From an uncultured Roseicyclus sp. (GTDB lineage: Bacteria > Pseudomonadota > Alphaproteobacteria > Rhodobacterales > Rhodobacteraceae), in contig CANLXA010000002.1 of assembly GCA_947494975.1 (NCBI GenBank), forward strand, positions 372,001 to 436,000: a DNA stretch of 64,000 nucleotides, in the 5' to 3' direction. Positions 1-64,000 of this stretch are shown here, piece by piece. Numbering within the stretch: the stretch's first letter is position 1; every line of letters begins with the position of its first letter. Position numbers and translations under genes: made by a program. The notes beneath the pieces are model-generated. The model worked only from the letters and a program-made list of their open reading frames with translations, was not told the origin of the DNA and ran no database searches.

Positions 1-283
1 CCATGAACTTCAGGGTCTGGCCCAGATACACCGTGCCGTGGCCAGGAAGCTGTTCGCCGATCACCGCGGAAATCAGGCCCGCGGTCAGCATACCGTGGGC
101 GATCCGGCCTTCGAAAATCGTATCCTGGGCGTATTGCTCATCCAGATGCACGGGATTGCGGTCGGTCGACACCTCGGCAAACATCTCAATATCCTGATCC
201 GTCACGATTTTCTGGAGCGACCGGACCATCCCGACCTCCAGATCCTCGATCACGATCGTCCCGGTTGAGATATTGTCGAGCAT
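1..283 (-). CDS. MaoC-like (R)-hydratase, C-terminus cut by window edge
   Basis: The reverse strand encodes about 94 residues beginning MLDNISTGTIVIEDLEVG and running off base 1. The stretch AEVSTDRNPVHLDE followed by FEGRIAHGMLTAG is the hot-dog fold hydratase core of MaoC proteins, with the Asp-x-Asn-Pro-x-His catalytic signature seen as DRNPVH. Such enzymes hydrate trans-2-enoyl thioesters in the cytoplasm. I chose ATG at 283 because GGAGG lies about 8 bases upstream; an in-frame ATG at 298 is possible but lacks that site. Substrate cannot be told from the fragment. Confidence 0.85.
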   Translation of the reverse strand, partial: MLDNISTGTIVIEDLEVGMVRSLQKIVTDQDIEMFAEVSTDRNPVHLDEQYAQDTIFEGRIAHGMLTAGLISAVIGEQLPGHGTVYLGQTLKFM

Positions 284-393
284 CACGTCATCCTCCATGG
301 CCCCCTATAGGACAATTACTGGCCATTCTGCAATGCAGAAAGTAACAAAAGATGAAAATAGGGCAACATGGCGCAACTTTGTTACGTGACCGA

Positions 394-1266
394 TCAGCGG
401 AGCATGCCGATGGAATAGGTCGGTTCAAGCTGCGCATCGGTCAGAAAACGGGCGAGTTTCGCGGGATCGGGCTGCGTCTCGGTGCCGGTTTCTTCGCGCG
501 CCAGCCCGCCGGTGATGAACAGGGTATCGATGTTTTCGCCGATCCCGCCGGGAATATCGGTCACGATGCCGTCACCGATGGCCAGGATACGGTCATCGGA
601 CGTGCCTTTGCCCATCTGCACCAGCCGACGGCGGGCTAGATCGTAGATCGGTGGATGCGGCTTGCCGAAATAGAGGCTTTCGCCCCCCATCTCGGTATAA
701 AGCTGCGCCAGCGCGCCCGCGCACCATTCGCGGCTGTCGCCACGATCCACCACGATATCGGGGTTGGCGCAGAGCAGTTTCAGCCTGCGGGTCTTGGCCA
801 GCAGGAATTGGGGGCGCATCTCGGCGGGGTCGGCATGGGGGTCGAACGGTCCGGTGCAGACAATGCCCTCGGCCTCGTCCAGGGGCACGCGGGTGATTTC
901 GACGGCGTCCTCGATCAAATTCATCGGCGCGAAGAAGGGCGTGTCGTGCTGCTCGCCGATATGCCAGACCTTGGTGCCGACGGCGCCCGTCAGCATCGCG
1001 GCGCGTGCACTGTCGCCCGACGTGGCGATGACATCCCAGCAATCGCGGGGCACGCCCATCCGGTCGAGTTGCGTGGCCACGCTGTCGCGCGGGCGCGGCG
1101 CGTTCGTCAGCAGCAGGACCGCGCCGCCGCGCGCCTTGAACGCGCGCAGGGCGTCGACCGCCTCGTCAAAGGGAGACACGCCGTTGTGCACGCAGCCCCA
1201 TAGGTCGCAGAACACAGCGTCATACATGTCCGAAATTTCGGCAAGGGTGTTGATGATCCGGGTCAT
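394..1266 (-). CDS. HAD-superfamily class IIA hydrolase (TIGR01459-like)
   Basis: A 290-residue protein. Near the N-terminus YDAVFCDLWGCVHNG holds the HAD motif I (DxWG variant of class IIA, with Asp nucleophile), LLLTNAPRP is motif II, and IGDGIVTDIPGG near residue 235 is motif III/IV. The length and the late GD-x-x-x-TD match the NagD/PGP-like class IIA group, cytosolic phosphatases of small phosphorylated metabolites or nucleotides. The true substrate is unknown. The flanking genes are unrelated in function, so context does not help. Confidence 0.85.
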   Translation of the reverse strand: MTRIINTLAEISDMYDAVFCDLWGCVHNGVSPFDEAVDALRAFKARGGAVLLLTNAPRPRDSVATQLDRMGVPRDCWDVIATSGDSARAAMLTGAVGTKVWHIGEQHDTPFFAPMNLIEDAVEITRVPLDEAEGIVCTGPFDPHADPAEMRPQFLLAKTRRLKLLCANPDIVVDRGDSREWCAGALAQLYTEMGGESLYFGKPHPPIYDLARRRLVQMGKGTSDDRILAIGDGIVTDIPGGIGENIDTLFITGGLAREETGTETQPDPAKLARFLTDAQLEPTYSIGMLR

Positions 1267-1321
1267 GGGCGCGTTCCTTGGGTCAGTCGCGCGCAGCCTT
1301 ACGGGATCGGGCCGATAGCTT

Positions 1322-1843
1322 CTAGCGGAAGATGCAATTGGTGCCGACCCAGACGGCCTGCACCCGGTCCAGGCCCTCGGTCAGCAGGCCGAAATAGTCC
1401 CCCGCGCTGAATTCCGTGCCAAGGCCGCTTTCGAAGAAGTCCACCTCTCCCGAGGCTGACAGAATATCCGCAGGAGCCCCGACACGCAGGCCGGTTTCGG
1501 TTGTCAGAAGGTCATCGCCGATCAGCATCCATCCGGCCAATTGGTCGTTGCTGAACGTCAGGTTGATCTGATCGTCGATGGCCGCGATCGCAAGCGGGCC
1601 CGCCCCACATTCCTGCGGAAACGAGATCTCGAAATCGTGGCCGTAGACATTGACCATGATGTGCATGACGGCCTGAAAACCGGATCCGAAGGGCAGCGGC
1701 TCCCGTGGAACGCCCTCTTCGGTGCTGTGCAGCAGACCGCTGGCGGTGGGCGTGATGATGTCGCCGAATTGCGGCCAATGCCCGTTTGCGTGCAGGGGCA
1801 GGGCAGTGGCGGCGATCAGGGCGAGGGTCAGGGGCAGGCGCAT
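1322..1843 (-). CDS. Secreted hypothetical protein
   Basis: A 173-residue protein starting MRLPLTLALIAATALPLHANG, a clear Sec signal peptide with likely cleavage after about residue 19. The mature part has two to three Cys (one in FPQECGAGP, one in WVGTNCIFR at the C-terminus), which could form a disulfide in the periplasm. I recognise no catalytic motif or known family. It sits between ppaC and the HAD hydrolase on the same strand, with 90 bases before it and 55 after it, so co-transcription is possible. Confidence 0.7.
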   Translation of the reverse strand: MRLPLTLALIAATALPLHANGHWPQFGDIITPTASGLLHSTEEGVPREPLPFGSGFQAVMHIMVNVYGHDFEISFPQECGAGPLAIAAIDDQINLTFSNDQLAGWMLIGDDLLTTETGLRVGAPADILSASGEVDFFESGLGTEFSAGDYFGLLTEGLDRVQAVWVGTNCIFR

Positions 1844-1933
1844 GGGGGGCTCCGGGGGCAGACGGTGGGTGGAGTGTGCCCGCGCCGCGACGGAGGGGGC
1901 AAGGCGGGAAAACCCGCCTTGGCCGGTTCGGGA

Positions 1934-2857
1934 TTAGACCGCCAGGTTGGGGATGATCTGCTTCTTGCGGCTGACCACGCCGGGCAGGACCAGCGTGTCG
2001 CCATTGCCGGCCACCGTGGCGAAGCTCTTCTCGGCGACGGTGCGGACCAGATCGTTGGGGACCAGCAAGGTCGCTTCCTCGTTGAGGATGTCGACGACGA
2101 AGAGAAGCACCTGGTCGGCGCCGTCATCGGCGGCCACGTTCGGCATCGCCTCCATCAAGGCGTCCTTGCGCGACAGCACAGTGTCGGGTGACGTGGTTTC
2201 CAGCACCGACACCCGGAAGGTCTTGCCGCCCACCTCGTAGGTTTTGCTATCCATGCGGAGCAATTCGGCATCGGTGAAAGCGGAGACATCCGATTTCGCG
2301 GCGAACATCTCGGCGGCATAGGCGGGGATGTCCAAGCCCAGATCCTCGGCCAGGGCATGGGCGATCGCCTTGTCTTCGTGGGTGGTGGTGGGCGAGCGGA
2401 ATTCCAGCGTGTCCGACAGGATGCAGCTGAGCATGGCGCCCTTGATGCCCCTGGGCGCCTGGGCCAGATCGCTGCCGATCATCTTGTGCATGATCGTGGC
2501 GGTGCAGGCGAGCGGCTCGATGCGGATGTCGATGGGGCCCTTGGTTTCCAGGCCGCCGACCAGCTTGTGGTGATCGATGATGGCGCGGATATCCGCGGCA
2601 TTGATATCGGTCGGGAGTTCGCTTGGGTTGTTGGTGTCGACGATCACGACGGGCGTATCCGCCGCGACGCTGTCGATGATCCGCGGTTTGTCGAGGGTCC
2701 AGTGATCCAGCACGAAGGCGGCTTCGGTATTGGGCTCACCCAACAGCACGGCTTCGGCCGCGACGCCTTTGATCTGGTTGAGATACCACGCCCAAATGAT
2801 CGGCGAGCCGGTGGAATCGGTGTCGGGGGATTTATGGCCGAATACCAGGGTGGTCAT
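1934..2857 (-). CDS. ppaC: Manganese-dependent inorganic pyrophosphatase (DHH family II)
   Basis: A 307-residue enzyme that hydrolyses pyrophosphate to phosphate in the cytoplasm. The sequence shows the family II signature: FGHKSPDTDS at residues 6-15 with metal-binding His and Asp, VDTNNPSE near 75, and IIDHHK near 93 (the DHH motif). The C-terminal DHHA2 domain is present, with the substrate Arg/Lys region near the end (SRKKQ). Length equals that of typical PpaC. Start ATG 2857 directly precedes the conserved TTLVFGHK. Confidence 0.93.
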   Translation of the reverse strand: MTTLVFGHKSPDTDSTGSPIIWAWYLNQIKGVAAEAVLLGEPNTEAAFVLDHWTLDKPRIIDSVAADTPVVIVDTNNPSELPTDINAADIRAIIDHHKLVGGLETKGPIDIRIEPLACTATIMHKMIGSDLAQAPRGIKGAMLSCILSDTLEFRSPTTTHEDKAIAHALAEDLGLDIPAYAAEMFAAKSDVSAFTDAELLRMDSKTYEVGGKTFRVSVLETTSPDTVLSRKDALMEAMPNVAADDGADQVLLFVVDILNEEATLLVPNDLVRTVAEKSFATVAGNGDTLVLPGVVSRKKQIIPNLAV

Positions 2858-2971
2858 GGGCGTCGTCCTGCATCTGAAACGGAAATCGCCGCCCTTCTAG
2901 CGGTGGCCGTTGGCAATGTCACGCTGGGAGGTTGGCCGGTGCGGCGGATGGCGCCTGATCGGGCCGAAGGA

Positions 2972-4882
2972 TCAGAATCCGTTGAAGGCATCGGTGGGTT
3001 CAGGTTGCAGATCTGCGGCACTTGCGGCGCGGGCCGGACGCGGTCTGGACGGCATCTTTACCACCGATCGGGGGGACGGGGCGGTGCCGCCCGTGTTCAA
3101 CTTGAACCGTGCCAGGCGCCCGGTCATGCGTTCGGCCGCGTTCGTCAGGCCCTCGGTCGCGGCCGAAGCCTCTTCTGCCATGACCGCGTTGCGCTGGGTG
3201 GCGGCGTCGAGATCGCGCACGCCGGCGTTGATTTCACTGACGCCGACGGATTGCTGCGTTGCCGACACCGCGATATCCGATACGAGGCCGGCCACCCGGT
3301 CAACCCGGGAGATGATGTCATTCAGGGCCTTGCCGGCATCGCGGACCAGGGTGCTGCCGGTTTCGACCTGCTGGCTGGAGGCGGCGATGAGCGACTTGAT
3401 TTCCTGGGCCGAGGCCGAGGAATGCTGCGCCAGCGCCCGCACTTCGGAGGCGACCACCGCAAAGCCGCGCCCGGCCTCGCCTGCGCGCGCGGCTTCGACG
3501 CCCGCATTCAGCGCCAGGAGGTTGGTCTGGAAGGCGATATCTTCGATGACGGAAATGATCTGTGTGATCTGTTTCGAGGAGGCCTCGATCGCCTCCATCG
3601 CGGAAATCGCGTTTTCGACCACCTCGCCGGTATGTTTGGCCGCCGTCCGGTTCTCGTTGGTCGTGGCCTCGGCATCCGCCGCGTTCTCGGCGGTGGATTG
3701 AACGCTTTCGCTCAGTTCCTCAAGCGCCGCGGCCGATTGCTGCAACGTGGCGGCCTGGCTTTCGGTGCGGTCGGACAGGTCCGTCGCGGACCCGGCCAGA
3801 TCGCGCGCCTCGGAGGTGACTTCCTCGGCGCTTGCGCTGATATCGGTGATCGAGTCCGACAAGCTGTCGACCAGCGAGTTGAAGGAGGCGCGCAGGCTTT
3901 CGTAATCCGCCGGGAAGGGCGCATCTGACGTGCGTTCGATGCGCGCCGTCAGGTCAAGGTCACTCAGGCGGGCCAGCCCGTCGGTCAGGGCATTCACCAC
4001 AAGCGCCTGTTCGCGCTGCTTGACGGCGTCACGCTCCAGCCGCTCCGCTTCGGCGGCTTGCAGCCTTTCGGCATCCCGCATCGATTCGCGGAGCACCAGA
4101 AGGCCGTTGGAAATCTCGCCGATTTCCTCCTTGCGATCCGAATAACGGACCTCGGTATCCAGCTCCCCCTTGGACAAAGCCACGATTGCCGTGGCCATAT
4201 CCCCCAGGGGCGCCAGCATGCGACGGATGATGAACAGCCCTAAGGCCAGCATCACGGCAAGGACGGGCAGCGCGACGGCCAGCGCACCCAGGAAAACTTC
4301 GCTGAGCAGCGCCCGGTAATCATCTGCGGCGCGCCCGACGGCAATCGCCCCGATCACGGATCCGTCGGGCCCGAACACCGGCTGATACCGCGCGAAAATC
4401 TCGCGGGTGCGGCCATCGATCAGATCGCTGAATTCAGTGCCGGCGCGCAGCGCCGCGGCGGCATCGACATTTGCGAGGTTGGTGCCCACCATGCGGTTTT
4501 CGTCCGCGTCGCGCGCGGTGGTTGCCATCCTGACGAAATTGCCACTGGCCGGATCGAACCGAAACACGGTTGCATGCATTCCCGTCAGATATCGAATCTG
4601 GTCGGTCAGATCGGCATCGAAGGCCGCAGGGAACGCGGCCCATGTGACATCGGAGATCTCGCCGTCACCGGACAGGTCATATGTCAGCGTATCGAACCGG
4701 TCGATCAGATGCTGAACCAGAACACGGATGCCGGTATGATTGTCGTGTTCGACATGGTGCCGGATGGCGCGTTCATATTGCCGATAGCTTGCGACATTTA
4801 TCGCGCTGGCCAGCACGATCATCATCAAACCCATCGTCAGGATCAGCTTCATGCGAAGACTGACATTTTTATGAATCGTCAT
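2972..4882 (-). CDS. Methyl-accepting chemotaxis protein
   Basis: With start ATG 4882 the product is 636 residues. The reading frame extends 26 codons further upstream, but the upstream part looks non-coding, and GGAGG lies 5 bases before 4882. Order of parts: TM helix about 11-31, periplasmic Cache-like sensor about 32-190, second TM about 195-220 ([20 protein letters not shown]), HAMP, then a long signalling coiled coil with the highly conserved hairpin tip [20 protein letters not shown]. There is no CheR-docking pentapeptide at the C-terminus. It transmits a chemoeffector signal to CheW/CheA; no ligand can be assigned. Confidence 0.92.
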
Positions 4883-4965
4883 TCGGGCCTCCGACCTCGG
4901 ACACGGCGTCGCGCACGGGTCTTGGCTATCGTCTTTGTCTGAAGGAACAGTTACCCGCACAGACG

Positions 4966-4995
4966 CTTGACACCGGAATGTGGCCTGCCTATTTC
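4966..4995 (+). promoter_or_regulatory. Heat-shock-like (RpoH) and/or sigma-70 promoter of groESL
   Basis: CTTGACA at 4966-4972, 15 bases, then CCTATTTC at 4988-4995. Read as sigma-70 it is TTGACA (perfect -35) with 17 bases to TATTTC. Read as RpoH it resembles CTTGAAA-N13-15-CCCCATnT. The CIRCE operator begins 8 bases downstream, so a start site would fall at the operator edge. Confidence 0.6.
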
Positions 4996-5002
4996 GCTAC
5001 TG

Positions 5003-5029
5003 TTGGCACTCGCGCCGGGTGAGTGACAA
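5003..5029 (+). promoter_or_regulatory. CIRCE operator (HrcA site) before groES
   Basis: TTGGCACTC at 5003-5011, nine bases, GAGTGACAA at 5021-5029. This matches the CIRCE consensus TTAGCACTC-N9-GAGTGCTAA with symmetric half-sites. HrcA binding here represses groESL without stress. It lies 46 bases before the groES start codon. Confidence 0.9.
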
Positions 5030-5074
5030 CATCTACGCATATACTCCGACCCCCGGATAAAGGAGAGGCCAAAG

Positions 5075-5362
5075 ATGGCATTGAAACCGTTGCATGACCG
5101 TGTGTTGGTCCGCCGTGTCGAAGGTGACGAAAAGACCGCTGGCGGTCTGATCATTCCCGAAAACGCCAAGGAAAAGCCGGCGGAAGGCGAAGTGATCGCG
5201 TGTGGCGATGGCGCCCGCAAGGATTCCGGCGAGTTGATCGAGATGTCGGTCAAGGAAGGCGACCGCATCTTGTTCGGCAAATGGTCCGGCACCGAAGTGA
5301 CCCTGGATGGGGAAGAGCTTCTGATCATGAAGGAATCGGACATCCTCGGCATCATGGCCTGA
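5075..5362 (+). CDS. groES: Co-chaperonin GroES (Hsp10)
   Basis: A 95-residue protein starting [19 protein letters not shown] and ending ESDILGIMA, full length for GroES. The mobile loop ([17 protein letters not shown], residues about 17-33) that docks on GroEL is intact. It caps the GroEL folding chamber in the cytoplasm. RBS AAAGGAGAGG stands 8-10 bases before the ATG. It is the first gene of a two-gene operon 71 bases ahead of groEL, under the CIRCE and heat-shock-like promoter upstream. Confidence 0.98.
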
Positions 5363-5421
5363 GCCTCACGGCCACGCTGATCCGGATCCGAATCCCGACA
5401 AAGAAACGCAGACAAGTTTAA

Positions 5422-7074
<1,653 letters not shown>

Positions 7075-7078
7075 GACA

Positions 7079-7100
7079 TGAATTCACCTAAGTGAATTCA
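7079..7100 (+). repeat. Perfect inverted repeat directly after groEL
   Basis: TGAATTCAC at 7079-7087, CTAA loop, GTGAATTCA at 7092-7100. This 9-bp perfect stem begins 5 bases after the groEL stop codon. It has no T-run, so it may be an mRNA 3'-end stabiliser or a protein site rather than a terminator. Confidence 0.7.
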
Positions 7101-7117
7101 GTCGAACACGGCAGTGC

Positions 7118-7140
7118 AAAGGGGCCTTCGGGCCCCTTTG
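7118..7140 (+). terminator. Rho-independent-like terminator after groEL
   Basis: AAAGGGGCC (7118-7126), TTCG tetraloop, GGCCCCTTT (7131-7139): a 9-bp stem closed by a C(UUCG)G loop, 44 bases after the groEL stop. The downstream strand ends in TTT only. Confidence 0.75.
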
Positions 7141-7248
7141 TCACGAAAGTGTAAGGCACAGATCTGCACCGCCGATTTGGCCGAAACCCTGCAGACGCTT
7201 TTCGGACCGAAAGGCTGCCGACAGGGCAAACTGCAAGACTGACGCAAG

Positions 7249-7267
7249 GGCCCCTTCGGGGGCCTTT
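7249..7267 (+). terminator. Second UUCG-capped hairpin downstream of groEL
   Basis: GGGCCCC-TTCG-GGGGCCTTT spanning about 7247-7267, a stem of about 9 pairs with one G-U, again with a C(UUCG)G loop in the plus-strand sense. It lies about 110 bases after the first terminator and has no plus-strand gene in front of it except groEL, so it is either a back-up terminator or the end of a short unannotated transcript. Confidence 0.55.
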
Positions 7268-7343
7268 CCGTTTGGACGAAACGGTTACATCTGACCAAGC
7301 GGCACGGCACGCTGGTTGAGGGGCCGCGGGTTTGGATGTGGGG

Positions 7344-7653
7344 TCATCCCCCCACAAAGGCCAGCGCCTCGTCCATCAGCGCGTCCCACTTGTCGGCTTC
7401 GGATGGCGGAATGACGGCCCATTCCCGCATGACGCGGGCGCCGATGACCAGGGCCTGCGCCTGACCCCTGCTCAACCAACCCCGTGACCGTTGGCTCCGG
7501 CAGTTTCACCACGAGGCCGTCTTCTGACAGGTAGGCATAGCTTTTGTTCGCCACGCGCAAGGCCTCGGACTTGAGCATCCGGCCGGTGCTCACGCGCGGG
7601 TTCTGCAGGTGGGTCTCGGCCAGTTTCGCATATTGGGCTTCGGGCGTGCTCAT
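7344..7653 (-). pseudogene. Frameshifted small YjbR/TfoX-like protein
   Basis: From ATG 7653 (GGGAGA about 7 bases upstream) the frame reads STPEAQYAKLAETHLQ and later YAYLSEDGLVVKLPEPTVTG. After about residue 65 it loses sense. A one-base shift near 7450-7470 restores a coherent end, QALVIGARVMREWAVIPPSE then DKWDALMDEALAFVGG and a stop at 7344. The joined protein of about 103 residues resembles small MmcQ/YjbR- or TfoX-N-like proteins (KLPEP..VTGLV...G..MREW). It is either a pseudogene or a sequencing error. Family assignment is tentative. Confidence 0.65.
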
Positions 7654-7733
7654 CGACAAATCTCCCTGACAGAGCGCATTCCCAGCGGCGATCTCCTCGG
7701 CTAGGAAGGCAAGGCAATCGCGCGGAGGATAGC

Positions 7734-8594
7734 ATGGAACGGATCGGCATCATCGGCCTTGGCCGGATGGGCTCGGCATTGGCCGCGCGGCTGGCAGGGC
7801 AGGGTGCGTCGGTCACCGGGTGGACGCGTTCGGGCCTGAATGCCGGGCGGGCCGTGGAGCTCGGGATCTCCGGCGCCGACACGCTTGGCGAGGTCGTCGG
7901 CGCGTCCGACATCCTGATCACCAGCCTCTTTGACGATGCGGCGGTGGCGGAAGTTCTGGACGCGGCGCAGGGCCTGGACCTGTCCGGCAAGCTGATCATC
8001 GATACCTCCACCATCGTGCCCTCCACCCTGACCAGCCGGGTGGCATCCTTCTCCGCCAAAGACGCCGGCCTGTTGGACGCGCCGATTGCGGGTGGGCCCG
8101 AAATGGTGCTGGACGGCACCTGCGGTGTGTTTCTGGGCGGCCCGGATGAAGAGGCCGCGCGCGCGCTGCCGATCCTCAGAACACTGTCGAAGAAGACGGT
8201 CCATGTCGGCCCGCTTGGCGCGGGTCTGGTGATGAAGGCCGTGAACAACGCGATGCTGCAGACCTATTTCGCCGGTCTGTTCGAACAGGTGCAGATCGCC
8301 AAACGCGCGGGCCTGCCGCTGGAGACGGTCCTGCGGGTCCTGTGTGCCGGGCCGGTTGCCCTGCCCGCCGTGGCGGCGCGTATTCCCCGGATCCTGGGGG
8401 AGGATCCGTCGGTCGGCTTCACCGTCAGCGGGATCCTCAAGGACAATATCGTGTTTCAGAAGATCGCGGAGGAGCTTGGCTTCGCCACGCCGACGCTCAG
8501 GGCCGCGCAGGCGATGGAGCATCACGGCATTGCCCATGATCTGGCGGAGGCCGACCCGGCCGCCCTGATTGCCCACGCTTATGCCCATGCCTGA
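7734..8594 (+). CDS. NAD(P)-dependent 3-hydroxyisobutyrate dehydrogenase-family oxidoreductase
   Basis: A 286-residue protein beginning MERIGIIGLGRMGSALAARL, the GxGxxG Rossmann motif with the family DxxxMG spacing. LLDAPIAGGPEMVLDGTCGV near 113-132 matches the substrate-binding DAPVSGG motif, and MKAVNNAMLQ near 165-174 holds the catalytic Lys (K in GLVMKAVNN). It would oxidise a beta-hydroxyacid or reduce a semialdehyde; the substrate is unknown. The 3' end overlaps the start of the PhnM-like gene, indicating translational coupling. Confidence 0.88.
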   Translation: MERIGIIGLGRMGSALAARLAGQGASVTGWTRSGLNAGRAVELGISGADTLGEVVGASDILITSLFDDAAVAEVLDAAQGLDLSGKLIIDTSTIVPSTLTSRVASFSAKDAGLLDAPIAGGPEMVLDGTCGVFLGGPDEEAARALPILRTLSKKTVHVGPLGAGLVMKAVNNAMLQTYFAGLFEQVQIAKRAGLPLETVLRVLCAGPVALPAVAARIPRILGEDPSVGFTVSGILKDNIVFQKIAEELGFATPTLRAAQAMEHHGIAHDLAEADPAALIAHAYAHA

Positions 8595-9735
8595 GCCTCT
8601 GACGCTGCGCTTCACCGGCGCGCAGGTTCTGACGGAAACCGGGCTCGCCACCGGCGATCTGTGCATTGCCGATGGCCAGGTAGCGCAGGACGGCGGGCGC
8701 GCCATCAACGCCACCGGTTACCTGATCCTGCCCGGAATCGTCGATCTGCATGGCGACGGTTTCGAACGGCACCTCGCCCCGCGGCGCGGCGCGCAGAACG
8801 ATCCGCAAGCGGGCCTGCGCGCGACCGAGGCGGAGCTGGCCGCCAATGGCATCACCACCGCCGTGCTGGCGCAGTTCATGTCGTGGGAAGGCGGGATGCG
8901 CGGCCCGGATTTCGCCGAAACGCTTGCCGCCGCCCTGACGGAGGCGCGCTTCGACACCGACCTGCGCCTGCAACTGCGCCTCGAGATTGCGTATCGCGAG
9001 GTCTTTGACCGCGCGCTGGCCCTCGTGGCGGCCCATGACATCCCCTATGTCGTGTTCAACGATCACCTGGCCCATGAGGCCCTGGCGGCCGGAAAGCGCC
9101 CGGCGCGGCTGGTCGGGCAGGCCCTGAAATCCGGACGATCGCCGGAGGATCATCTGGCCCTGTTGCACCGCCTCCACGGGGAATTCGACGAAGCGATGGC
9201 GGCGCTTCCGAGGCTGGCCGCGGCTCTGCGGGCGCGGGATGTTCATCTCGGCAGCCACGATGATGCCAGCGCCGAAGATCGCGGCCGCGCCCGCGCACTC
9301 GGTGCCACGATCGCCGAATTCCCCGAAACGCGTGAGGCTGCCCGGGCCGCGAAAGATGCGGGCGATCCGGTCATCATGGGCGCGCCCAACGTGGTGCGCG
9401 GCGGCTCCCATGACGGCAAGATCGCCGCCAAGGACCTGATTGCCGAGGGCCTCGTGGATGCGCTCGTCTCCGATTACCACTACCCCGCGCCGCACCGCGC
9501 GGCGCTGAAATTGTGGCGAGGCGGTCTGGATCTGGGCGAGTCCTGGGGCCTGATCTCCGCCGGGCCGGCCCGGATCATGGGGTGGATGGATCGGGGGCGG
9601 ATCGCGCCAGGGCTGCGCGCCGATCTGGTGATGGTGGACGCCGAGAGCCACCGGATCGACGCGGTCTTTTGCGCGGGCTGGGTGACCCATCTGCGCGGGC
9701 CACTGGCGGCGCGGATGATCGGGGGCCACCCATGA
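8587..9735 (+). CDS. phnM: Alpha-D-ribose 1-methylphosphonate 5-triphosphate diphosphatase (PhnM-like amidohydrolase)
   Basis: About 382 residues from ATG 8587; in-frame ATGs at 8569 and 8581 are alternatives. The amidohydrolase fold is clear: LPGIVDLHGDGFERHLAPR carries the HxD metal site, HLGSHDDASAED is the PhnM SHDD motif, LVSDYHYPAPH the distal metal Asp/His region, and IAPGLRADLVMVD the C-terminal strand. In the C-P lyase pathway PhnM removes pyrophosphate from the ribose triphosphate intermediate. No other phn gene is present here, so this copy may act elsewhere. It overlaps both neighbours by a few bases. Confidence 0.85.
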   Translation: MPEPLTLRFTGAQVLTETGLATGDLCIADGQVAQDGGRAINATGYLILPGIVDLHGDGFERHLAPRRGAQNDPQAGLRATEAELAANGITTAVLAQFMSWEGGMRGPDFAETLAAALTEARFDTDLRLQLRLEIAYREVFDRALALVAAHDIPYVVFNDHLAHEALAAGKRPARLVGQALKSGRSPEDHLALLHRLHGEFDEAMAALPRLAAALRARDVHLGSHDDASAEDRGRARALGATIAEFPETREAARAAKDAGDPVIMGAPNVVRGGSHDGKIAAKDLIAEGLVDALVSDYHYPAPHRAALKLWRGGLDLGESWGLISAGPARIMGWMDRGRIAPGLRADLVMVDAESHRIDAVFCAGWVTHLRGPLAARMIGGHP

Positions 9736-10604
9736 CGCGCCTTGTCGCCCTGGTCTGCGTGGTGCTCGTGGCCTTCGCCTCCAACTCGATCCTCAACCGG
9801 ATGGCGGTGGGCGGTGGGGAGATCGATGCGATTGCATTCGCCAATATCCGCGCCGTGGCGGGCGCGGTCATGCTGGCGGGTCTGGTTTTGGGCAGGGGGC
9901 GGCGCTTGCCGCTGCTGGTGCCCGCCCGGATCGTGGGGGCGGGCAGCCTGACGCTGTATCTCATCGGGTTTTCCATCGCCTACATCCAGATCGATGCGGG
10001 CCTTGGCGCGCTGATCCTGTTTGGCGGGGTGCAGATCACGATGTTTGCGGGTAGCCTGATGGGCGGAGAACGCCCCCCGCCGGGCCGCTGGATCGGAGCG
10101 GCCATGGCCCTTGCCGGGCTGGCCTGGCTCAGCTGGCCCACCGGTGCGGCGGCCCTGCCGCCGGTGGCGGTTGTGGCGATGCTGCTGGCCGCCCTGGGCT
10201 GGGGCATCTACTCGCTGGCGGGCCGGACGGCCACCGATCCGATGGCGGAGACGGGGGCGAATTTCATCTGGTCGGTGCCGCTTCTGGCAGCAATTACGGT
10301 GATGTTGCCGGTCCAGATCGACGGGACGGACATGACCACCTGGGGCATCATCCTGGCGATCGTGGCGGGCGCGATCACATCGGGGTTGGGCTATGCGCTG
10401 TGGTACACGGTTCTGCCGCAACTGGGCGGAACCGTCTCGGCCCTTTTGCAGCTTCTGGTACCGATCATTGCCACCATCGCGGGCGTACTGTTGCTTGGCG
10501 AGGTGGTCACGTGGCGCATGATCGGGGCGGGCGCGGTGACGCTCGGTGGCATCGCCTACGGGCTGGGGGTGTTTCAGCGCAGGATCGGCTCCAGCGGATC
10601 GTAG
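9732..10604 (+). CDS. DMT-superfamily (EamA) transporter
   Basis: 290 residues from ATG 9732, which overlaps the phnM stop as ATGA; a longer upstream frame is only read-through of phnM sequence. There are about ten hydrophobic helices, in two EamA halves (first from MTRLVALVCVVLVAFASNS, second from AALPPVAVVAMLLAALGWG). These inner-membrane proteins export or import small metabolites; the substrate is unknown. Coupling to the dehydrogenase and PhnM-like genes suggests one transcript. The 3' end overlaps the convergent NUDIX gene by 31 bases. Confidence 0.88.
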   Translation: MTRLVALVCVVLVAFASNSILNRMAVGGGEIDAIAFANIRAVAGAVMLAGLVLGRGRRLPLLVPARIVGAGSLTLYLIGFSIAYIQIDAGLGALILFGGVQITMFAGSLMGGERPPPGRWIGAAMALAGLAWLSWPTGAAALPPVAVVAMLLAALGWGIYSLAGRTATDPMAETGANFIWSVPLLAAITVMLPVQIDGTDMTTWGIILAIVAGAITSGLGYALWYTVLPQLGGTVSALLQLLVPIIATIAGVLLLGEVVTWRMIGAGAVTLGGIAYGLGVFQRRIGSSGS

Positions 10605-11017
10605 AAGATCCCGTCCCCCCAGGCGATCTCGGCCAACGAATCCGGTTTCACCCGCAGCCCGGCCAGTTCCCCACGGGTCACCAGATGGCGTTCGGTCACC
10701 ACACCTTCGGGGTCGATCCAGTCCTGCATCAGCGTGCCGGAGATCAGCGCCACCCGGAAATACACATCCACCTGATGGAACCCGCGCGGCTCGTCGTGGA
10801 ACTCGTTCACAAGGCACGGCGCCCCCACGGCGATCTCCAAACCGGTTTCTTCATGGAACTCGCGGATCAGGTTGTCGGGAAGCGACGTGTGCGGCTCCAC
10901 CCCGCCGCCGGGCGCGCACAGAAGGTTGGATGTGCCGCCGGGCCAGGCATTCACAAGCAGAAGCCGGTTCTCGATCAGCAAAAGGCCGCGGACGGCAAGG
11001 CGGACGGGGCGAGACAT
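10574..11017 (-). CDS. NUDIX hydrolase
   Basis: 147 residues from ATG 11017; a TTG at 11053 would add 12 residues. The NUDIX box is readable as GGGVEPHTSLPDN then LIREFHEETGLEI (G-x5-E-x7-REUxEExGU, with Phe after the RE). It hydrolyses a nucleoside diphosphate linked to another moiety; the substrate is unknown. No convincing Shine-Dalgarno sequence is seen at either start. The 3' end is antisense to the last 31 bases of the EamA transporter gene. Confidence 0.85.
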   Translation of the reverse strand: MSRPVRLAVRGLLLIENRLLLVNAWPGGTSNLLCAPGGGVEPHTSLPDNLIREFHEETGLEIAVGAPCLVNEFHDEPRGFHQVDVYFRVALISGTLMQDWIDPEGVVTERHLVTRGELAGLRVKPDSLAEIAWGDGIFYDPLEPILR

Positions 11018-11093
11018 ATCGCGGACAGTGACGTTACGGTGATCGCGCGGCAAGCCCCTCGCGGGATGCCCGCGTATGTCCTATCTTAAATGC

Positions 11094-11825
11094 ATGATGA
11101 AACGCCTGCTTGCCGCGCTTGTCCTCTCCGCCCTGGCGGCCACGCCGCTGCGCGCAGATTGCGTGGTGCTGCTGCACGGGCTGGCGCGGTCCGAAACATC
11201 GCTGTTTTTGCTGGAGGAGCGTCTGGCGGCGCAGGGCTACACCGTCATCAATGCGGGCTACCCGTCGACCCGCGCGACCATCGCCGAACTGGCCGAGCAA
11301 TCGATCCCGCCCGCCTTGGCGCGCTGCGGGCTGACGCGCGTGCATTTCGTGACCCATTCCATGGGCGGCATCCTTGTGCGCTATTGGTTGGGCCGCCATG
11401 AACCCGCGTTTCTGGGCCGTGTCGTGATGCTGGCCCCGCCCAATGGCGGCTCGGAACTGGTGGATGTGTTCGGGCCGCTCGAGCCGTTCGAGTGGCTGAA
11501 CGGCCCGGCAGGAATGCAGCTGGGGACGGATCCGGGCGATCTGGTGAACCGGTTGGGCGAGGTGACGTTCGATCTGGGCGTGATCGCCGGAAACCGGTCG
11601 CTCAACCCGATCTATTCGGCGCTGATCCCCGGGCCCGACGATGGTAAGGTGGGCGTCGACAACACCCGCGTTGCGGGCATGCGCGACCATATCGTGCTGC
11701 CGACGACCCACACCTTCATGATGAACAACCCGCTGGTGATCGCGCAGGTCGAGGCCTATCTGGCCAATGGCGCCTTTGACGAGGATCTGGGCGTGATCGA
11801 GGCGATTGGCGACCTGATCGAATAG
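11094..11825 (+). CDS. Secreted alpha/beta hydrolase (lipase/PGAP1-like)
   Basis: About 243 residues from ATG 11094. A signal peptide ([19 protein letters not shown]) is followed by [13 protein letters not shown], the oxyanion region, and [14 protein letters not shown], the nucleophile elbow with Ser. Asp in [12 protein letters not shown] and His in LPTTHTFM near the C-terminus complete a plausible triad. It resembles the short acetyltransferase/lipase group of periplasmic esterases. The stop is 20 bases from that of convergent purK. Confidence 0.83.
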
Positions 11826-11844
11826 AGGTTTTTCCGCGTTTCGC

Positions 11845-12909
11845 CTATGCCGGGCCGGTCACGCGGTTGATATGGCCCATCTTGCGCCCGGGGCGGGTTT
11901 CGGATTTGCCATACAGGTGGATCTGGACGCCGGGCTCACCGGCCAGGGCCGCCGCGCGCTCCACATCCTCGCCGATCAGGTTCTCCATCGTGACATTGGC
12001 GTGGCGCGTGCCGTCGCCGAGCGGCCAGCCGGTGATAGCGCGGATATGCTGCTCGAACTGGTCGACGGCGCAGCCCGCCTGCGTCCAATGCCCGGAATTG
12101 TGCACGCGCGGGGCGATTTCGTTCACCACGAGGCCCGCCGGCGTCACGAAAAGCTCCACCCCCAGAACACCGACATAATCGAGCGCCGTCAAAATGCGCG
12201 AGGCGATCAGGACGGCATCGGTGCGCAGGGTGGCAGAGATCGCCGCGGGAACCGTCGTGACGGACAGAATACCATCCTGGTGGACGTTCTCGCCCGGATC
12301 GAAGACGGCAACCGCCCCGTCCTGCCCGCGGGCTGCGATCACGCTGATCTCCTTGGAGAAATCGACGAAACCCTCGGCGATGGCAGGCGCCCCGCCAAGG
12401 CTTGCAAAGGCGGCCTCGGCCCCATCGGGGGCCATGATGCGGGCCTGCCCCTTGCCGTCATAGCCAAAGCGCCGGGTCTTGAGGATGGCGGGCGTGCCGG
12501 TGGCCGACAACGCGGCGTGCACGTCACTGCCCAGGGGCGCGAAGGGGGCGGTGGCCAGGCCCTGATCGCGCAGGAACGCCTTTTCGATCAGGCGATCCTG
12601 GCTTGTCTCCAGGGCGCGCCGGTCGGGGAACAGCGGGGTGGTGCCGGAAAGGGCGTCAAGCGCGTCGGCGGGGATGTTCTCGAACTCGAAGGTGATGACA
12701 TCGCAGGCCTCAGCAAAGGCGCGCAGTGCATCGAGATCGTCGTATCCCGCCTGCGTCCACCTATGGGCGACATCGGCGGCGGGGGCGCTGCCGGGCTCGA
12801 AAACATGGGTCTTGTAGCCCAACCGTGCGGCGGCCATGGCCAGCATGCGGCCCAATTGACCGCCGCCCAGGATGCCGATGGTGCTGCCCTGCGCGAGGGG
12901 CTCAGTCAT
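11845..12909 (-). CDS. purK: 5-(carboxyamino)imidazole ribonucleotide synthase
   Basis: 354 residues, ATP-grasp. [20 protein letters not shown] at 8-27 is the PurK N-terminal Rossmann-like motif; [14 protein letters not shown] near 150 is the ATP-binding loop; [27 protein letters not shown] and VTMENLIGE are signature elements. It carboxylates AIR with bicarbonate and ATP in purine synthesis. Its start overlaps purE by 8 bases, so the two are translated together as a purEK operon. Confidence 0.95.
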
Positions 12910-13384
12910 CTTGCGGCACCTCGGGGATCGAGGCGCTCAGATCGGCGCGCCATGTGTCCAGACGCGCGGCAAGGTCCGGATCATCGTTGGCAAGGATCGC
13001 CGCCGCCATCAGCCCCGCATTGGCCGCACCGGCGACCCCGATTGCCATGGTCGCCACGGGATATCCGCGCGGCATCTGCAAGATCGAATAGAGGCTGTCG
13101 ACACCCGACAGCGCCCTGGTCTGGACCGGCACGCCGATCACGGGAATGCGGGTTTTCGAGGCCATCATGCCGGGAAGATGCGCCGCCCCGCCCGCGCCCG
13201 CGATAATGACCTTCAGGCCGCGATCCACGGCCGATGTGCCAAAATCCCACAGCCGGTCGGGCGTGCGATGGGCCGAGACGATGCGCGTCTCATAGGGCAC
13301 ATCCAGCGCGTCGAGCATCTGGGCGGCCTCGCGCATGGTGGGCCAGTCGGATTGCGAACCCATGATGATGGCGACCTGAACCAT
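12902..13384 (-). CDS. purE: N5-carboxyaminoimidazole ribonucleotide mutase
   Basis: 160 residues with the class I PurE signature near the start: [14 protein letters not shown] (residues 4-17), SAHRTPDRL (about 38-46, catalytic His), and [11 protein letters not shown] (about 69-79). It shifts the carboxylate of N5-CAIR to give CAIR, the step after PurK. It is the first gene of the purEK pair and overlaps purK by 8 bases. The ATG at 13384 is followed at once by the conserved strand. Confidence 0.95.
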
Positions 13385-13481
13385 GTGCGGATGTCCCCCT
13401 GTTCGGAACCGCGCACTATAGCGGCGCGCGCGACGGCCTCAAGCGATGTTGCGCGCGCGGGGTGCAGAAAACCGGCCCGGC

Positions 13482-13700
13482 TCAGGCGATGATATCGGGC
13501 GTCAGTTCATCCTCGATCCGCGCGATCTGATCCTTCAGCGTCAGCTTTCGGGTCTTCAGGCGCTTGAGGGTCAGCTGGTCGGGGTTCACGGCCTCGTGGA
13601 GCGCATCAATCGCCGCGTCCAGATCGCGATGCTCGCGGCGCAGGACCTGCAGCTTCACACGCAGCACATCTTCGTGGGTCATCTCCGAGGGCGCGTTCAT
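13482..13700 (-). CDS. YdcH family protein (DUF465)
   Basis: 72 residues from ATG 13700, preceded by AAGGA about 10 bases upstream; ATG 13727 would add nine. The sequence is a helical hairpin rich in charged residues: LRREHRDLDAAIDALHEA and LTLKRLKTRKLTLKDQIAR, typical of DUF465. Function is unknown. It stands alone between purE and the divergent hsp20 gene. Confidence 0.82.
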   Translation of the reverse strand: MNAPSEMTHEDVLRVKLQVLRREHRDLDAAIDALHEAVNPDQLTLKRLKTRKLTLKDQIARIEDELTPDIIA

Positions 13701-13758
13701 GGGCTCTTGTTCCTTGCTCCGAGCCATTAAGATAGCCGCAATCCCGGGCCCGGCAAAG

Positions 13759-13788
13759 CCTTGCGTGCGCGCCTTCCGCTCCCCATAT
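13759..13788 (+). promoter_or_regulatory. RpoH-like heat-shock promoter of hsp20
   Basis: CCTTGCG at 13759-13765, 15 bases, then CCCCATAT at 13781-13788, close to the RpoH consensus CTTGAAA-N13-15-CCCCATnT. It stands 71 bases before the hsp20 start. Confidence 0.55.
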
Positions 13789-13858
13789 CAGGATCATGCC
13801 CGTCTTGCCGAATGCGGGAGGCTGGCCAATGCAGATCGCTTTTGAAGGATGTGCGTCC

Positions 13859-14281
13859 ATGACGAAACTGACCCTGGGGTCCCACCCCTTTCTTCTGGGG
13901 TTCGATCAGCTGGAACGGCTGGTGGAGCGGACCGCAAAATCTGGAAATGAGGGCTATCCGCCCTACAATATCGAGCAGCGGGGCGACAGCGCCTATCGCA
14001 TCACCCTGGCCGTGGCCGGGTTCGCCGATGCCGACCTCTCCATCACGGTGGAGGATCGCCAGCTGGTGATCCGCGGGAAGCTGCATGATGGCGACGATGG
14101 CCGCGTCTTCCTGCACCGCGGCATTGCCACACGGCAGTTTCAGCGCAGTTTCGTGCTGGCCGATGGTGTCGATGTGGCGGGCGCGACCCTGGAACACGGG
14201 CTGCTGCACGTCGATCTGACGCGCGCCATCCCCGACAGCGTCGTGCAGACCATCAAGATCCAGCCCGGAGGAGGCGCGTAA
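13859..14281 (+). CDS. Small heat shock protein, Hsp20/IbpA family
   Basis: 140 residues from ATG 13859 (GAAGGA about 10 bases upstream). The frame opens earlier at 13796, but homology begins at TLGSHPFLLGFDQLERLVER, the usual start in this order. The alpha-crystallin domain runs from YPPYNIEQRGDSAYRITLAV to the IPDSVVQTIKIQ end, with GIATRQFQRSFVLADGV as the core and the conserved ALEHGLL motif seen as TLEHGLLHVDL. It is an ATP-independent holdase. It ends in TAATG, sharing a base with the DUF1150 gene. Confidence 0.93.
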   Translation: MTKLTLGSHPFLLGFDQLERLVERTAKSGNEGYPPYNIEQRGDSAYRITLAVAGFADADLSITVEDRQLVIRGKLHDGDDGRVFLHRGIATRQFQRSFVLADGVDVAGATLEHGLLHVDLTRAIPDSVVQTIKIQPGGGA

Positions 14282-14505
14282 TGACCCAGAAACACGACAT
14301 GACGGCGACGGATCAGCGGATCGTCTATATTCGCAAAGTGGACGTGGCCGACCTCCCCGAGGACGTGCAGGTGCGCGCACGGGGGCTGGAATCGCTTTAT
14401 GCGATCGGCGCCGAGACCGGCGAGCAGATTGCCCTCGTCAAGGACCGGAAGCTGGCCTTCCTCGTGGCGCGCCAGAACGACCTGAAGCCCGTCAGCGTCC
14501 ACTAA
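14281..14505 (+). CDS. DUF1150 family protein
   Basis: 74 residues, starting in the overlap TAATG with hsp20. RIVYIRKVDVADLPEDVQ and ETGEQIALVKDRKLAFLVAR match DUF1150, which in Rhodobacterales and Rhizobiales commonly follows an Hsp20 gene. The coupling suggests a stress role alongside Hsp20, but no activity is known. The stop is 10 bases from the stop of the convergent antiporter gene. Confidence 0.88.
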   Translation: MTQKHDMTATDQRIVYIRKVDVADLPEDVQVRARGLESLYAIGAETGEQIALVKDRKLAFLVARQNDLKPVSVH

Positions 14506-14514
14506 ACCGCCTTG

Positions 14515-16458
14515 TCAGCCCGCGTCCGGTTTCGGCCGGGCGCCCGTGGCGCGGATCTCGGCGATTTCCACCCTCAATTCTTCCTGGAATTTCGGCCCGA
14601 TCTCGCGCACCCGGGCGAGGTATTCTTCGTTCTCATGGGGCGGGACGCCCATTTTGTGCACATCGGCGATCAGCAACATGCTTTCGCGGTCACGGTCGTT
14701 GAACGCGTCGATCATCGCGGTTGCGGTATCGCGCTCCACCCCCATCGCCTCGAAGGCAGAGCGGCCCATGCGCAGCGTGCTGTCATAGGTCTCGCGGATG
14801 ATGTCGCGGCAGCCATGATACCACAGGTCGTAGACGTGGTCGCGATCAAGCGCGCGGGCGATCACGTGCAGGTCCGGGAAGGTCTGCGTGGCGTAGGACA
14901 CGATCTGATTGATCCCCTCGCGGTCATCGATGGCCACGATCAGGATATCGGCCTCCGAGATGCCCGCGGCGTTCAGCAGGTCGGGCCGCCGCGCATCGCC
15001 GAAGTAATTCTTCACGCCGAAGCGCTCCATGATCTCCAACCGCCGGGAATTGTAGTCGATCACGGTTGTCTCGTGACCGCCCGCACGCAGGATCCGGTCC
15101 ACCAGGCCGCCCACGCGCCCGGCGCCTGCGATGATGATCTTGGCATCGCCCGGAATATCGTCGGCCTGCCGGGCCTCGGTTTCCGTGTAACGCGGCGCGA
15201 TCACGCGATCGTAGAAGATGAACAGCCCCGGCGTCAGCAGCATCGAGAGCGCCACGACCAGCAGCAGGATGTCCGAAAGGCCCTGCGGGATCACGCCGTT
15301 GGCGACGGTGAACGACAGCAGCACGAAGCCGAATTCGCCCGCCTGCGCCAGCGCCAGCGCCATCAGCCATTTGTCCGCGCCCCGGATCTGGAAGATGCGC
15401 GCAAGGATCAGAAGGATCAGCGCCTTGAGCGCCATGAGCCCCACGGTCATGCCCAGAACGGCCAGGATGTTATCGGCCAGAAGGCCGAAATTGATCGACG
15501 CGCCCACGGTCATGAAGAACAGCCCCAGAAGGAGGCCGCGGAACGGGTCGATGTCGGATTCCAGCTCGTGACGATAGGCCGAATTGGCCAGCACGACACC
15601 GGCCAGGAATGTGCCAAGCGCGGGCGACAGGCCCACAAGGCTCATCAGCAGGGCGATGCCGATCACCAGCATCAGGGCGGCCGCTGTGAACAGCTCCCGC
15701 AGGTTGGCCGCCGCGATGAACCGGAAGAGGGGGCCCGTCAGGAGCGAGCCGCCCACGATGACCGCGCCAATCGCGCCGAGGTTCACCAGCGCGGTCTGCC
15801 AGCCATTGAGGCCCGCCACCAGGCTCATGGAGGCACCGTGATCGCCACCGTCACCGTGGTCATCCACCGCGCCGTGGTCCGCATCGGTGCCGTGGCCGGC
15901 ATCGGCCCCATGGCCCGCCGCATCGACGCCCAGATCCATCATCTCCGGCATCGCCAGAAGCGGCAGGAAGGCCAGCATCGGGATCACGGCAATGTCCTGG
16001 GTCAACAGGACGGAGAAGCTGCCTTGCCCGCCATCGGACTTCAAAAGCCCCTTCTCGCCAAGCGTTTGCAGGACAATCGCGGTGGAGGACAGGGCAAAAA
16101 CCATGCCCACGGCAAGGGCGATCTGCCACGGCTGCCCCAGCGCGATGCACACCCCCATCACCGCCAGCGTCGTGAGGGCCACCTGCCCCCCGCCCAAGCC
16201 GATCAACTGCCCCCGCATGTCCCACAGGGATTTCGGCTGCAGCTCAAGACCCACCAGAAACAGCATCATCACCACGCCGAATTCCGCGAAATGCTGGATC
16301 GAGATAACATCGACCCCCAGCACGCCGAGAAGCGGCGAAATCACGATCCCCGCGATCAGGTAGCCAAGCACCGAGCCGAGGCCGAGGCGGCTGGCAATCG
16401 GCACCGCGATCACCCCGGCAATCAGGAAGATGGTGGCGAGCAGAAGGAAATCGGTCAT
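14515..16458 (-). CDS. CPA2-family cation:proton antiporter (Kef-type) with TrkA-N domain and His-periodic insert
   Basis: 647 residues. Residues about 1-400 are the Na/H exchanger membrane domain (about 12 helices; FALSSTAIVLQTLGEKG and LLTQDIAVIP are CPA2 hallmarks). About 425-560 is a TrkA-N Rossmann domain (IIIAGAGRVGGLVDRIL). Residues 181-208 form an unusual loop with His at 183, 189, 195, 201 and 207, exactly six apart, mixed with Asp and Gly. It is probably a K+/H+ antiporter; the loop may bind divalent metal. It converges on the DUF1150 gene. Confidence 0.9.
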   Translation of the reverse strand: MTDFLLLATIFLIAGVIAVPIASRLGLGSVLGYLIAGIVISPLLGVLGVDVISIQHFAEFGVVMMLFLVGLELQPKSLWDMRGQLIGLGGGQVALTTLAVMGVCIALGQPWQIALAVGMVFALSSTAIVLQTLGEKGLLKSDGGQGSFSVLLTQDIAVIPMLAFLPLLAMPEMMDLGVDAAGHGADAGHGTDADHGAVDDHGDGGDHGASMSLVAGLNGWQTALVNLGAIGAVIVGGSLLTGPLFRFIAAANLRELFTAAALMLVIGIALLMSLVGLSPALGTFLAGVVLANSAYRHELESDIDPFRGLLLGLFFMTVGASINFGLLADNILAVLGMTVGLMALKALILLILARIFQIRGADKWLMALALAQAGEFGFVLLSFTVANGVIPQGLSDILLLVVALSMLLTPGLFIFYDRVIAPRYTETEARQADDIPGDAKIIIAGAGRVGGLVDRILRAGGHETTVIDYNSRRLEIMERFGVKNYFGDARRPDLLNAAGISEADILIVAIDDREGINQIVSYATQTFPDLHVIARALDRDHVYDLWYHGCRDIIRETYDSTLRMGRSAFEAMGVERDTATAMIDAFNDRDRESMLLIADVHKMGVPPHENEEYLARVREIGPKFQEELRVEIAEIRATGARPKPDAG

Positions 16459-16619
16459 GGCACGGCCCCGGAGCTAGGTCGTCTCACCAAACGTGCTGAG
16501 GCCGGGAATGGCAATATGTGTCGGTTTCGGTCCGGTGTCCGGTGCAGGGAGCGAAGTGGTGCGCCCATGGTCGCCGTGCGGGACAAAACCACGGCTCGCC
16601 GACGCGTCGTCGACGTCAT

Positions 16620-16856
16620 TCAATCTATCGGGATCACCTCGAACTCAACCAGGTCGCTCCAGCTCAGAAACCACTCATCGAAAAGCTCCGGCGAGTTCGT
16701 CTCCATGAGCTGGTAGCAAATCGAGCGGTCCTTGTTTGCCCAGGAATTGAGGTAGTGAAGTCCAACCGGAAGCAATCGGCCTTTGCTGTGATATCTTTCA
16801 TAGGCCGCATCCCAGCAATCCGCTTTGAACCGCTCGATCACCATGTATGTCTGCAT
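16620..16856 (-). CDS. DUF3303 family small protein
   Basis: 78 residues from ATG 16856 (AGGTGG lies upstream); a start six codons earlier is possible. MQTYMVIERFKADCWDAAYE, GRLLPVGLHYLNSWAN and FDEWFLSWSDLVEFEVIPI match DUF3303, a ferredoxin-like-fold family of unknown function. It is separated from nadE by 40 bases on the same strand. GC content is visibly lower than the neighbours, so it may be a later arrival. Confidence 0.8.
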   Translation of the reverse strand: MQTYMVIERFKADCWDAAYERYHSKGRLLPVGLHYLNSWANKDRSICYQLMETNSPELFDEWFLSWSDLVEFEVIPID

Positions 16857-16895
16857 GTCTACCCCACCTATCACCGCACGGCAAAGCCAAGCGCC

Positions 16896-18563
16896 TCAGC
16901 CCTGCCCGTTGTCGCGCCAGCGGTTCACGATCGGGTAGCGCCGGTCGAGCCAGAAGGCGCGGGGGGTCAGCCGGGCGCCGGGCGCGGACTGGAAGCGCTT
17001 GTATTCGCTGATATAAATCAGCCCCTCAACCTTCTTGACCCATTCGCGGTCATACCCCATCGCCACCACGTCGGCGACGGAGGCCTCCTTGTCGATCAGC
17101 ATTTCCAGCATCACGTCGAGGTCGGAATAGGGCGGCAGCGAATCCTCGTCCTTCTGATCCTCGCGCAACTCTGCCGTCGGCGGCTTGTCGATCACGCGTG
17201 GCGGGATCACCTCGCCCGCGGGGGCCAGCATCCAGCCCCGGTGTTCGCGGTTACGCCAGCGGCAGGTTTCGAACACGCGGGTCTTGTAGAGGTCCTTTAT
17301 CGGGTTATAGCCGCCCGCCATGTCGCCGTAGATCGTGGCATAGCCCACCGCCACCTCGGATTTGTTGCCCGTCGTCAACAGCATGGAGCCGAACTTGTTC
17401 GAGAGCGCCATCAACATCACGCCGCGCAGGCGGGATTGGATGTTCTCCTCGGTCACGTCGGCCTCCAGCCCTTCGAACAGGGGGGCGAGCGCCTCGGTCA
17501 CGGCCTCCCGCGCAGGCGTGATCGGAACGGTATCGAGCCGACAGCCAAGGCGCGTCGCCACGTCGGTGGCATCGTCGAGCGAGATCTGTGACGTGTAGCG
17601 CGACGGCAGCATCACGCAATGCACGTTCTCGGGCCCGATGGCATCGGAGGCAATCGTGGCCACCAGGGCGGAATCGATCCCGCCGGACAGGCCCAGAACA
17701 ACCTGCTTGAACCCGGTCTTGCGCAGGTAATCGCGCAGCGCCTCCACCATCACGCGGTAATCGGCCTCCCACGCATCGGGCAGCGGAGCTTTCGCGCCGG
17801 GCAGGGCCACCCAGCCGTCATCCGTCCGCTCGAAATCCACGTGTTCCACCGCGGCTTCGAATTGTGGCATCTGGTGGGTCAGCACGCCGTGGGGGTTCAA
17901 CACGAAGGACGCGCCATCGAACACCTGGTCGTCCTGCCCGCCCAGAAGGTTCAGATAGGCGGCGGGCAGCCCGGTTTCGATCACCCGCGACACGACGATG
18001 GATTGCCGCAACTCCACCTTGTTGCGGTGATAGGGGGAGCCATTGGGGATCAGCAGGATCTCGGCCCCGGATTCCTGCAATGTCTCGCAAACATCCTCGA
18101 ACCACGCATCCTCGCAAACCGGGATGCCGACGCGCACGCCGTTGATCGAGACCGGCCCCTGCGGATTGGCGGAATGGTAATACCGGACTTCGTCGAAGAC
18201 CTGATAGTTGGGCAGATGATGTTTGAGGATCGTGGCCGTGATCTCGCCGCCCTCGCAGATGTAATAGGCGTTGAACGGCTTGTCCGCGCCCCAGAGCGGC
18301 CCGCCGATGCCAAAGGCCGGGCCGTCGGCGCAATCGGCGGCCAACTGTTCGATGACGCGCCGCACATCGGCGGCGAAGGCCGGTTTCATCACCAGGTCCT
18401 GCAGCTGGTAGCCGGTGATGAACATCTCGGGGAAAGCGATGAAATCGGAGCCAGCGGCCTTGGCGGCCTCCCACGCGTCACGGGCCTGCCGGGCATTTCC
18501 GCCCAGATCACCAACGGTTGCGTTGAGTTGCGCCATCGTCAGGCGGAATCGATCGGCCATCAT
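16896..18563 (-). CDS. nadE: Glutamine-dependent NAD+ synthetase
   Basis: 555 residues with two domains. The N-terminal nitrilase-like glutaminase spans about 1-270: FIAFPEMFITGYQ (Glu), and VGIPVCEDAWFEDVC (catalytic Cys). The synthetase domain has VVLGLSGGIDSALVATIA, the SGGxDS pyrophosphate loop, and GNKSEVAVGYATIYGD. It amidates deamido-NAD with ammonia from glutamine. GGAGG is 6 bases before ATG 18563. Confidence 0.95.
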   Translation of the reverse strand: MMADRFRLTMAQLNATVGDLGGNARQARDAWEAAKAAGSDFIAFPEMFITGYQLQDLVMKPAFAADVRRVIEQLAADCADGPAFGIGGPLWGADKPFNAYYICEGGEITATILKHHLPNYQVFDEVRYYHSANPQGPVSINGVRVGIPVCEDAWFEDVCETLQESGAEILLIPNGSPYHRNKVELRQSIVVSRVIETGLPAAYLNLLGGQDDQVFDGASFVLNPHGVLTHQMPQFEAAVEHVDFERTDDGWVALPGAKAPLPDAWEADYRVMVEALRDYLRKTGFKQVVLGLSGGIDSALVATIASDAIGPENVHCVMLPSRYTSQISLDDATDVATRLGCRLDTVPITPAREAVTEALAPLFEGLEADVTEENIQSRLRGVMLMALSNKFGSMLLTTGNKSEVAVGYATIYGDMAGGYNPIKDLYKTRVFETCRWRNREHRGWMLAPAGEVIPPRVIDKPPTAELREDQKDEDSLPPYSDLDVMLEMLIDKEASVADVVAMGYDREWVKKVEGLIYISEYKRFQSAPGARLTPRAFWLDRRYPIVNRWRDNGQG

Positions 18564-18719
18564 GTATCCTCCGGCATCTGCTGAACCGTCATATCACCTT
18601 CACGTCTGCGGCCAAGCGCCAAGCGGATGCCACGGCTGGCATAAGGCGTTGCGCCAAGCGTTAACGTCACCTAGCTTTGCCGCAGAAATGAACAACATCT
18701 CCGTTGAGGGGGGCGCAGG

Positions 18720-20216
18720 ATGAAATCGGCGATTTGGGGTGCAGTGGCCGCGGTGGCAATCGCAACGTCGGCCTTTGGGCAGGACGCGAGCGGCGAGACC
18801 ACGACGGATATCCAGCAATACGACAATGGCGGGATCTACGAGGGCGAGTTCCGCAACGGCGTCCAGCACGGGACCGGCACCTACCGGCTGCCCAACGGGT
18901 ATGAATATACCGGCGAATGGGTCGATGGCGAGATCCGCGGCCAGGGCCGCGCGTTGTTCCCCGATCAGTCGATCTATGAGGGCGCCTTCGTGGCGGGCCG
19001 CCCGCAGGGTATCGGTACGATCACCTTCGCCGATGGCTCCACCTATGAAGGCGAATGGGTGGAGGGCCGGATCGAAGGCGCCGGTACCGCGATCTATTCC
19101 AACGGCGTCACGTATACCGGCCAGTTCCGCAACGCGCTGCACCATGGCACCGGCGTGATGACCGGCCCCAACGGCTACCGCTATGAAGGCGAGTGGAATG
19201 ACGGGGTGAAGCAGGGCACCGGGACGATCACCTATCCTGACGGGGCCACCTATGCGGGCCAGTTCGCCGACGGCGTGCGCTCGGGCACCGGGCGGCTCGA
19301 AATGGCCGATGGCGTGATCTACGAGGGCGCCTGGGCCGAGGGCCAGATCAATGGCGAAGGCACGCTCACGCAGCCCAATGGCGACGTCTATGTCGGCACG
19401 CTGGTCAATGGCCAGCGGCAGGGGCAGGGGCGTGTGACCTATGCCAATGGTGATGTCTATGAAGGCGCCTTTGCCGATGATCGCAGGCAGGGCCAGGGCA
19501 CATTCACCGGCACCGATGGCTATGTCTATGTCGGCGCCTGGATGGAGGGCCGGATCGAGGGGGAGGGCCGCGTGACCTATCCCGACGGGTCGATCTATGA
19601 GGGGACGTTCCGCAACGATCTTGCCCATGGCACCGGCACGATCACCTATCCCGACGGGGCCTCCTATACCGGCGAATGGGTCGATGGCGTGATTCAGGGC
19701 AACGGCACCGCGACCTATGCCAACGGGCTGGTCTATGAGGGCCAGTTCCTCAATGCCCGCCAGCACGGCCAAGGCACGATGAGCCACCCCGATGGCTACC
19801 AGTACCAGGGCCAATGGGAAGACGGGCTGCGCCACGGCCAGGGCCGCGCCACCTATGCCGATGGCACGATCTATGAGGGCACATTCGCCGCCGGTCAGCG
19901 GGAGGGCGAAGGCACGCTCACCATGCCCGACGGGTTCACCTATAGCGGCGCATGGGATGACGGCGAGATCAACGGCCAAGGCACCGCGACCTATTCCAAC
20001 GGCGATGTCTATACCGGCACCTTCGTGAATGGTCGCCGCCAGGGCGCGGGCACGATGACCTATGCCACCGGCGAGGTGCTGGAGGGCGAGTGGGAGAATG
20101 GCCTGCCGACCGACGGCACCGCGGGCGATGCCCCGGCGCCTGCGGACGATCCCGATACCGGCGAAGTGGCGCCGGCCGAGGGCGGAGCCGAGACGCCGAC
20201 CGATACCGACGAGTAG
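18720..20216 (+). CDS. Secreted MORN-repeat protein
   Basis: 498 residues. A signal peptide (MKSAIWGAVAAVAIATSAFG) is followed by 18 full 23-residue MORN repeats (about residues 37-450) and one partial, then an acidic Pro/Glu/Asp-rich tail. Each repeat carries Y-x-G-x-[FW]...G-x-G-[TR]. The sixth position alternates F and W through repeats 1-8, breaks at 9 (Leu), and resumes through 19. MORN arrays bind phospholipid or build extended beta scaffolds, so a periplasmic or surface scaffold is likely but unproven. GAGGGGG precedes the ATG. No cargo or enzymatic domain is attached. Confidence 0.9.
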   Translation: MKSAIWGAVAAVAIATSAFGQDASGETTTDIQQYDNGGIYEGEFRNGVQHGTGTYRLPNGYEYTGEWVDGEIRGQGRALFPDQSIYEGAFVAGRPQGIGTITFADGSTYEGEWVEGRIEGAGTAIYSNGVTYTGQFRNALHHGTGVMTGPNGYRYEGEWNDGVKQGTGTITYPDGATYAGQFADGVRSGTGRLEMADGVIYEGAWAEGQINGEGTLTQPNGDVYVGTLVNGQRQGQGRVTYANGDVYEGAFADDRRQGQGTFTGTDGYVYVGAWMEGRIEGEGRVTYPDGSIYEGTFRNDLAHGTGTITYPDGASYTGEWVDGVIQGNGTATYANGLVYEGQFLNARQHGQGTMSHPDGYQYQGQWEDGLRHGQGRATYADGTIYEGTFAAGQREGEGTLTMPDGFTYSGAWDDGEINGQGTATYSNGDVYTGTFVNGRRQGAGTMTYATGEVLEGEWENGLPTDGTAGDAPAPADDPDTGEVAPAEGGAETPTDTDE

Positions 20217-20299
20217 CGCCCGGCCGCTTTATCCCGCCGCGCTCCGACACCCGGCGAAACGGGCTCCGGCACCGGCCTGAGACGTCCCGCTGAGCCTAT

Positions 20300-21205
20300 T
20301 TAGAGCGACATGCGGCGGCGGCGCGTCAGGGCCAGTCCGGCCACGCCCGATAACAGGAGAACTGCGCCCGCCGGGAGCGGAACCGGGCTCGGCTCCGGCA
20401 CATCATATTCCGAGTATTCGTACACAACATTCACGCGATAGCCCACGTTGTACGTAACACGTCCTGTCGCCTGACAATTGGTTGCCGGAAAGACGAAGGC
20501 TCCGGAGCAATAGGCGCTGACGTCCAAACTTGAGACAAACAGCGGATTGATATCGAACTGCCCCATCCCGACAAATTCCGCGGCTTGCCCGCCGACCAGC
20601 TCCAGCACGGAAGGTGCGCCCGTTGCGTTCAGCCCGGTATCGCCTTCGTACCCGTTGGCCGTTCCGCCCACCGTCACTTCGGTCGATTGAACCCCAAGTT
20701 CGATCGGGCTCTCAAAGCCGGTCGTCGGAGCGCCTGTTGCGGTCGGAACATAGGGTTCGATCTCGATGCCATATCCAACCGATCCGGTGGCTGTGACTCT
20801 CGTCCTGTAGGGGTTACTGGGTTCATTTGTCGGACAACTGAAAACGCCGTTCACAAGGCAGATGAAGCTGTCGACGGCGACCCGATTGTTCCCAAACGCG
20901 GTCAACTCGTAGGAAATGCGCACCCGGTCCAATTGGCCCAGGGACGCGTCGAAATAGTTGAACTGCATCACGTCAGCCCGCGGGTCGACGAAGTTTGCCG
21001 ATGCGGAGGCCCGGCGCGATCCGGCAGAACCCGGCTCCAGATCCACAATCACCGACGTCGACGGGTTCGTCACCAATGTCCGCGACAGGCCATGGCTGCC
21101 ATCCCGAAATTGCGACACGGTCGAGGCCTGAACATCTGCTGCCAGCAGACAGGCCCCTGCAAGAACCGCGGCGAACGCAGCGTAGGACTTTGAATGTGAA
21201 ACCAT
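20300..21205 (-). CDS. VPLPA-CTERM sorting-domain surface protein
   Basis: 301 residues. The N-terminal signal peptide is AAFAAVLAGACLLAADVQAS. The C-terminus VPLPAGAVLLLSGVAGLAL followed by RRRR is a VPLPA-type PEP-CTERM tail: motif, hydrophobic helix, basic end, cleaved by an exosortase and linked to exopolysaccharide export. The middle is Ser/Thr/Gly-rich, with paired Cys (FICLVNGVFSCP and YCSGAFVFPATNC), and no known domain. An exosortase is not in the window. The 22-bp palindrome lies 82 bases upstream and LuxR is the preceding gene. Confidence 0.85.
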   Translation of the reverse strand: MVSHSKSYAAFAAVLAGACLLAADVQASTVSQFRDGSHGLSRTLVTNPSTSVIVDLEPGSAGSRRASASANFVDPRADVMQFNYFDASLGQLDRVRISYELTAFGNNRVAVDSFICLVNGVFSCPTNEPSNPYRTRVTATGSVGYGIEIEPYVPTATGAPTTGFESPIELGVQSTEVTVGGTANGYEGDTGLNATGAPSVLELVGGQAAEFVGMGQFDINPLFVSSLDVSAYCSGAFVFPATNCQATGRVTYNVGYRVNVVYEYSEYDVPEPSPVPLPAGAVLLLSGVAGLALTRRRRMSL

Positions 21206-21286
21206 GAAATGCCATTCCCTAATACATATGAACTCAATAGCGGCGCGCTAATGCTCCATTCACCAGGCACGGCCTGCATCACGTTA

Positions 21287-21308
21287 ACCATCGTCATATG
21301 ACGATGGT
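21287..21308 (-). promoter_or_regulatory. Perfect 22-bp palindrome, candidate operator for the VPLPA-CTERM gene
   Basis: ACCATCGTCAT at 21287-21297 is followed directly by its exact complement at 21298-21308. It sits between the LuxR stop codon (21339) and the VPLPA-CTERM start (21205). LuxR-type regulators bind dyads of 18-22 bp, and a terminator is less likely because no T-run follows. Confidence 0.5.
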
Positions 21309-21338
21309 CCGGCCCAAGACTCTCCGAGAGGGGGTGCT

Positions 21339-22358
21339 TTACTCCGGCCCAAGCAGGCGCTGCACAAGCTGGACCTGCGAGGTGACGCCCATCTTGCCGA
21401 ACACGTTCGACAAATAGGTGCGCACACTCCGCTCGCTCAGCCCCAGATCTTCGGCCGCGGTGGCGATGGATGCCCCGCCCAGGATGGCCACGACGATGGA
21501 GGCTTCCCGGCCCGTCAGCCGATAGACAGCCTGCAATTCATCCAGGCTCCAATGCAATCGCTGTGAACGCTCCGAATTGACCCAAAGCACCTTGTGCGGG
21601 CCAAGCGCCGGACCTGCCGAGATTGTGACGATATAATGTACGCCCTTCTCATTGGGGCATGTCAATCGGGCCGACTGCCCCGTCTCCGCCACATAGGAAA
21701 GCGTTCTCTGGAAAATTGGTACAATCGCATTGACGGCCGGGCGCACGGGCCCGCCAATGCTCGACAGGCGCAAAACGCCGTCGGTCAATCGGCTGATGCT
21801 GACGTCGGATTGGCCAACCAAACAGCCCGCGGGATCAATCAGAAAGGCGCCCTGACCGGGTGCCTGCGTGCCCACATATAGGTCGAAGGCACGGGCTACA
21901 TTGAACGCCATGACCTCGGCACGTTGCAGGCTGTGTTCGGTCATCCCGTCACGTTGTCCCAGCCCGAAGGATACCAGCCCATGCCGCCCCGGCAACACGA
22001 TGGTCGAAATGTGCGGGGTGTCGTAGGGCTCGATCATCTCCTGATAGAGCTCACTCGCCAGATACGCATCCATGTCGACGTACCGCTCGACCATCGTCAA
22101 CCGCCCCATCCGAAGGCGGTGGCCACTCGCAATCATGGGATTGTCGTCGGCGGTCCGAAAATCGGTCTTTAACCGTTCGCCCACGACCTCGGGGGTCAGT
22201 GCATAGGTCATCTGTTCGCGGGCGCCGCTTGCAGACATGAACGTACAATGTAGGCCAACGCAGCCATCGATGCTGCGGGCCATCGTTTCCGTCGCCTGAT
22301 TCAATTGGCCAGTTTCGGCAATATTCAGAAGCGCTTCAACAAGGTCCAGATCTCGCAT
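21339..22358 (-). CDS. LuxR-family helix-turn-helix regulator
   Basis: 339 residues. The C-terminal 60 residues are a LuxR/GerE DNA-binding domain: YRLTGREASIVVAILGG, then IATAAEDLGLSERSVRTYLS and VFGKMGVTSQVQLV. The N-terminal 270 residues show no recognised sensor fold (not an autoinducer domain that I can identify). It is on the same strand as, and just upstream of, the VPLPA-CTERM gene. A degenerate copy of its DNA-binding domain lies about 100 bases upstream on the opposite strand. Confidence 0.88.
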   Translation of the reverse strand: MRDLDLVEALLNIAETGQLNQATETMARSIDGCVGLHCTFMSASGAREQMTYALTPEVVGERLKTDFRTADDNPMIASGHRLRMGRLTMVERYVDMDAYLASELYQEMIEPYDTPHISTIVLPGRHGLVSFGLGQRDGMTEHSLQRAEVMAFNVARAFDLYVGTQAPGQGAFLIDPAGCLVGQSDVSISRLTDGVLRLSSIGGPVRPAVNAIVPIFQRTLSYVAETGQSARLTCPNEKGVHYIVTISAGPALGPHKVLWVNSERSQRLHWSLDELQAVYRLTGREASIVVAILGGASIATAAEDLGLSERSVRTYLSNVFGKMGVTSQVQLVQRLLGPE

Positions 22359-22463
22359 ACCGAACTAACCCGTAGGTTTTCTCAGTAGCCTATAGTCATT
22401 TGTCCATTGTGTATCATATATTTATTCTGTCGGCCTGTAGCTGCCGGGCGACAGGGCGACTCA

Positions 22464-22639
22464 CTCACTGCGCTGCGCCGAATTGAGCATCGCGCATGAT
22501 GCAAGGGCGCGGGGTCGACAAAACCGCGCTCGATCTCGGACTGACACCCCGCTCCATCCGCATCTATCTCAGCGCGATCTTCGCCAAGACGTCGACTGGC
22601 GGCCAGATCCAGCTTCTGACGCGCCTGCTCGGCGGATAG
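22464..22639 (+). pseudogene. Decayed LuxR DNA-binding domain
   Basis: Read with two frame changes (near 22480 and 22496) this stretch gives LTALR, AELSIAH, then MMQGRGVDKTALDLG, LTPRSIRIYLSAIFAK and QIQLLTRLLGG before a stop at 22639. This aligns over its full length with the LuxR domain of the neighbouring gene (LGLSERSVRTYLS..FGK...QVQLVQRLLG). No body of the protein remains upstream. It lies in the 431-base gap between LuxR and the first PAN-like gene; nothing else was identified there. Confidence 0.75.
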
Positions 22640-22789
22640 GACCGCGTCGATGGGCCCCCGGGCCGGCATACCCGCGATAGGCCGCCCCACTCTCGCTCAG
22701 TCCAAAACACGGGCGCGCTCAGTCCAAGACGGGCTTCTCCCATCCTTCCTAACCTGCCTTCCATGTCATACTCCAACGGAAGCCCTTTC

Positions 22790-23092
22790 ATGCAACAATT
22801 TCTGTCACTTGCCGCAGCCCTGCTGCTGGGGCTGCCCGGTTCCGCCACGGCCCAGGGCGCGCCCGAACATTGCTGGCAATCGGCCGTCAGTCTCATCCTG
22901 TCCAATGACAATGAGACCCACCTTGCGCCCGATACGTGCCGGTCCGCATGTGAAGCCGAAGCGGCCTGCATCGCGTGGAACTTCCGCCCCCACAGCTTTG
23001 ACGCCGAAAGCCCCGGCCATTGCCAGCTTCTGGGGGATGTCCATCGCTCCGAGCCCTCCGACCGCGCGTTCTGCGGTCAAGTCACCCGCTGA
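22790..23092 (+). CDS. Secreted PAN-like (apple) domain protein 1
   Basis: 100 residues from ATG 22790; a start at 22763 is possible. The signal peptide is FLSLAAALLLGLPGSATAQ. The mature part has the pattern C..W...APDTCRSACEAEAACIAWNFRPHSF, then GHCQLLGDV and FCGQVT: six Cys spaced as in PAN_4 domains. Such domains bind sugars or proteins extracellularly. It is followed after 19 bases by a second protein of the same type, so they probably form an operon. Confidence 0.72.
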   Translation: MQQFLSLAAALLLGLPGSATAQGAPEHCWQSAVSLILSNDNETHLAPDTCRSACEAEAACIAWNFRPHSFDAESPGHCQLLGDVHRSEPSDRAFCGQVTR

Positions 23093-23111
23093 TCCACGAA
23101 AGGCCATATCC

Positions 23112-23423
23112 ATGATCCGTCCCCTTCTCTCCGCCGCCGCCCTTGCCCTCCTCACCCTGCCCGCGACCGCGCAGGACTACGAGGAATGCAACATCCTGCC
23201 CGGGGATGGCACCTCGTCCACCAGCAATTACGAACAGATCGGCACTGCCGCATGCGCGCAGTTCTGTGTCGAGACCGAGGGCTGCGCCGGCTGGACCTAC
23301 ACGCCGCATAACTTCAATCCCGACGGCGCGCCGGGCGAATGCCGGTGGGTAACGGTTGTCGGCGAAATCACCGAACCCAGCAGCACGGCTAGCGCCAATT
23401 ATTGTGGCCGGCCCGACGCGTGA
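23112..23423 (+). CDS. Secreted PAN-like (apple) domain protein 2
   Basis: 103 residues from ATG 23112. Signal peptide MIRPLLSAAALALLTLPATA, then YEECNILPG, CAQFCVETEGCAGWTYTPH and GECRWVTVVG ending NYCGRPDA. The cysteine order is that of protein 1 (C, C-x3-C, C, C, C), so the two arose by tandem duplication, though they differ in most other residues. An AraC gene starts 49 bases later. The role is unknown; periplasmic or surface binding is likely. Confidence 0.75.
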   Translation: MIRPLLSAAALALLTLPATAQDYEECNILPGDGTSSTSNYEQIGTAACAQFCVETEGCAGWTYTPHNFNPDGAPGECRWVTVVGEITEPSSTASANYCGRPDA

Positions 23424-23472
23424 CACGCCACAATCGGAAGATGTGCTACGCTGGAGGCAGAAGGAGTCGCCC

Positions 23473-24450
23473 ATGGATGCCGAAACGCAGCCCGACCCAA
23501 CCGCCCTCAGCCGGTTTTCAACCCACTGGCTTCCGGCGCCGCACCGGATGGAAATCTGGCGCGAGGTGTTCGGGCGCGAGGTGATCCGCCTCGACATGGC
23601 ACCGCTCGATGACGGGCCGATCCTCTATGACGCCGCCTTTCGGGCCATCGGGCCCGCCTCTATCGGGCTTGGCGTTGTCTCTTCCATCTCCTGCGAACGG
23701 ACGCGGCAGCTCTTGAGTGACGGCAATGACGATATCATCCTGCTGATCCCGATCGACGGAACGGTCAGCCTGGAACAGCGCGGGTCCGAGGTGGTCGCCC
23801 GCTCGGGTGAGGTTCTGGTGCGTCGTTCCGATGATGCGGGCAAGACCCTCTCGTCCGAAGGGCGCTATATGACCGTGACGCTGCCCGCCCGCGCGCTGGA
23901 GCGCCGTGTGTCCGATATCGACCGCCTGACCATGACCGTCCTGCCCCATGGCACCGAGGGGCTCGGGCTTCTGACGGGCTATGCGAGGCTCTTGATGTCG
24001 GAAGAGACAATCGCGCCCGAAACCCGCGATCTTGTGGGCCAGCAGCTGGCTGATCTGGCCGGTGTGGCGCTTGGCGCGCAACGCGATCACTGGGTGGTTG
24101 CAGAGCAACGCGGCATGAAGGCCGCGCGTCTGCGCGCGATCCACGCTGCGATCCGCGCGGGTGCCGCAGATGAAGGTTTCTCGATCGGCGAGGTGGCGGC
24201 AGGTCTGCGGATTTCGCCGGGATATGTGCGCAAACTTCTGGCGGGCGAAGGAACGCGCTTCTCGGCCCTTGTCCTCGAACGCCGCCTGCAGCTGGCCCAT
24301 ACCGCGCTCACCGATCCGGCCTTGGCCCGTCACCCGATCAGCGCAATTGCCCTGGAGGCCGGGTTCGGCGACATCTCGTATTTCAACCGCGCCTTCCGCA
24401 AACGCTTCGATGTCACGCCGGGCGACATCCGCGCCGCCGCGCAAGGGTAG
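23473..24450 (+). CDS. AraC-family transcriptional regulator
   Basis: 325 residues from ATG 23473, with AAGGAG 7 bases upstream; the frame continues upstream but overlaps PAN protein 2. The last 100 residues carry two helix-turn-helix units: FSIGEVAAGLRISPGYVRKL and HPISAIALEAGFGDISYF followed by NRAFRKRFDVTPGD, the AraC signature. The N-terminal 200 residues form a cupin-like ligand region of the AraC_binding_2 type. The targets are probably local. Confidence 0.9.
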   Translation: MDAETQPDPTALSRFSTHWLPAPHRMEIWREVFGREVIRLDMAPLDDGPILYDAAFRAIGPASIGLGVVSSISCERTRQLLSDGNDDIILLIPIDGTVSLEQRGSEVVARSGEVLVRRSDDAGKTLSSEGRYMTVTLPARALERRVSDIDRLTMTVLPHGTEGLGLLTGYARLLMSEETIAPETRDLVGQQLADLAGVALGAQRDHWVVAEQRGMKAARLRAIHAAIRAGAADEGFSIGEVAAGLRISPGYVRKLLAGEGTRFSALVLERRLQLAHTALTDPALARHPISAIALEAGFGDISYFNRAFRKRFDVTPGDIRAAAQG

Positions 24451-24679
24451 GGCGCGCCACCCGAAAGACGTGTCTCGGACCGGTCGCGATACGGTCCAAT
24501 CAGAACCGGATCTTTTCCCATCCCGTCACCGTCTCCCCGGCCCGCGATTGACAACAGCCCCGTCCTGCTCCGGCTTGGGTGTTTCGGCGTGCGACGGCAA
24601 AATGCGGTTTGCAATGCATCGAGGCTTGCGCCACCGTGTCCTCGCATCGCCAACCCCCATCTCCGGCGAAGGGACTGAT

Positions 24680-25186
24680 ATGCTCCACCGTTTGCTCCTG
24701 ATTGCGATGGCGCTGTCTGCCGTCGGCCCGGCGTATGCGCAGGACGCGCAACGCTACCTGTCCGTCGTTCTGGGGTCGGCGCATTTCGGGGCGGATCTGA
24801 ACGGGGTCAACCCGGGGCTCCTTGTCGGAACAAGGTGGCCCGCCGAAAGCGGCGGCCTCGAATATCATCTGGAAGGCGGCGTTTTCTACAATTCATATGA
24901 GGAGGTCTCGCCGATCCTGATGGTTGGGGCCTCGCATCATCTGGCAACCCTTGGGCGGGTGGATCTGCGCGGCGGCCTCAGTGTCGGAACCGGCTATTAT
25001 GCCGAACTCGCGCCGATCCTGGAGCGCGACTATGGCATCCCGAACATCCAGGGGTTTATCCCCCTGGCTGCGGCAACCCTGTCGCTGCGCGATACACGCA
25101 ACGAAACCGTCGAATATCGGCTGACCGCGTTGCCCGGCGACGCCGGTATCGGGGTGTTGAACCTGTCGATTGCCTTCGATTTTTGA
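24680..25186 (+). CDS. Outer-membrane beta-barrel-like protein
   Basis: 168 residues from ATG 24680. A signal peptide (MLHRLLLIAMALSAVGPAYA) precedes alternating polar/hydrophobic strands (RYLSVVLGSAHFG, LEYHLEGGVFYNSYEEV, VDLRGGLSVGTGYY) and the chain ends SIAFDF with a C-terminal Phe, the BAM recognition signal. The size would suit an eight-strand barrel. I do not recognise the family. The 229-base gap before it shows no gene. Confidence 0.65.
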   Translation: MLHRLLLIAMALSAVGPAYAQDAQRYLSVVLGSAHFGADLNGVNPGLLVGTRWPAESGGLEYHLEGGVFYNSYEEVSPILMVGASHHLATLGRVDLRGGLSVGTGYYAELAPILERDYGIPNIQGFIPLAAATLSLRDTRNETVEYRLTALPGDAGIGVLNLSIAFDF

Positions 25187-25552
25187 ACGATTGAGCAGGC
25201 GGGCGGCGGCTCAACCGCACTGCCCCCACGTTCCGAAACAAGAGGCGCCCCACCGCCGGTAGGTCGGTGCCGGGGCGCGCGGTGCGGAAACGGTCAGGGG
25301 GAAAGCCAGGTTCCGTCATGTTTCGTCACAACCTTATGCGCTTTTCGCAGTTTGTACGTGTCCGAGATCAGGATGGCGCGCGCGCTCCGGCGTCGTCTGG
25401 CCGAAAACGACGTGCGCGATTTCCGATCCTGGCGACAGACCAAGAGCGCGATGCGCCGCACAGGAGGCCCGCAAGGGGCGTCCCGTTGGCCAATAATTGT
25501 TTCGAAAAGGTTAACAAGATCACGAATATCACGTTTTATCAGTGAGTTAAGT
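25187..25552. other. Gene-free stretch between the barrel-like gene and sat-cysC
   Basis: Nothing coding was recognised. A GC-rich imperfect hairpin with GCGCCCC at 25245-25251 and GGGGCGC at 25272-25278 could end the plus-strand transcript. The second half is AT-richer than its surroundings. Confidence 0.5.
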
Positions 25553-25576
25553 GGGGTTATCAACCTTGATAACCCC
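25553..25576 (-). terminator. Terminator-like hairpin at the 3' end of sat-cysC
   Basis: GGGGTTATCAA at 25553-25563, CC, TTGATAACCCC at 25566-25576: an 11-bp perfect stem 6 bases beyond the stop codon on the minus strand. It lacks a strong T-run. Confidence 0.65.
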
Positions 25577-25582
25577 CCTCTT

Positions 25583-27655
25583 TCACGCCGCGATCAGGCC
25601 CATCGATTCCAGCTTCAGCAACACCTGCTGCGCGCAGTAATCGACGTCCATACCCTCGGTATCCACCACCAACTCCGCCTGCGTCGGCGCCTCATAGGGA
25701 TCCGAGATACCGGTGAATTCCTTGATCTTGCCCTCCCGCGCCAGCTTGTAGAGGCCCTTGCGGTCGCGGCGCTCACATTCCTCCAGCGAGGTCGCCACGT
25801 GGATCTCGATGAAGGCCCCGAATTGCTCGATCTCCTCCCGAACCGCGCGGCGCGTATTCGTGTAGGGCGCGATCGGCGCACAGATCGCGATGCCCCCGTT
25901 CTTGGTGATTTCCGAGGCCACGTAGCCAATCCGGCGGATATTCAGGTCCCGGTGTTCCTTGGAGAAGCCAAGCTCGGATGACAGGTTCTTCCGCACGACA
26001 TCGCCATCCAGAAGCGTCACCGGACGCCCGCCCTGTTCCATCAGTTTCACCATGATGGCGTTCGCGATGGTCGATTTGCCCGATCCGGACAGCCCGGTGA
26101 AGAACACCGTGAAGCCCTGCTGCGACCGGGGCGGGGAGGTCCGGCGCAGTTCCCTCACGACTTCGGGGAAGGAGAACCAGTCAGGGATCTCCAGCCCTTC
26201 CCGCAAGCGTCGGCGCAGTTCCGTGCCCGAGATATTCAGGATGGTGACATTCTCACGATCCGCAATCTCGTCATTCGGTTCGTACTGCGCCCGCTCCTGC
26301 ACATAGACCATGTGTTTGAAGTCGACCATTTCGATGCCCATTTCGTCCTGATGGTCGCGGAACAGATCCTGCGCATCGTAGGGTCCGTAGAAATCCTCCC
26401 CCGCCGAGTTCTTGCCCGGCCCGGCATGGTCCCGGCCCACAATCATGTGGGTGCAGCCGTGGTTCTTGCGGATCAGTCCGTGCCAGACGGCCTCGCGCGG
26501 GCCGGCCATCCGCATGGCCAGGTTGAGAAGGCTCATCGTGGTGGTGGCGGCGGGATATTGATCGAGCACCGCCTCGTAACACCGCACGCGGGTGAAGTGA
26601 TCGACATCGCCCGGCTTCGTCAGGCCGACCACGGGGTGGATCAACAGGTTGGCCTGCGATTCCTTCGCGGCCCGGAACGTGAGTTCCTGATGCGCGCGGT
26701 GCAGGGGGTTGCGCGTCTGGAAGGCGACAATCTTGCGCCAGCCAAGTTTGCGGAAGAAGGCGCGCAGCTCATTCGGCGTGTCGCGGCGGGCCCGGAAATC
26801 GTAATGAACCGGTTGCTGAATACCTGTGATCGCCCCGCCCAGATAGATCGGACCCGCGACGTTGTGCAGGTAATTGACGGCCGGGTGGGCGATGTCATCG
26901 GCACCATAGACCTTGGCAGCTTCATTGGCCTTGTCGGGCGTCCACTTGTCGCTGATCGACAGGATCGCAAGGATCACACCCTCTGCGTCGCGAAGCGCGA
27001 TGTCCTGGCCTTCTTCGATGGCGTCGGCGAAGGTTTCGGACACGTCGAGCGTGATCGGCATCGGCCACAACGAGCCGTCGGCCAAGCGCATGTTTTCGAC
27101 GGCGGTGTCGTAATCCTCCTGCCCCATGAACCCCTTGAGCGGGTTGAACCCACCGTTCATCAACAGTTCCAGATCGCAGACCTGGCGCGCCGTGAGGTCC
27201 CACGACGGCAGGTCGGCGGCTTCCATCTTGAGCTTCTGGGCGCTGTCATAGGAGACGTAGAGTTCCGGTATCGGGGCGTGCAAGGGCGCGGCCATGGAGG
27301 TGATCCTTTTCGATGGGATGAGGTGTGCGCCCTTACCGGTCAGTTCGGCATGGAGGGCGTTATATTCGTCCAGCTTGCGGGCCAGAAATCGGTCGACCAG
27401 CTGAGCTTTTCGGGCGGCCCCGCGCGACGTCAGCGTGTAGGCGAAGCGTTGGCGTTTGTCGGGGCTGTTCCGGTCAGTGACCTGCACCAACCCGGCCGTC
27501 GTCGCAGCGCGCAGGAGGGTGTTGAGCCGACCAAGGCTGACGCCGAGCGCTTCTGCCGTTGTCCGCTGCGACGCCTCCGGCGCCGTGTCGAGTTGGCGCA
27601 GCAGGCGGAAGAGCGTGTCGTCTTCCGGTAGCGCAGGAGCAGCGGCAAAGGGCAC
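25583..27655 (-). CDS. sat-cysC: MarR-like winged helix joined in frame to bifunctional ATP sulfurylase/APS kinase (PAPS synthetase)
   Basis: 690 residues from GTG 27655 in one open frame. Residues about 11-108 match EPS-associated MarR regulators (QRTTAEALGVSLGRLNTLLR, FAYTLTSRGAARKAQLVDRF, LARKLDEYNALHAEL). Residues 121-690 are a normal-length sulfurylase-kinase: QTRNPLHRAHQELTFRAA, GRDHAGPGKN, and P-loop GLSGSGKST. It makes PAPS from sulfate and ATP. ATG 27295 (residue 121) has AAAAGGA 8 bases upstream inside the reading frame, so a separate PAPS synthetase could also start there. No stop codon separates the domains. Two palindromes precede the gene. Confidence 0.88.
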   Translation of the reverse strand: MPFAAAPALPEDDTLFRLLRQLDTAPEASQRTTAEALGVSLGRLNTLLRAATTAGLVQVTDRNSPDKRQRFAYTLTSRGAARKAQLVDRFLARKLDEYNALHAELTGKGAHLIPSKRITSMAAPLHAPIPELYVSYDSAQKLKMEAADLPSWDLTARQVCDLELLMNGGFNPLKGFMGQEDYDTAVENMRLADGSLWPMPITLDVSETFADAIEEGQDIALRDAEGVILAILSISDKWTPDKANEAAKVYGADDIAHPAVNYLHNVAGPIYLGGAITGIQQPVHYDFRARRDTPNELRAFFRKLGWRKIVAFQTRNPLHRAHQELTFRAAKESQANLLIHPVVGLTKPGDVDHFTRVRCYEAVLDQYPAATTTMSLLNLAMRMAGPREAVWHGLIRKNHGCTHMIVGRDHAGPGKNSAGEDFYGPYDAQDLFRDHQDEMGIEMVDFKHMVYVQERAQYEPNDEIADRENVTILNISGTELRRRLREGLEIPDWFSFPEVVRELRRTSPPRSQQGFTVFFTGLSGSGKSTIANAIMVKLMEQGGRPVTLLDGDVVRKNLSSELGFSKEHRDLNIRRIGYVASEITKNGGIAICAPIAPYTNTRRAVREEIEQFGAFIEIHVATSLEECERRDRKGLYKLAREGKIKEFTGISDPYEAPTQAELVVDTEGMDVDYCAQQVLLKLESMGLIAA

Positions 27656-27671
27656 GTCGACAAGTCCGATG

Positions 27672-27691
27672 TTTGTTCACGAATGAACAAA
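27672..27691 (-). promoter_or_regulatory. 20-bp palindrome, proximal candidate operator of the MarR-PAPS synthetase gene
   Basis: TTTGTTCA at 27672-27679, CGAA, TGAACAAA at 27684-27691. It lies 17 bases before the GTG start. A second copy with the same arms lies 49 bp further upstream. Confidence 0.7.
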
Positions 27692-27720
27692 TGCCATATG
27701 TCGCGACGCTTGAGAACCCC

Positions 27721-27740
27721 TTTGTTCAAATCTGAACAAA
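27721..27740 (-). promoter_or_regulatory. 20-bp palindrome, distal candidate operator of the MarR-PAPS synthetase gene
   Basis: TTTGTTCA at 27721-27728, AATC, TGAACAAA at 27733-27740. The arms are identical to the proximal copy and only the 4-base centre differs. The centre-to-centre distance is 49 bp, near five helical turns, which allows cooperative binding on one face. Confidence 0.7.
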
Positions 27741-27838
27741 CTATTCACTGGCCAGGATTTATCCCGACCTGGCTGCCAGAGATCACGTACTTGCCCGAAG
27801 TTACTTGCGGAAGTTCCGTGTAAACGCGGTGGGTGGCC

Positions 27839-28834
27839 CTATTCTGCGGCATCGACCGGGGCGGCATAGGCCCCGGCCTCCATGGTATCCTCACCTTCCA
27901 TCTCGGCGAGGAACTTTTCGGCATCGAGCGCGGCCATGCAGCCCATCCCGGCGGACGTCACCGCCTGGCGATAGACGTGGTCGGTCAGGTCGCCCGCCGC
28001 GAAGACACCGGGGATCGAGGTTTTCGTGGTCCCGGCCTGCACCTTCACATAGCCGCCATTGTGCATCTCGAGCTGATCTTTCACCAACTCGGTTGCGGGC
28101 GCATGGCCGATGGCGACGAAAAAGCCCTTGCATGGGATTTCGGTGATCGCGCCGGTTTCCACGTGTTTGGCGCGCACGCCTTCGACGCCGCGGGGCTCCT
28201 GCGCGCCGATCACTTCCTCAATCGTGTGATCCCACAGAACCTCGACCTTCGGGTTCTTGAACAGGCGGTCCTGCATGATCTTCTCGGCCCGCAGGCTGTC
28301 GCGGCGGTGGATCAGCGTCACCTTGGAGGCGAAGTTGGTCAGGAACAGCGCCTCTTCGACCGCCGTATTGCCGCCTCCAACCACCACGATCTCCTGTCCA
28401 CGATAGAAGAACCCGTCGCAGGTGGCACAGGCCGACACGCCGAAGCCCTTGAAGTGCTCCTCGGACGGCAAACCCAGCCACTTGGCCTGGGCCCCCGTCG
28501 CCAGCACGACCGCGTCCGCCGTGTAGGTGGCGCCGCTGTCACCCACCGCCCGGAACGGACGCTGCGACAGGTCCAGCGACATGATGTGATCGCCGATGAT
28601 CTCGGTCCCCATCTCCTTGGCGTGGGCCTCCATCCGCACCATCAGATCGGGGCCCATGACGCTTGCGTCGCCGGGCCAGTTTTCCACATCCGTCGTGATG
28701 GTCAACTGGCCGCCGGGCTGAATGCCCTGCACCAGGATCGGCTCCAACATCGCGCGGCTGGCATAGACGCCTGCAGTGTATCCGGCCGGGCCGGAGCCGA
28801 TGATCAGAAGGCGGGTGTGGCGGGTCTCTGTCAT
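27839..28834 (-). CDS. trxB: Thioredoxin-disulfide reductase
   Basis: 331 residues from ATG 28834 (AGGA 6 bases upstream); a much longer upstream frame is not supported. [19 protein letters not shown] is the FAD-binding motif, CATC at residues 136-139 the redox-active pair, and [15 protein letters not shown] the NADPH-binding site; [20 protein letters not shown] is the C-terminal FAD motif. It reduces thioredoxin with NADPH. It is divergent from an Lrp-type regulator gene and upstream of the PAPS synthetase gene on the same strand. Confidence 0.95.
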
Positions 28835-28908
28835 GGTAGATCCTGTGGCAGCAGGTGAGCGATCTACGCGATATATCCCTGCCGCCTGCCCGATGAAACC
28901 CCCCGCAA

Positions 28909-28960
28909 ATTTCACGTCACCGATATGTGAGCTATTCCATTTCTTGCGCAGCCGTGAAAT
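28909..28960. promoter_or_regulatory. Spaced inverted repeat between trxB and lrp-like gene
   Basis: ATTTCACG at 28909-28916 and its exact complement CGTGAAAT at 28953-28960, 44 bp apart centre to centre, about four helical turns. They lie in the 189-base divergent intergenic region. Lrp/AsnC octamers bind spaced sites, so this is a candidate shared control region. Confidence 0.4.
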
Positions 28961-29023
28961 AAAGTTGCGCGAAGACCGGAAAAAGCGGTTCATCTGAAAA
29001 CCGCACTTGGGGAGCACGACTTG

Positions 29024-29524
29024 ATGCAACACGCAAAACTCGACCCGATCGACCGGAAGATTCTGGCCGAGCTGCAAGGTGATGGACGGATGACGAATGT
29101 AGAGCTGGCCAAGCGCGTCGGCATCTCGGCGCCGCCTTGCCTGCGCCGTGTCAGGACGTTGGAGGAGGCCGGCTACATCAAGGGCTACTTCGCCAAGGTC
29201 GATGCCCGTCTGCTAGGGTTCGAGGTGCAGGTTTTCGCGATGGTGGGCCTTGCGTCGCAGGCCGAGGCGGATCTTGTTGCGTTCGAGGACCTGTGCAGCG
29301 GTTGGCCGCTGGTTCGCGAGTGCCACATGCTCAACGGCGAAATCGACTTCATCCTGAAATGCGTGGCACCGGATCTGTCGTCTTTCCAGAGCTTCCTGAC
29401 CGGTGAGTTGACGTCGGCGCCGAACGTGGCCTCGGTGCGCACATCGCTGGTCATCCGTGGCGCCAAAGACACGCCGGGGGTGCCCTTCGACGTGATGGAG
29501 GCGCGGCTGGCGGAAACCGCCTGA
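29024..29524 (+). CDS. Lrp/AsnC-family transcriptional regulator
   Basis: 166 residues from ATG 29024, GGGGAG 9 bases upstream. [20 protein letters not shown] and [20 protein letters not shown] form the N-terminal helix-turn-helix of Lrp; the C-terminal RAM/AsnC ligand domain follows from [14 protein letters not shown]. Divergent placement to trxB suggests it controls trxB and itself. In related genomes this trxB-lrp pair is common. The stop is 4 bases before the next gene. Confidence 0.92.
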
Positions 29525-29528
29525 GCCG

Positions 29529-31544
29529 ATGGCCAAGATCGATCTGACCGCGCTCTACCGGCAAGGGCTGGCCCATCAACAGGCGGGCCGCCTGGACGAG
29601 GCATTGGCGCTCTACAACCAAATCCTTGCGGCGCAGCCGGGCATTCCCGAGGTGCTGTTCCAGCGCGCCCGGTGTGTGTCGGGGAGCGACCCGAAGGCGG
29701 CCGAGGCCGATTTCCGCAAGGCCCTGAAGGGGAAGCCGAAAGACCCCGCCATTTGGCAGGGTCTGCACGGCGTGTTGCGCGGGCCGGCCCGTGTGAAACT
29801 GGAGAAAGACGCACTGCGCGCCGGTATCCCGATCGGATCGGAGGCCGAGCTGCGCCCGATCCTGGCGGCGATCGCCAAGGGGCGGGCTGTGCAGGCGGAA
29901 CAGGCGGCGCTCAAACTGACCAGGCTGGCTCCCGCTGCGTTCTGGCCCGCCTATGCGCTGGGGGAGGCGCGCCTGGCGCAGTCCAAACCGGCGGTGGCCA
30001 TACTTGAGGCCGCCCATGCCCGTGCACCGGGCCATGCCAAGGCCCGGCTGGCCCTTGCCCGGGCCTATGCCGCCGCGGCCCGACCTGCGACGGCCGAGGA
30101 GGTATTGCGCGCGGGTGGCGATCTGACGGCGGATGCGGCCCTGATTTTGGCCCGGATCTACCGGGATACCGCACGGCCGGAGGAGGCGGTGGCGTTGCTG
30201 GAAACGTACCGTGCAACCGATAAACGCGTGCTGGCCGATCTGGCTGTGTCACTGGCCCAAACCGGGCGCGGCGGCCAAGCGCTTGAGATTATCGGACGGA
30301 TGTCATCGCCGCCCGCTTCCCTGTTCCGGTCCTGCACGATTGCAGCCGAGGAGGCAGGCGATTTCTCCGGGGCAGAGGCTCTCATCGACGCGGCACTGGC
30401 GACGCCGCAGGTCGGGCTGCTGACCCATCGCGCGCAGCTTCGCCAATCCGCCGGAGATTTTGCGCAGGCAGACGCCGACCTCATGGCGGAAATCGACGCC
30501 TCGCCCACCTTTGGAGAGTCCTATCGCGCCTATGTCAATGGCCGCAAGATCAAGGCCGGCGATCCAATACTCCCCCGTTTGGACGCGGCCCTTGAGCGGG
30601 CCGATCCGTCCGGGTTGGACCGCGCCGCACTGCAATTCGCAGCGGCCAAAGCAAGCGCCGATCTGGGTGAGCACGCGCAGGTTTTCCCCCATCTTCACGT
30701 CGCCAATCGCGAGATGGCGCAGGCGTTTCCCTATGGGTTTGAAAGTGACCTTCGGGAGGCGCGCGCGCTAAAGGCCGATTGGCGGATCTTGCGGGATATT
30801 CCGGCAGATGGCCCCACCGATCCCATCGTGTTCGTAACGGGCCTGCCGCGATCCGGCACGACGCTGGTTGAAACCATCCTTGCGGCTCATCCGCGCGTTA
30901 GCGCAGGGGGTGAGATGCCGTTTCTGTCGCGCGCCTTGTCCCCCGTCATCGAGGCGCTGCGCCATGGTGCGCCGGATGGCGACCTGCTGGCGGAGGCCGG
31001 GTCGCGCTATCTCACCGCGGCGCGGCGGCGGGTGGGTGACGCGCCCGTGATCGTCGACAAGGCGATTTCCACCTTTTCACGGATCGGCCATGCTGCCCGC
31101 GCCTTGCCCGGCGCACGCTTCCTTCTCGTGCGGCGTGACCCGCGCGATGTGGGGCTGTCGCTCTATCGCAACATGTTCCCCCATGGATTGCATCGCTATG
31201 CCTATGACCTTGCGGATATGGGCAGATACATCCGGCTCCACGATGCCATTACCACCTTCTGGCAAGCCACGTTGCCCGACCGGATCCATGTGGTTGATTA
31301 TGAAGATCTGACAAAAGATCCCGAGCCGACCATTCGCGCCATGCTGGACGCCGTGAATTTGCCGTTCGATAAGGCCTGCCTTGCGCCGGAGCGCAGTGGG
31401 CGGCGGATTCAGACGCTCAGCTTTGCACAGGCCCGCCAGCCGATAGGAACCCGTGCCATCGCGGGTTGGCAGCGCTACGAAGGCGACCTCAAGCCGCTGA
31501 TCGAGGCGCTGGGCACCGAGATTGATCTGGAGGCGACGCCCTAG
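29529..31544 (+). CDS. TPR-containing sulfotransferase
   Basis: 671 residues. The N-terminal half (about 1-390) is a TPR-like helical array, starting with LYRQGLAHQQAGRLDEALAL. The sulfotransferase domain begins near residue 432 with PIVFVTGLPRSGTTLVETIL, whose PRSGTT loop binds the 5' phosphosulfate of PAPS; RFLLVRRDPRDVGLSLYRN is the 3' phosphate-binding motif. It sulfates an unidentified acceptor (sugar, lipid or protein). It starts 4 bases after the Lrp-like gene, near the PAPS synthetase gene, which supplies its donor. Confidence 0.88.
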   Translation: MAKIDLTALYRQGLAHQQAGRLDEALALYNQILAAQPGIPEVLFQRARCVSGSDPKAAEADFRKALKGKPKDPAIWQGLHGVLRGPARVKLEKDALRAGIPIGSEAELRPILAAIAKGRAVQAEQAALKLTRLAPAAFWPAYALGEARLAQSKPAVAILEAAHARAPGHAKARLALARAYAAAARPATAEEVLRAGGDLTADAALILARIYRDTARPEEAVALLETYRATDKRVLADLAVSLAQTGRGGQALEIIGRMSSPPASLFRSCTIAAEEAGDFSGAEALIDAALATPQVGLLTHRAQLRQSAGDFAQADADLMAEIDASPTFGESYRAYVNGRKIKAGDPILPRLDAALERADPSGLDRAALQFAAAKASADLGEHAQVFPHLHVANREMAQAFPYGFESDLREARALKADWRILRDIPADGPTDPIVFVTGLPRSGTTLVETILAAHPRVSAGGEMPFLSRALSPVIEALRHGAPDGDLLAEAGSRYLTAARRRVGDAPVIVDKAISTFSRIGHAARALPGARFLLVRRDPRDVGLSLYRNMFPHGLHRYAYDLADMGRYIRLHDAITTFWQATLPDRIHVVDYEDLTKDPEPTIRAMLDAVNLPFDKACLAPERSGRRIQTLSFAQARQPIGTRAIAGWQRYEGDLKPLIEALGTEIDLEATP

Positions 31545-31581
31545 GGCCCGTTTGCCCCATTCGCACTGCGCCAGACACCAC

Positions 31582-31606
31582 AAAGGCGGCCGTTCTGGCC
31601 GCCCTT
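31582..31606 (-). terminator. Convergent hairpin between the sulfotransferase and a small basic gene
   Basis: GGCGGCC (31585-31591), GTTCT loop, GGCCGCC (31597-31603) gives 7 GC pairs, with AA/TT flanks. On the minus strand TTTG follows. It may end both transcripts. Confidence 0.5.
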
Positions 31607-31668
31607 CGCAAGCGTTCGCAATGCGTATGGTTTGGGGTCCGCGGGGTCTTCGTCCGGGGTCTTCCGCC

Positions 31669-31806
31669 TTATTCGGCGGCCACAGTTTTCTGCTTTCGCG
31701 GCTTCTCCGCGCGCCGTTCTGCACGCAGCTTGCGCGCCCACGGCATATCCATCTGCTCTTTCTTCGCTTCAGCGAGGATTGTTTTCATCCAGCGACGGGT
31801 TTTCAT
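31669..31806 (-). CDS. Small basic hypothetical protein
   Basis: 45 residues from ATG 31806, preceded by AAGGA about 8 bases upstream; the frame opens earlier at 31917 but the upstream part looks non-coding. The sequence (MKTRRWMKTILAEAKKEQMD then WARKLRAERRAEKPRKQK) is strongly basic, suggesting nucleic-acid or ribosome contact. I believe short proteins of this type recur in Rhodobacteraceae, but cannot name a family. It stands alone. Confidence 0.6.
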   Translation of the reverse strand: MKTRRWMKTILAEAKKEQMDMPWARKLRAERRAEKPRKQKTVAAE

Positions 31807-32056
31807 TTGCCTGTTCCTTCTTGCCGGTTGCAGTTGTTTAAGTTGCAGCCAATCTGGCCCGGCTTTCAGGCAGTCTTGAGGCGAAATCTCTAATGCGCGG
31901 TAAATCATCGGGGCCATTTTTGGGCAATTCCCGGATCGCAGACCGCTTATTTCACGAGGATTTTCGAAAGACTTGAGTCAAATTACGCCCAAGCGGAGGC
32001 ACAGCCCGCCGTGATTGTGTCTCATTTGGAACCAGTCGGATGTCGGGCGGCACGTG

Positions 32057-32830
32057 CTACAAGCGGATCGCTGAAATGAGCCTGCCGTAATCGACCTCTC
32101 CGCGATGGGTGGCGCGCCGGTAGGAATAGAAGCGCTCAGGGTCCGAATAGGTGCAATGGCCGGTCCATTCGGCCTCGGCCACGCCCGCCGCGCGCAGACG
32201 GCTCAACCCGTATCCCGTCAGGTCGAACTGATACTTTCCCTCGGCCTTGCCGCTTACAAAGAACCGCGATGTCATCGGATCCTCATCCATGAAGCGCTCC
32301 AGAAACTCCTGGCCGACCTCATAGGCGCGCTGGCTGATCGACGGGCCGATCACCGCACGCACGCGACCTCGCTCTGCGCCGAGCCCGTCCATGGCGTCCA
32401 GCGTCGCTTCCAACACACCGTCCAACGCGCCGCGCCATCCGGCATGGGCCGCGCCAATCACCTGTGCCTCGGGATCGGCGAACAGGATCGGCTGGCAATC
32501 GGCGGTCAGGACCGAAAGGGCCACACCGGGCGTTGCCGTGACAAGGGCATCCGCGCGCCGCCGCTCCTGCGTTGGGGCATCGATCACCGCGACATCGGGG
32601 GAATGCACCTGATGCACGCCCACCAGGGCTTTTGGCTCCACCCCCATCTCTTCGGCCACCTTGCCGCGGTTCAGGGAGACGATTTCCGCCTGGTCCGATG
32701 ACCCGCCACCACAATTCAACGCCGTGAAGATCCCTGACGAGGCCCCGCCGATCCGGGTGAAAAAGCCATGAGTGACACCGTCGAGCAGGGGCGACGTCAC
32801 GGGATCCAGGCGTGTGGCGGTGACCGTCAT
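32057..32830 (-). CDS. pgeF: Peptidoglycan editing factor PgeF (laccase-domain)
   Basis: 257 residues with a Cu-oxidase_4/YfiH fold: VTHGFFTRIGGASSGIF, VLTADCQPILFADPEAQ (Cys of the active site), GAAHAGWRGALDGVLE (His) and IGPSISQRAYEVG. Homologues edit misincorporated serine in peptidoglycan precursors and show purine-nucleoside phosphorylase activity. Last gene of lgt-midA-pgeF, each overlapping the next by 4 bases. Confidence 0.92.
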   Translation of the reverse strand: MTVTATRLDPVTSPLLDGVTHGFFTRIGGASSGIFTALNCGGGSSDQAEIVSLNRGKVAEEMGVEPKALVGVHQVHSPDVAVIDAPTQERRRADALVTATPGVALSVLTADCQPILFADPEAQVIGAAHAGWRGALDGVLEATLDAMDGLGAERGRVRAVIGPSISQRAYEVGQEFLERFMDEDPMTSRFFVSGKAEGKYQFDLTGYGLSRLRAAGVAEAEWTGHCTYSDPERFYSYRRATHRGEVDYGRLISAIRL

Positions 32831-33885
32831 CCATGGGGCTCCAGGGCAGGGGGCAGCGGGGCATCCGGCGGCGTGATCGCCATTACCTTGAACAGGTTTC
32901 CCATCTCGTCGGGATGCGTCAACCGTCTGTGTGCGGCAATGTGATCGTCAAGCGCAGCGTCGCCGAGGCTGCGGGCCAATGCATGCGCACGGGCGGTAAT
33001 GCCGAGGCGCTCCAGAAACACACCCTGCGGGGTGAGGGTCGACGCGCGGGCCGGGGTGGCCGCGCGGGCGAGCGGCGCGAAGGCCACATGGGCGGTCAGG
33101 TCCGCCGCGCCGGGCTGCTCCAGCGGATCGGCATAGGCGTGGCCTGAGATGGCCTGAAACGTATCGCCCGTGCTCTCCCAACCGCCGTAATCCACGATGA
33201 GGGCCGCCCCGCCGAAGCCGGCAATGCGGCGGCCAATCTCCTGCGCCATGGCCTCAGCGGGCGCGCAGGTTTCAAGGATCATGCCGGGCTCGACTCCGGC
33301 AGGCGTAGCCAATGGGGCAGGGGGCGCGAGACCCCAGATCAGATTGCCACCCTGCGCCCCAATCTGGCGCTCCTGCCAGTCGCCCGCATCATTCATCTGG
33401 AATTGGCGGATGGGCAGGGCGTCGAAGAACTCATTGGCAAGAAGAAACAGCGGCCCGTCGGGTAGATCCGCCAGCGTGTCATGGAAGGTAAGTGCATGAC
33501 TGCCCAAGGTGGCGGATTGAATGTTGCGCAGGACCGGCGACGCCTCGACCAGATGAAGGTCGGCAGCGTCGTTAAATCCCGGCGCGGAGCGAGTGGCCCG
33601 CAGCAGATCCGCAATCAGGGACCCGCGGCCCGGACCCAACTCGGCCAGGATCATCCGATCGGGCGCCCCTTGATCCATCCAGACCTGCGCGAGCCACAGG
33701 CCCAGAAGCTCCCCGAACATCTGGCTGATTTCAGGCGCGGTGATGAAATCGCCGCCCCGGCCCAACGGATCCCGCGTGGCGTAGTAGCCCTCGGTCGGAT
33801 CAAACAGGCACTCGGCCATGTAATCGGCGACGGATAACGGCCCAAACCGCGCGATCCGGGCGATCAGCCTGTCCTTGAGGCTCAT
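32827..33885 (-). CDS. MidA-family SAM-dependent methyltransferase
   Basis: 352 residues from ATG 33885, which overlaps the lgt stop by 4 bases; the frame upstream of it is noise. LFDPTEGYYATRDPLGRGGD and FITAPEISQMFGELLGLWLA are the MidA/NDUFAF7 family signature, and LAELGPGRGSLIADLLRA is the SAM-binding motif. The human relative dimethylates an arginine in a complex I subunit; the bacterial target is unknown. It sits in the middle of the lgt operon. Confidence 0.9.
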   Translation of the reverse strand: MSLKDRLIARIARFGPLSVADYMAECLFDPTEGYYATRDPLGRGGDFITAPEISQMFGELLGLWLAQVWMDQGAPDRMILAELGPGRGSLIADLLRATRSAPGFNDAADLHLVEASPVLRNIQSATLGSHALTFHDTLADLPDGPLFLLANEFFDALPIRQFQMNDAGDWQERQIGAQGGNLIWGLAPPAPLATPAGVEPGMILETCAPAEAMAQEIGRRIAGFGGAALIVDYGGWESTGDTFQAISGHAYADPLEQPGAADLTAHVAFAPLARAATPARASTLTPQGVFLERLGITARAHALARSLGDAALDDHIAAHRRLTHPDEMGNLFKVMAITPPDAPLPPALEPHG

Positions 33886-34799
33886 GCCAAACGCGCCGCC
33901 CGGGCCCGCGTGACGAGCCACAGCCCTGCGAGCACCATCGGGATGGTGAGGATCTGGCCCATGGTCAGCCCGACACTGGGTGACAGCGCCAGCGCAAACC
34001 CGATGGGATTGTCGGGCCCGGTGAATTGTGCGTCGGGCTGCCGTACGAATTCCACTGCGAACCGGGAGAGGCCATAGATGATAAGAAAGAGGCCTGTCAG
34101 CGCGCCGGGCCGCCGCAACCAGCCGCGCCGCCACGCCAGGAACAGCAGCAGCGTGCCCATGAAGAGGCCCTCCAGCAGCGCCTCGTAGAGTTGCGACGGA
34201 TGGCGCGCGCAGACGGTGGCGCCAAGATACTCCACAAGGCCGTCCGGCCCCGGACAATTCTGCGCGGCCCGACCGGGAAAGATCACGGCCCAGGGCACAT
34301 CCGTTGCGCGGCCCCACAGCTCGGCATTGATGAAGTTGGCCAAGCGCCCGAAAAACAGTCCGATGCCGATCACCATCGACATCGCATCGGCCACCTGCAG
34401 CGGTGGTGCCTTGGCGATCCGGCAGAAGATCAGCGCGGCAATCGTCACCCCCAACAACCCGCCATGAAACGACATGCCGCCTTCCCAGATGCGGATGATC
34501 TGCAGCGGATCATCCCAATAGGTGCCGGGCTGGTAGAACAGGACATAGCCGATCCGCCCCCCCAGGATCACACCCAGAACAACGGCGCTGAGCAGCCCCT
34601 CCACCCGTTCGGGCGCCATCGGGGGCACGCCGCCGGGCCAAAGCTCCGGGCGGGCCACGGCCTTCCAGATCAGCCACCATCCCAATCCGAGCCCCACCAG
34701 ATAGGCCAGCGCGTACCAGCGGAGGGCGAAGGTGAAGCTGCCAAGCTCAATCGTGAACAGCTCGGGCGACAGGGGCGGAAAGGGAATGGCGTAAATCAT
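33882..34799 (-). CDS. lgt: Prolipoprotein diacylglyceryl transferase
   Basis: 305 residues, seven membrane helices. LGGRIGYVLFYQP near 80-100, MSFHGGLLG near 119-127 (essential His) and RLANFINAELWGR near 157-169 (Lgt signature) are all present. It transfers diacylglycerol from phosphatidylglycerol to the lipobox Cys of prolipoproteins, the first step of lipoprotein maturation in the inner membrane. First gene of an overlapping three-gene operon. Confidence 0.95.
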   Translation of the reverse strand: MIYAIPFPPLSPELFTIELGSFTFALRWYALAYLVGLGLGWWLIWKAVARPELWPGGVPPMAPERVEGLLSAVVLGVILGGRIGYVLFYQPGTYWDDPLQIIRIWEGGMSFHGGLLGVTIAALIFCRIAKAPPLQVADAMSMVIGIGLFFGRLANFINAELWGRATDVPWAVIFPGRAAQNCPGPDGLVEYLGATVCARHPSQLYEALLEGLFMGTLLLFLAWRRGWLRRPGALTGLFLIIYGLSRFAVEFVRQPDAQFTGPDNPIGFALALSPSVGLTMGQILTIPMVLAGLWLVTRARAARLA

Positions 34800-34914
34800 G
34801 GGGCCTCGCGGTCACATTTTCCCCGTCGATGCGGGGCGGCTGCGACGAAGTCAACCTTGATCCGGGCCCGATGGCCGCCCATATCACAGACGTGATAGAC
34901 AGGAGCCCAGGCGC

Positions 34915-35163
34915 ATGCAGACCCGCAACAAGATCATGGACGACTTCAGCCAATTGATGACCAACGCAATGGGCGTGGCCCAGGGCGCGAAGGACGAAGC
35001 CGAGACCGCGATGAACTCCATGATGGATCGCTGGCTGGCCAACCGGAACCTTGTGACGCGCGATGAATTCGACGCGGTCCGGGCGATGGCCCAGAAGGCC
35101 CGTGAGGAAAACGAGGCGCTCAAGGCCCGCATCGCGGCTTTGGAAGGTGGCGCTTCGGACTGA
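34915..35163 (+). CDS. ubiK: UbiK-family accessory factor (BMFP/YqiC)
   Basis: 82 residues. MQTRNKIMDDFSQLMTNAMG then a long C-terminal coiled coil (NLVTRDEFDAVRAMAQKARE, ENEALKARIAALEGG) match YqiC/UbiK, an accessory factor of the ubiquinone biosynthesis complex that also promotes membrane fusion in vitro. Divergent from lgt, and followed by a strong terminator, so monocistronic. Confidence 0.88.
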   Translation: MQTRNKIMDDFSQLMTNAMGVAQGAKDEAETAMNSMMDRWLANRNLVTRDEFDAVRAMAQKAREENEALKARIAALEGGASD

Positions 35164-35188
35164 CGCCAACGCGCATGAATGTCGTTCG

Positions 35189-35219
35189 AAAGCCACCGCG
35201 TCATGTCGGTGGCTTTTTT
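35189..35219 (+). terminator. Rho-independent terminator of ubiK
   Basis: AAAGCCACCG (35189-35198), 8-base loop, CGGTGGCTTT (35207-35216), continuing as TTT. A 10-bp stem with a T-run of six, 26 bases after the ubiK stop codon. Confidence 0.9.
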
Positions 35220-35475
35220 CTTGTGGACAGTTTGCCTACGCTTGTGGCCCGGTTATCCCCACACGCAATATGTTGTGGGTAAAGCCAGAAATCGGGACTC
35301 CACCCATTTCCGTTACAAAAATTCTTCTTTACAGCGAGTCCCCAAAGGATCACCATATTTGGTAGGGATTGAGGCAGAGCAGCCCAGCCCTATTAAAGAC
35401 ACCCAGCCATTTGTGGGAGTCTTGGGACTAAACCACCAAGGCCCCGCAGGCTGCCAACCTGAAGGGTCTGGGGCT
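35220..35475. other. Gene-free stretch before the YbjN-like gene
   Basis: The part of the 312-base gap after the ubiK terminator. It is lower in GC than its neighbours and holds an inverted pair CCCACA/TGTGGG near 35255-35277 and a GC-rich dyad (GGCCCCGCAG against CTGGGGCT) near 35440-35475 close to the YbjN-like start. No protein or tRNA was recognised; a leader or small RNA is possible. Confidence 0.4.
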
Positions 35476-35979
35476 ATGTCACATGCAGAAGAATACCTCG
35501 ATATCGAGGAACTCCACCCGATAGATATCGTCGAGACGCTCGCGGCCCACCACGATTGGGATTTCGATCGCATCGCGGACGATCAGATCGCCATGGCGAT
35601 CGAGGGACAATGGCGCACCTATTCCGTCACCCTGGCCTGGTCATCATACGACGAGACGCTTCGGATGATCTGCACCTTCGATATGGAGCCGCCCGAGGAG
35701 ACCAAGCACAAGCTCTACGAGTCCCTCAACCTGGTGAACGACCGCTGTTGGGCCGGCGCGTTCACCTTTTGGGCATCGCAAAAGCTGATGGTTTACCGCT
35801 ACGGATTGGTTCTGGCCGGGGATCAGCTTGCCTCGCCCGATCAAATTGCCTGCATGGTGGAAACCGCCGTCCTGGCATCCGAGCGCTATTACCCCGCCTT
35901 CCAACTGGCGCTGTGGTCCGATCAGACCCCGGAAGAGGCCATGGATGTAGCAATTTCAGAGGCTTACGGGCGCGCTTGA
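35476..35979 (+). CDS. YbjN-domain protein
   Basis: 167 residues from ATG 35476. IVETLAAHHDWDFDRIADDQ and CTFDMEPPEETKHKLYESLN, NLVNDRCWAGAFTFWA match the YbjN/type III secretion chaperone-like fold of conserved alphaproteobacterial proteins. Function unknown; E. coli YbjN affects motility and stress phenotypes. The 99-residue in-frame extension upstream is not conserved-looking and lies over the terminator region. Confidence 0.85.
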   Translation: MSHAEEYLDIEELHPIDIVETLAAHHDWDFDRIADDQIAMAIEGQWRTYSVTLAWSSYDETLRMICTFDMEPPEETKHKLYESLNLVNDRCWAGAFTFWASQKLMVYRYGLVLAGDQLASPDQIACMVETAVLASERYYPAFQLALWSDQTPEEAMDVAISEAYGRA

Positions 35980-36115
35980 GCCCGGATTCCTGCCTCTGAT
36001 GCCCCTCCGCCTGTGGCTTTCTTGCCGACATGCGGAGGGTTCGGCCCGCTGAACGGCCGATCAAAGGTTCCCCGCGGGCTCTCGCGGCCCTAAATTGCCG
36101 CCAGATACGGGGGCG

Positions 36116-36928
36116 ATGATGGATATTTCTGCAATCGAAGGCCGTGGGCTTGTGATGCTCGGCTGTGGCAAGATGGGATCGGCCATGTTGCAGGGCTGGC
36201 TGGCGGGCGGGCTTTCGCCCGATGCCGTCCACGTCATTGACCCGATGCCCTCCGAGTGGCTGCAGGGCACCGGCGTGTCGATCAACGGTGAGATGCCCGA
36301 TGATCCCGCCGTTTTGATGATCGCCGTAAAGCCGCAGATGATGGGCGAGGCATTGCCGCAAGTCGAACGCTTCGGAGGCGGCGGAACGCTGATCCTGTCG
36401 GTCGCGGCGGGGACACCGATCAAGGCGTTTCAGGATGCGTTCGGGCCAGGCACGCGTGTGATCCGGTCGATGCCCAATACACCCGCCGCCGTGGGCAAAG
36501 GCATCACGGCGATTGTCGGCAATGCCGATGCCACCGCCGATGACATGGACCTTGCCGAAGAGATGCTGAGCACCATCGGGCAGGTTGTGCGCCTCAACAA
36601 CGAGATGCAGATCGACGCGGTCACCGGCATCTCGGGTTCGGGCCCGGCCTATGTGTTCTACATGATCGATGCCCTTGCCGCCGCCGCACGGGCTGAGGGC
36701 CTCCCGGACGAGATGGCGATGCGACTGGCCAAGGCGACTGTTGCGGGCGCTGGCGCACTTGCCGAAGCCTCCGACGAGACGCCGGAGCAGTTGCGCATCA
36801 ACGTGACCTCTCCCAATGGCACGACCCAGGCGGGACTGGAGGTGTTGATGGGCGAAAACGGGTTGGCTCCCCTGATGCGGCGCACCGTGGCGGCCGCGAC
36901 GAACCGCAGCCGGGAACTCAGAAAATGA
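36116..36928 (+). CDS. proC: Pyrroline-5-carboxylate reductase
   Basis: About 270 residues from ATG 36116 (36119 also possible; TTG 36095 unlikely). GLVMLGCGKMGSAMLQGWLA is the NAD(P)H-binding Rossmann motif; AVTGISGSGPAYVFYMIDAL is the P5CR signature, with NVTSPNGTTQAGLEVL near the C-terminus. It catalyses the last step of proline synthesis. The stop overlaps csaA by 4 bases. Confidence 0.93.
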   Translation: MMDISAIEGRGLVMLGCGKMGSAMLQGWLAGGLSPDAVHVIDPMPSEWLQGTGVSINGEMPDDPAVLMIAVKPQMMGEALPQVERFGGGGTLILSVAAGTPIKAFQDAFGPGTRVIRSMPNTPAAVGKGITAIVGNADATADDMDLAEEMLSTIGQVVRLNNEMQIDAVTGISGSGPAYVFYMIDALAAAARAEGLPDEMAMRLAKATVAGAGALAEASDETPEQLRINVTSPNGTTQAGLEVLMGENGLAPLMRRTVAAATNRSRELRK

Positions 36929-37263
36929 GCGAGATCACCTTCGATCAATTCATGGATGTCGATATCCGGGTCGGGACCGTGACGCGCGCCGAACCCTTCC
37001 CCGAAGCGCGAAAGCCCGCGATCAAGCTATGGGTGGATTTCGGCGCGGAGATCGGCGAGCGCAAGTCCTCCGCCCAGATCACGGCCCATTACACCCCCGA
37101 GGGATTGATCGGAAAACAGGTCATGGGCGTGGTGAATTTCCCGCCGCGCCAGATTGGCCCCGTGATGTCGGAGGTTCTCGTTCTAGGTCTCCATGATGAG
37201 GCGGGCGGGATTGTCCTGATCTCGCCCGATCTGGATGTGCCGAACGGAGAACGGATGTGCTGA
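36925..37263 (+). CDS. csaA: CsaA-type tRNA-binding protein
   Basis: 112 residues. FDQFMDVDIRVGTVTRAEPF and PAIKLWVDFGAEIGERKSSA then QITAHYT form the EMAP-II-like OB fold with the CsaA signature; VVNFPPRQIGPVMSEVLVLG closes it. Family members bind tRNA and have been described as chaperones for secretion. Overlaps proC (ATGA) and the following dehydrogenase, so proC-csaA-dehydrogenase is one transcript. Confidence 0.9.
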   Translation: MSEITFDQFMDVDIRVGTVTRAEPFPEARKPAIKLWVDFGAEIGERKSSAQITAHYTPEGLIGKQVMGVVNFPPRQIGPVMSEVLVLGLHDEAGGIVLISPDLDVPNGERMC

Positions 37264-38207
37264 AACTCCTGGTGTCCCGGCGGTTGCCGGAGAGTGTGAT
37301 GGACGTCGCGGAGGCGCGGTTTGAGGTGACCTGCCGCGACACGACGCTGCCGATGGACCATGCCGAATGTGTCGAGGCGCTGCGCGATCATGATGCGATC
37401 CTGCCGACCTTGGGCGATGCGTTCAGCGCTGAAGCCTTCGCCGCGGCGGGCGATATTCGCACCAAGCTGCTGGCGAATTTCGGAGTGGGTTACAATCACA
37501 TCGATGCCGGCGCGGCGCGGGCGGCGGGTATCGAGGTGACGAACACACCCGGCGCCGTCACCGATGCCACCGCCGACATCGCGATGACCCTGATCCTGAT
37601 GACCGCGCGCCGTGCGGGCGAAGGCGAGCGGGCCGTGCGCAGTGGCGCGTGGGCGGGGTGGCACCCGACCCAGATGTTGGGCATGCACTTCTCCGGCAAG
37701 ACTGTCTGCGTGATCGGCATGGGGCGGATCGGGCAGGCCATCGCGCGGCGGTGTCATTTCGGGTTCGGCTGCCGGATCGTCTATGTGAACCGGTCACCAA
37801 AGGACGTCGATTTCCCGGCGGAGCAATTGCCGATGGGAACGGCGCTGGCGGGGGCAGATGTCGTGGTGCTGGCCACGCCGGGCGGGCGGACGACGCATCA
37901 CCTGATCGGGACGGAGGCATTTGTCGCGATGAAATCCTCGGCTATCTTCGTGAATATCTCACGCGGCGATGTGGTGGATGAGGCGGCCCTGGTGGCGGCG
38001 TTGTCGGTGGGGCGCATCGCCGGCGCTGGCCTCGACGTCTACGAACACGAACCGTTGGTCCCCGACGAGTTGCGCGCGATGGAAAACGTGACGCTTCTGC
38101 CGCATCTGGGCACGGCGGCGCTGGAAGTGCGCGAAGATATGGGCCGCATGGCGCTCGATAATATCATCGCCTTTGCCGAAGGGCGCCCGGTGCCCAACGC
38201 AGTCTGA
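37257..38207 (+). CDS. D-2-hydroxyacid dehydrogenase (glyoxylate/D-glycerate type)
   Basis: 316 residues from GTG 37257, overlapping csaA by 7 bases. LLANFGVGYNHIDAGAARAA, CVIGMGRIGQAIARRC (NAD-binding GxGxxG), VFVNISRGDVVDEAAL and the catalytic Arg, Glu (DVYEHEPL) and His (LLPHLGTAAL) are all present. It reduces a 2-oxoacid such as glyoxylate or hydroxypyruvate with NAD(P)H; the substrate is a guess. Confidence 0.92.
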   Translation: MLKLLVSRRLPESVMDVAEARFEVTCRDTTLPMDHAECVEALRDHDAILPTLGDAFSAEAFAAAGDIRTKLLANFGVGYNHIDAGAARAAGIEVTNTPGAVTDATADIAMTLILMTARRAGEGERAVRSGAWAGWHPTQMLGMHFSGKTVCVIGMGRIGQAIARRCHFGFGCRIVYVNRSPKDVDFPAEQLPMGTALAGADVVVLATPGGRTTHHLIGTEAFVAMKSSAIFVNISRGDVVDEAALVAALSVGRIAGAGLDVYEHEPLVPDELRAMENVTLLPHLGTAALEVREDMGRMALDNIIAFAEGRPVPNAV

Positions 38208-38227
38208 CGCGCCTATCCGGCACCCAT

Positions 38228-38845
38228 TCAGGCCGATTGTCGCCTCGGAGCGGGAGCGGTGACGGATTTTGTCATCCGGGTCGCGCTGGAGAAGCCTAGC
38301 AGCCAGCGGAACGGGAACGTCGTCTCCACCGTACCGGGCTGAAACCCGCGGCGCTCATAGAGCGCGCGGGCTCTTGGATTGGTGTCGATCACATCCAGCC
38401 GCACCTCGCGGCACCCCCGTCGGGCTGCCTCGGCCACGATCCCGTCGAGCAGCGCCGTGCCGATACCCAGCCCCCGCGCCTGCGGCATCACGGCGATGCC
38501 ATCCATCAGCAACACGCCCTGCTCCACCTGCCGCTCGAGCATCGACAGAAGCGGCGCGCGCCAGAGCGCCCCGCCCAGGCCGTAGGTCCGGCGCAGGTCG
38601 GTGAGAGTGCCGCCGACAAAGGCACTGCGTTCCGTCTTGAACCCCGCCAGGCCAAGAAGCGCGCCGTCCTCCGCGCAGATGCTGAGGCAATGGGTGGGAT
38701 CAAGGACCGGTTCCAGAAACGCCAGGGCGCGGGGTGCGGGGCCCAGAAGCAGACCAAGCTTGCCGCCGAAGGCCTGCCAGAATAGCTGCGCCGCCAGCGC
38801 GCGTTGATCAGCGGGAAAGCCCAACTGCACATGAAGATTGTCCAT
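38228..38845 (-). CDS. GNAT-family N-acetyltransferase
   Basis: 205 residues. The acetyl-CoA-binding motif A is GIAVMPQARGLGIGTALLDG (R/Q-x-x-G-x-A/G), followed by VRLDVIDTNPRARALYERRG, the typical motif B. N-terminal half about 90 residues of strands. The substrate is unknown. Divergence from nothing obvious: it faces the preceding dehydrogenase (20 bases) and follows tdk on the same strand. Confidence 0.87.
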   Translation of the reverse strand: MDNLHVQLGFPADQRALAAQLFWQAFGGKLGLLLGPAPRALAFLEPVLDPTHCLSICAEDGALLGLAGFKTERSAFVGGTLTDLRRTYGLGGALWRAPLLSMLERQVEQGVLLMDGIAVMPQARGLGIGTALLDGIVAEAARRGCREVRLDVIDTNPRARALYERRGFQPGTVETTFPFRWLLGFSSATRMTKSVTAPAPRRQSA

Positions 38846-38883
38846 GTGGCCGATATGGGGCGGCGGGCCGCATGGCGAAAGCC

Positions 38884-39474
38884 CTAGCGGGGCCTGTCGC
38901 CCAGGGCTTCACGGAAATGCCTGCGGCACAGGCTCACATAGCGGTCGTTGCCGCCCACCTCGATCTGCGCGCCTTCGCGGATCGCCGCGCCGTTTTCATC
39001 GATGCGGATCACCATGGTGGCCTTCTTGCCGCAATGACAGATCGTGCGGACCTCGCGCATTTCATCGGCGAGCGCCAGGAGCGCGGCGGAGCCAGGGAAG
39101 AGTTCGCCCCGGAAGTCCACGCGCAGGCCGTAGGCCATGACGGGCACGCCAAGGTCGTCGACGGCGCGGGCCAGTTGCCAGACCTGATCGCGGGTCAGCC
39201 AATGGCTGTCATCGACCATAACGCAATGGCAGGGCCCTTCGGCCAGACGGGCCTCGATCTTGGCGAACAGGTCATCCTTGGCGGAAAACGGATCGGCCTC
39301 GGCGGTGATCCCGATGCGCGACCCGATCAGGCCGTGCGCCCCGGCGCGGTCATCGAAATCGGCGATCATCAGATAGGTCTGCATGCCCCGCTCGATGTAA
39401 TTGTAGGAGGCTTGCAACAGCAGGGTCGATTTGCCCGCGTTCATGGTGGAGTAGTGGAAATAGAGCTTGGCCAT
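38884..39474 (-). CDS. tdk: Thymidine kinase (class II)
   Basis: 196 residues from ATG 39474; the frame opens upstream but homology starts at AKLYFHYSTMNAGKSTLLLQ, with the P-loop. MVDDSHWLTRDQVWQLAR carries the DExx-type Walker B region (here DDSH); CHCGKKATMV and CRRHF give the zinc-finger lid. It phosphorylates thymidine for DNA precursor salvage. E. coli Tdk has the closest motifs. Confidence 0.93.
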   Translation of the reverse strand: MAKLYFHYSTMNAGKSTLLLQASYNYIERGMQTYLMIADFDDRAGAHGLIGSRIGITAEADPFSAKDDLFAKIEARLAEGPCHCVMVDDSHWLTRDQVWQLARAVDDLGVPVMAYGLRVDFRGELFPGSAALLALADEMREVRTICHCGKKATMVIRIDENGAAIREGAQIEVGGNDRYVSLCRRHFREALGDRPR

Positions 39475-39569
39475 GGCCCTTGGTTTGGCCCATGACAGCC
39501 GCGCTGGCAAGACGTTGACGGCATGGGGGAAAGCGGGTTTGCTGCCGCGGACCAATAGGGACACGAGTG

Positions 39570-40055
39570 ATGAACGACACGAGCGGCGAGACGGCCAAAG
39601 GTTACCTCAAGCGTCATACCGAGCGGTTGATCAAGGATGTTGGGTATGCGGCCGCCTGTGAACTGACGGGCCGGTCCAAGGCCACGCTGGGGCGATACTT
39701 CTCGGAAGCCGAGGAGCATACCGACCGGTTCATGCCGGTCGATGCCGTGGCGGCGCTTGAGGCGGCGTCGTCGTTTCCCCATGTGACCGCCGCGCTGGCC
39801 GAGTTGAATGGTGGGCAGATGTCCTACGGGTCGGACAAGCGCAACGCGATGCGGGGGGACAATTCGGGATCGGTGAACGCCAATGTCATCGCCCTGTCGC
39901 AGCGGTTCGCGATCCTGATGGCGGAATATCACATGTCGATCGAGGACGGGGTGATCTCGGTGAACGAAGCCCGGCGCCTTCTGGAAGAGACGCTGGAATT
40001 GCAGAAGGTTCTGGTGGAGATGAAGCTGCGGCTGGAGGCCGATAGCCGGAGTTAA
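39570..40055 (+). CDS. Unclassified helix-turn-helix-like protein
   Basis: 161 residues from ATG 39570. VGYAAACELTGRSKATLGRY looks like a helix-turn-helix (CII-like or phage-regulator-like), followed by a C-terminal helical region, LEETLELQKVLVEMKLRLEA, suited to dimerisation. I do not recognise a named family. It lies between tdk (divergent) and a secreted protein of unknown function, whose gene starts about 117 bases later on the same strand. Confidence 0.65.
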   Translation: MNDTSGETAKGYLKRHTERLIKDVGYAAACELTGRSKATLGRYFSEAEEHTDRFMPVDAVAALEAASSFPHVTAALAELNGGQMSYGSDKRNAMRGDNSGSVNANVIALSQRFAILMAEYHMSIEDGVISVNEARRLLEETLELQKVLVEMKLRLEADSRS

Positions 40056-40171
40056 GCGGGGTTATCACGGTTGATGAGCATATCCAACCTATTGAGAATG
40101 CGAAGAAAAGGCAGTCGTGTTAACCTGCGCCTAACCAAGAGCTGCGCAAGTGCCTGCACCGGGGCGGTGTG

Positions 40172-41719
40172 ATGCGCGGCGGGCTTGCCCTTGCGATTGC
40201 GACCGCGTGCCTGCATGGGGGCACCGGCCCCGCCGCTGCGCAGGAGAGCTATCCGAACGACGAGATCTGCGTGCAGAGCATCCTGGCGCTACATGGCTAC
40301 GATCCCGGCCCGATTGACGGCATCCTGGGTCAGCGGACCCGCGATATGGCCCACAGCTTCGCGGTGGATTGGCGGCTGGATCTGCCACGCTTGTCGGGTG
40401 CCAATGCGGGCCAGTGGTGCGTGGCGCTGACCGCCGCGCAGCGGGGTGCGGATCAGCCGCTGGACCCGGCGCTGACCGATGGTCCCGACACATTGCGCTG
40501 TGTGACCGATCCGCCCGATGGCTATGCGCGGGTCATCACCGGCAGGGTCGATGGCGACCCGGTGGAGCTGCGCGTCTCCACCCGGTTCGGGGGCGCGGTG
40601 GGCTCGCTGACATGGCGGGGGATGGAGTTCCTCAACATCTATGACCATGGCCGACAGATCAGCTATGCGTGGTTTCTGGACGATCACGGCGAATGCCTGA
40701 ACCCGACGGAACCGGGATCGGCCAGTGATCTGTTCGCGCAGACCTCCTCCACGATCGTGCATGAAATATGCTCGGACGCCGCCAACCGGCTGAGCACGCG
40801 GATCAGCCCCGCCTTCTGGACCCAGCCGGGCCAGACCGCCTTTTGCGACAACGGGACATTGGAAGCGGTGAACACGGAACTGGTCTCGGACGATATGCTC
40901 GAGAAGGTGACCCAGATCGGCTATGAGGGGATCGAGAACGTGATCGTGTTCGATTCCACCATCACGCTGCACGGGGATCACAGCCTGTTGCGCGCGGAGG
41001 TGCCGACGGCCTACCTGACCGGCGCGTTTTCGGCGCGCTACCGCTTCGATCCGCGCGACGGCAGCCTGACGCCGGTGACGGAAAGCATGGACCTGACGGC
41101 GCCGTGGTCGTTTGTGGACAATTCCCGCTTTCCCGCAATCCTGGCGAGTGAGGATGGTGAATTTGCACTGGGGGCCTACACGGCGCGGCCCGGGGCGCTG
41201 TACCAGATCCTCCATTACGAGAGCCGCAATCCCTTCGACGAAACCAACAAGTGGAACATCCTGTTCAGCGTGGAGCCTGCACCGGCGGGCCGCTATGACT
41301 TTCGCACCTTCGGGGTGATCGGCACGTTGGAGCAGGTGCGCGAGGGCATGGTGGCGCTGGCGGCGCTGCATTCCGTCGATGTCACGCCGGGGGAGGGACA
41401 TGTGGACCGGGCGGAGTGCGACTGGATCGCCGGATGGGCCTGGGACCCGGATGCGCCGGATCAGGCGATGATGGTGGATGTGTTCGGGATGAATGGCGAT
41501 GACCGGGTATTGATCACAAGCATCGAGGCGGCGCGGTATCGCCCCGATCTGGAAGCGGCGCTGGGGGATGGCGGGCGGCACGGGTTCGAGTTCGAGACGG
41601 AGCTGATCCTTCCCGGGGGCGGGCAGGGCGAGTTCGTGATGGAGGTGCGGGGCTCGGCGGACGGGTTGCCGGGAACCCCGCTGGTGCCGAACCGGTTTTC
41701 GCTGGATTGCCCGGGATGA
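40172..41719 (+). CDS. Secreted multi-domain hypothetical protein
   Basis: 515 residues from ATG 40172 (a GTG at 40169 is adjacent). Signal peptide MRGGLALAIATACLHGG; residues about 30-60 read ALHGYDPGPIDGILGQRTRD, a peptidoglycan-binding-like LysM-free helix repeat; the centre is a large beta-rich region with repeated Cys; the end has HVDRAECDWIAGWAWDPDAP, a GWAxDP module found at the C-termini of many Rhodobacteraceae surface proteins. Likely periplasmic and cell-wall associated. Role unknown. Confidence 0.7.
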   Translation: MRGGLALAIATACLHGGTGPAAAQESYPNDEICVQSILALHGYDPGPIDGILGQRTRDMAHSFAVDWRLDLPRLSGANAGQWCVALTAAQRGADQPLDPALTDGPDTLRCVTDPPDGYARVITGRVDGDPVELRVSTRFGGAVGSLTWRGMEFLNIYDHGRQISYAWFLDDHGECLNPTEPGSASDLFAQTSSTIVHEICSDAANRLSTRISPAFWTQPGQTAFCDNGTLEAVNTELVSDDMLEKVTQIGYEGIENVIVFDSTITLHGDHSLLRAEVPTAYLTGAFSARYRFDPRDGSLTPVTESMDLTAPWSFVDNSRFPAILASEDGEFALGAYTARPGALYQILHYESRNPFDETNKWNILFSVEPAPAGRYDFRTFGVIGTLEQVREGMVALAALHSVDVTPGEGHVDRAECDWIAGWAWDPDAPDQAMMVDVFGMNGDDRVLITSIEAARYRPDLEAALGDGGRHGFEFETELILPGGGQGEFVMEVRGSADGLPGTPLVPNRFSLDCPG

Positions 41720-41754
41720 CGGGCTGAGGTGTGGTTGCGCCGGCTGCGCCGTCG

Positions 41755-41865
41755 CCGAAGCGGGGGGCAAGCCCCCCGCACCCCCCTTTTCGAAGTGATG
41801 AGTGGGGCTGCCTGCCCCTCTCAAACTCTCCCCGGGGATATTTTTGAAACAAGGAAGGGGGCGTG
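41755..41865. repeat. Intergenic GC-rich repeat element typical of Roseobacter genomes
   Basis: GGGGGGC-AA-GCCCCCC lies near 41762-41777, followed by a C-rich tract and then CCCCGGGGATATTTTTGAAACA near 41830-41851. From memory, strings of the form CCCCGGGATATTTTTG-A-CAAA recur between genes in many Rhodobacteraceae. Only one copy was seen in this window, so this is recognition rather than a found repeat. Confidence 0.4.
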
Positions 41866-41886
41866 GGGGCGCGAGGCGAGCGTGCG

Positions 41887-43011
41887 TCAGGTGGACTTTT
41901 CGACGATGACGGAGCCCACGGAATACCCGGCCCCGAACGAGCAGATCAGGCCTGTATCGCCGGGGCGCAGATCATCGGAATACTTGGCGAATGCGATGAT
42001 GGAGCCGGCCGAGGACGTGTTGGCGTAATCTTGTAGAATATTGGGCTGCTCGCCATCTTCCGGGGGGCGGCCCAGAACCTTCTTGCCGATATAGTCGTTC
42101 ATCGTCTTGTTGGCCTGGTGCAGCCACAGGCGTTTGAGGTCGCTCGCCTCGACGCCGGTCTCCTCCATATGCTCGGCGATGTGTCTGGAGACCAGCGGCA
42201 GGACCTCTTTGAACACTTTCCGGCCATTTTGCATGAAGAGCATGTCGCGCCGGTCCTCCATGTGGCCGTTGCGGGTGCGGCGCAGAAAGCCGTTGTTGTT
42301 GCGGATATTGTTGGAGAATTGCGTGGCGCAGCGGGTGGATTTGATGAGGAATTTCTCGCCCCTGGCCAGATCGCTGCGTTCGATCAGGACCGCGGTGGCG
42401 ACATCGCCGAAGATGAAATGGCAATCCCGGTCGCGCCATTCGAGATGGGCCGAGCAGATCTCGGGGTTCACCACCAGTGCGCGTTCGATGGAGCCGGAGC
42501 GGATCATGTCCGCCGCAGCCTGGATGCCGAACGTGGCGGACGAACAGGCGACGTTCATGTCGAAGCCGAAACCGCCGGTGCCCAGGAGCTCCTGGATCTC
42601 GATGGCGATGGCTGGGTAGGCCCGTTCGTGGTTCGACGCGGCGCAGATCACTGCATCGACGTCCGCGGCCTCCACACCCGCCATATCGAGCGCCTGACGG
42701 CAGGCATCCACGCCCATTTCGGCCATGAAGCCGGGCTGGTCCATGGCGCGGTCGGGCAGCCAGGGATGCATCACGGCGGGGTCGAGTATGCCGCTCTTGT
42801 CGAGCACATAGCGGCTTTCGATGCCGGAGGCGGCGACGATGAACTCGGAGGAGGACTGGGCCATCGCCTCCACCTCGCCGGCTTCGATGGCGGCGGCATG
42901 TGCGGCGTTCCAATTGTCGGCATAGGCGTTGAAGGCGACGACCAGTTCGTCGTTGGAAATGCTCAGCTCCGGCGTGAAGACGCCCGATCCGGTAATCGCT
43001 GGTTCAACCAT
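41887..43011 (-). CDS. Beta-ketoacyl-ACP synthase III-type enzyme
   Basis: 374 residues with the thiolase fold. The catalytic triad is visible: Cys156 in NVACSSATFGIQ, His in RLWLHQANKTMND (near 300), and Asn in QDYANTSSAGSII (near 335). It is longer than FabH (about 320), with an N-terminal insert, as in the longer KAS III group that includes alternative initiation enzymes. It condenses an acyl-CoA with malonyl-ACP. No other fatty acid genes are near, so a role in a side pathway or as a back-up initiator is possible. Confidence 0.9.
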   Translation of the reverse strand: MVEPAITGSGVFTPELSISNDELVVAFNAYADNWNAAHAAAIEAGEVEAMAQSSSEFIVAASGIESRYVLDKSGILDPAVMHPWLPDRAMDQPGFMAEMGVDACRQALDMAGVEAADVDAVICAASNHERAYPAIAIEIQELLGTGGFGFDMNVACSSATFGIQAAADMIRSGSIERALVVNPEICSAHLEWRDRDCHFIFGDVATAVLIERSDLARGEKFLIKSTRCATQFSNNIRNNNGFLRRTRNGHMEDRRDMLFMQNGRKVFKEVLPLVSRHIAEHMEETGVEASDLKRLWLHQANKTMNDYIGKKVLGRPPEDGEQPNILQDYANTSSAGSIIAFAKYSDDLRPGDTGLICSFGAGYSVGSVIVEKST

Positions 43012-43077
43012 ATCTGTCTCCGCGCCGCAGGGCCTTCACTTGCGCGCGAAACGGACCCTGCGTCAAGGCGGCTGACC

Positions 43078-43470
43078 TCACGTCTGGTGCGCGGGTGCGT
43101 GGCAGACGGCCTCGATATTATTGCCGTCGGGGTCGAGCACGAAGGCGCCGTAATGGTGCTCGTGATAATGCGGGCGGAGGCCGGGCGGGCCGTTATCGGT
43201 GCCGCCCGCGTCAAGGGCTGCGGCGTGGAAGGCATCGACCTGCGCGCGGGTGCGGGCGGTGAAGGCGAAGTGGAGCGGCGGGACGTGGGGCGCGCCCTCA
43301 CCGACCCAGAATTGCGGGCGCTCCTGCCCGTATCCGGCGACCTGCGCGCCGCCGGTATGTTCGGGCGGGATGGTGAACAGGTGGCTGGATCCGAGGGGAG
43401 CCAAGGCGGCATCGTAGAAGGCCTTGGAGCGGGTGAAGTCGGCGGTATTGATGCCGGTATGGTCGATCAT
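43078..43470 (-). CDS. VOC-family (glyoxalase-like) protein 1
   Basis: 130 residues from ATG 43470; the frame extends upstream but homology begins at MIDHTGINTADFTRSKAFYD. Two beta-alpha-beta-beta-beta modules are visible; metal ligands are His (IDHTGI), His/Glu in PPLHFAFTAR and the final EAVCHAP Glu. GAFVLDPDGNNIEAV is the usual closing strand. Substrate unknown. A decayed copy of this gene lies at 44500-44662. Confidence 0.87.
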   Translation of the reverse strand: MIDHTGINTADFTRSKAFYDAALAPLGSSHLFTIPPEHTGGAQVAGYGQERPQFWVGEGAPHVPPLHFAFTARTRAQVDAFHAAALDAGGTDNGPPGLRPHYHEHHYGAFVLDPDGNNIEAVCHAPAHQT

Positions 43471-43501
43471 CGCGGTGCCCCGTCGGTTATGCCTTGGGAC
43501 T

Positions 43502-43531
43502 TTTATAGCCGCATCGGGCGGTGTCGGACAA
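43502..43531 (-). promoter_or_regulatory. Sigma-70-like promoter of VOC gene 1
   Basis: On the minus strand TTGTCC (43526-43531), 18 bases, TATAAA (43502-43507), 32 bases before the start codon. It lies in the 333-base divergent gap before the methyltransferase gene, which also holds a hairpin GAGGCCG-TACTC-CGGCCTC at 43636-43654 on the plus side and nothing else recognised. Confidence 0.55.
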
Positions 43532-43803
43532 TCATGTGGGGAATGGAAAGACGCTGCCGTGACGTGGTGGGGTTCGAGTTGATTGGAACGCTCTTCGCAG
43601 CCTGATGTGTTGCGCCATGTGGGGTGGTCTGCCCGGAGGCCGTACTCCGGCCTCGACAATGCGCGAGAGGCATGGAAATCTGCGGGTTACAGGCAACCGT
43701 CAACGATAATGGGCAGGACCGCGCCGGATGTGAGATGGGCTTGGATGCGGCCTGCGCCCACCGGAGCGGTGACGGCCATGGGACATATGGAAGACGAGCG
43801 ATC

Positions 43804-44460
43804 ATGCGAAAGATGCTGCAGCGCGTATTTGAAGAGAAGGTCTGGCGCGGGTCGGCGCAGGGGCGACGGTCGGGGCCGGGATCGACGATGGAGGCGACGG
43901 AACGGTTGCGGGCGGCGCTGCCGGATCTGCTTGCGCGCTACGAGGTGAAGACGTTCCTGGATGCGCCGTGCGGGGATTGGCACTGGATGAGCACCGTTGA
44001 CCTGGGGGACGTGGCCTATATCGGTGGTGACATCGCGGCATCCGTGATCGACGCGAACATCGCGGAATTCGGCCGGGACGGCGTGAGCTTCCACCATCTG
44101 GATATCACCAGCGATCCGCTGCCCAAGGCCGACATGATGATGTGCCGCGATTGCCTGTTTCACCTGAAGCACAAGTTCCGGTGGCTGTTTCTGGAGAACT
44201 TCGTTGCCTCGGAGATTCCGTATCTGATGATGACGATGCACCATCTGGACCAGAACCGGCCCCTGACGACGAATGGAAACTTCGCGGCGTTCAGCCCTAT
44301 GGCCGAGCCGTTCAATCTGCCCGCGCCGATAGAGATGATCCACGAGACGATGGACGCGCTTCCGAAGGATATCAGCAAGGACGACAAGCCGCTGCAGTAC
44401 CGATCCCTGGGAATTTGGCGGCGCGAGGATGTTGAGACAGCAGTGAAGGCGAATGGGTAG
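43804..44460 (+). CDS. SAM-dependent methyltransferase
   Basis: 218 residues from ATG 43804; the frame upstream is unlikely to be coding. VKTFLDAPCGDWHWMSTVDL is the SAM-binding motif I (DAPCGDWHW), followed by VAYIGGDIAAS (acidic loop) and VSFHHLDITSDPLP. This motif pair is seen in class I methyltransferases of secondary metabolites and sugars. The target is unknown. It sits between an intact VOC gene and its decayed copy. Confidence 0.85.
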   Translation: MRKMLQRVFEEKVWRGSAQGRRSGPGSTMEATERLRAALPDLLARYEVKTFLDAPCGDWHWMSTVDLGDVAYIGGDIAASVIDANIAEFGRDGVSFHHLDITSDPLPKADMMMCRDCLFHLKHKFRWLFLENFVASEIPYLMMTMHHLDQNRPLTTNGNFAAFSPMAEPFNLPAPIEMIHETMDALPKDISKDDKPLQYRSLGIWRREDVETAVKANG

Positions 44461-44499
44461 GGACAGGGGCGGGAGCATCTGATCGCGAACGGGGCATGG

Positions 44500-44662
44500 C
44501 GCTCGCCTTGGCCCACGCAGAATGCGGGCGACCTGCGCGCCGCCTTTATCGTCCGGCCGGATTGTGAACGGGTGGCGGGTGCCGGGACGGCCAGCGCCGC
44601 GTCGCTATAGACCGGATCAGGGCGGCGTTGCCAATGCCGGTCTGGTCGAACGGCGCGGTGCC
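44500..44662 (-). pseudogene. Degenerate copy of VOC gene 1
   Basis: On the minus strand GGGCACCGCG, TTCGACCAGACCGGCATT, TTCACAATCC and GGCGGCGCGCAGGTCGCC follow the same order as in VOC gene 1 (43299-43493) with several deletions and a stop codon. The reading frame is lost. It abuts the stop codon of VOC gene 2. Confidence 0.75.
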
Positions 44663-45031
44663 CTAGCGGTGCTGGTCGATCAAGATGGTATTGCCGTCCG
44701 GGTCGCGGGTGACGAAGCTGGCCGGGCCGTCCTCGCCGCCCTGTTCCTGCTCCACATCATAGCCAGCCTTGGCCACGACGTCCTTGATTGCGCGGACGTC
44801 GTCGAAATCGTCGAGGTTCTGAGCGTTTTGGTCCCATCCGGGATTGAATGTCAGCAGATTGCCCTCGAACATGCCATGAAACAGGCCGACCAGCGCGTCG
44901 CCATTCTTCATGATCAGGTAGCCGTGGTCGGGGTCACCGCCCATCGCCGAAAAGCCGAGGGTTTCGTAGAAGGCCCGCGACTTGGCGAGGTCCGCCACCG
45001 CCAGAGACATGGAAAACGCGCCAATCTTCAT
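44663..45031 (-). CDS. VOC-family (glyoxalase-like) protein 2
   Basis: 122 residues. MKIGAFSMSLAVADLAKSRA then YETLGFSAMGGDPDHGYLIM form module 1; DFDDVRAIKDVVAKAGYDVE and ASFVTRDPDGNTILID form module 2. Metal ligands cannot all be located: there is no His near the N-terminus, so it may lack a metal or use another site. Unlike VOC 1 it is not closely related to it. The decayed VOC copy lies directly after it. Confidence 0.85.
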   Translation of the reverse strand: MKIGAFSMSLAVADLAKSRAFYETLGFSAMGGDPDHGYLIMKNGDALVGLFHGMFEGNLLTFNPGWDQNAQNLDDFDDVRAIKDVVAKAGYDVEQEQGGEDGPASFVTRDPDGNTILIDQHR

Positions 45032-45093
45032 GGGATCACCTTTGTGTGGGTTGGGATGCCCCCCACGCTACGCCCGCCGCCCCGCATCGCAAA

Positions 45094-45128
45094 GAAAAAC
45101 CGGCGGCAAGGGGGCCCCTGCCGCCGGT
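45094..45128 (-). terminator. Rho-independent terminator of the solute-binding protein gene
   Basis: ACCGGCGGCA (45099-45108) and TGCCGCCGGT (45119-45128) form a 10-bp stem around 10 bases. On the minus strand the stem is followed by TTTTTC. It is 24 bases beyond the stop codon. Confidence 0.88.
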
Positions 45129-45152
45129 CGGATCGGTCAATGACCGCGAAAA

Positions 45153-46781
45153 TCAGGCCGCGAAGCCAAGCTTGTGGACATGGATCTCGAAGATCGGGTG
45201 CGTTTCCGCGCCCACCACGGTGCCGTTGTGGTGCCGATAGATCGAGCGCCAATAGGGTTGGATCACCACCCCTTCGTCGATCATGATCTGCTGGATCTGG
45301 GCCATGACCTCGGACCGGGCAGCGGCATCGGCGATGGCCGATGCATCGGCGAGAAGCGTATCGAACTCTTCATTGGCGAAGCCGGTCTCGTTCCAGGCGG
45401 CGCCGCTGGTATAGGCCAGCGTCAGGTTCTGGACGCCGAGCGGGCGGTGGCCCCAATCGGTGGACGAGAACGGGTAGTTGTTCCAGTCATTCCAGAAGGT
45501 ATTGCCCGGATAGATCGTCCGCGTGACGTTGAAGCCCGCATCGCGCAACTGCGCGGCGAGGGCATCGGTCGTGGGACGACGCCAGCTATCGTCAATCGAG
45601 ATCAGCTCATGCTCGAAATCGGTCTGGCCGGCCTCTTCCATCAGCGCCTGGGCGGCGGCCACATCGTGCACAGCCGGGCCGATATCGGCATATTCCGGGT
45701 GGATCGGGCAGACATGGTGGTTCTCGGCCACGGTGCCGAGGCCGTTCACCCCAAGCTCCATCAGCACGGCATTGTCGGTGGCCAGGGCCAGGGCACGCCG
45801 CACGCGAACATCATCGTAAGGCGCAACCGTCTGATTGGTCCGCAACACGAGGCTGTTGGCGGAGATCGCTTCGGATTTCTCCCACCCGATGGCATCGAAG
45901 ATATCGATGAAGTCGCCGAGCGTTTCGTAGAGCATGTCGACCTCGCCCGCTTCGGCGGCGGCGACGTGAGCGGCCTGATCCTGGCCCAGATCAATGAATT
46001 CGATCCGGTCGAGGAACGCGCCGGTGCCTTCGCCCCACCAGGTGTGGTCGGGGTTGCGTTCCACCACGGCGCGCACGCCCACTTCGATCTCGACCAGGCG
46101 GTAGGGGCCGGTGCCGACGGGATTGTCGGACGGGTTGCCCGAGGCGCCGTTTTGCACGATGGCCGAGGCATAATCCGAGATGGTCGGCAGGATGGTGATG
46201 TCGGGGCGTGAGAGATTCAGGCGCACCGTGTGCTCATCCACAATCTCCACCGCGCCCTCGCGGATCGCCTCACCCTCGATCAGGGCGGCCATGCGCGAGG
46301 CCATGGAATTGCCTTCCATCGCTGCATCGCACCAGCGGGTGAAGTTATAGGCCACGTCTTCGGCGGTGAACGGCGTGCCGTCGCTCCAAAGCACGCCCTG
46401 GCGCAGGTTCAGAAGATATTCGGTGGCGTCGTCGTTGACCTCCCAGCTTTCCAGCAGGCGCGGCTCGAACACACCGTCGGCGTTGTACTGGACAAGGTAT
46501 TCCAGCCAGCCGCGCGAGACATTGGCCATTTGCGGCCAGTCATAGGTGGGCGGATCTTTCAGCGCGCGCACGTCCATCTGGATGCGCAGCGTGCCGCCAG
46601 CTTGGATATGGCCATCGGCCCGGGCCGGAGTGGCCCCGATCAGCGAATAGGCCCCGGCAGCGGTAACCCCCAACGCGGTCGCGCGTGTCAGAAACTCGCG
46701 CCGACCCATCGTGCCGTCCGCGACTTCCTGGGCATAGGCGCGCGCAGCGGGGTGGATTTTGTGTGCATTGTAAAATGTCAC
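45153..46781 (-). CDS. ABC transporter substrate-binding protein (family 5), Tat-exported
   Basis: 542 residues. [20 protein letters not shown] with the twin-arginine (RRxFL) and a hydrophobic core gives a Tat signal, cleaved after ATPARA. The body is an SBP_bac_5 protein (peptide/nickel/oligosaccharide), with [20 protein letters not shown] and the central [15 protein letters not shown] block. No permease or ATPase genes adjoin, so it is an orphan in this window. A strong terminator follows. Confidence 0.9.
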
Positions 46782-46992
46782 GTTTGAGAACTCCCTATTG
46801 GACCGTTCGCTTTGTCACTTGGGCCGCATGGTCCATTGCGACGTTGATGATTAAAAACGACATCCCCCCCGGGATCAACGATAAAGCCGTGACACGGGCG
46901 GCCCGGAGACGTGACAAAGACGTTATGGGGGGCAGCGGTTGACTTGCAGGCGCAAATACTCACCTTGCCCCTAACAATAAGAGGATCCGAGC

Positions 46993-48297
46993 ATGTCCAC
47001 GCCCGCACCGTTTTCCCGGTACGAATTCATGATCGCTTGGCGATATCTGCGGGCCCGGCGGAGCGATGGCGGCGTGTCCGCGATGACCTGGATCAGTTTC
47101 ATCGGCATTGCGCTGGCGGTCATGGCATTGATCGCGACGCTCGCGGTGCGGTCGGGGTTTCGGTACGAGTTTGTGGGCACCATCCTGGGCGCGAACCCCC
47201 ATGTGGCGGTCTACGATCAGGCCGAGATCAACGATGCGGGCCGGGTGGAGCGGACGCTGGAAGAGTATGATGCCGTCGCCGAGGCCGTCCGGGGCGTGGC
47301 CGGGGTGGAACATGCGGCGGCGGTGGTGCGGGGGCAGGTGCTGGCCAGCCATGCGGGGCGCAATTCCGCCGTCGAGGTGCTGGGCATGGCGCCGGAGGAT
47401 CTGGCGCTGGTGCCGCTGGTGGCGGAGCCGGAACTGGCGCAAGGCGTTTTGGCGGATTTCGGCCTGTCGACCGGCGAGGGGCTGGGGCCGGGCATTGCCG
47501 TTGGCTCGGGCGTGGCGCGCGAATTGGGGGCGGGTGTGGGTGACCGGATCCGGCTGATCTCACCCGATGGCGCCCGAACGCCCTTCGGGACCTCCCCGCG
47601 CGTTTCAACCTATGAGATTGTCTATATTTTCCAGGTCGGGCGCTGGGATATCGACCGGACGCGCGTTTACCTGCCGTTCGATGAGGCGCAGGTTTACTTC
47701 AACCGCGATGGCGTGGCCGACGAGGTGCAGGTGAGCGTCGCGAACCCCGAGGACATCGCCCAATATGCCCTGCCGCTGTTGCAGGCGGGCGGGGACGTGC
47801 AGATCTGGACGTGGGAGGACAGTTCCGGCGCCTTCCTGCGGGCGCTGCAGATGGAGGACAATATCATGTTCATCATCCTGTCGATCCTGGTGCTGATCGC
47901 GACGATGAACATCGTGTCGGGCCTGATCATGCTGGTGAAGAACAAATCACGCGATATCGGGATCCTGCGCACGATCGGGTTGAGCGAGGGCTCCATCCTG
48001 CGGGTGTTCTTCATCTGCGGCTCGGCCATCGGCGTGGCGGGCACGTTGATGGGGGTGGCCCTAGGATGCGCCTTTGCGATCTGGATCGACCCGATCTTCA
48101 GCTTCGTGAATTTCGTGGCCGGTGGCGGCGTCTGGGACCCGTCGGTGCGGATGATCTCGGCCCTGCCCGCGCGGCTGGAGCTTGGCGACGTGTTGAGCGC
48201 GGTGGTGCTGTCGTTGGGATTGTCGTTTGTGGTGACGATCTTCCCGGCGCGCCGGGCCGCGCGGATGAACCCGGTGGAGGCGCTGCGCTATGAGTGA
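46993..48297 (+). CDS. lolC: Lipoprotein-releasing ABC transporter permease
   Basis: 434 residues. One N-terminal membrane helix (ISFIGIALAVMALIATLAV), a large periplasmic MacB-like domain (about 50-290), then three C-terminal helices: MFIILSILVLIATMNIVSGL and so on. WRYLRARRSDGG is the LolCE signature. With LolD it extracts lipoproteins from the inner membrane and hands them to LolA. A single LolC/E-type permease, as usual in alphaproteobacteria. Overlaps lolD by 8 bases. Confidence 0.92.
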   Translation: MSTPAPFSRYEFMIAWRYLRARRSDGGVSAMTWISFIGIALAVMALIATLAVRSGFRYEFVGTILGANPHVAVYDQAEINDAGRVERTLEEYDAVAEAVRGVAGVEHAAAVVRGQVLASHAGRNSAVEVLGMAPEDLALVPLVAEPELAQGVLADFGLSTGEGLGPGIAVGSGVARELGAGVGDRIRLISPDGARTPFGTSPRVSTYEIVYIFQVGRWDIDRTRVYLPFDEAQVYFNRDGVADEVQVSVANPEDIAQYALPLLQAGGDVQIWTWEDSSGAFLRALQMEDNIMFIILSILVLIATMNIVSGLIMLVKNKSRDIGILRTIGLSEGSILRVFFICGSAIGVAGTLMGVALGCAFAIWIDPIFSFVNFVAGGGVWDPSVRMISALPARLELGDVLSAVVLSLGLSFVVTIFPARRAARMNPVEALRYE

Positions 48298-48970
48298 TGC
48301 GCTGATCCTGGACAAGATCGAGAAGGTCTATAATCGCGGCAAACCCAATGAGATCGCCGTGCTGCGGGGGGCGTCGGCCACCATCGCGGCGGGTGAGATC
48401 GTGGGCCTGATCGCGCCGTCGGGGGCGGGCAAATCCACGCTTCTGCACATTGCGGGGTTGCTGGATGTGGCGGATGCGGGGGAGATCACGATCGGGGGGC
48501 AGGGCGTGAGCGGCGCCTCGGACCGGGTGCGCACGGCCGCGCGGCGCGCGAAGGTCGGGTTTGTCTATCAGTTCCATCACCTGCTGCCGGAGTTTTCGGC
48601 GGCGGAAAACATCATCCTGCCGCAGCTGGCCCACGGGATCGCGGCCCGGGACGCCGAGGCGCGGGCGGCGGATCTGTTGGCGCGCGTCGGGCTGGCGGAC
48701 CGCGCGTCGCACCGCCCGGCGGAGTTGTCGGGCGGGGAGCAGCAGCGCGTGGCGTTTTGCCGGGCGCTGGCCAATGGCCCGGCCCTGTTGCTGGCCGATG
48801 AGCCCACAGGCAACCTTGATCCGGCGACGTCGAACACCGTGTTCGGCGTTCTGATGGAGCTGGTCCGGGACACCGGATTATCCGCCCTGATCGCGACCCA
48901 TAACCATGAGCTGGCCGGGCGCATGGACCGTGTCTTGCGGATGGAAAACGGGGTGCTGGTGGCGGCGTAG
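48290..48970 (+). CDS. lolD: Lipoprotein-releasing ABC transporter ATP-binding protein
   Basis: 226 residues. GLIAPSGAGKSTLLHIAGLL is Walker A, VYQFHHLLPEFSAAENIILP the Q-loop region, LSGGEQQRVAFCRALANGPA the signature and NLLADEPTGNLD-like LLLADEPTGNLDPATSNTVF Walker B. It powers lipoprotein release. Start ATG 48290 overlaps the permease stop, so the pair is translationally coupled. Confidence 0.95.
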   Translation: MSDALILDKIEKVYNRGKPNEIAVLRGASATIAAGEIVGLIAPSGAGKSTLLHIAGLLDVADAGEITIGGQGVSGASDRVRTAARRAKVGFVYQFHHLLPEFSAAENIILPQLAHGIAARDAEARAADLLARVGLADRASHRPAELSGGEQQRVAFCRALANGPALLLADEPTGNLDPATSNTVFGVLMELVRDTGLSALIATHNHELAGRMDRVLRMENGVLVAA

Positions 48971-48973
48971 CGG

Positions 48974-49927
48974 TCAGGCGGGATGTTTGGCGAAAAGCCC
49001 CAGGATAGCCTCCAGCGCCTTATCGCGAATGGCGGGCGCTTCCATGAGAACCTCGTGCCGGCCGTTTTCGAGGCTCACGAACCGGCCACCGGGCCAGGTC
49101 TCCATCCGGTCGCGGGCCGCCTCGATCGACACCCGCTTTTCGTCTGACCCGACAATCGTGACAACCGGAAGCTCCAGCGGCTCCATCGCCATCAGAAGGC
49201 GGGCTTCTGCGATTGCCTGTTTCACCCAGGTGAAGGAGGGCCCGCCAAGCGTAAGCTCGGGGTGCTTTTCTGTCTGATGCTCCATGTAGTCGTATTGATC
49301 ACGATCCGTTGTCAGGATGTTGTTTTCAAACGGAATATGGACCCACGGCCCGGTTGTGAGCGCGTAGCTCTTGGCGAGACCCAAGGGCTTTGCCGCGCCC
49401 AGAAGAAGCGGCGAGAGCGCGCGCAAGACCGGCCCCATCTGGACCCCCCACATCGGCCCGGTGAAGGCGGCGGCAGCCACGGGTAGGCCATCATAGAGCG
49501 CCCGGAGGCCGATGCAGCCGCCCATGGAATGGCCGATCAGATACCAGGGTTTGGGCAGGTCGATGCTCTCCATCACCTTGCGGAAGGCGGCGACATCCTG
49601 CCGGTATTCATCGAAGCTAACGACATGGCCCATGCCGCGATCATGGTCGGGCCGGTCGGCAAGGCCCTGACCGCGCCAATCGAACGCGACCATGCCGTAG
49701 CCGGCCGCCGCCATATCGGTGGCGATCCGGCCGTATTTCTCGACATATTCGGTGCGGCCCGGACACATGATAACGGTGCCCTTGGCCCCGCGCGGCCAGA
49801 CGGCCATGCGCAGCCGCGTGTCGTCTTCGGCCTTCACCCACCAGGCCTCGACGCCATCGGGCCCCTCCGCGACGTCGGCGAAGAAGGGCGCGGGCTTCAG
49901 CCCGGTCGGTGCAGGACCCGTCAACAT
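48974..49927 (-). CDS. Alpha/beta hydrolase (lysophospholipase-like)
   Basis: 317 residues. VIMCPGRTEYVEKYGRIATD is the oxyanion region, YLIGHSMGGCIGLRALYDGL the GxSxG nucleophile elbow, and Asp (VTIVGSDEKR) and His (LENGRHEVLMEAP) complete the triad, matching PldB-like Hydrolase_4 proteins. A cytoplasmic lysophospholipase or monoglyceride lipase. It starts in the TGATG overlap with the SCP2 gene, so both form one transcript. The stop is 3 bases from that of lolD. Confidence 0.9.
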   Translation of the reverse strand: MLTGPAPTGLKPAPFFADVAEGPDGVEAWWVKAEDDTRLRMAVWPRGAKGTVIMCPGRTEYVEKYGRIATDMAAAGYGMVAFDWRGQGLADRPDHDRGMGHVVSFDEYRQDVAAFRKVMESIDLPKPWYLIGHSMGGCIGLRALYDGLPVAAAAFTGPMWGVQMGPVLRALSPLLLGAAKPLGLAKSYALTTGPWVHIPFENNILTTDRDQYDYMEHQTEKHPELTLGGPSFTWVKQAIAEARLLMAMEPLELPVVTIVGSDEKRVSIEAARDRMETWPGGRFVSLENGRHEVLMEAPAIRDKALEAILGLFAKHPA

Positions 49928-50226
49928 CAGCTCAGCACACCGCCAAGTTTCATCGCCGTGCCCATATCGCCATCAAGCTGCAGCTTGCCGGACATGAAAG
50001 CGGCGGTCGGGTTCAGATCGCCCGACATGATCTCCTGAAAGGTGTCCGCATCCGCGGTCATCGTCACCTCGGCCTCGTCGGCATCGGTGGCCTCGCGCAC
50101 GCCGTTGCTGTCGACGATCACGGTGCCTTCGCCTTCGATGGCGAATTTGGCGGAGCCGTCGAAGCTTGCGCCGCCCAGTTTTTCGGAAATGGCCGCAACT
50201 GCGGCGTCGATCGTAGCGTTGCTCAT
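49927..50226 (-). CDS. SCP2 sterol-binding domain protein
   Basis: 99 residues, a stand-alone SCP2 domain. GSAKFAIEGEGTVIVDSNGV and ADADTFQEIMSGDLNPTAAF, FMSGKLQLDGDMGTAMKLG match the lipid-binding family, with the C-terminal G-D-M hydrophobic patch. It probably binds fatty acyl or lipid ligands. Upstream of and overlapping the hydrolase gene by one base, so the pair may act in lipid turnover. Confidence 0.9.
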   Translation of the reverse strand: MSNATIDAAVAAISEKLGGASFDGSAKFAIEGEGTVIVDSNGVREATDADEAEVTMTADADTFQEIMSGDLNPTAAFMSGKLQLDGDMGTAMKLGGVLS

Positions 50227-50312
50227 GTGGTCTTGTCCCTTTTTGCCTTGGTCCCGATATCCTCGCGCAGTCTTGATCTAGTAATGCGCGCATCGGATGC
50301 TAGTTTGGCACC

Positions 50313-50864
50313 ATGACGTTTCCGCGAGCCATCATCAATCTTCTCGTTGCGGCAGTCATCTGCGGGATTCCCGTAGTTGCACCCGCGCAATCCACCGTCG
50401 ACGACTTTCTGGATCGGCTGGCGAATCCCGACCTGCGCAACTGGGAAGTTGTGGAGGAGGAGGTTTATCAGCGCTGGACGATTTCGGGGTCCGCCTCGGC
50501 GGATTACCTGTTGCGGCGCGCCCAGGCGGCGATGGAGGCGCAGGATTACGACGCTGCCTATGACCATCTGACCGCTTTGGTCGATCATGCGCCGGATTTC
50601 GCCGAAGGCTGGAACGCGCGGGCGACGTTGTTCTTCGAATTGCAGATGTACGGGCCCGCCATTGCCGATATCCAGCGTGCGCTGGCCCTTGAGCCGCGCC
50701 ATTTCGGGGCGCTCACGGGCCTTGGGATCATGCTGGAGGATATGGGGAATATGGAGGCGGCGCTGGAGGCCTACGAGGCCGCCCATGCTATACATCCCAA
50801 CCAACCCGACATAGAGAGATTGCTGAACGGGCTGCGCGTGCAGCTTGAAGGCGAAGCGCTGTAA
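50313..50864 (+). CDS. Secreted TPR protein
   Basis: 183 residues. Signal peptide RAIINLLVAAVICGIPVVAP, then three TPR units (ADYLLRRAQAAMEAQDYDAA, AEGWNARATLFFELQMYGPA, FGALTGLGIMLEDMGNMEAA). A protein-interaction scaffold in the periplasm, partner unknown. The stop is 23 bases from the helicase start on the same strand, so co-transcription is plausible. Confidence 0.88.
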   Translation: MTFPRAIINLLVAAVICGIPVVAPAQSTVDDFLDRLANPDLRNWEVVEEEVYQRWTISGSASADYLLRRAQAAMEAQDYDAAYDHLTALVDHAPDFAEGWNARATLFFELQMYGPAIADIQRALALEPRHFGALTGLGIMLEDMGNMEAALEAYEAAHAIHPNQPDIERLLNGLRVQLEGEAL

Positions 50865-50887
50865 AGCCACGTCGACAGGGGCGAGAT

Positions 50888-53824
50888 ATGGCGGGCGATC
50901 AATTCAGCCGCGGCAGGGTGGCTGCGGTTCTTGGGCCTACGAATACCGGCAAAACCCATTACGCGATCGACCGGATGCTGGCGCATCGCACCGGTGTGAT
51001 CGGCCTGCCGCTGCGTCTTCTGGCGCGCGAGGTCTATGACAAGATCGTTGCGATCCGCGGGCCGTCGGTGGTGGCGCTGGTCACGGGCGAAGAGCGGATC
51101 GTGCCGGAGCGAACGCAATATTGGGTCTGCACGGTTGAGGCGATGCCGGTGGAAAACGGCGCGGATTTTCTGGCCATCGACGAGATCCAGCTCTGTGCCG
51201 ATCCCGAGCGCGGGCACGTGTTCACCGACCGGCTGCTCTATGCGCGCGGCCTGCATGAGACGCTGTTTCTGGGTGCCGAAACCATGCGTCCCGCAATTGC
51301 CGCGCTGGTTCCGCAGGTGGAATTCATGCGGCGGGAACGGTTTTCACAGCTTGTGTATGCGGGTTCGAAAAAGATAAGCAGAATGCCCGGCCGGAGCGCC
51401 ATTGTGGGGTTTTCGGTTGAGAACCTCTATGCCATGGCGGAATTGCTGCGCCGCCAGAAGGGTGGGGCGGCCGTGGTGATGGGGGCGCTGTCGCCGCGGA
51501 CGCGCAATGCGCAGGTGGAGCTGTATCAAAACGGCGATGTGGACGTACTGGTGGCGACAGATGCCATCGGGATGGGCCTGAACCTCGATATCAAACATGT
51601 CGCGTTTTCGGGCCTGCGCAAATTCGACGGGCGCAAGGTGCGCGACCTATGGCCCAATGAGCTGGCGCAGATTGCGGGCCGGGCGGGGCGGCATACCCAA
51701 GACGGCTCTTTCGGGGTGACCGGCGAGGCGCCGATGCTGGACGAGCAGGTGGCCGACGCCATCGTGAACCACCGCTTCGCGCCCGTGCGCAAACTGAATT
51801 GGCGGAATTCCGCGCTGGAATTCGGGTCGGCCGAGCGGCTGATCGCCAGCCTGGAACAGCCCACCGACGACGAATGGCTGACCCGCGCCCGGGAGGCCGA
51901 CGATGTGCAGGCGCTCAAGGCGCTGATCGCGCGGCCCGAGATTGCGCAGCGGCTGGGGGATGCACGGGCCGTCCGCCTGTTGTGGGACGTCTGCCGCATT
52001 CCGGATTTCCGGGGGATTTCCCACGCGGAGCATGCCGATCTGCTGGGGCGGATCTTCGAGTTCCTGCACGAGGCACGGCGGGTGCCCGACGATTGGCTGG
52101 CCCGGCAGGTCAAGCGCATCGACCGGCCCGAAGGCGACATCGACACATTGTCGAAACGTCTGGCCTATATCCGCACATGGACGTATGTGGCGCAGCGCAA
52201 CGGATGGGTGGACGATGTTGCCCATTGGCGCGGCGCGACCCGTGCCGTAGAAGACCGACTGTCAGACGCACTCCACACTGCGTTGACACAACGATTTGTC
52301 GACCGGCGGACATCAGTTTTGCTTCGCCGGTTGAAGCAGAGGGAGAGCCTTGTGGCCGACGTGAACGAAGCAGGTGAAGTGACGGTGGAGGGCCAGGTGC
52401 TCGGCCGGATTGAAGGATTCCGCTTCCGTCAGGATGACACCGCCTCTGCCGATGAGGCCAAGACGCTGCGCCAGGCGGCGCTCGCGGCCCTGCGCCCGGA
52501 ATTCCACCTGCGGGCCGACCGCATGTACAACGCGCCCGATACCGAGTTCGACCTGACCGAACAGGGCGGGTTGATGTGGGGCGATCAGGCCCTGGGCAAG
52601 CTGGTGAAGGGGGACGAGCCCCTGAAGCCCGTGGCCGAGGCCTTTGTGGATGAAGATGCCGGGGCCGAGGTGATCCAGAAGGTGCAGCGCCGCCTGCAGC
52701 ACTTCATCGACCGCCGGATTGCCGCGCAGTTCGAGCCGCTTCTGGCGATGAGCCGCGACGAGGCGGTCACAGGCCTGGCCCGCGGTGTGGCGTTCCGGCT
52801 GCTGGAAGGGTTCGGGATCGTGCCGCGGGGCGAGATTGCCGATGATGTGAAGGCGCTCGATCAAGATGCGCGCGGCTTGTTGCGCAAACATGGCGTCCGG
52901 TTCGGGCAATACACCATTTTCCTGCCGCTCCTGCTGAAACCCGCGCCGACACGGCTGCGGCTGGTTCTGTGGGGGCTGTCCCAGGATCTGGGCGCGTTCC
53001 CCGATAGCCCGCCGCCGGGCCTGGTGACGATCCCGGTCGATCCCGGTGCGCCTGCGGGCCACGACACGATGGCCGGCTACCGCGCCGCGGGCACCCGGGC
53101 GATCCGCATCGACATGCTGGAGCGTCTGGCCGATCTGTTGCGCAATCAAAACAGCCGGGGCGGGTTCGAGGCCAATCCCGATATGCTGTCGATCTCGGGC
53201 CTGACCCTGGAGCAATTTGCCGATCTGATGGGCGGGTTGGGCTACAAGGCCGAAAAGGGCGAGCGGGTGAAGGTGAAGGCCGCGCCCGAGCCTGCGGCGG
53301 AGTCAACGGGATCCGAGCCGGAGGCCTCCGACACCCCCGATCCGACGCCGGTTGAAGTGCCCGGCGATGCGCCGAGCGAAACGCCCGCCGAGCCGCCCGT
53401 GGAGGCACCGGTTGATGTGCCGCCGGAAACCCCGAGCACGCCGCCGGTTGAAGTGCCGGAGCAATCCGCGGCAGAGACTGAGACCGCACCCAAGGCCGAG
53501 ACTGCGACGGAGGCCGCAACCGAGAGCGAAACGGCGGCCGAGCCGGAGATGGAGGTGTTCTATACCTTCACCTGGGCGCCGCGCGGCCGCGGTACGGCGC
53601 GCCCGCGCAAGGCGGAGGGCGCGCAGGATGGTCCGCGCGGCAAGCGTGGCGGTGGCGGGCCACGCCCGCAAGGCGGCAAATCCCATGGGAAGGGTGGCAA
53701 AGGTGGCAAACGTCCGCCACGTGACGAGAAGCCGAAAACCTATTCCTCCACCCCGCGGAAAACCGACAAGGTGGACCCTGACAATCCGTTCGCGGTTCTG
53801 GCCGCGCTGAAAGACAAAAGCTGA
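50888..53824 (+). CDS. SUV3-like DExH helicase with Pro/Glu-rich and basic tail
   Basis: 978 residues. AVLGPTNTGKTHYAIDRMLA is Walker A of the SUV3/Ski2-like group, FLAIDEIQLCADPERGHVF the DEIQ motif II, TDAIGMGLNLDIKHVAF motif V and AGRAGRHTQDGSFG motif VI. Residues about 800-900 are Pro/Glu/Thr-rich, with repeated PVE(V/A)P, and the last 75 residues are Arg/Gly/Lys-rich (GKRGGGGPRPQGGKSHGKGG), a likely RNA-binding tail. A mitochondrial SUV3 relative in RNA turnover. Overlaps the S4 gene. Confidence 0.9.
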   Translation: MAGDQFSRGRVAAVLGPTNTGKTHYAIDRMLAHRTGVIGLPLRLLAREVYDKIVAIRGPSVVALVTGEERIVPERTQYWVCTVEAMPVENGADFLAIDEIQLCADPERGHVFTDRLLYARGLHETLFLGAETMRPAIAALVPQVEFMRRERFSQLVYAGSKKISRMPGRSAIVGFSVENLYAMAELLRRQKGGAAVVMGALSPRTRNAQVELYQNGDVDVLVATDAIGMGLNLDIKHVAFSGLRKFDGRKVRDLWPNELAQIAGRAGRHTQDGSFGVTGEAPMLDEQVADAIVNHRFAPVRKLNWRNSALEFGSAERLIASLEQPTDDEWLTRAREADDVQALKALIARPEIAQRLGDARAVRLLWDVCRIPDFRGISHAEHADLLGRIFEFLHEARRVPDDWLARQVKRIDRPEGDIDTLSKRLAYIRTWTYVAQRNGWVDDVAHWRGATRAVEDRLSDALHTALTQRFVDRRTSVLLRRLKQRESLVADVNEAGEVTVEGQVLGRIEGFRFRQDDTASADEAKTLRQAALAALRPEFHLRADRMYNAPDTEFDLTEQGGLMWGDQALGKLVKGDEPLKPVAEAFVDEDAGAEVIQKVQRRLQHFIDRRIAAQFEPLLAMSRDEAVTGLARGVAFRLLEGFGIVPRGEIADDVKALDQDARGLLRKHGVRFGQYTIFLPLLLKPAPTRLRLVLWGLSQDLGAFPDSPPPGLVTIPVDPGAPAGHDTMAGYRAAGTRAIRIDMLERLADLLRNQNSRGGFEANPDMLSISGLTLEQFADLMGGLGYKAEKGERVKVKAAPEPAAESTGSEPEASDTPDPTPVEVPGDAPSETPAEPPVEAPVDVPPETPSTPPVEVPEQSAAETETAPKAETATEAATESETAAEPEMEVFYTFTWAPRGRGTARPRKAEGAQDGPRGKRGGGGPRPQGGKSHGKGGKGGKRPPRDEKPKTYSSTPRKTDKVDPDNPFAVLAALKDKS

Positions 53825-54177
53825 GCGAGGGTCGGACCAAGGATCGGCTGGACCGGTGGCTGTGGCAGGCGCGGTTTTTCAAGACCCGTTCCATGGCCGC
53901 GCGGCTCGTTTCCGATGGGGCGGTTCGGGTGAATGGCGACAAGGTGTCCAAGCCTGCCAGCACCGTGGGTCCCGGCGACGTGCTGACCTTTCCGCAAGGT
54001 CGCCAGATCCGCGTTATCCGGATCGAGGCATTGGCCAAACGGCGCGGCCCGGCGGCCGAAGCGCAGGGGCTCTACGCCGATCTGACGCCGGACGCGGAGC
54101 CTGTCCCACCCCGTGTCGGCCCGCGCCCGACCAAGAAGGATCGTCGCGATCTGGATGCCCTGCGCGACCCGGAGTGA
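53821..54177 (+). CDS. hslR: S4-domain RNA-binding protein (Hsp15/HslR-like), apparent CTG start
   Basis: 118 residues if it starts at CTG 53821, whose CTGA overlaps the helicase stop. From there the frame reads SEGRTKDRLDRWLWQARFFK, then TRSMAARLVSDGAVRVNGDK, the full S4 domain. The first ATG (53893) would delete the first helix of S4, and no ATG, GTG or TTG exists between it and the in-frame stop at 53809. An Hsp15 homologue binds the 50S subunit carrying nascent chains. Confidence 0.85.
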   Translation: MSEGRTKDRLDRWLWQARFFKTRSMAARLVSDGAVRVNGDKVSKPASTVGPGDVLTFPQGRQIRVIRIEALAKRRGPAAEAQGLYADLTPDAEPVPPRVGPRPTKKDRRDLDALRDPE

Positions 54178-54313
54178 TCGGCCTTGGCAGGGTGTCTAGT
54201 TTGCCTTACACATTTTCGTCAGATCGCCCGGTGCGACCCATTGGTCGCGTTGCATCCCCCCGATCCGTGCCGTAGCAGAGCGCTCAAGATTTCGACCAAC
54301 AAGGCCCCGCCCC

Positions 54314-54649
54314 ATGACCTATATCGTCAACGATAGCTGCATCGCCTGCAAATACACCGATTGCGTGGAAGTTTGCCCGGTGGATTGCTTCTATGAAGGC
54401 GAGAACATGTTGGTGATCCACCCCGACGAATGCATCGATTGTGGCGTGTGTGAGCCGGAATGCCCGGCGGACGCGATCCGGCCGGACACCGAGCCGGATA
54501 TGGAGAAATGGGTGGAGTTCAATCGCAAGTATTCCGAGCTGTGGCCGGTGATCATCACGAAGAAAGATCCGCTGCCCAATGCCGAAGAGATGGATGGCAA
54601 GGAGGGCAAGATGGATTTGTTCTCCGAAGCGCCCGGCGAGGGGGGCTGA
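54314..54649 (+). CDS. fdxA: 7Fe ferredoxin FdxA
   Basis: 111 residues. Cys 9, 12, 17 and 21 in [17 protein letters not shown] and Cys 40, 43, 46, 50 in [12 protein letters not shown] give a [3Fe-4S]/[4Fe-4S] pair, matching FdxA. It carries electrons to unidentified acceptors. It lies in the helicase-S4-fdxA-carD order. The 136-base gap before it holds no gene. Confidence 0.95.
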
Positions 54650-54774
54650 CGCCCGATTCGGCGCCGCACTGCCGAAGGGTGAGCCTGTCTGACCTATAAC
54701 AAACCCCAGAATTTTAAGGGTTTGCTTAACGCTGCATAGCAGAAAACTTTAAAACACGTCCGATTCGTGCTATG

Positions 54775-54786
54775 TATTGGCCAATA
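54775..54786. promoter_or_regulatory. Palindrome upstream of carD
   Basis: TATTGGCCAATA, a perfect 12-bp palindrome about 150 bases before the carD start in an AT-rich gap. It may be an operator or mark the promoter region; no factor can be named. Confidence 0.35.
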
Positions 54787-54935
54787 ACAGCTCGCACGTG
54801 CCAATGCGCGAGACTGACCATTGCCCGTTTCATCAACGGCTTCATTTTTCACCGCCGGAAAGTTAGGGCTTTCCGCTGGTGTTTTTGTCGCCTGCACCCC
54901 CGCATCCGAGATGGGCCACGAAAGGAAAAAACAAC

Positions 54936-55448
54936 ATGACCAAAGCCCGGAAATCGCAGCCCTTCGGCCCCGACGACTACGTTGTTTACCCTGCCCATGG
55001 CGTGGGCAAGATCGTGTCGATCGAGGAGCAGGAGATTGCAGGGCTTAACCTGGAACTGTTCGTGATCTCGTTCGAGAAGGACAAGATGACGCTTCGTGTT
55101 CCGACCGCCAAGGCAACCGAGGTGGGCATGCGCCCGCTGTCGGATCCGATGGTGGTGTCCAAGGCACTCGACACCCTTAAGGGCAAGGCCCGCGTGAAGC
55201 GGGCGATGTGGTCGCGCCGGGCGCAGGAATATGAGCAGAAGATCAATTCCGGCGACCTGATCTCCATCGCGGAAGTTGTGCGTGATCTGCACCGCGCCGA
55301 CGATCAGCGCGAGCAGAGCTATTCCGAACGTCAGCTTTACGAAGCGGCGCTGGAGCGTCTGACGCGCGAATTGGCGGCTGTCAAAGGGATCGACGAAGCC
55401 GGGGCTGCCGCCCATGTCGGCGATGTCCTGACGAAACGCGCCGCCTGA
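54936..55448 (+). CDS. carD: CarD-family transcription regulator
   Basis: 170 residues from ATG 54936 (AAAGGA 8 bases upstream). FGPDDYVVYPAHGVGKIVSI and LNLELFVISFEKDKMTLRVP are the RNA polymerase-interacting Tudor-like domain; a helical DNA-contact domain follows (LKGKARVKRAMWSRRAQEYE). CarD stabilises open complexes, notably at rRNA promoters. A terminator follows at 55517. Confidence 0.95.
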   Translation: MTKARKSQPFGPDDYVVYPAHGVGKIVSIEEQEIAGLNLELFVISFEKDKMTLRVPTAKATEVGMRPLSDPMVVSKALDTLKGKARVKRAMWSRRAQEYEQKINSGDLISIAEVVRDLHRADDQREQSYSERQLYEAALERLTRELAAVKGIDEAGAAAHVGDVLTKRAA

Positions 55449-55516
55449 CGGCGCGCAACATATTGCCGGGGCGCTGGCAACATCCCGCGCTCACGGTTCT
55501 GTTACCGGTTTTCCTG

Positions 55517-55547
55517 ACCTGCCGCGGCCTCGCGGCAGGTTTTTTTA
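55517..55547 (+). terminator. Rho-independent terminator of carD
   Basis: ACCTGCCGCG (55517-55526), GCCT, CGCGGCAGGT (55531-55540), followed by seven T. A 10-bp perfect stem. Confidence 0.92.
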
Positions 55548-55590
55548 TGTGTTAGATGTGAACTTAAGGGAAACTGGAACGTTATCTTCA

Positions 55591-55604
55591 GGGCCTGCAG
55601 GCCC
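55591..55604. repeat. 14-bp palindrome before the small lipoprotein gene
   Basis: GGGCCTGCAGGCCC, a perfect palindrome 23 bases before the start codon, in the leader of the lipoprotein gene. It may form a hairpin that lowers translation or be a protein site. Confidence 0.45.
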
Positions 55605-55627
55605 GAATCTGGAAAGGAAGACCCCTT

Positions 55628-55915
55628 ATGAAAAAATTTGTAGCTCCCCTGCTGCTGATCGCAGCTGTTGCAACCGCCGCCTGTCAGCCGCTGTCACCGC
55701 AAGACCGCTCGAATCTCGGTCTCGTGGGTGGTGCCGCCGGTGGCCTTCTGCTGGCCGACGCATTCGGTGCGAACCCGCAATGGACCATCGTATCGGCCGT
55801 TGCAGGTGCCGCGATTGGCACCCAGGTCGCGCGCAACACGCAGACCGGGCAATGCGCCTACCTCGCCGGTTACAACTCGGCTGGCCAGGAAGTCTACAAC
55901 GTGGCGCCCTGCTGA
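55628..55915 (+). CDS. Glycine-zipper lipoprotein
   Basis: 95 residues. MKKFVAPLLLIAAVATAACQ has a lipobox (TAAC). A glycine-rich segment (LGLVGGAAGGLLLADAFG, IVSAVAGAAIGTQVA) resembles two glycine-zipper helices of the 17-kDa surface antigen type. CAYLAGYNSAGQEVYNVAPC at the end gives a Cys pair. It is anchored in the outer or inner membrane; the function is unknown. It abuts the stop codon of cobS. Confidence 0.8.
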   Translation: MKKFVAPLLLIAAVATAACQPLSPQDRSNLGLVGGAAGGLLLADAFGANPQWTIVSAVAGAAIGTQVARNTQTGQCAYLAGYNSAGQEVYNVAPC

Positions 55916-56677
55916 TCACGCAAGGATAGCGGCGCAGGCGATCAGGGCGGATATCTCGCTCAGCACCTGCGCCGCCCCCAACACATCCCCCGTTTGCCCG
56001 CCGATCTTGGCGCGGGCAAGCGCGGCCACCGCCACGCAGGTGGCACCGGCCAGAAACGCCGCGACAAGGCCCGCGAGCAAGCCTGCCGCCAGACCCGCTC
56101 CCAAAACCGATATACCGATTGCCAGAACGATGGCCCATGTCGGGGGATGGCCGACATGGGCCGCCAGACCCGTTTCTCGTGCGAACGGTAGTTTGGCCAT
56201 GAGACTTGCCATGCCCGCGCGGCTCAGCAAGGCCGCCGCGACCAGCGCCATGGGTGCCACCGGCAAGAGCACGGCAAGCGCCGCCCATCGCAGACCCATG
56301 GCAAGAATCATGGCCAGCATCCCATAGCTGCCGATCCGGCTGTCCTTCAGGATATCCAGCCGTCGTTCGCGGGTCTGCCCGCCCCAGAACCCATCGGCGC
56401 AATCGGCCAGCCCGTCCTCGTGCAATGCGCCCGTCACGATGATTCCGGCGGCGAGGGCAAGGCCCGCCGCGATGGGCGCAGGCAATATGCTAAGCGCCGC
56501 GAGACCCACGGCGACCTGAAACACGGCGATAGCGGCGCCGATCACAGGCCACGCCCACGCCGCCGCGGCCCCGCGGTCTCCGTCGCCGCCGGGGATGGGC
56601 AGGCGGGTCAGTAATTGTGCCGCGCGGATCAGGTCGCGTCCTTCCGGGTGCCGCGCATCGGTGTCGGTTTCTGGCAT
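55916..56677 (-). CDS. cobS: Adenosylcobinamide-GDP ribazoletransferase (cobalamin synthase)
   Basis: 253 residues, six or so membrane helices. [12 protein letters not shown] near the start and [20 protein letters not shown] near 80-100 (the conserved D-G-x-x-D-x-x-D/D-G-F motif) mark CobS/CobV. It joins adenosylcobinamide-GDP and alpha-ribazole at the end of B12 synthesis. Divergent from cobT with an 84-base shared spacer. Confidence 0.95.
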
Positions 56678-56761
56678 GAAACGGGCCTTTCTGCCGCAGG
56701 TTCAACACTTTGCATTCCGCTAAACACGATTCCAGAGCCATCACGCAAGGGAGCCCGTGAC

Positions 56762-57778
56762 ATGAGTGATGCCCCGACAACCCCCGCAGCCCTTCGCGAC
56801 CTGCTGACAGACGCGCCGTCGCCGGATCCGAACGCGCGGGCGACAGCCGAGGCGCGCAATGCGGTTCTGACCAAGCCGCCCGATGCGCTGGGGCGGCTGG
56901 AGGATCTGGCCATCTGGTACGCGGCGTGGCGGGGCGAGGCCCGGCCACAGCTGCGCGCGCCGCAGGTTCTGGTGTTCGCGGGCAACCATGGGATTGCCGC
57001 GCGTGGCGTCAGCGCCTTTCCGGCGGAGGTCACGGCGCAGATGGTGGCGAATTTCGCCGCCGGAGGGGCCGCGATCAATCAGCTCAGCGATCTGGCAGGG
57101 GCGTCCCTCTCCGTCCACCCGATCGAATTGGACCGACCCACAGCGGATTTCACGCAAGGCCCCGCCATGTCGGAGGCGGATGTGATGGCGGCGATTGCCG
57201 TCGGGTGGGACGCCGTCGATCCGGGTGCGGATCTGTTGGTTGTGGGCGAGATGGGGATCGGGAATACGACCTCGGCCGCCGCCATCGCCTGTGCGCTTCA
57301 TGGCGGTGCGCCAGCGGATTGGACGGGCCGCGGGACCGGTGTGGACGCGAACGGCATCGCGCGGAAGGCGCAGGTCGTGGCCGAGGGTTTGGCCGCCAAT
57401 CCGGACGCCACGGGTGATCCGCTGGAGGCGCTGAGATGCCTGGGCGGACGGGAGATCGCGGCGATGGCCGGCGCCATGGCGCGGGCGCGGGTGGGGCAGA
57501 TCCCCGTCATCCTTGACGGGTTCATCTGCACCGCCGCCGCGGCGGTGCTGCATGCCGCGTGCCCGGGTGCGCTCGATCACGCTGTCGCGGGGCATGTCTC
57601 CGACGAGCGGGCCCATGGAGCGATGTTGCAGCGGTTGGACAAGACACCGCTTCTGTCCTTGGACCTGCGATTGGGCGAGGGGTCCGGCGCGGCGCTGGCC
57701 ATCCAGATCCTGAAGGGGGCTCTGGCGTGCCATTCGGGCATGGCGAGCTTCGACGAGGCGGGCGTCGCGGAGGGCTGA
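56762..57778 (+). CDS. cobT: Nicotinate-nucleotide-dimethylbenzimidazole phosphoribosyltransferase
   Basis: 338 residues from ATG 56762; an upstream extension is not homologous. [20 protein letters not shown] and [20 protein letters not shown], then [17 protein letters not shown] and [12 protein letters not shown] (catalytic Glu) are the CobT motifs. It makes alpha-ribazole phosphate, the lower ligand of B12. Divergent to cobS, so both can be controlled from the shared spacer. Confidence 0.95.
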
Positions 57779-57792
57779 GCCGGCTGGTGCTC

Positions 57793-59748
57793 TCAACGAC
57801 CACCGGGGCGGCGCGGGCCCCGGCTCAACCCGCTCAGGGCCCCGGCATCGCCGCGCGAGTTTTCCACCTGGGACGTCCCTTCGACCTCATCGGCAATGGC
57901 ATCGAGATGGGTCGCCAGCGCGCTTTCGAGATTGTCGGTCATCTCGCGGGTGCGTCGCATGTATTCCTTGTTCTCGGTGACGGGAATATCGGGCCGCCAG
58001 ACCTCGGCCAGCGCGCGCAGGTTCTGCCGGTCATGGCGGTAGAACGCGGTTTCCAATTCGTGGGCCTCATAATCGGTGAGGCCCATATCTTCCAGAACAT
58101 AGCGACCCGCGCGCAGCGAGCTGTCGAACATCTCGCGCACGATATGATCGGCGCCCGCCTCGTATAGTTCATAGACGTGCAGCAGGTCGTGAGCGCGCGC
58201 GACGACGGAGATATCGGGCCGCTGGCGCTTGGCATATTGGACGAGTTTCACGGCCGCCTGCCGGTTATCGACCGCCACGACAAACACTTTGGCTGTGGCA
58301 AGCCCCGCCGCCTTGAGAAGCTCGGGCCGCGTCGGGTCGCCGAAATAGCCCTTCATGCCGAAGCGGCGCATCATCTGGATCGTCTCGAGGTTCGAATCCA
58401 GCACAACCGTCTTGAAGCCCGATGCCCGGACCATGCGATTGACGATCTGTCCGAACCGCCCCACGCCCGCGATGATGACGGCGGCCTGTTCGTCGATTTC
58501 ATCGTGATCCGGCGCCTCATCCGCGCCATCTGACAGGCGGGCGGAGATCTTTTCGTAGAGGATGAAGCTGAGCGGGGTCAGCAACATCGACAGGGCGATC
58601 ACAAGGAGAAGGATCGCGGCGACGCGGTCGGGGAAGACGGCCTGTTGGACACCGAAGGCCACGAGGACGAACCCGAATTCGCCGGCCTGGGCCAGCCCCA
58701 GAGTGAACAGCCACCGATCCCGACCGTGCAGGCGAAACGCCCGCGCGATGCCGTAGAGAACCGTTCCCTTGAGCAGCATGACCGCAAGGCTCAACCCGAT
58801 GATGAGGAACGGATTTGCGAAGAGCGTCTGGAAATTGATGCCGGCGCCGACGGTGATGAAGAACAGGCCGAGCAGCAGGCCCTTGAACGGCTCGATATCG
58901 GCCTCAAGCTCATGGCGGAACTCGGAATTGGCGAGCACAACGCCCGCAACGAACGCGCCAAGTGCGGGCGAGAGGCCGACCAGAAGCATCAGCACCGCGA
59001 TGCCGACCACGATGACAAGGGCCGTGACGGTATAGAGCTCGCGCAGCTTGGTGGTGTGGATGACGCGAAAGAGGAGCGGGCTCAGGTAGCGCCCGGCGAG
59101 GATCACGGCGGCCACCGCGCCAAGCGTCACCAGCGTGACCCCCCAGGCGGGCAGCCCCTCGACAAGCGACATCGTATGATGATCGTCGGGATCGACCCGG
59201 CTGATCGATCCGTCCTCGTTGAACCGCGCGGCGTTCGCCGTGGCCAGAAGCGGCAGAAGCGCCAGCGCTGGGATCACGGCGATGTCTTGGGTCAGCAGAA
59301 CGGAGAACGTGCCGCGACCGCCCGGCGTGCGCATCAACCCCTTTTCGTTGAGCGTTGTCAGTACGATAGCCGTGGAGCTGAGCGCCAAGGTGATGCCGAT
59401 GGCCAGGGCCAGCGGAAAGGCCAAACCCAGGAGCATCGCGCCGCCCGCCAGCACCACGATGGACAACAGGATCTGGCTGCCGCCCATCCCCAGCAGCCGC
59501 TGGCGCATGTCCCAAAGCGTGCGCGGATCAAGCTCCAACCCGATCAGGAACAGCATCAGGACCACGCCGAATTCGGCGTAGTGCTGGAGATCCTGCGTTT
59601 CCGAGCCGACAAGGCCCAGGACCGGCCCGATGGCGATCCCCGCAAGCAGGTAGCCCAGGACGGAACCCATGCCGAACCGCACCGAAATCGGTACGGCGAT
59701 CAGCATCGCACCGAGGTAGATGGTGGCCTGAAGAAGGGTCTCTTCCAT
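57793..59748 (-). CDS. CPA2-family cation:proton antiporter (Kef-type) 2
   Basis: 651 residues, a paralogue of the antiporter at 14515-16458: LALSSTAIVLTTLNEKGLM, LLTQDIAVIPALALLPLL, ELDPRTLWDMRQRLLGMGGS, and a TrkA-N domain with VIIAGVGRFGQIVNRMV. It lacks the histidine-periodic loop; at that place it has RVDPDDHHTMSLVEGL. Probably a K+/H+ antiporter gated by the TrkA domain. The stop is 15 bases from that of cobT. Confidence 0.9.
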   Translation of the reverse strand: MEETLLQATIYLGAMLIAVPISVRFGMGSVLGYLLAGIAIGPVLGLVGSETQDLQHYAEFGVVLMLFLIGLELDPRTLWDMRQRLLGMGGSQILLSIVVLAGGAMLLGLAFPLALAIGITLALSSTAIVLTTLNEKGLMRTPGGRGTFSVLLTQDIAVIPALALLPLLATANAARFNEDGSISRVDPDDHHTMSLVEGLPAWGVTLVTLGAVAAVILAGRYLSPLLFRVIHTTKLRELYTVTALVIVVGIAVLMLLVGLSPALGAFVAGVVLANSEFRHELEADIEPFKGLLLGLFFITVGAGINFQTLFANPFLIIGLSLAVMLLKGTVLYGIARAFRLHGRDRWLFTLGLAQAGEFGFVLVAFGVQQAVFPDRVAAILLLVIALSMLLTPLSFILYEKISARLSDGADEAPDHDEIDEQAAVIIAGVGRFGQIVNRMVRASGFKTVVLDSNLETIQMMRRFGMKGYFGDPTRPELLKAAGLATAKVFVVAVDNRQAAVKLVQYAKRQRPDISVVARAHDLLHVYELYEAGADHIVREMFDSSLRAGRYVLEDMGLTDYEAHELETAFYRHDRQNLRALAEVWRPDIPVTENKEYMRRTREMTDNLESALATHLDAIADEVEGTSQVENSRGDAGALSGLSRGPRRPGGR

Positions 59749-59929
59749 GATCGAAACGCGCGCCTGTTTCTGTTTGCGTCCAGCTTAGCGATACTTGCGC
59801 CGCGGCACGAGACGCGATTGCGACACGGGGGGCCGTCTTTGGACCGTGCGCGGACGCGCCCACGGAAACGGCCTCGGGCCTTGCCATGCCGTTCGGCTTG
59901 GGCAATCTGGCAGGGACGAGGAGAATTTG

Positions 59930-60616
59930 ATGAAACGTTCCGAGATTAACGAGATCATGGCCGAGGCGGATGCGTTCATCCGGTCGTTTGGCTTTGTGCT
60001 GCCGCCGTTTGCCTATTGGTCCCCTGACGAGATGCGCGCCAAGCGCGACGTGGCCCAGGCCGTGATCGACGGGCGTTTGGGATGGGACATCACCGATTAC
60101 GGACAGGGCAAATACGACGATCTCGGCCTGTTCCTGTTTACCCTGCGCAACGGGCGTCTGAGCGATCTGCAGAAGGGTGGCGGCATGTGCTATGCCGAGA
60201 AGCTGTTGATTTCAAAGAAAGATCAAATCAGCCCGATGCATCGCCATTACCTGAAGGCGGAAGACATCATCAACCGCGGCGGGGCCGCGATGGCGATTGA
60301 GCTGTTCGGTTCGGCCGAAGATGGCAGTTTCGACGAAAATATGGGTGGTGTGGTGATGTGCGACGGGATAGAGCGGGCCTTTGCGCCCGGCGAGGTCCTG
60401 CTGTTCGCGCCGGGCGAAAGCGTCACCCTGATGCCGGGCGATTGGCATGCCTTCTGGGGTGAAGGCGGCGACGTGCTTATCGGGGAGGTGTCCACCGTCA
60501 ACAATGACGAGACCGACAATTGGTTCCGGGAGCCGATCGGACGGTTCGCCACGATAGATGAGGACGTCGCCCCGACCCACCTGCTGGCATCGGATTACAG
60601 GACCTGGCTGAGCTGA
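59930..60616 (+). CDS. D-lyxose/D-mannose ketol-isomerase-like cupin
   Basis: 228 residues from ATG 59930, GAGGAG about 5 bases upstream. AEKLLISKKDQISPMHRHYL with His metal ligands and LMPGDWHAFWGEGGDVLIGE form the cupin core of D-lyxose isomerases, enzymes that interconvert D-lyxose/D-xylulose and D-mannose/D-fructose using Mn2+. Stop is 3 bases from convergent purD. Confidence 0.85.
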   Translation: MKRSEINEIMAEADAFIRSFGFVLPPFAYWSPDEMRAKRDVAQAVIDGRLGWDITDYGQGKYDDLGLFLFTLRNGRLSDLQKGGGMCYAEKLLISKKDQISPMHRHYLKAEDIINRGGAAMAIELFGSAEDGSFDENMGGVVMCDGIERAFAPGEVLLFAPGESVTLMPGDWHAFWGEGGDVLIGEVSTVNNDETDNWFREPIGRFATIDEDVAPTHLLASDYRTWLS

Positions 60617-60619
60617 GGG

Positions 60620-61882
60620 TCAGAGGGCCCGCCAGCCGATATCCTTGCGGCAGAAGCCTTCGGGCCAGTCGATTTGCCCGACCATGGCATAGGCCTGATC
60701 GCGCGCCTCTTTGAGGCTGGCCCCGCGGGCGGTGACGGCCAGGACACGTCCGCCCGTGGCGGTGATGTGCCCGCCCTTGGCGGTTGTGCCGGCGTGGAAC
60801 ACCATCTGGGATGATGTTTCCGGAAGTGTATCCAAGCCGTTGATGACACTGCCCTTTTCATAAGCGCCAGGATAGCCGCGCGTTGCCAGAACCACCGTCA
60901 ATGCGTGGTCGTCGGCCCAATTGACCCGCGCCTGATCAAGGCGCCCTTCGGCGCAGGCCAGCATCAGGTCGAGCGCCTGCGCGCCCAATCGCATCATCAG
61001 CGCCTGGCATTCGGGATCGCCAAACCGCACGTTGTATTCGACCAGCCGGGCTTGCCCGTCCTCAATCATGAGGCCCGCGAACAACACGCCTTCGAAGGGC
61101 GTGCCCCGCCGGGCCATTTCGTCCATCGTCGGCTTGATGATCTGATCGAGGGTCTGTTGCTGGATCGCGGGCGACATCACAGGGGCCGGGGAATAGGCGC
61201 CCATGCCGCCCGTGTTCGGGCCGTCATCGCCGTCAAAGGCCCGCTTGTGGTCCTGCGCGGTCCCGATGGGCAGGACGTTGGTGCCGTCACTCAGGACAAA
61301 GAACGAGGCCTCTTCGCCGTCCATGAAGTCTTCGATCACAACCTCGGCGCCCGCGCGTCCGAAGGCGCCGTCGAACATGTCGTCGATGGCCCGTATCGCC
61401 GTCTCCTCGTCCATCGCAACGACAACACCTTTGCCGGCTGCCAGCCCGTCGGCCTTCACCACGATGGGAGCGCCCGTCTGGCGGATATAGGCCTTGGCCG
61501 GGTCGGCCTCGGTAAAGCGGGCCCATGCGGCGGTCGGGGCCTTTGCGGCGTCGCAGATTTCCTTGGTGAAGCTCTTGGAGGCCTCCAGCTGCGCGGCGGC
61601 CTGCGTGGGGCCGAATACGAGAAACCCCGCATCCTTCAACATATCCACAACCCCGGCGGCCAGTGGAGCTTCGGGGCCTACAATGATGAAATCGATCGAA
61701 TTCTCGGAGCAGAACTCGCAAACGGTGGAGGGGTTTTCCACATCCAGGCTTGCACATTCGGCGATCTGGTCGATCCCGGCATTGCCCGGCGCCACGATCA
61801 GGCGGTCACATTTCGGGTTCTGCAGCACCGCCCAGGCCAGCGCATGTTCGCGGCCGCCCGAGCCGAGGATAAGGATGTTCAA
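60620..61882 (-). CDS. purD: Phosphoribosylamine-glycine ligase
   Basis: 420 residues from TTG 61882, chosen because GGAGG stands about 9 bases upstream and NILILGSGGREHALAWAVLQ, the conserved N-terminus, follows at once. No ATG is near. The ATP-grasp core has VVKADGLAAGKGVVVA and the PurD signature VEYNVRFGDPECQALMMRLG. It makes GAR from phosphoribosylamine, second step of purine synthesis. Purine genes purEK lie far away (12 kb). Confidence 0.93.
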   Translation of the reverse strand: MNILILGSGGREHALAWAVLQNPKCDRLIVAPGNAGIDQIAECASLDVENPSTVCEFCSENSIDFIIVGPEAPLAAGVVDMLKDAGFLVFGPTQAAAQLEASKSFTKEICDAAKAPTAAWARFTEADPAKAYIRQTGAPIVVKADGLAAGKGVVVAMDEETAIRAIDDMFDGAFGRAGAEVVIEDFMDGEEASFFVLSDGTNVLPIGTAQDHKRAFDGDDGPNTGGMGAYSPAPVMSPAIQQQTLDQIIKPTMDEMARRGTPFEGVLFAGLMIEDGQARLVEYNVRFGDPECQALMMRLGAQALDLMLACAEGRLDQARVNWADDHALTVVLATRGYPGAYEKGSVINGLDTLPETSSQMVFHAGTTAKGGHITATGGRVLAVTARGASLKEARDQAYAMVGQIDWPEGFCRKDIGWRAL

Positions 61883-61943
61883 GGGGCGTCCCTCCCTGCT
61901 ATCGTTGCGGCAGGCATAACGAGCAGATGATGGGGGCACAACC

Positions 61944-62705
61944 ATGCGACATCCCGAGCTTTGGGCGCGGCTGGAGGGCTATTCCTTCGACACGGGCACC
62001 GGCTCCGCACCGTTTTCGGTCAAGCTGGCGCGGGCGGAAGGGTGGAGTGCGGCCTTCACCGCGCGGGTGATCGGGGAATACCGCCGGTTCCTCTATCTCA
62101 CGCAAGTCTCGGACCGTCAGGTGACGCCCTCGCAGATCGTGGATGCGGCCTGGCATATGCACCTGACCTTCACGCGGGATTATTGGGACGACCTGTGCCT
62201 GAACGTGATCGGCACGCCAGTGCATCATCAGCCTTGTGCAGGCGACGAAGAGATGCCCCGCTACCGGAACCAATTCGCCGCCACCAAGGCGCTTTACGAG
62301 GCAGAGTTCGGGCACGAGCCGCCGGTTGAGATCTGGGGGCGGGACAAGACCGGGCGCGCGGCCCTGAAGACCTTTGCCCGGTCCGAAGTTGGCGCGACAG
62401 GTCCGGCGGTCTACCTTCTTTGGGCTGTGGGTTTCGCTGTTGTTTCACTGGTTCTCGATGAAACTGGTGATTCAACCCTGCGTTTCATCCTCATGGCCGT
62501 GGCCATCTTCCTGCTGCTCAAAGCCTTACTCCGCTGGATGAAAATCACGCGAGATATCAAACGGCGACGCGATGCAGGTGATGCAACCGTCGCGGTCGGC
62601 GGTGCATGGTGGTTTGCATATGAAAGCGACGATCCGCATTTTGACGTGGGAAGTGGCGATGATGGCGGCGGCGATTCCGGTGGCTGTGGCGGGTGTGGGG
62701 ACTAG
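61944..62705 (+). CDS. Glycine-rich domain-containing protein (GRDP-like)
   Basis: 253 residues. QIVDAAWHMHLTFTRDYWDD carries the WHxH-like motif of the glycine-rich domain (DUF1399) family; two membrane helices (AVYLLWAVGFAVVSLVLDET, FILMAVAIFLLLKALL) follow, and the tail is GGDSGGCGGCGD. Its role in bacteria is unknown. It ends directly at the xseA start (stop TAG then ATG), so co-transcribed. Confidence 0.8.
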   Translation: MRHPELWARLEGYSFDTGTGSAPFSVKLARAEGWSAAFTARVIGEYRRFLYLTQVSDRQVTPSQIVDAAWHMHLTFTRDYWDDLCLNVIGTPVHHQPCAGDEEMPRYRNQFAATKALYEAEFGHEPPVEIWGRDKTGRAALKTFARSEVGATGPAVYLLWAVGFAVVSLVLDETGDSTLRFILMAVAIFLLLKALLRWMKITRDIKRRRDAGDATVAVGGAWWFAYESDDPHFDVGSGDDGGGDSGGCGGCGD

Positions 62706-64000
62706 ATGGATGACCTGATCGACGACGAAGGCACCGTGCCGGGGAATTCCCCGGAATTTACGGTTACCGAACTGTCCGGTGCGGTGAAACGCACGGTGGA
62801 GGGCGCGTTTGCCCATGTCCGCGTCCGGGGGGAGGTGGGGCGGCTGAGCCTGCCACGGTCGGGCCATATCTATCTGGATCTCAAGGATGATCGCAGCGTG
62901 CTGGCCGGTGTCATCTGGAAGGGCGTTGCCGCGCGGATGACCCATCGCCCGGAAGAGGGGATGGAGGTGATTGCCACGGGGCGGATCACCACATTCCCGG
63001 GCCAATCGAAATATCAACTGGTGATCGATGATATCCGCCCCGCGGGCGTCGGCGCGCTGATGGCGATGCTGGAGAAACGGCGCAAGGCCTTGGCTGCTGA
63101 CGGGCTGTTTGACGAGGGCCGCAAGAAGGCGCTGCCGTTCCTGCCCGAGGTGATCGGGGTTGTAACCTCGCCCTCCGGGGCGGTGATCCGCGATATTCTG
63201 CATCGCTTGCGCGACAGGTTTCCGCGCAAGGTCCTGATCTGGCCGGTCGCGGTGCAGGGCGAGCGCTGCGCGCCCGAAGTGGCGCGGGCGATCCGCGGGT
63301 TCAATGAATTCCGGCCCGGCGGCGCACTGCCTCGGCCCGATCTGCTGATCGTCGCACGCGGCGGTGGGTCGCTCGAGGATCTGTGGGGCTTCAACGAGGA
63401 AGCGGTGGTGCGCGCGGCGGCTGACAGCGACATCCCCCTCATCTCCGCTGTGGGCCATGAGACCGATACGACGCTGATCGACTATGCGAGCGATTATCGC
63501 GCCCCCACGCCCACGGGAGCGGCAGAGAAAGCGGTGCCCGTCCGGTTGGATCTGCTGAACTGGCTGCGCCAGCAGGAGGGCATCCTGACACGCGGGATCA
63601 CCGGTGGACTGACCGCGCGGCGGCAGAGGTTGAGGGATCTGGGTCGGGCCCTGCCGCGGCCCGAAGGGCTGATGGAGCCAGCACGGCAGCGGCTGGATAT
63701 TGCGTCGGTGCGGTTGGGCCCGGCGCTACGGGAGCGGACGCAGGATGCGCGCGCGCGGTTGGATCGGCTGGCCGGTCGGCTTGATCCGGCCCTGGACCGC
63801 GCGGTGGCGTCCAAACGTCTGGCGCTGGGGCAGCGGGCTGCCGGGCTATTGCCCGGGCGTCTGCACGGCATGATCCGGCAGGGTCGGCGTGATGTGGACG
63901 GCTTGGCCGCGCGGCTTGACCCGGCGCGTCTGGCGGCCCGGCTCGTGCAGATGGACGACCGGCTGACGTCGGCAAGCGCGCGATTTGCGCAGGTCGCGAC
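62706..64000 (+). CDS. xseA: Exodeoxyribonuclease VII large subunit, 3' part beyond the window
   Basis: 431 residues, open to base 64000. [20 protein letters not shown] is the OB-fold start, [20 protein letters not shown] the XseA core, [20 protein letters not shown] the catalytic region, and [20 protein letters not shown] the conserved follow-up. The C-terminal coiled coil is partly present. With XseB it degrades single-stranded DNA. ATG 62706 directly follows the stop of the glycine-rich gene. Confidence 0.93.

Follow-up and report, generated by a model that had tools for sequence, protein, structure and literature searches.

A conserved fusion of a MarR_EPS-type winged helix to PAPS synthetase in Rhodobacteraceae, a candidate autoregulating enzyme with an internal start

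A single reading frame in the window (the whole stretch of 64,000 nucleotides analysed, from an uncultured Roseicyclus sp.) joins a winged-helix DNA-binding domain of the MarR_EPS type to a complete ATP sulfurylase/APS kinase (PAPS synthetase). The gene probably encodes an autoregulating PAPS synthetase: fused and bare forms of the enzyme would be formed from one gene, and the fused form would bind palindromes in front of it and limit its own transcription. Such a regulator with two products is considered likely, because the fused genes share a conserved internal start as well as a palindrome upstream.

Organization of the fused gene

The gene and its parts are located as follows:

25583..27655, minus strand: fused gene (MarR_EPS-type winged helix plus ATP sulfurylase/APS kinase), 690 codons from GTG to TGA, no stop inside
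27341..27625, minus strand: winged-helix DNA-binding domain, residues 11–105 (NCBIfam match to TIGR04176)
27296..27340, minus strand: linker, residues 106–120, containing the internal ribosome-binding site (from the alignment)
26141..27280, minus strand: ATP sulfurylase, PUA_2 (residues 126–280) and ATP-sulfurylase (residues 291–505) by Pfam, motifs QTRNPLHRAH and VGRDHAGPG kept
25661..26119, minus strand: APS kinase, residues 513–665, P-loop GLSGSGKST intact (Pfam; alignment to 3cr8, 2gks and 1i2d)
25550..25579, no strand assigned: inverted repeat just past the stop codon, possible transcript end, without a T run

The initial annotation had described one stop-free frame of 690 codons combining a MarR-like domain with a full ATP sulfurylase/APS kinase; the frame itself and the matches to TIGR04176 and NF004040 confirm this description. 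Within the frame, no start codon lies between the preceding stop and GTG 27655. TIGR04176 (MarR_EPS; NCBIfam cut-off 88 bits) matched the isolated 119-residue piece with 88.9 bits, the domain inside the whole protein with 84.2 bits, i.e., just under the cut-off, and the fused gene in the genome-wide profile search with 88.5 bits, i.e., above it; a second match above the cut-off was not found in this genome by the latter search. Among the Pfam models, HTH_24 is over its cut-off for the N-terminal domain of the window's protein and MarR_2 is under its own, MarR_2 being matched by 40 of 47 members at E ≤ 0.01. Solved MarR structures gave a weak profile match to the N-terminal domain (E about 0.01). 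The linker is more variable than both flanking domains (alignment, pairwise comparison).

Residues 121–689 match NF004040 (PAPS synthetase) with 1036 bits (cut-off 669). The NPLHRAH stretch of the sulfurylase module aligns with 1i2d and 2gks, and GLSGSGKST of the kinase module with 2gks and 3cr8; we take these to be the motifs named HxxH in sulfurylases and P-loop in kinases. Most catalytic-motif positions of both modules are invariant across 47 aligned rows, and the alignment to solved enzymes shows that both sulfurylase and kinase retain their catalytic motifs. In the 36 solved sequences matched, the best stretches all begin at residue 128 at the least, so the N-terminal domain is covered by none of them. 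A search of this genome with the enzyme as query gave one match. At the locus, no terminator was found by the terminator scan and no RNA family at gathering scores (Rfam).

Conservation of the fusion in Rhodobacteraceae

Loss of a stop codon or a sequencing error could have joined two genes, or an untranslated leader could be open by chance, and the enzyme alone is evidently a complete protein, since unfused genes begin at or near the internal Met. The initial annotation had named a stop between both parts in relatives, together with a sequencing error, as the outcome that would overturn the fusion. The fusion stood: the same in-frame arrangement with zero internal stops is present in 80/80 best relatives listed (GTDB genomes), and it is taken as a real trait rather than a sequencing error because of this shared frame. 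These relatives were ranked by their match to the whole fused protein, for which reason the list favours fused genes. Moreover, 24 of 26 selected close pairs gave a value for the N-terminal domain (the other two were saturated), with a median dN/dS of 0.15, from which purifying selection on this domain is deduced. Together with the spread of the fused-type domain over 58 genera, described below, frame conservation and dN/dS refute an artefact, which we regard as barely credible. In one family genome (G237), an apparent TAG within the match turned out on reading to be the normal end of the gene, with the fusion intact, and a stop flagged within 130 codons upstream at another locus (L215) sits just before the fusion frame.

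A family sample of 295 genomes (genus representatives, not selected for the fusion) contains the fused-type domain in 58 genomes, i.e., in 58 genera, and 57 of the 58 frames span 690–797 codons, the exception (G032) being a frame of 267 codons close to the end of a contig. The fused-type domain is absent from the remaining 237 of the 295 genomes and hence is not essential to the enzyme; some enzyme match at E ≤ 0.001 was obtained in 278/295 genomes, part of these matches being weak or partial. Across the 295 genomes the fused-type domains form a group of their own, with 166–213 bits versus 54–115 bits for the remaining matches to a profile that was built from fused domains. In two further even samples, of the class (385 genomes) and of the phylum (398 genomes), long fused frames were seen only in Rhodobacteraceae (2 and 15 genomes, both counts including the window's own genome).

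Internal start of the bare enzyme

Two further features lie at the junction of linker and enzyme:

27304..27307, minus strand: AGGA, Shine-Dalgarno-like site inside the frame, 8 bases ahead of the internal ATG (81/81 fused genes)
27293..27295, minus strand: ATG, internal start codon of the bare enzyme, residue 121 (ATG or GTG in 81/81 fused genes)

The sequence AAAAGGA, reported initially to end 8 bases before ATG 27295, is present as claimed. In the window's gene and the 80 best relatives, the spacing between AGGA and the internal ATG (72 genes) or GTG (9 genes) is exactly 8 bases without exception. The Arg codon within the internal AGGA is always AGG in these 81 genes; AGG represents 81 of 83 Arg codons within the six codons before the internal start but 23 of 4215 in the remainder of these genes. 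Likewise, where Val occupies the internal start position, its codon is GTG in 9/9 cases. Of the fused genes in the family sample, 57/58 have AGGA 8 bases before the internal start (one of the 58, L118, was missed by the pattern and was checked by hand), the exception reading CGGA (L181), and seven extra fused loci (two of the same genus, five of the family) agree in this spacing 7/7. The 81-gene set and the family sample are not independent, since some genomes occur in both.

Any of AGGA, GGAG or GAGG precedes the fusion's own start in 1/81 genes and other in-frame ATGs in 72/1278 cases. The internal site is also not simply common to unfused genes, since only one of 28 unfused enzyme starts (assigned by script) has such a sequence. 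The anti-Shine-Dalgarno pairing energy at the internal start is unexceptional (median −4.0 kcal/mol; about a quarter of the other in-frame ATGs reach −3.8 kcal/mol or lower), so that the evidence for this start is its invariance and not its strength. The conserved internal start argues that free enzyme is made too, in line with the earlier proposal of a bare product from the same gene (81/81 and 57/58 genes in the two sets).

Promoter region and palindromes

Two palindromes precede the fused gene:

27672..27691, no strand assigned: proximal palindrome TTTGTTCA-N4-TGAACAAA, putative operator, 16 bases upstream of the start of the fusion
27721..27740, no strand assigned: distal palindrome with TTTGTTCA/TGAACAAA arms, second putative operator, at a distance of 49 bp from the proximal one

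Both consist of perfect 8-base arms (TTTGTTCA/TGAACAAA). The two palindromes pointed out in the initial annotation are thus real and mark the promoter of the fused gene, but only the gene-proximal one is general: two or more copies of GTTCN6GAAC lie within 200 bases of the start in 25/80 loci. GTTCAN4TGAAC lies within 200 bases upstream of 80/81 fused genes, the single miss being due to a contig end 25 bases upstream of the start. Fused genes of the family sample are preceded by GTTCN6GAAC in 57/58 and by GTTCAN4TGAAC in 56/58 cases, one upstream region being cut by a contig end; for L198, the stretch searched comprised 91 bases. None of the 28 unfused starts has GTTCN6GAAC within 300 bases.

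The strict form TGTTCAN4TGAACA occurs at two places in this genome, both at the promoter of the fused gene, and it is absent from this promoter in 32 of the 58 fused genomes. Of 65 strict sites in the 295 genomes, 28 are located at the fused promoter (26 genomes; sites counted by eye). The remaining 37 lie away from the fused gene (versus 7 for a reversed control), so the palindrome word is not exclusive to it. A wider regulon was also looked for by means of the 14-base core and gave no clear pattern, in that the 5 other genomic places with this core have no plain link to sulfur or polysaccharide metabolism (judged by eye, without family search).

Across 80 loci, the palindrome core follows a conserved −10-like TGNNAT at a distance of two bases; CTTT, likewise conserved, is found farther upstream. 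In 54/80 loci the core ends 16–20 bases before the start. This position directly after the −10-like element and near the start fits repression, and the fused protein would probably act as a repressor. The window's own bases match the −35/−10-like consensus of its relatives only in part, and the promoter scan found no sigma-70 promoter at the locus.

Stand-alone MarR_EPS relatives

The family sample contains 45 stand-alone MarR_EPS matches (frames of 119–335 codons, 54–115 bits), which resemble the fused domain in family (TIGR04176), length (about 105 residues) and the GTTCN6GAAC palindrome. The latter is located upstream of 10 of 23 stand-alone genes and is missing in the other 13, and 22 stand-alone loci (153 kb) contain only 11 GTTCN6GAAC in all. 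The palindrome is therefore tied to the domain family and not only to the fused gene, since stand-alone genes have it too. Where examined, the stand-alone genes are found near polysaccharide-type genes (8 of 10 hand-picked flanking proteins at 7 loci; the remainder being a nucleotidyl transferase and a subunit of exonuclease VII), whereas the fused gene is located beside trxB rather than in the exopolysaccharide gene region that the name MarR_EPS would lead one to expect.

One locus (L168) contains two stand-alone MarR_EPS genes (2002–2370, minus strand; 11766–12200, plus strand), only one of which has the palindrome upstream. At four others (L166, L170, L171 and L173), three of which lack the palindrome, the frames upstream of the stand-alone gene have a CGSL-like stretch in common, a hint of another conserved DNA element.

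Unfused loci and evolutionary history

Unfused enzyme genes were compared at 28 loci, picked from among the family-sample enzyme matches listed. No separate MarR_EPS gene was found within the roughly 1.5 kb examined upstream of these 28 genes; a split gene was thus seen in 0/80 best loci and 0/28 unfused loci. The unfused orthologues begin at or near the internal start of the fusion (starts assigned by script). The gene trxB is a neighbour in 77/92 fused and 17/28 unfused loci (within the DNA examined). Since fused and unfused genes have this neighbour in common, it looks as if the domain was gained or lost in place, at one chromosomal position.

In an enzyme tree of 121 sequences (93 fused, 28 unfused), which has low support and a sampling in favour of fused genes, both types are mixed and 16 changes are needed, compared to at least 19 (mean 25) in 200 label shuffles. 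Distances of the N-terminal domain and the enzyme correlate modestly (r 0.26; none of 500 permutations as high). Among the best 20 of 527 plasmid records, 10 match the query over 80 % or more of its length, and no fused copy was found among them; these 10 copies are regarded as unfused, because their matches begin only at residues 113–127. Unfused PAPS synthetase copies with 80–90 % identity are encoded on plasmids NC_008387.1, NC_015729.1, NZ_CP049347.1 and others (Roseobacter, Sulfitobacter).

Proposed mechanism and alternatives

We infer the two products, the DNA binding and the repression from position and conservation. Transcription would begin at a promoter overlapping the palindromes. 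On the resulting single mRNA, ribosomes would start weakly at GTG 27655, yielding little fused protein, and initiation at the internal ATG 27295 behind AGGA would yield more of the bare enzyme. The fused form, probably within mixed enzyme oligomers, would then bind the palindromes beside the presumed transcription start and thereby limit transcription of its own gene. More speculatively, and beyond the part considered likely above, occupancy of the enzyme with APS or PAPS may switch DNA binding, as biotinoyl-AMP switches BirA. Direct sensing of flux or of a ligand (APS, PAPS or sulfate) had also been suggested in the initial annotation. APS is an attractive ligand in this respect because of its role at a branch point: this genome encodes one CysH, has no CysD among its PF01507 matches and contains four Sulfotransfer_3 matches over cut-off. 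One may thus tentatively envisage a sensor of sulfur flux, in which mostly bare oligomers contain few fused subunits at a ratio set by the two competing starts, with APS/PAPS occupancy gating operator binding; on balance this extension is doubtful. If true, the cell would need neither a separate regulator nor an inducer to match sulfate activation to demand.

Ligand sensing competes with a simpler scheme, itself a sub-case of the autoregulation proposed here, in which the fusion merely fixes the proportion of repressor to enzyme, so that the amount of enzyme is measured and no ligand is sensed. This scheme draws on the same gene facts, and the resemblance of the domain to stand-alone MarR_EPS proteins in length and palindrome suggests that it may bind DNA without input from the enzyme. 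Simple autorepression is also allowed by the variable linker, which argues against tight contact between the domains. However, it would not require fusion to the enzyme, and no split version was seen among the 80 best and 28 unfused loci. We regard the simpler scheme as a serious possibility that falls a little short of an even chance.

Alternatively, the domain could mainly control other genes (for polysaccharides or sulfation), with the enzyme serving as sensor of sulfate-donor supply. The polysaccharide-type genes adjoining stand-alone relatives (8/10 picked flanking proteins), a sulfotransferase-type gene nearby in the window and the four genomic Sulfotransfer_3 matches over cut-off agree with such a role, but the fused promoter is the only place in this genome with the strict 16-base site, and where the 14-base core recurs (5 other places) no plain link to sulfur or polysaccharide genes was seen by eye. 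Control of other genes as the main function is thus improbable, and autoregulation of the fused gene is preferred.

Comparison with known systems

To our knowledge, enzymes regulating their own genes via a built-in DNA-binding domain are few. In BirA, which is both biotin ligase and repressor, a winged helix precedes an adenylate-making enzyme and acts at the promoter of its own pathway. The fused PAPS synthetase is similar in having a winged helix ahead of an adenylate-forming enzyme, homology of the enzyme parts not being claimed; BirA is ligand-controlled, whereas for the fused PAPS synthetase a ligand is conjectural. BirA is not known to have a conserved internal start for its bare enzyme. 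PutA, NadR and NrtR also combine an enzyme or enzyme-like part with a DNA-binding part in one polypeptide and regulate their own pathways. They involve other enzymes and DNA-binding families, and in the fused PAPS synthetase one gene seems to give both a fused and a bare form. As in such trigger enzymes, a DNA-binding domain and an active enzyme would be united in one polypeptide, both activities being predicted. By this comparison, the fused PAPS synthetase resembles trigger enzymes but differs in enzyme, domain family and two-start layout.

The solved proteins 2gks and 3cr8, bifunctional ATP sulfurylase/APS kinases, and 1i2d, a fungal ATP sulfurylase, represent the same two-module enzyme over nearly the whole length. 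Alignment with them starts no earlier than residue 137 of the fusion and leaves the N-terminal domain uncovered. A fungal PAPS reductase is reported to be a moonlighting transcription activator (PMC4848566); it is likewise a sulfur-assimilation enzyme with a role in transcription, but a different enzyme and from a eukaryote. An earlier report of a MarR_EPS–PAPS synthetase fusion was not found among the papers listed by searches of an open-access collection.

The fused gene thus represents a candidate self-regulating enzyme at a central step of sulfur metabolism, present in 58/295 genus representatives, with the domain present or absent at the same chromosomal place across the family. Rhodobacteraceae are abundant in the sea. 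Sulfate activation supplies their cysteine and, through PAPS, their sulfated polymers, and the proposed autoregulation is a testable explanation of how its level is set. The internal start provides a simple genetic handle, in that the fused and the bare form should each be removable by a different single change.

Sulfur metabolism context

PF01507 matches two proteins of this genome, one CysH and one DndC, and neither qualifies as CysD. CysH has CC and CxxC cysteines, which are typical of APS-reducing enzymes, but it scores above the cut-off of the phosphoadenylyl-sulfate reductase model and below that of APS_reductase. DndC (DNA phosphorothioation) is encoded on contig C7 of 48.7 kb (L230, 1399–2820) and matches TIGR03183 with 528 bits (cut-off 290). 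In a table on Ruegeria pomeroyi, the sulfurylase gene (fused or unfused) is without significance mark, and cysJI and cysH are marked in several columns (PMC9769926).

One of the four Sulfotransfer_3 matches over cut-off in the genome is located in the window, within a protein (29529–31544, plus strand) composed of TPR-like repeats (recognized by eye) and a C-terminal Sulfotransfer_3 domain (contig C2:402822–403370). This protein, matched in 4/92 fused loci (within the DNA examined), is possibly a PAPS user encoded close to the PAPS synthetase. The window also encodes a 498-residue protein (18720–20216, plus strand) with many short repeats of the YEGEW/GxGT type, MORN-like by eye.
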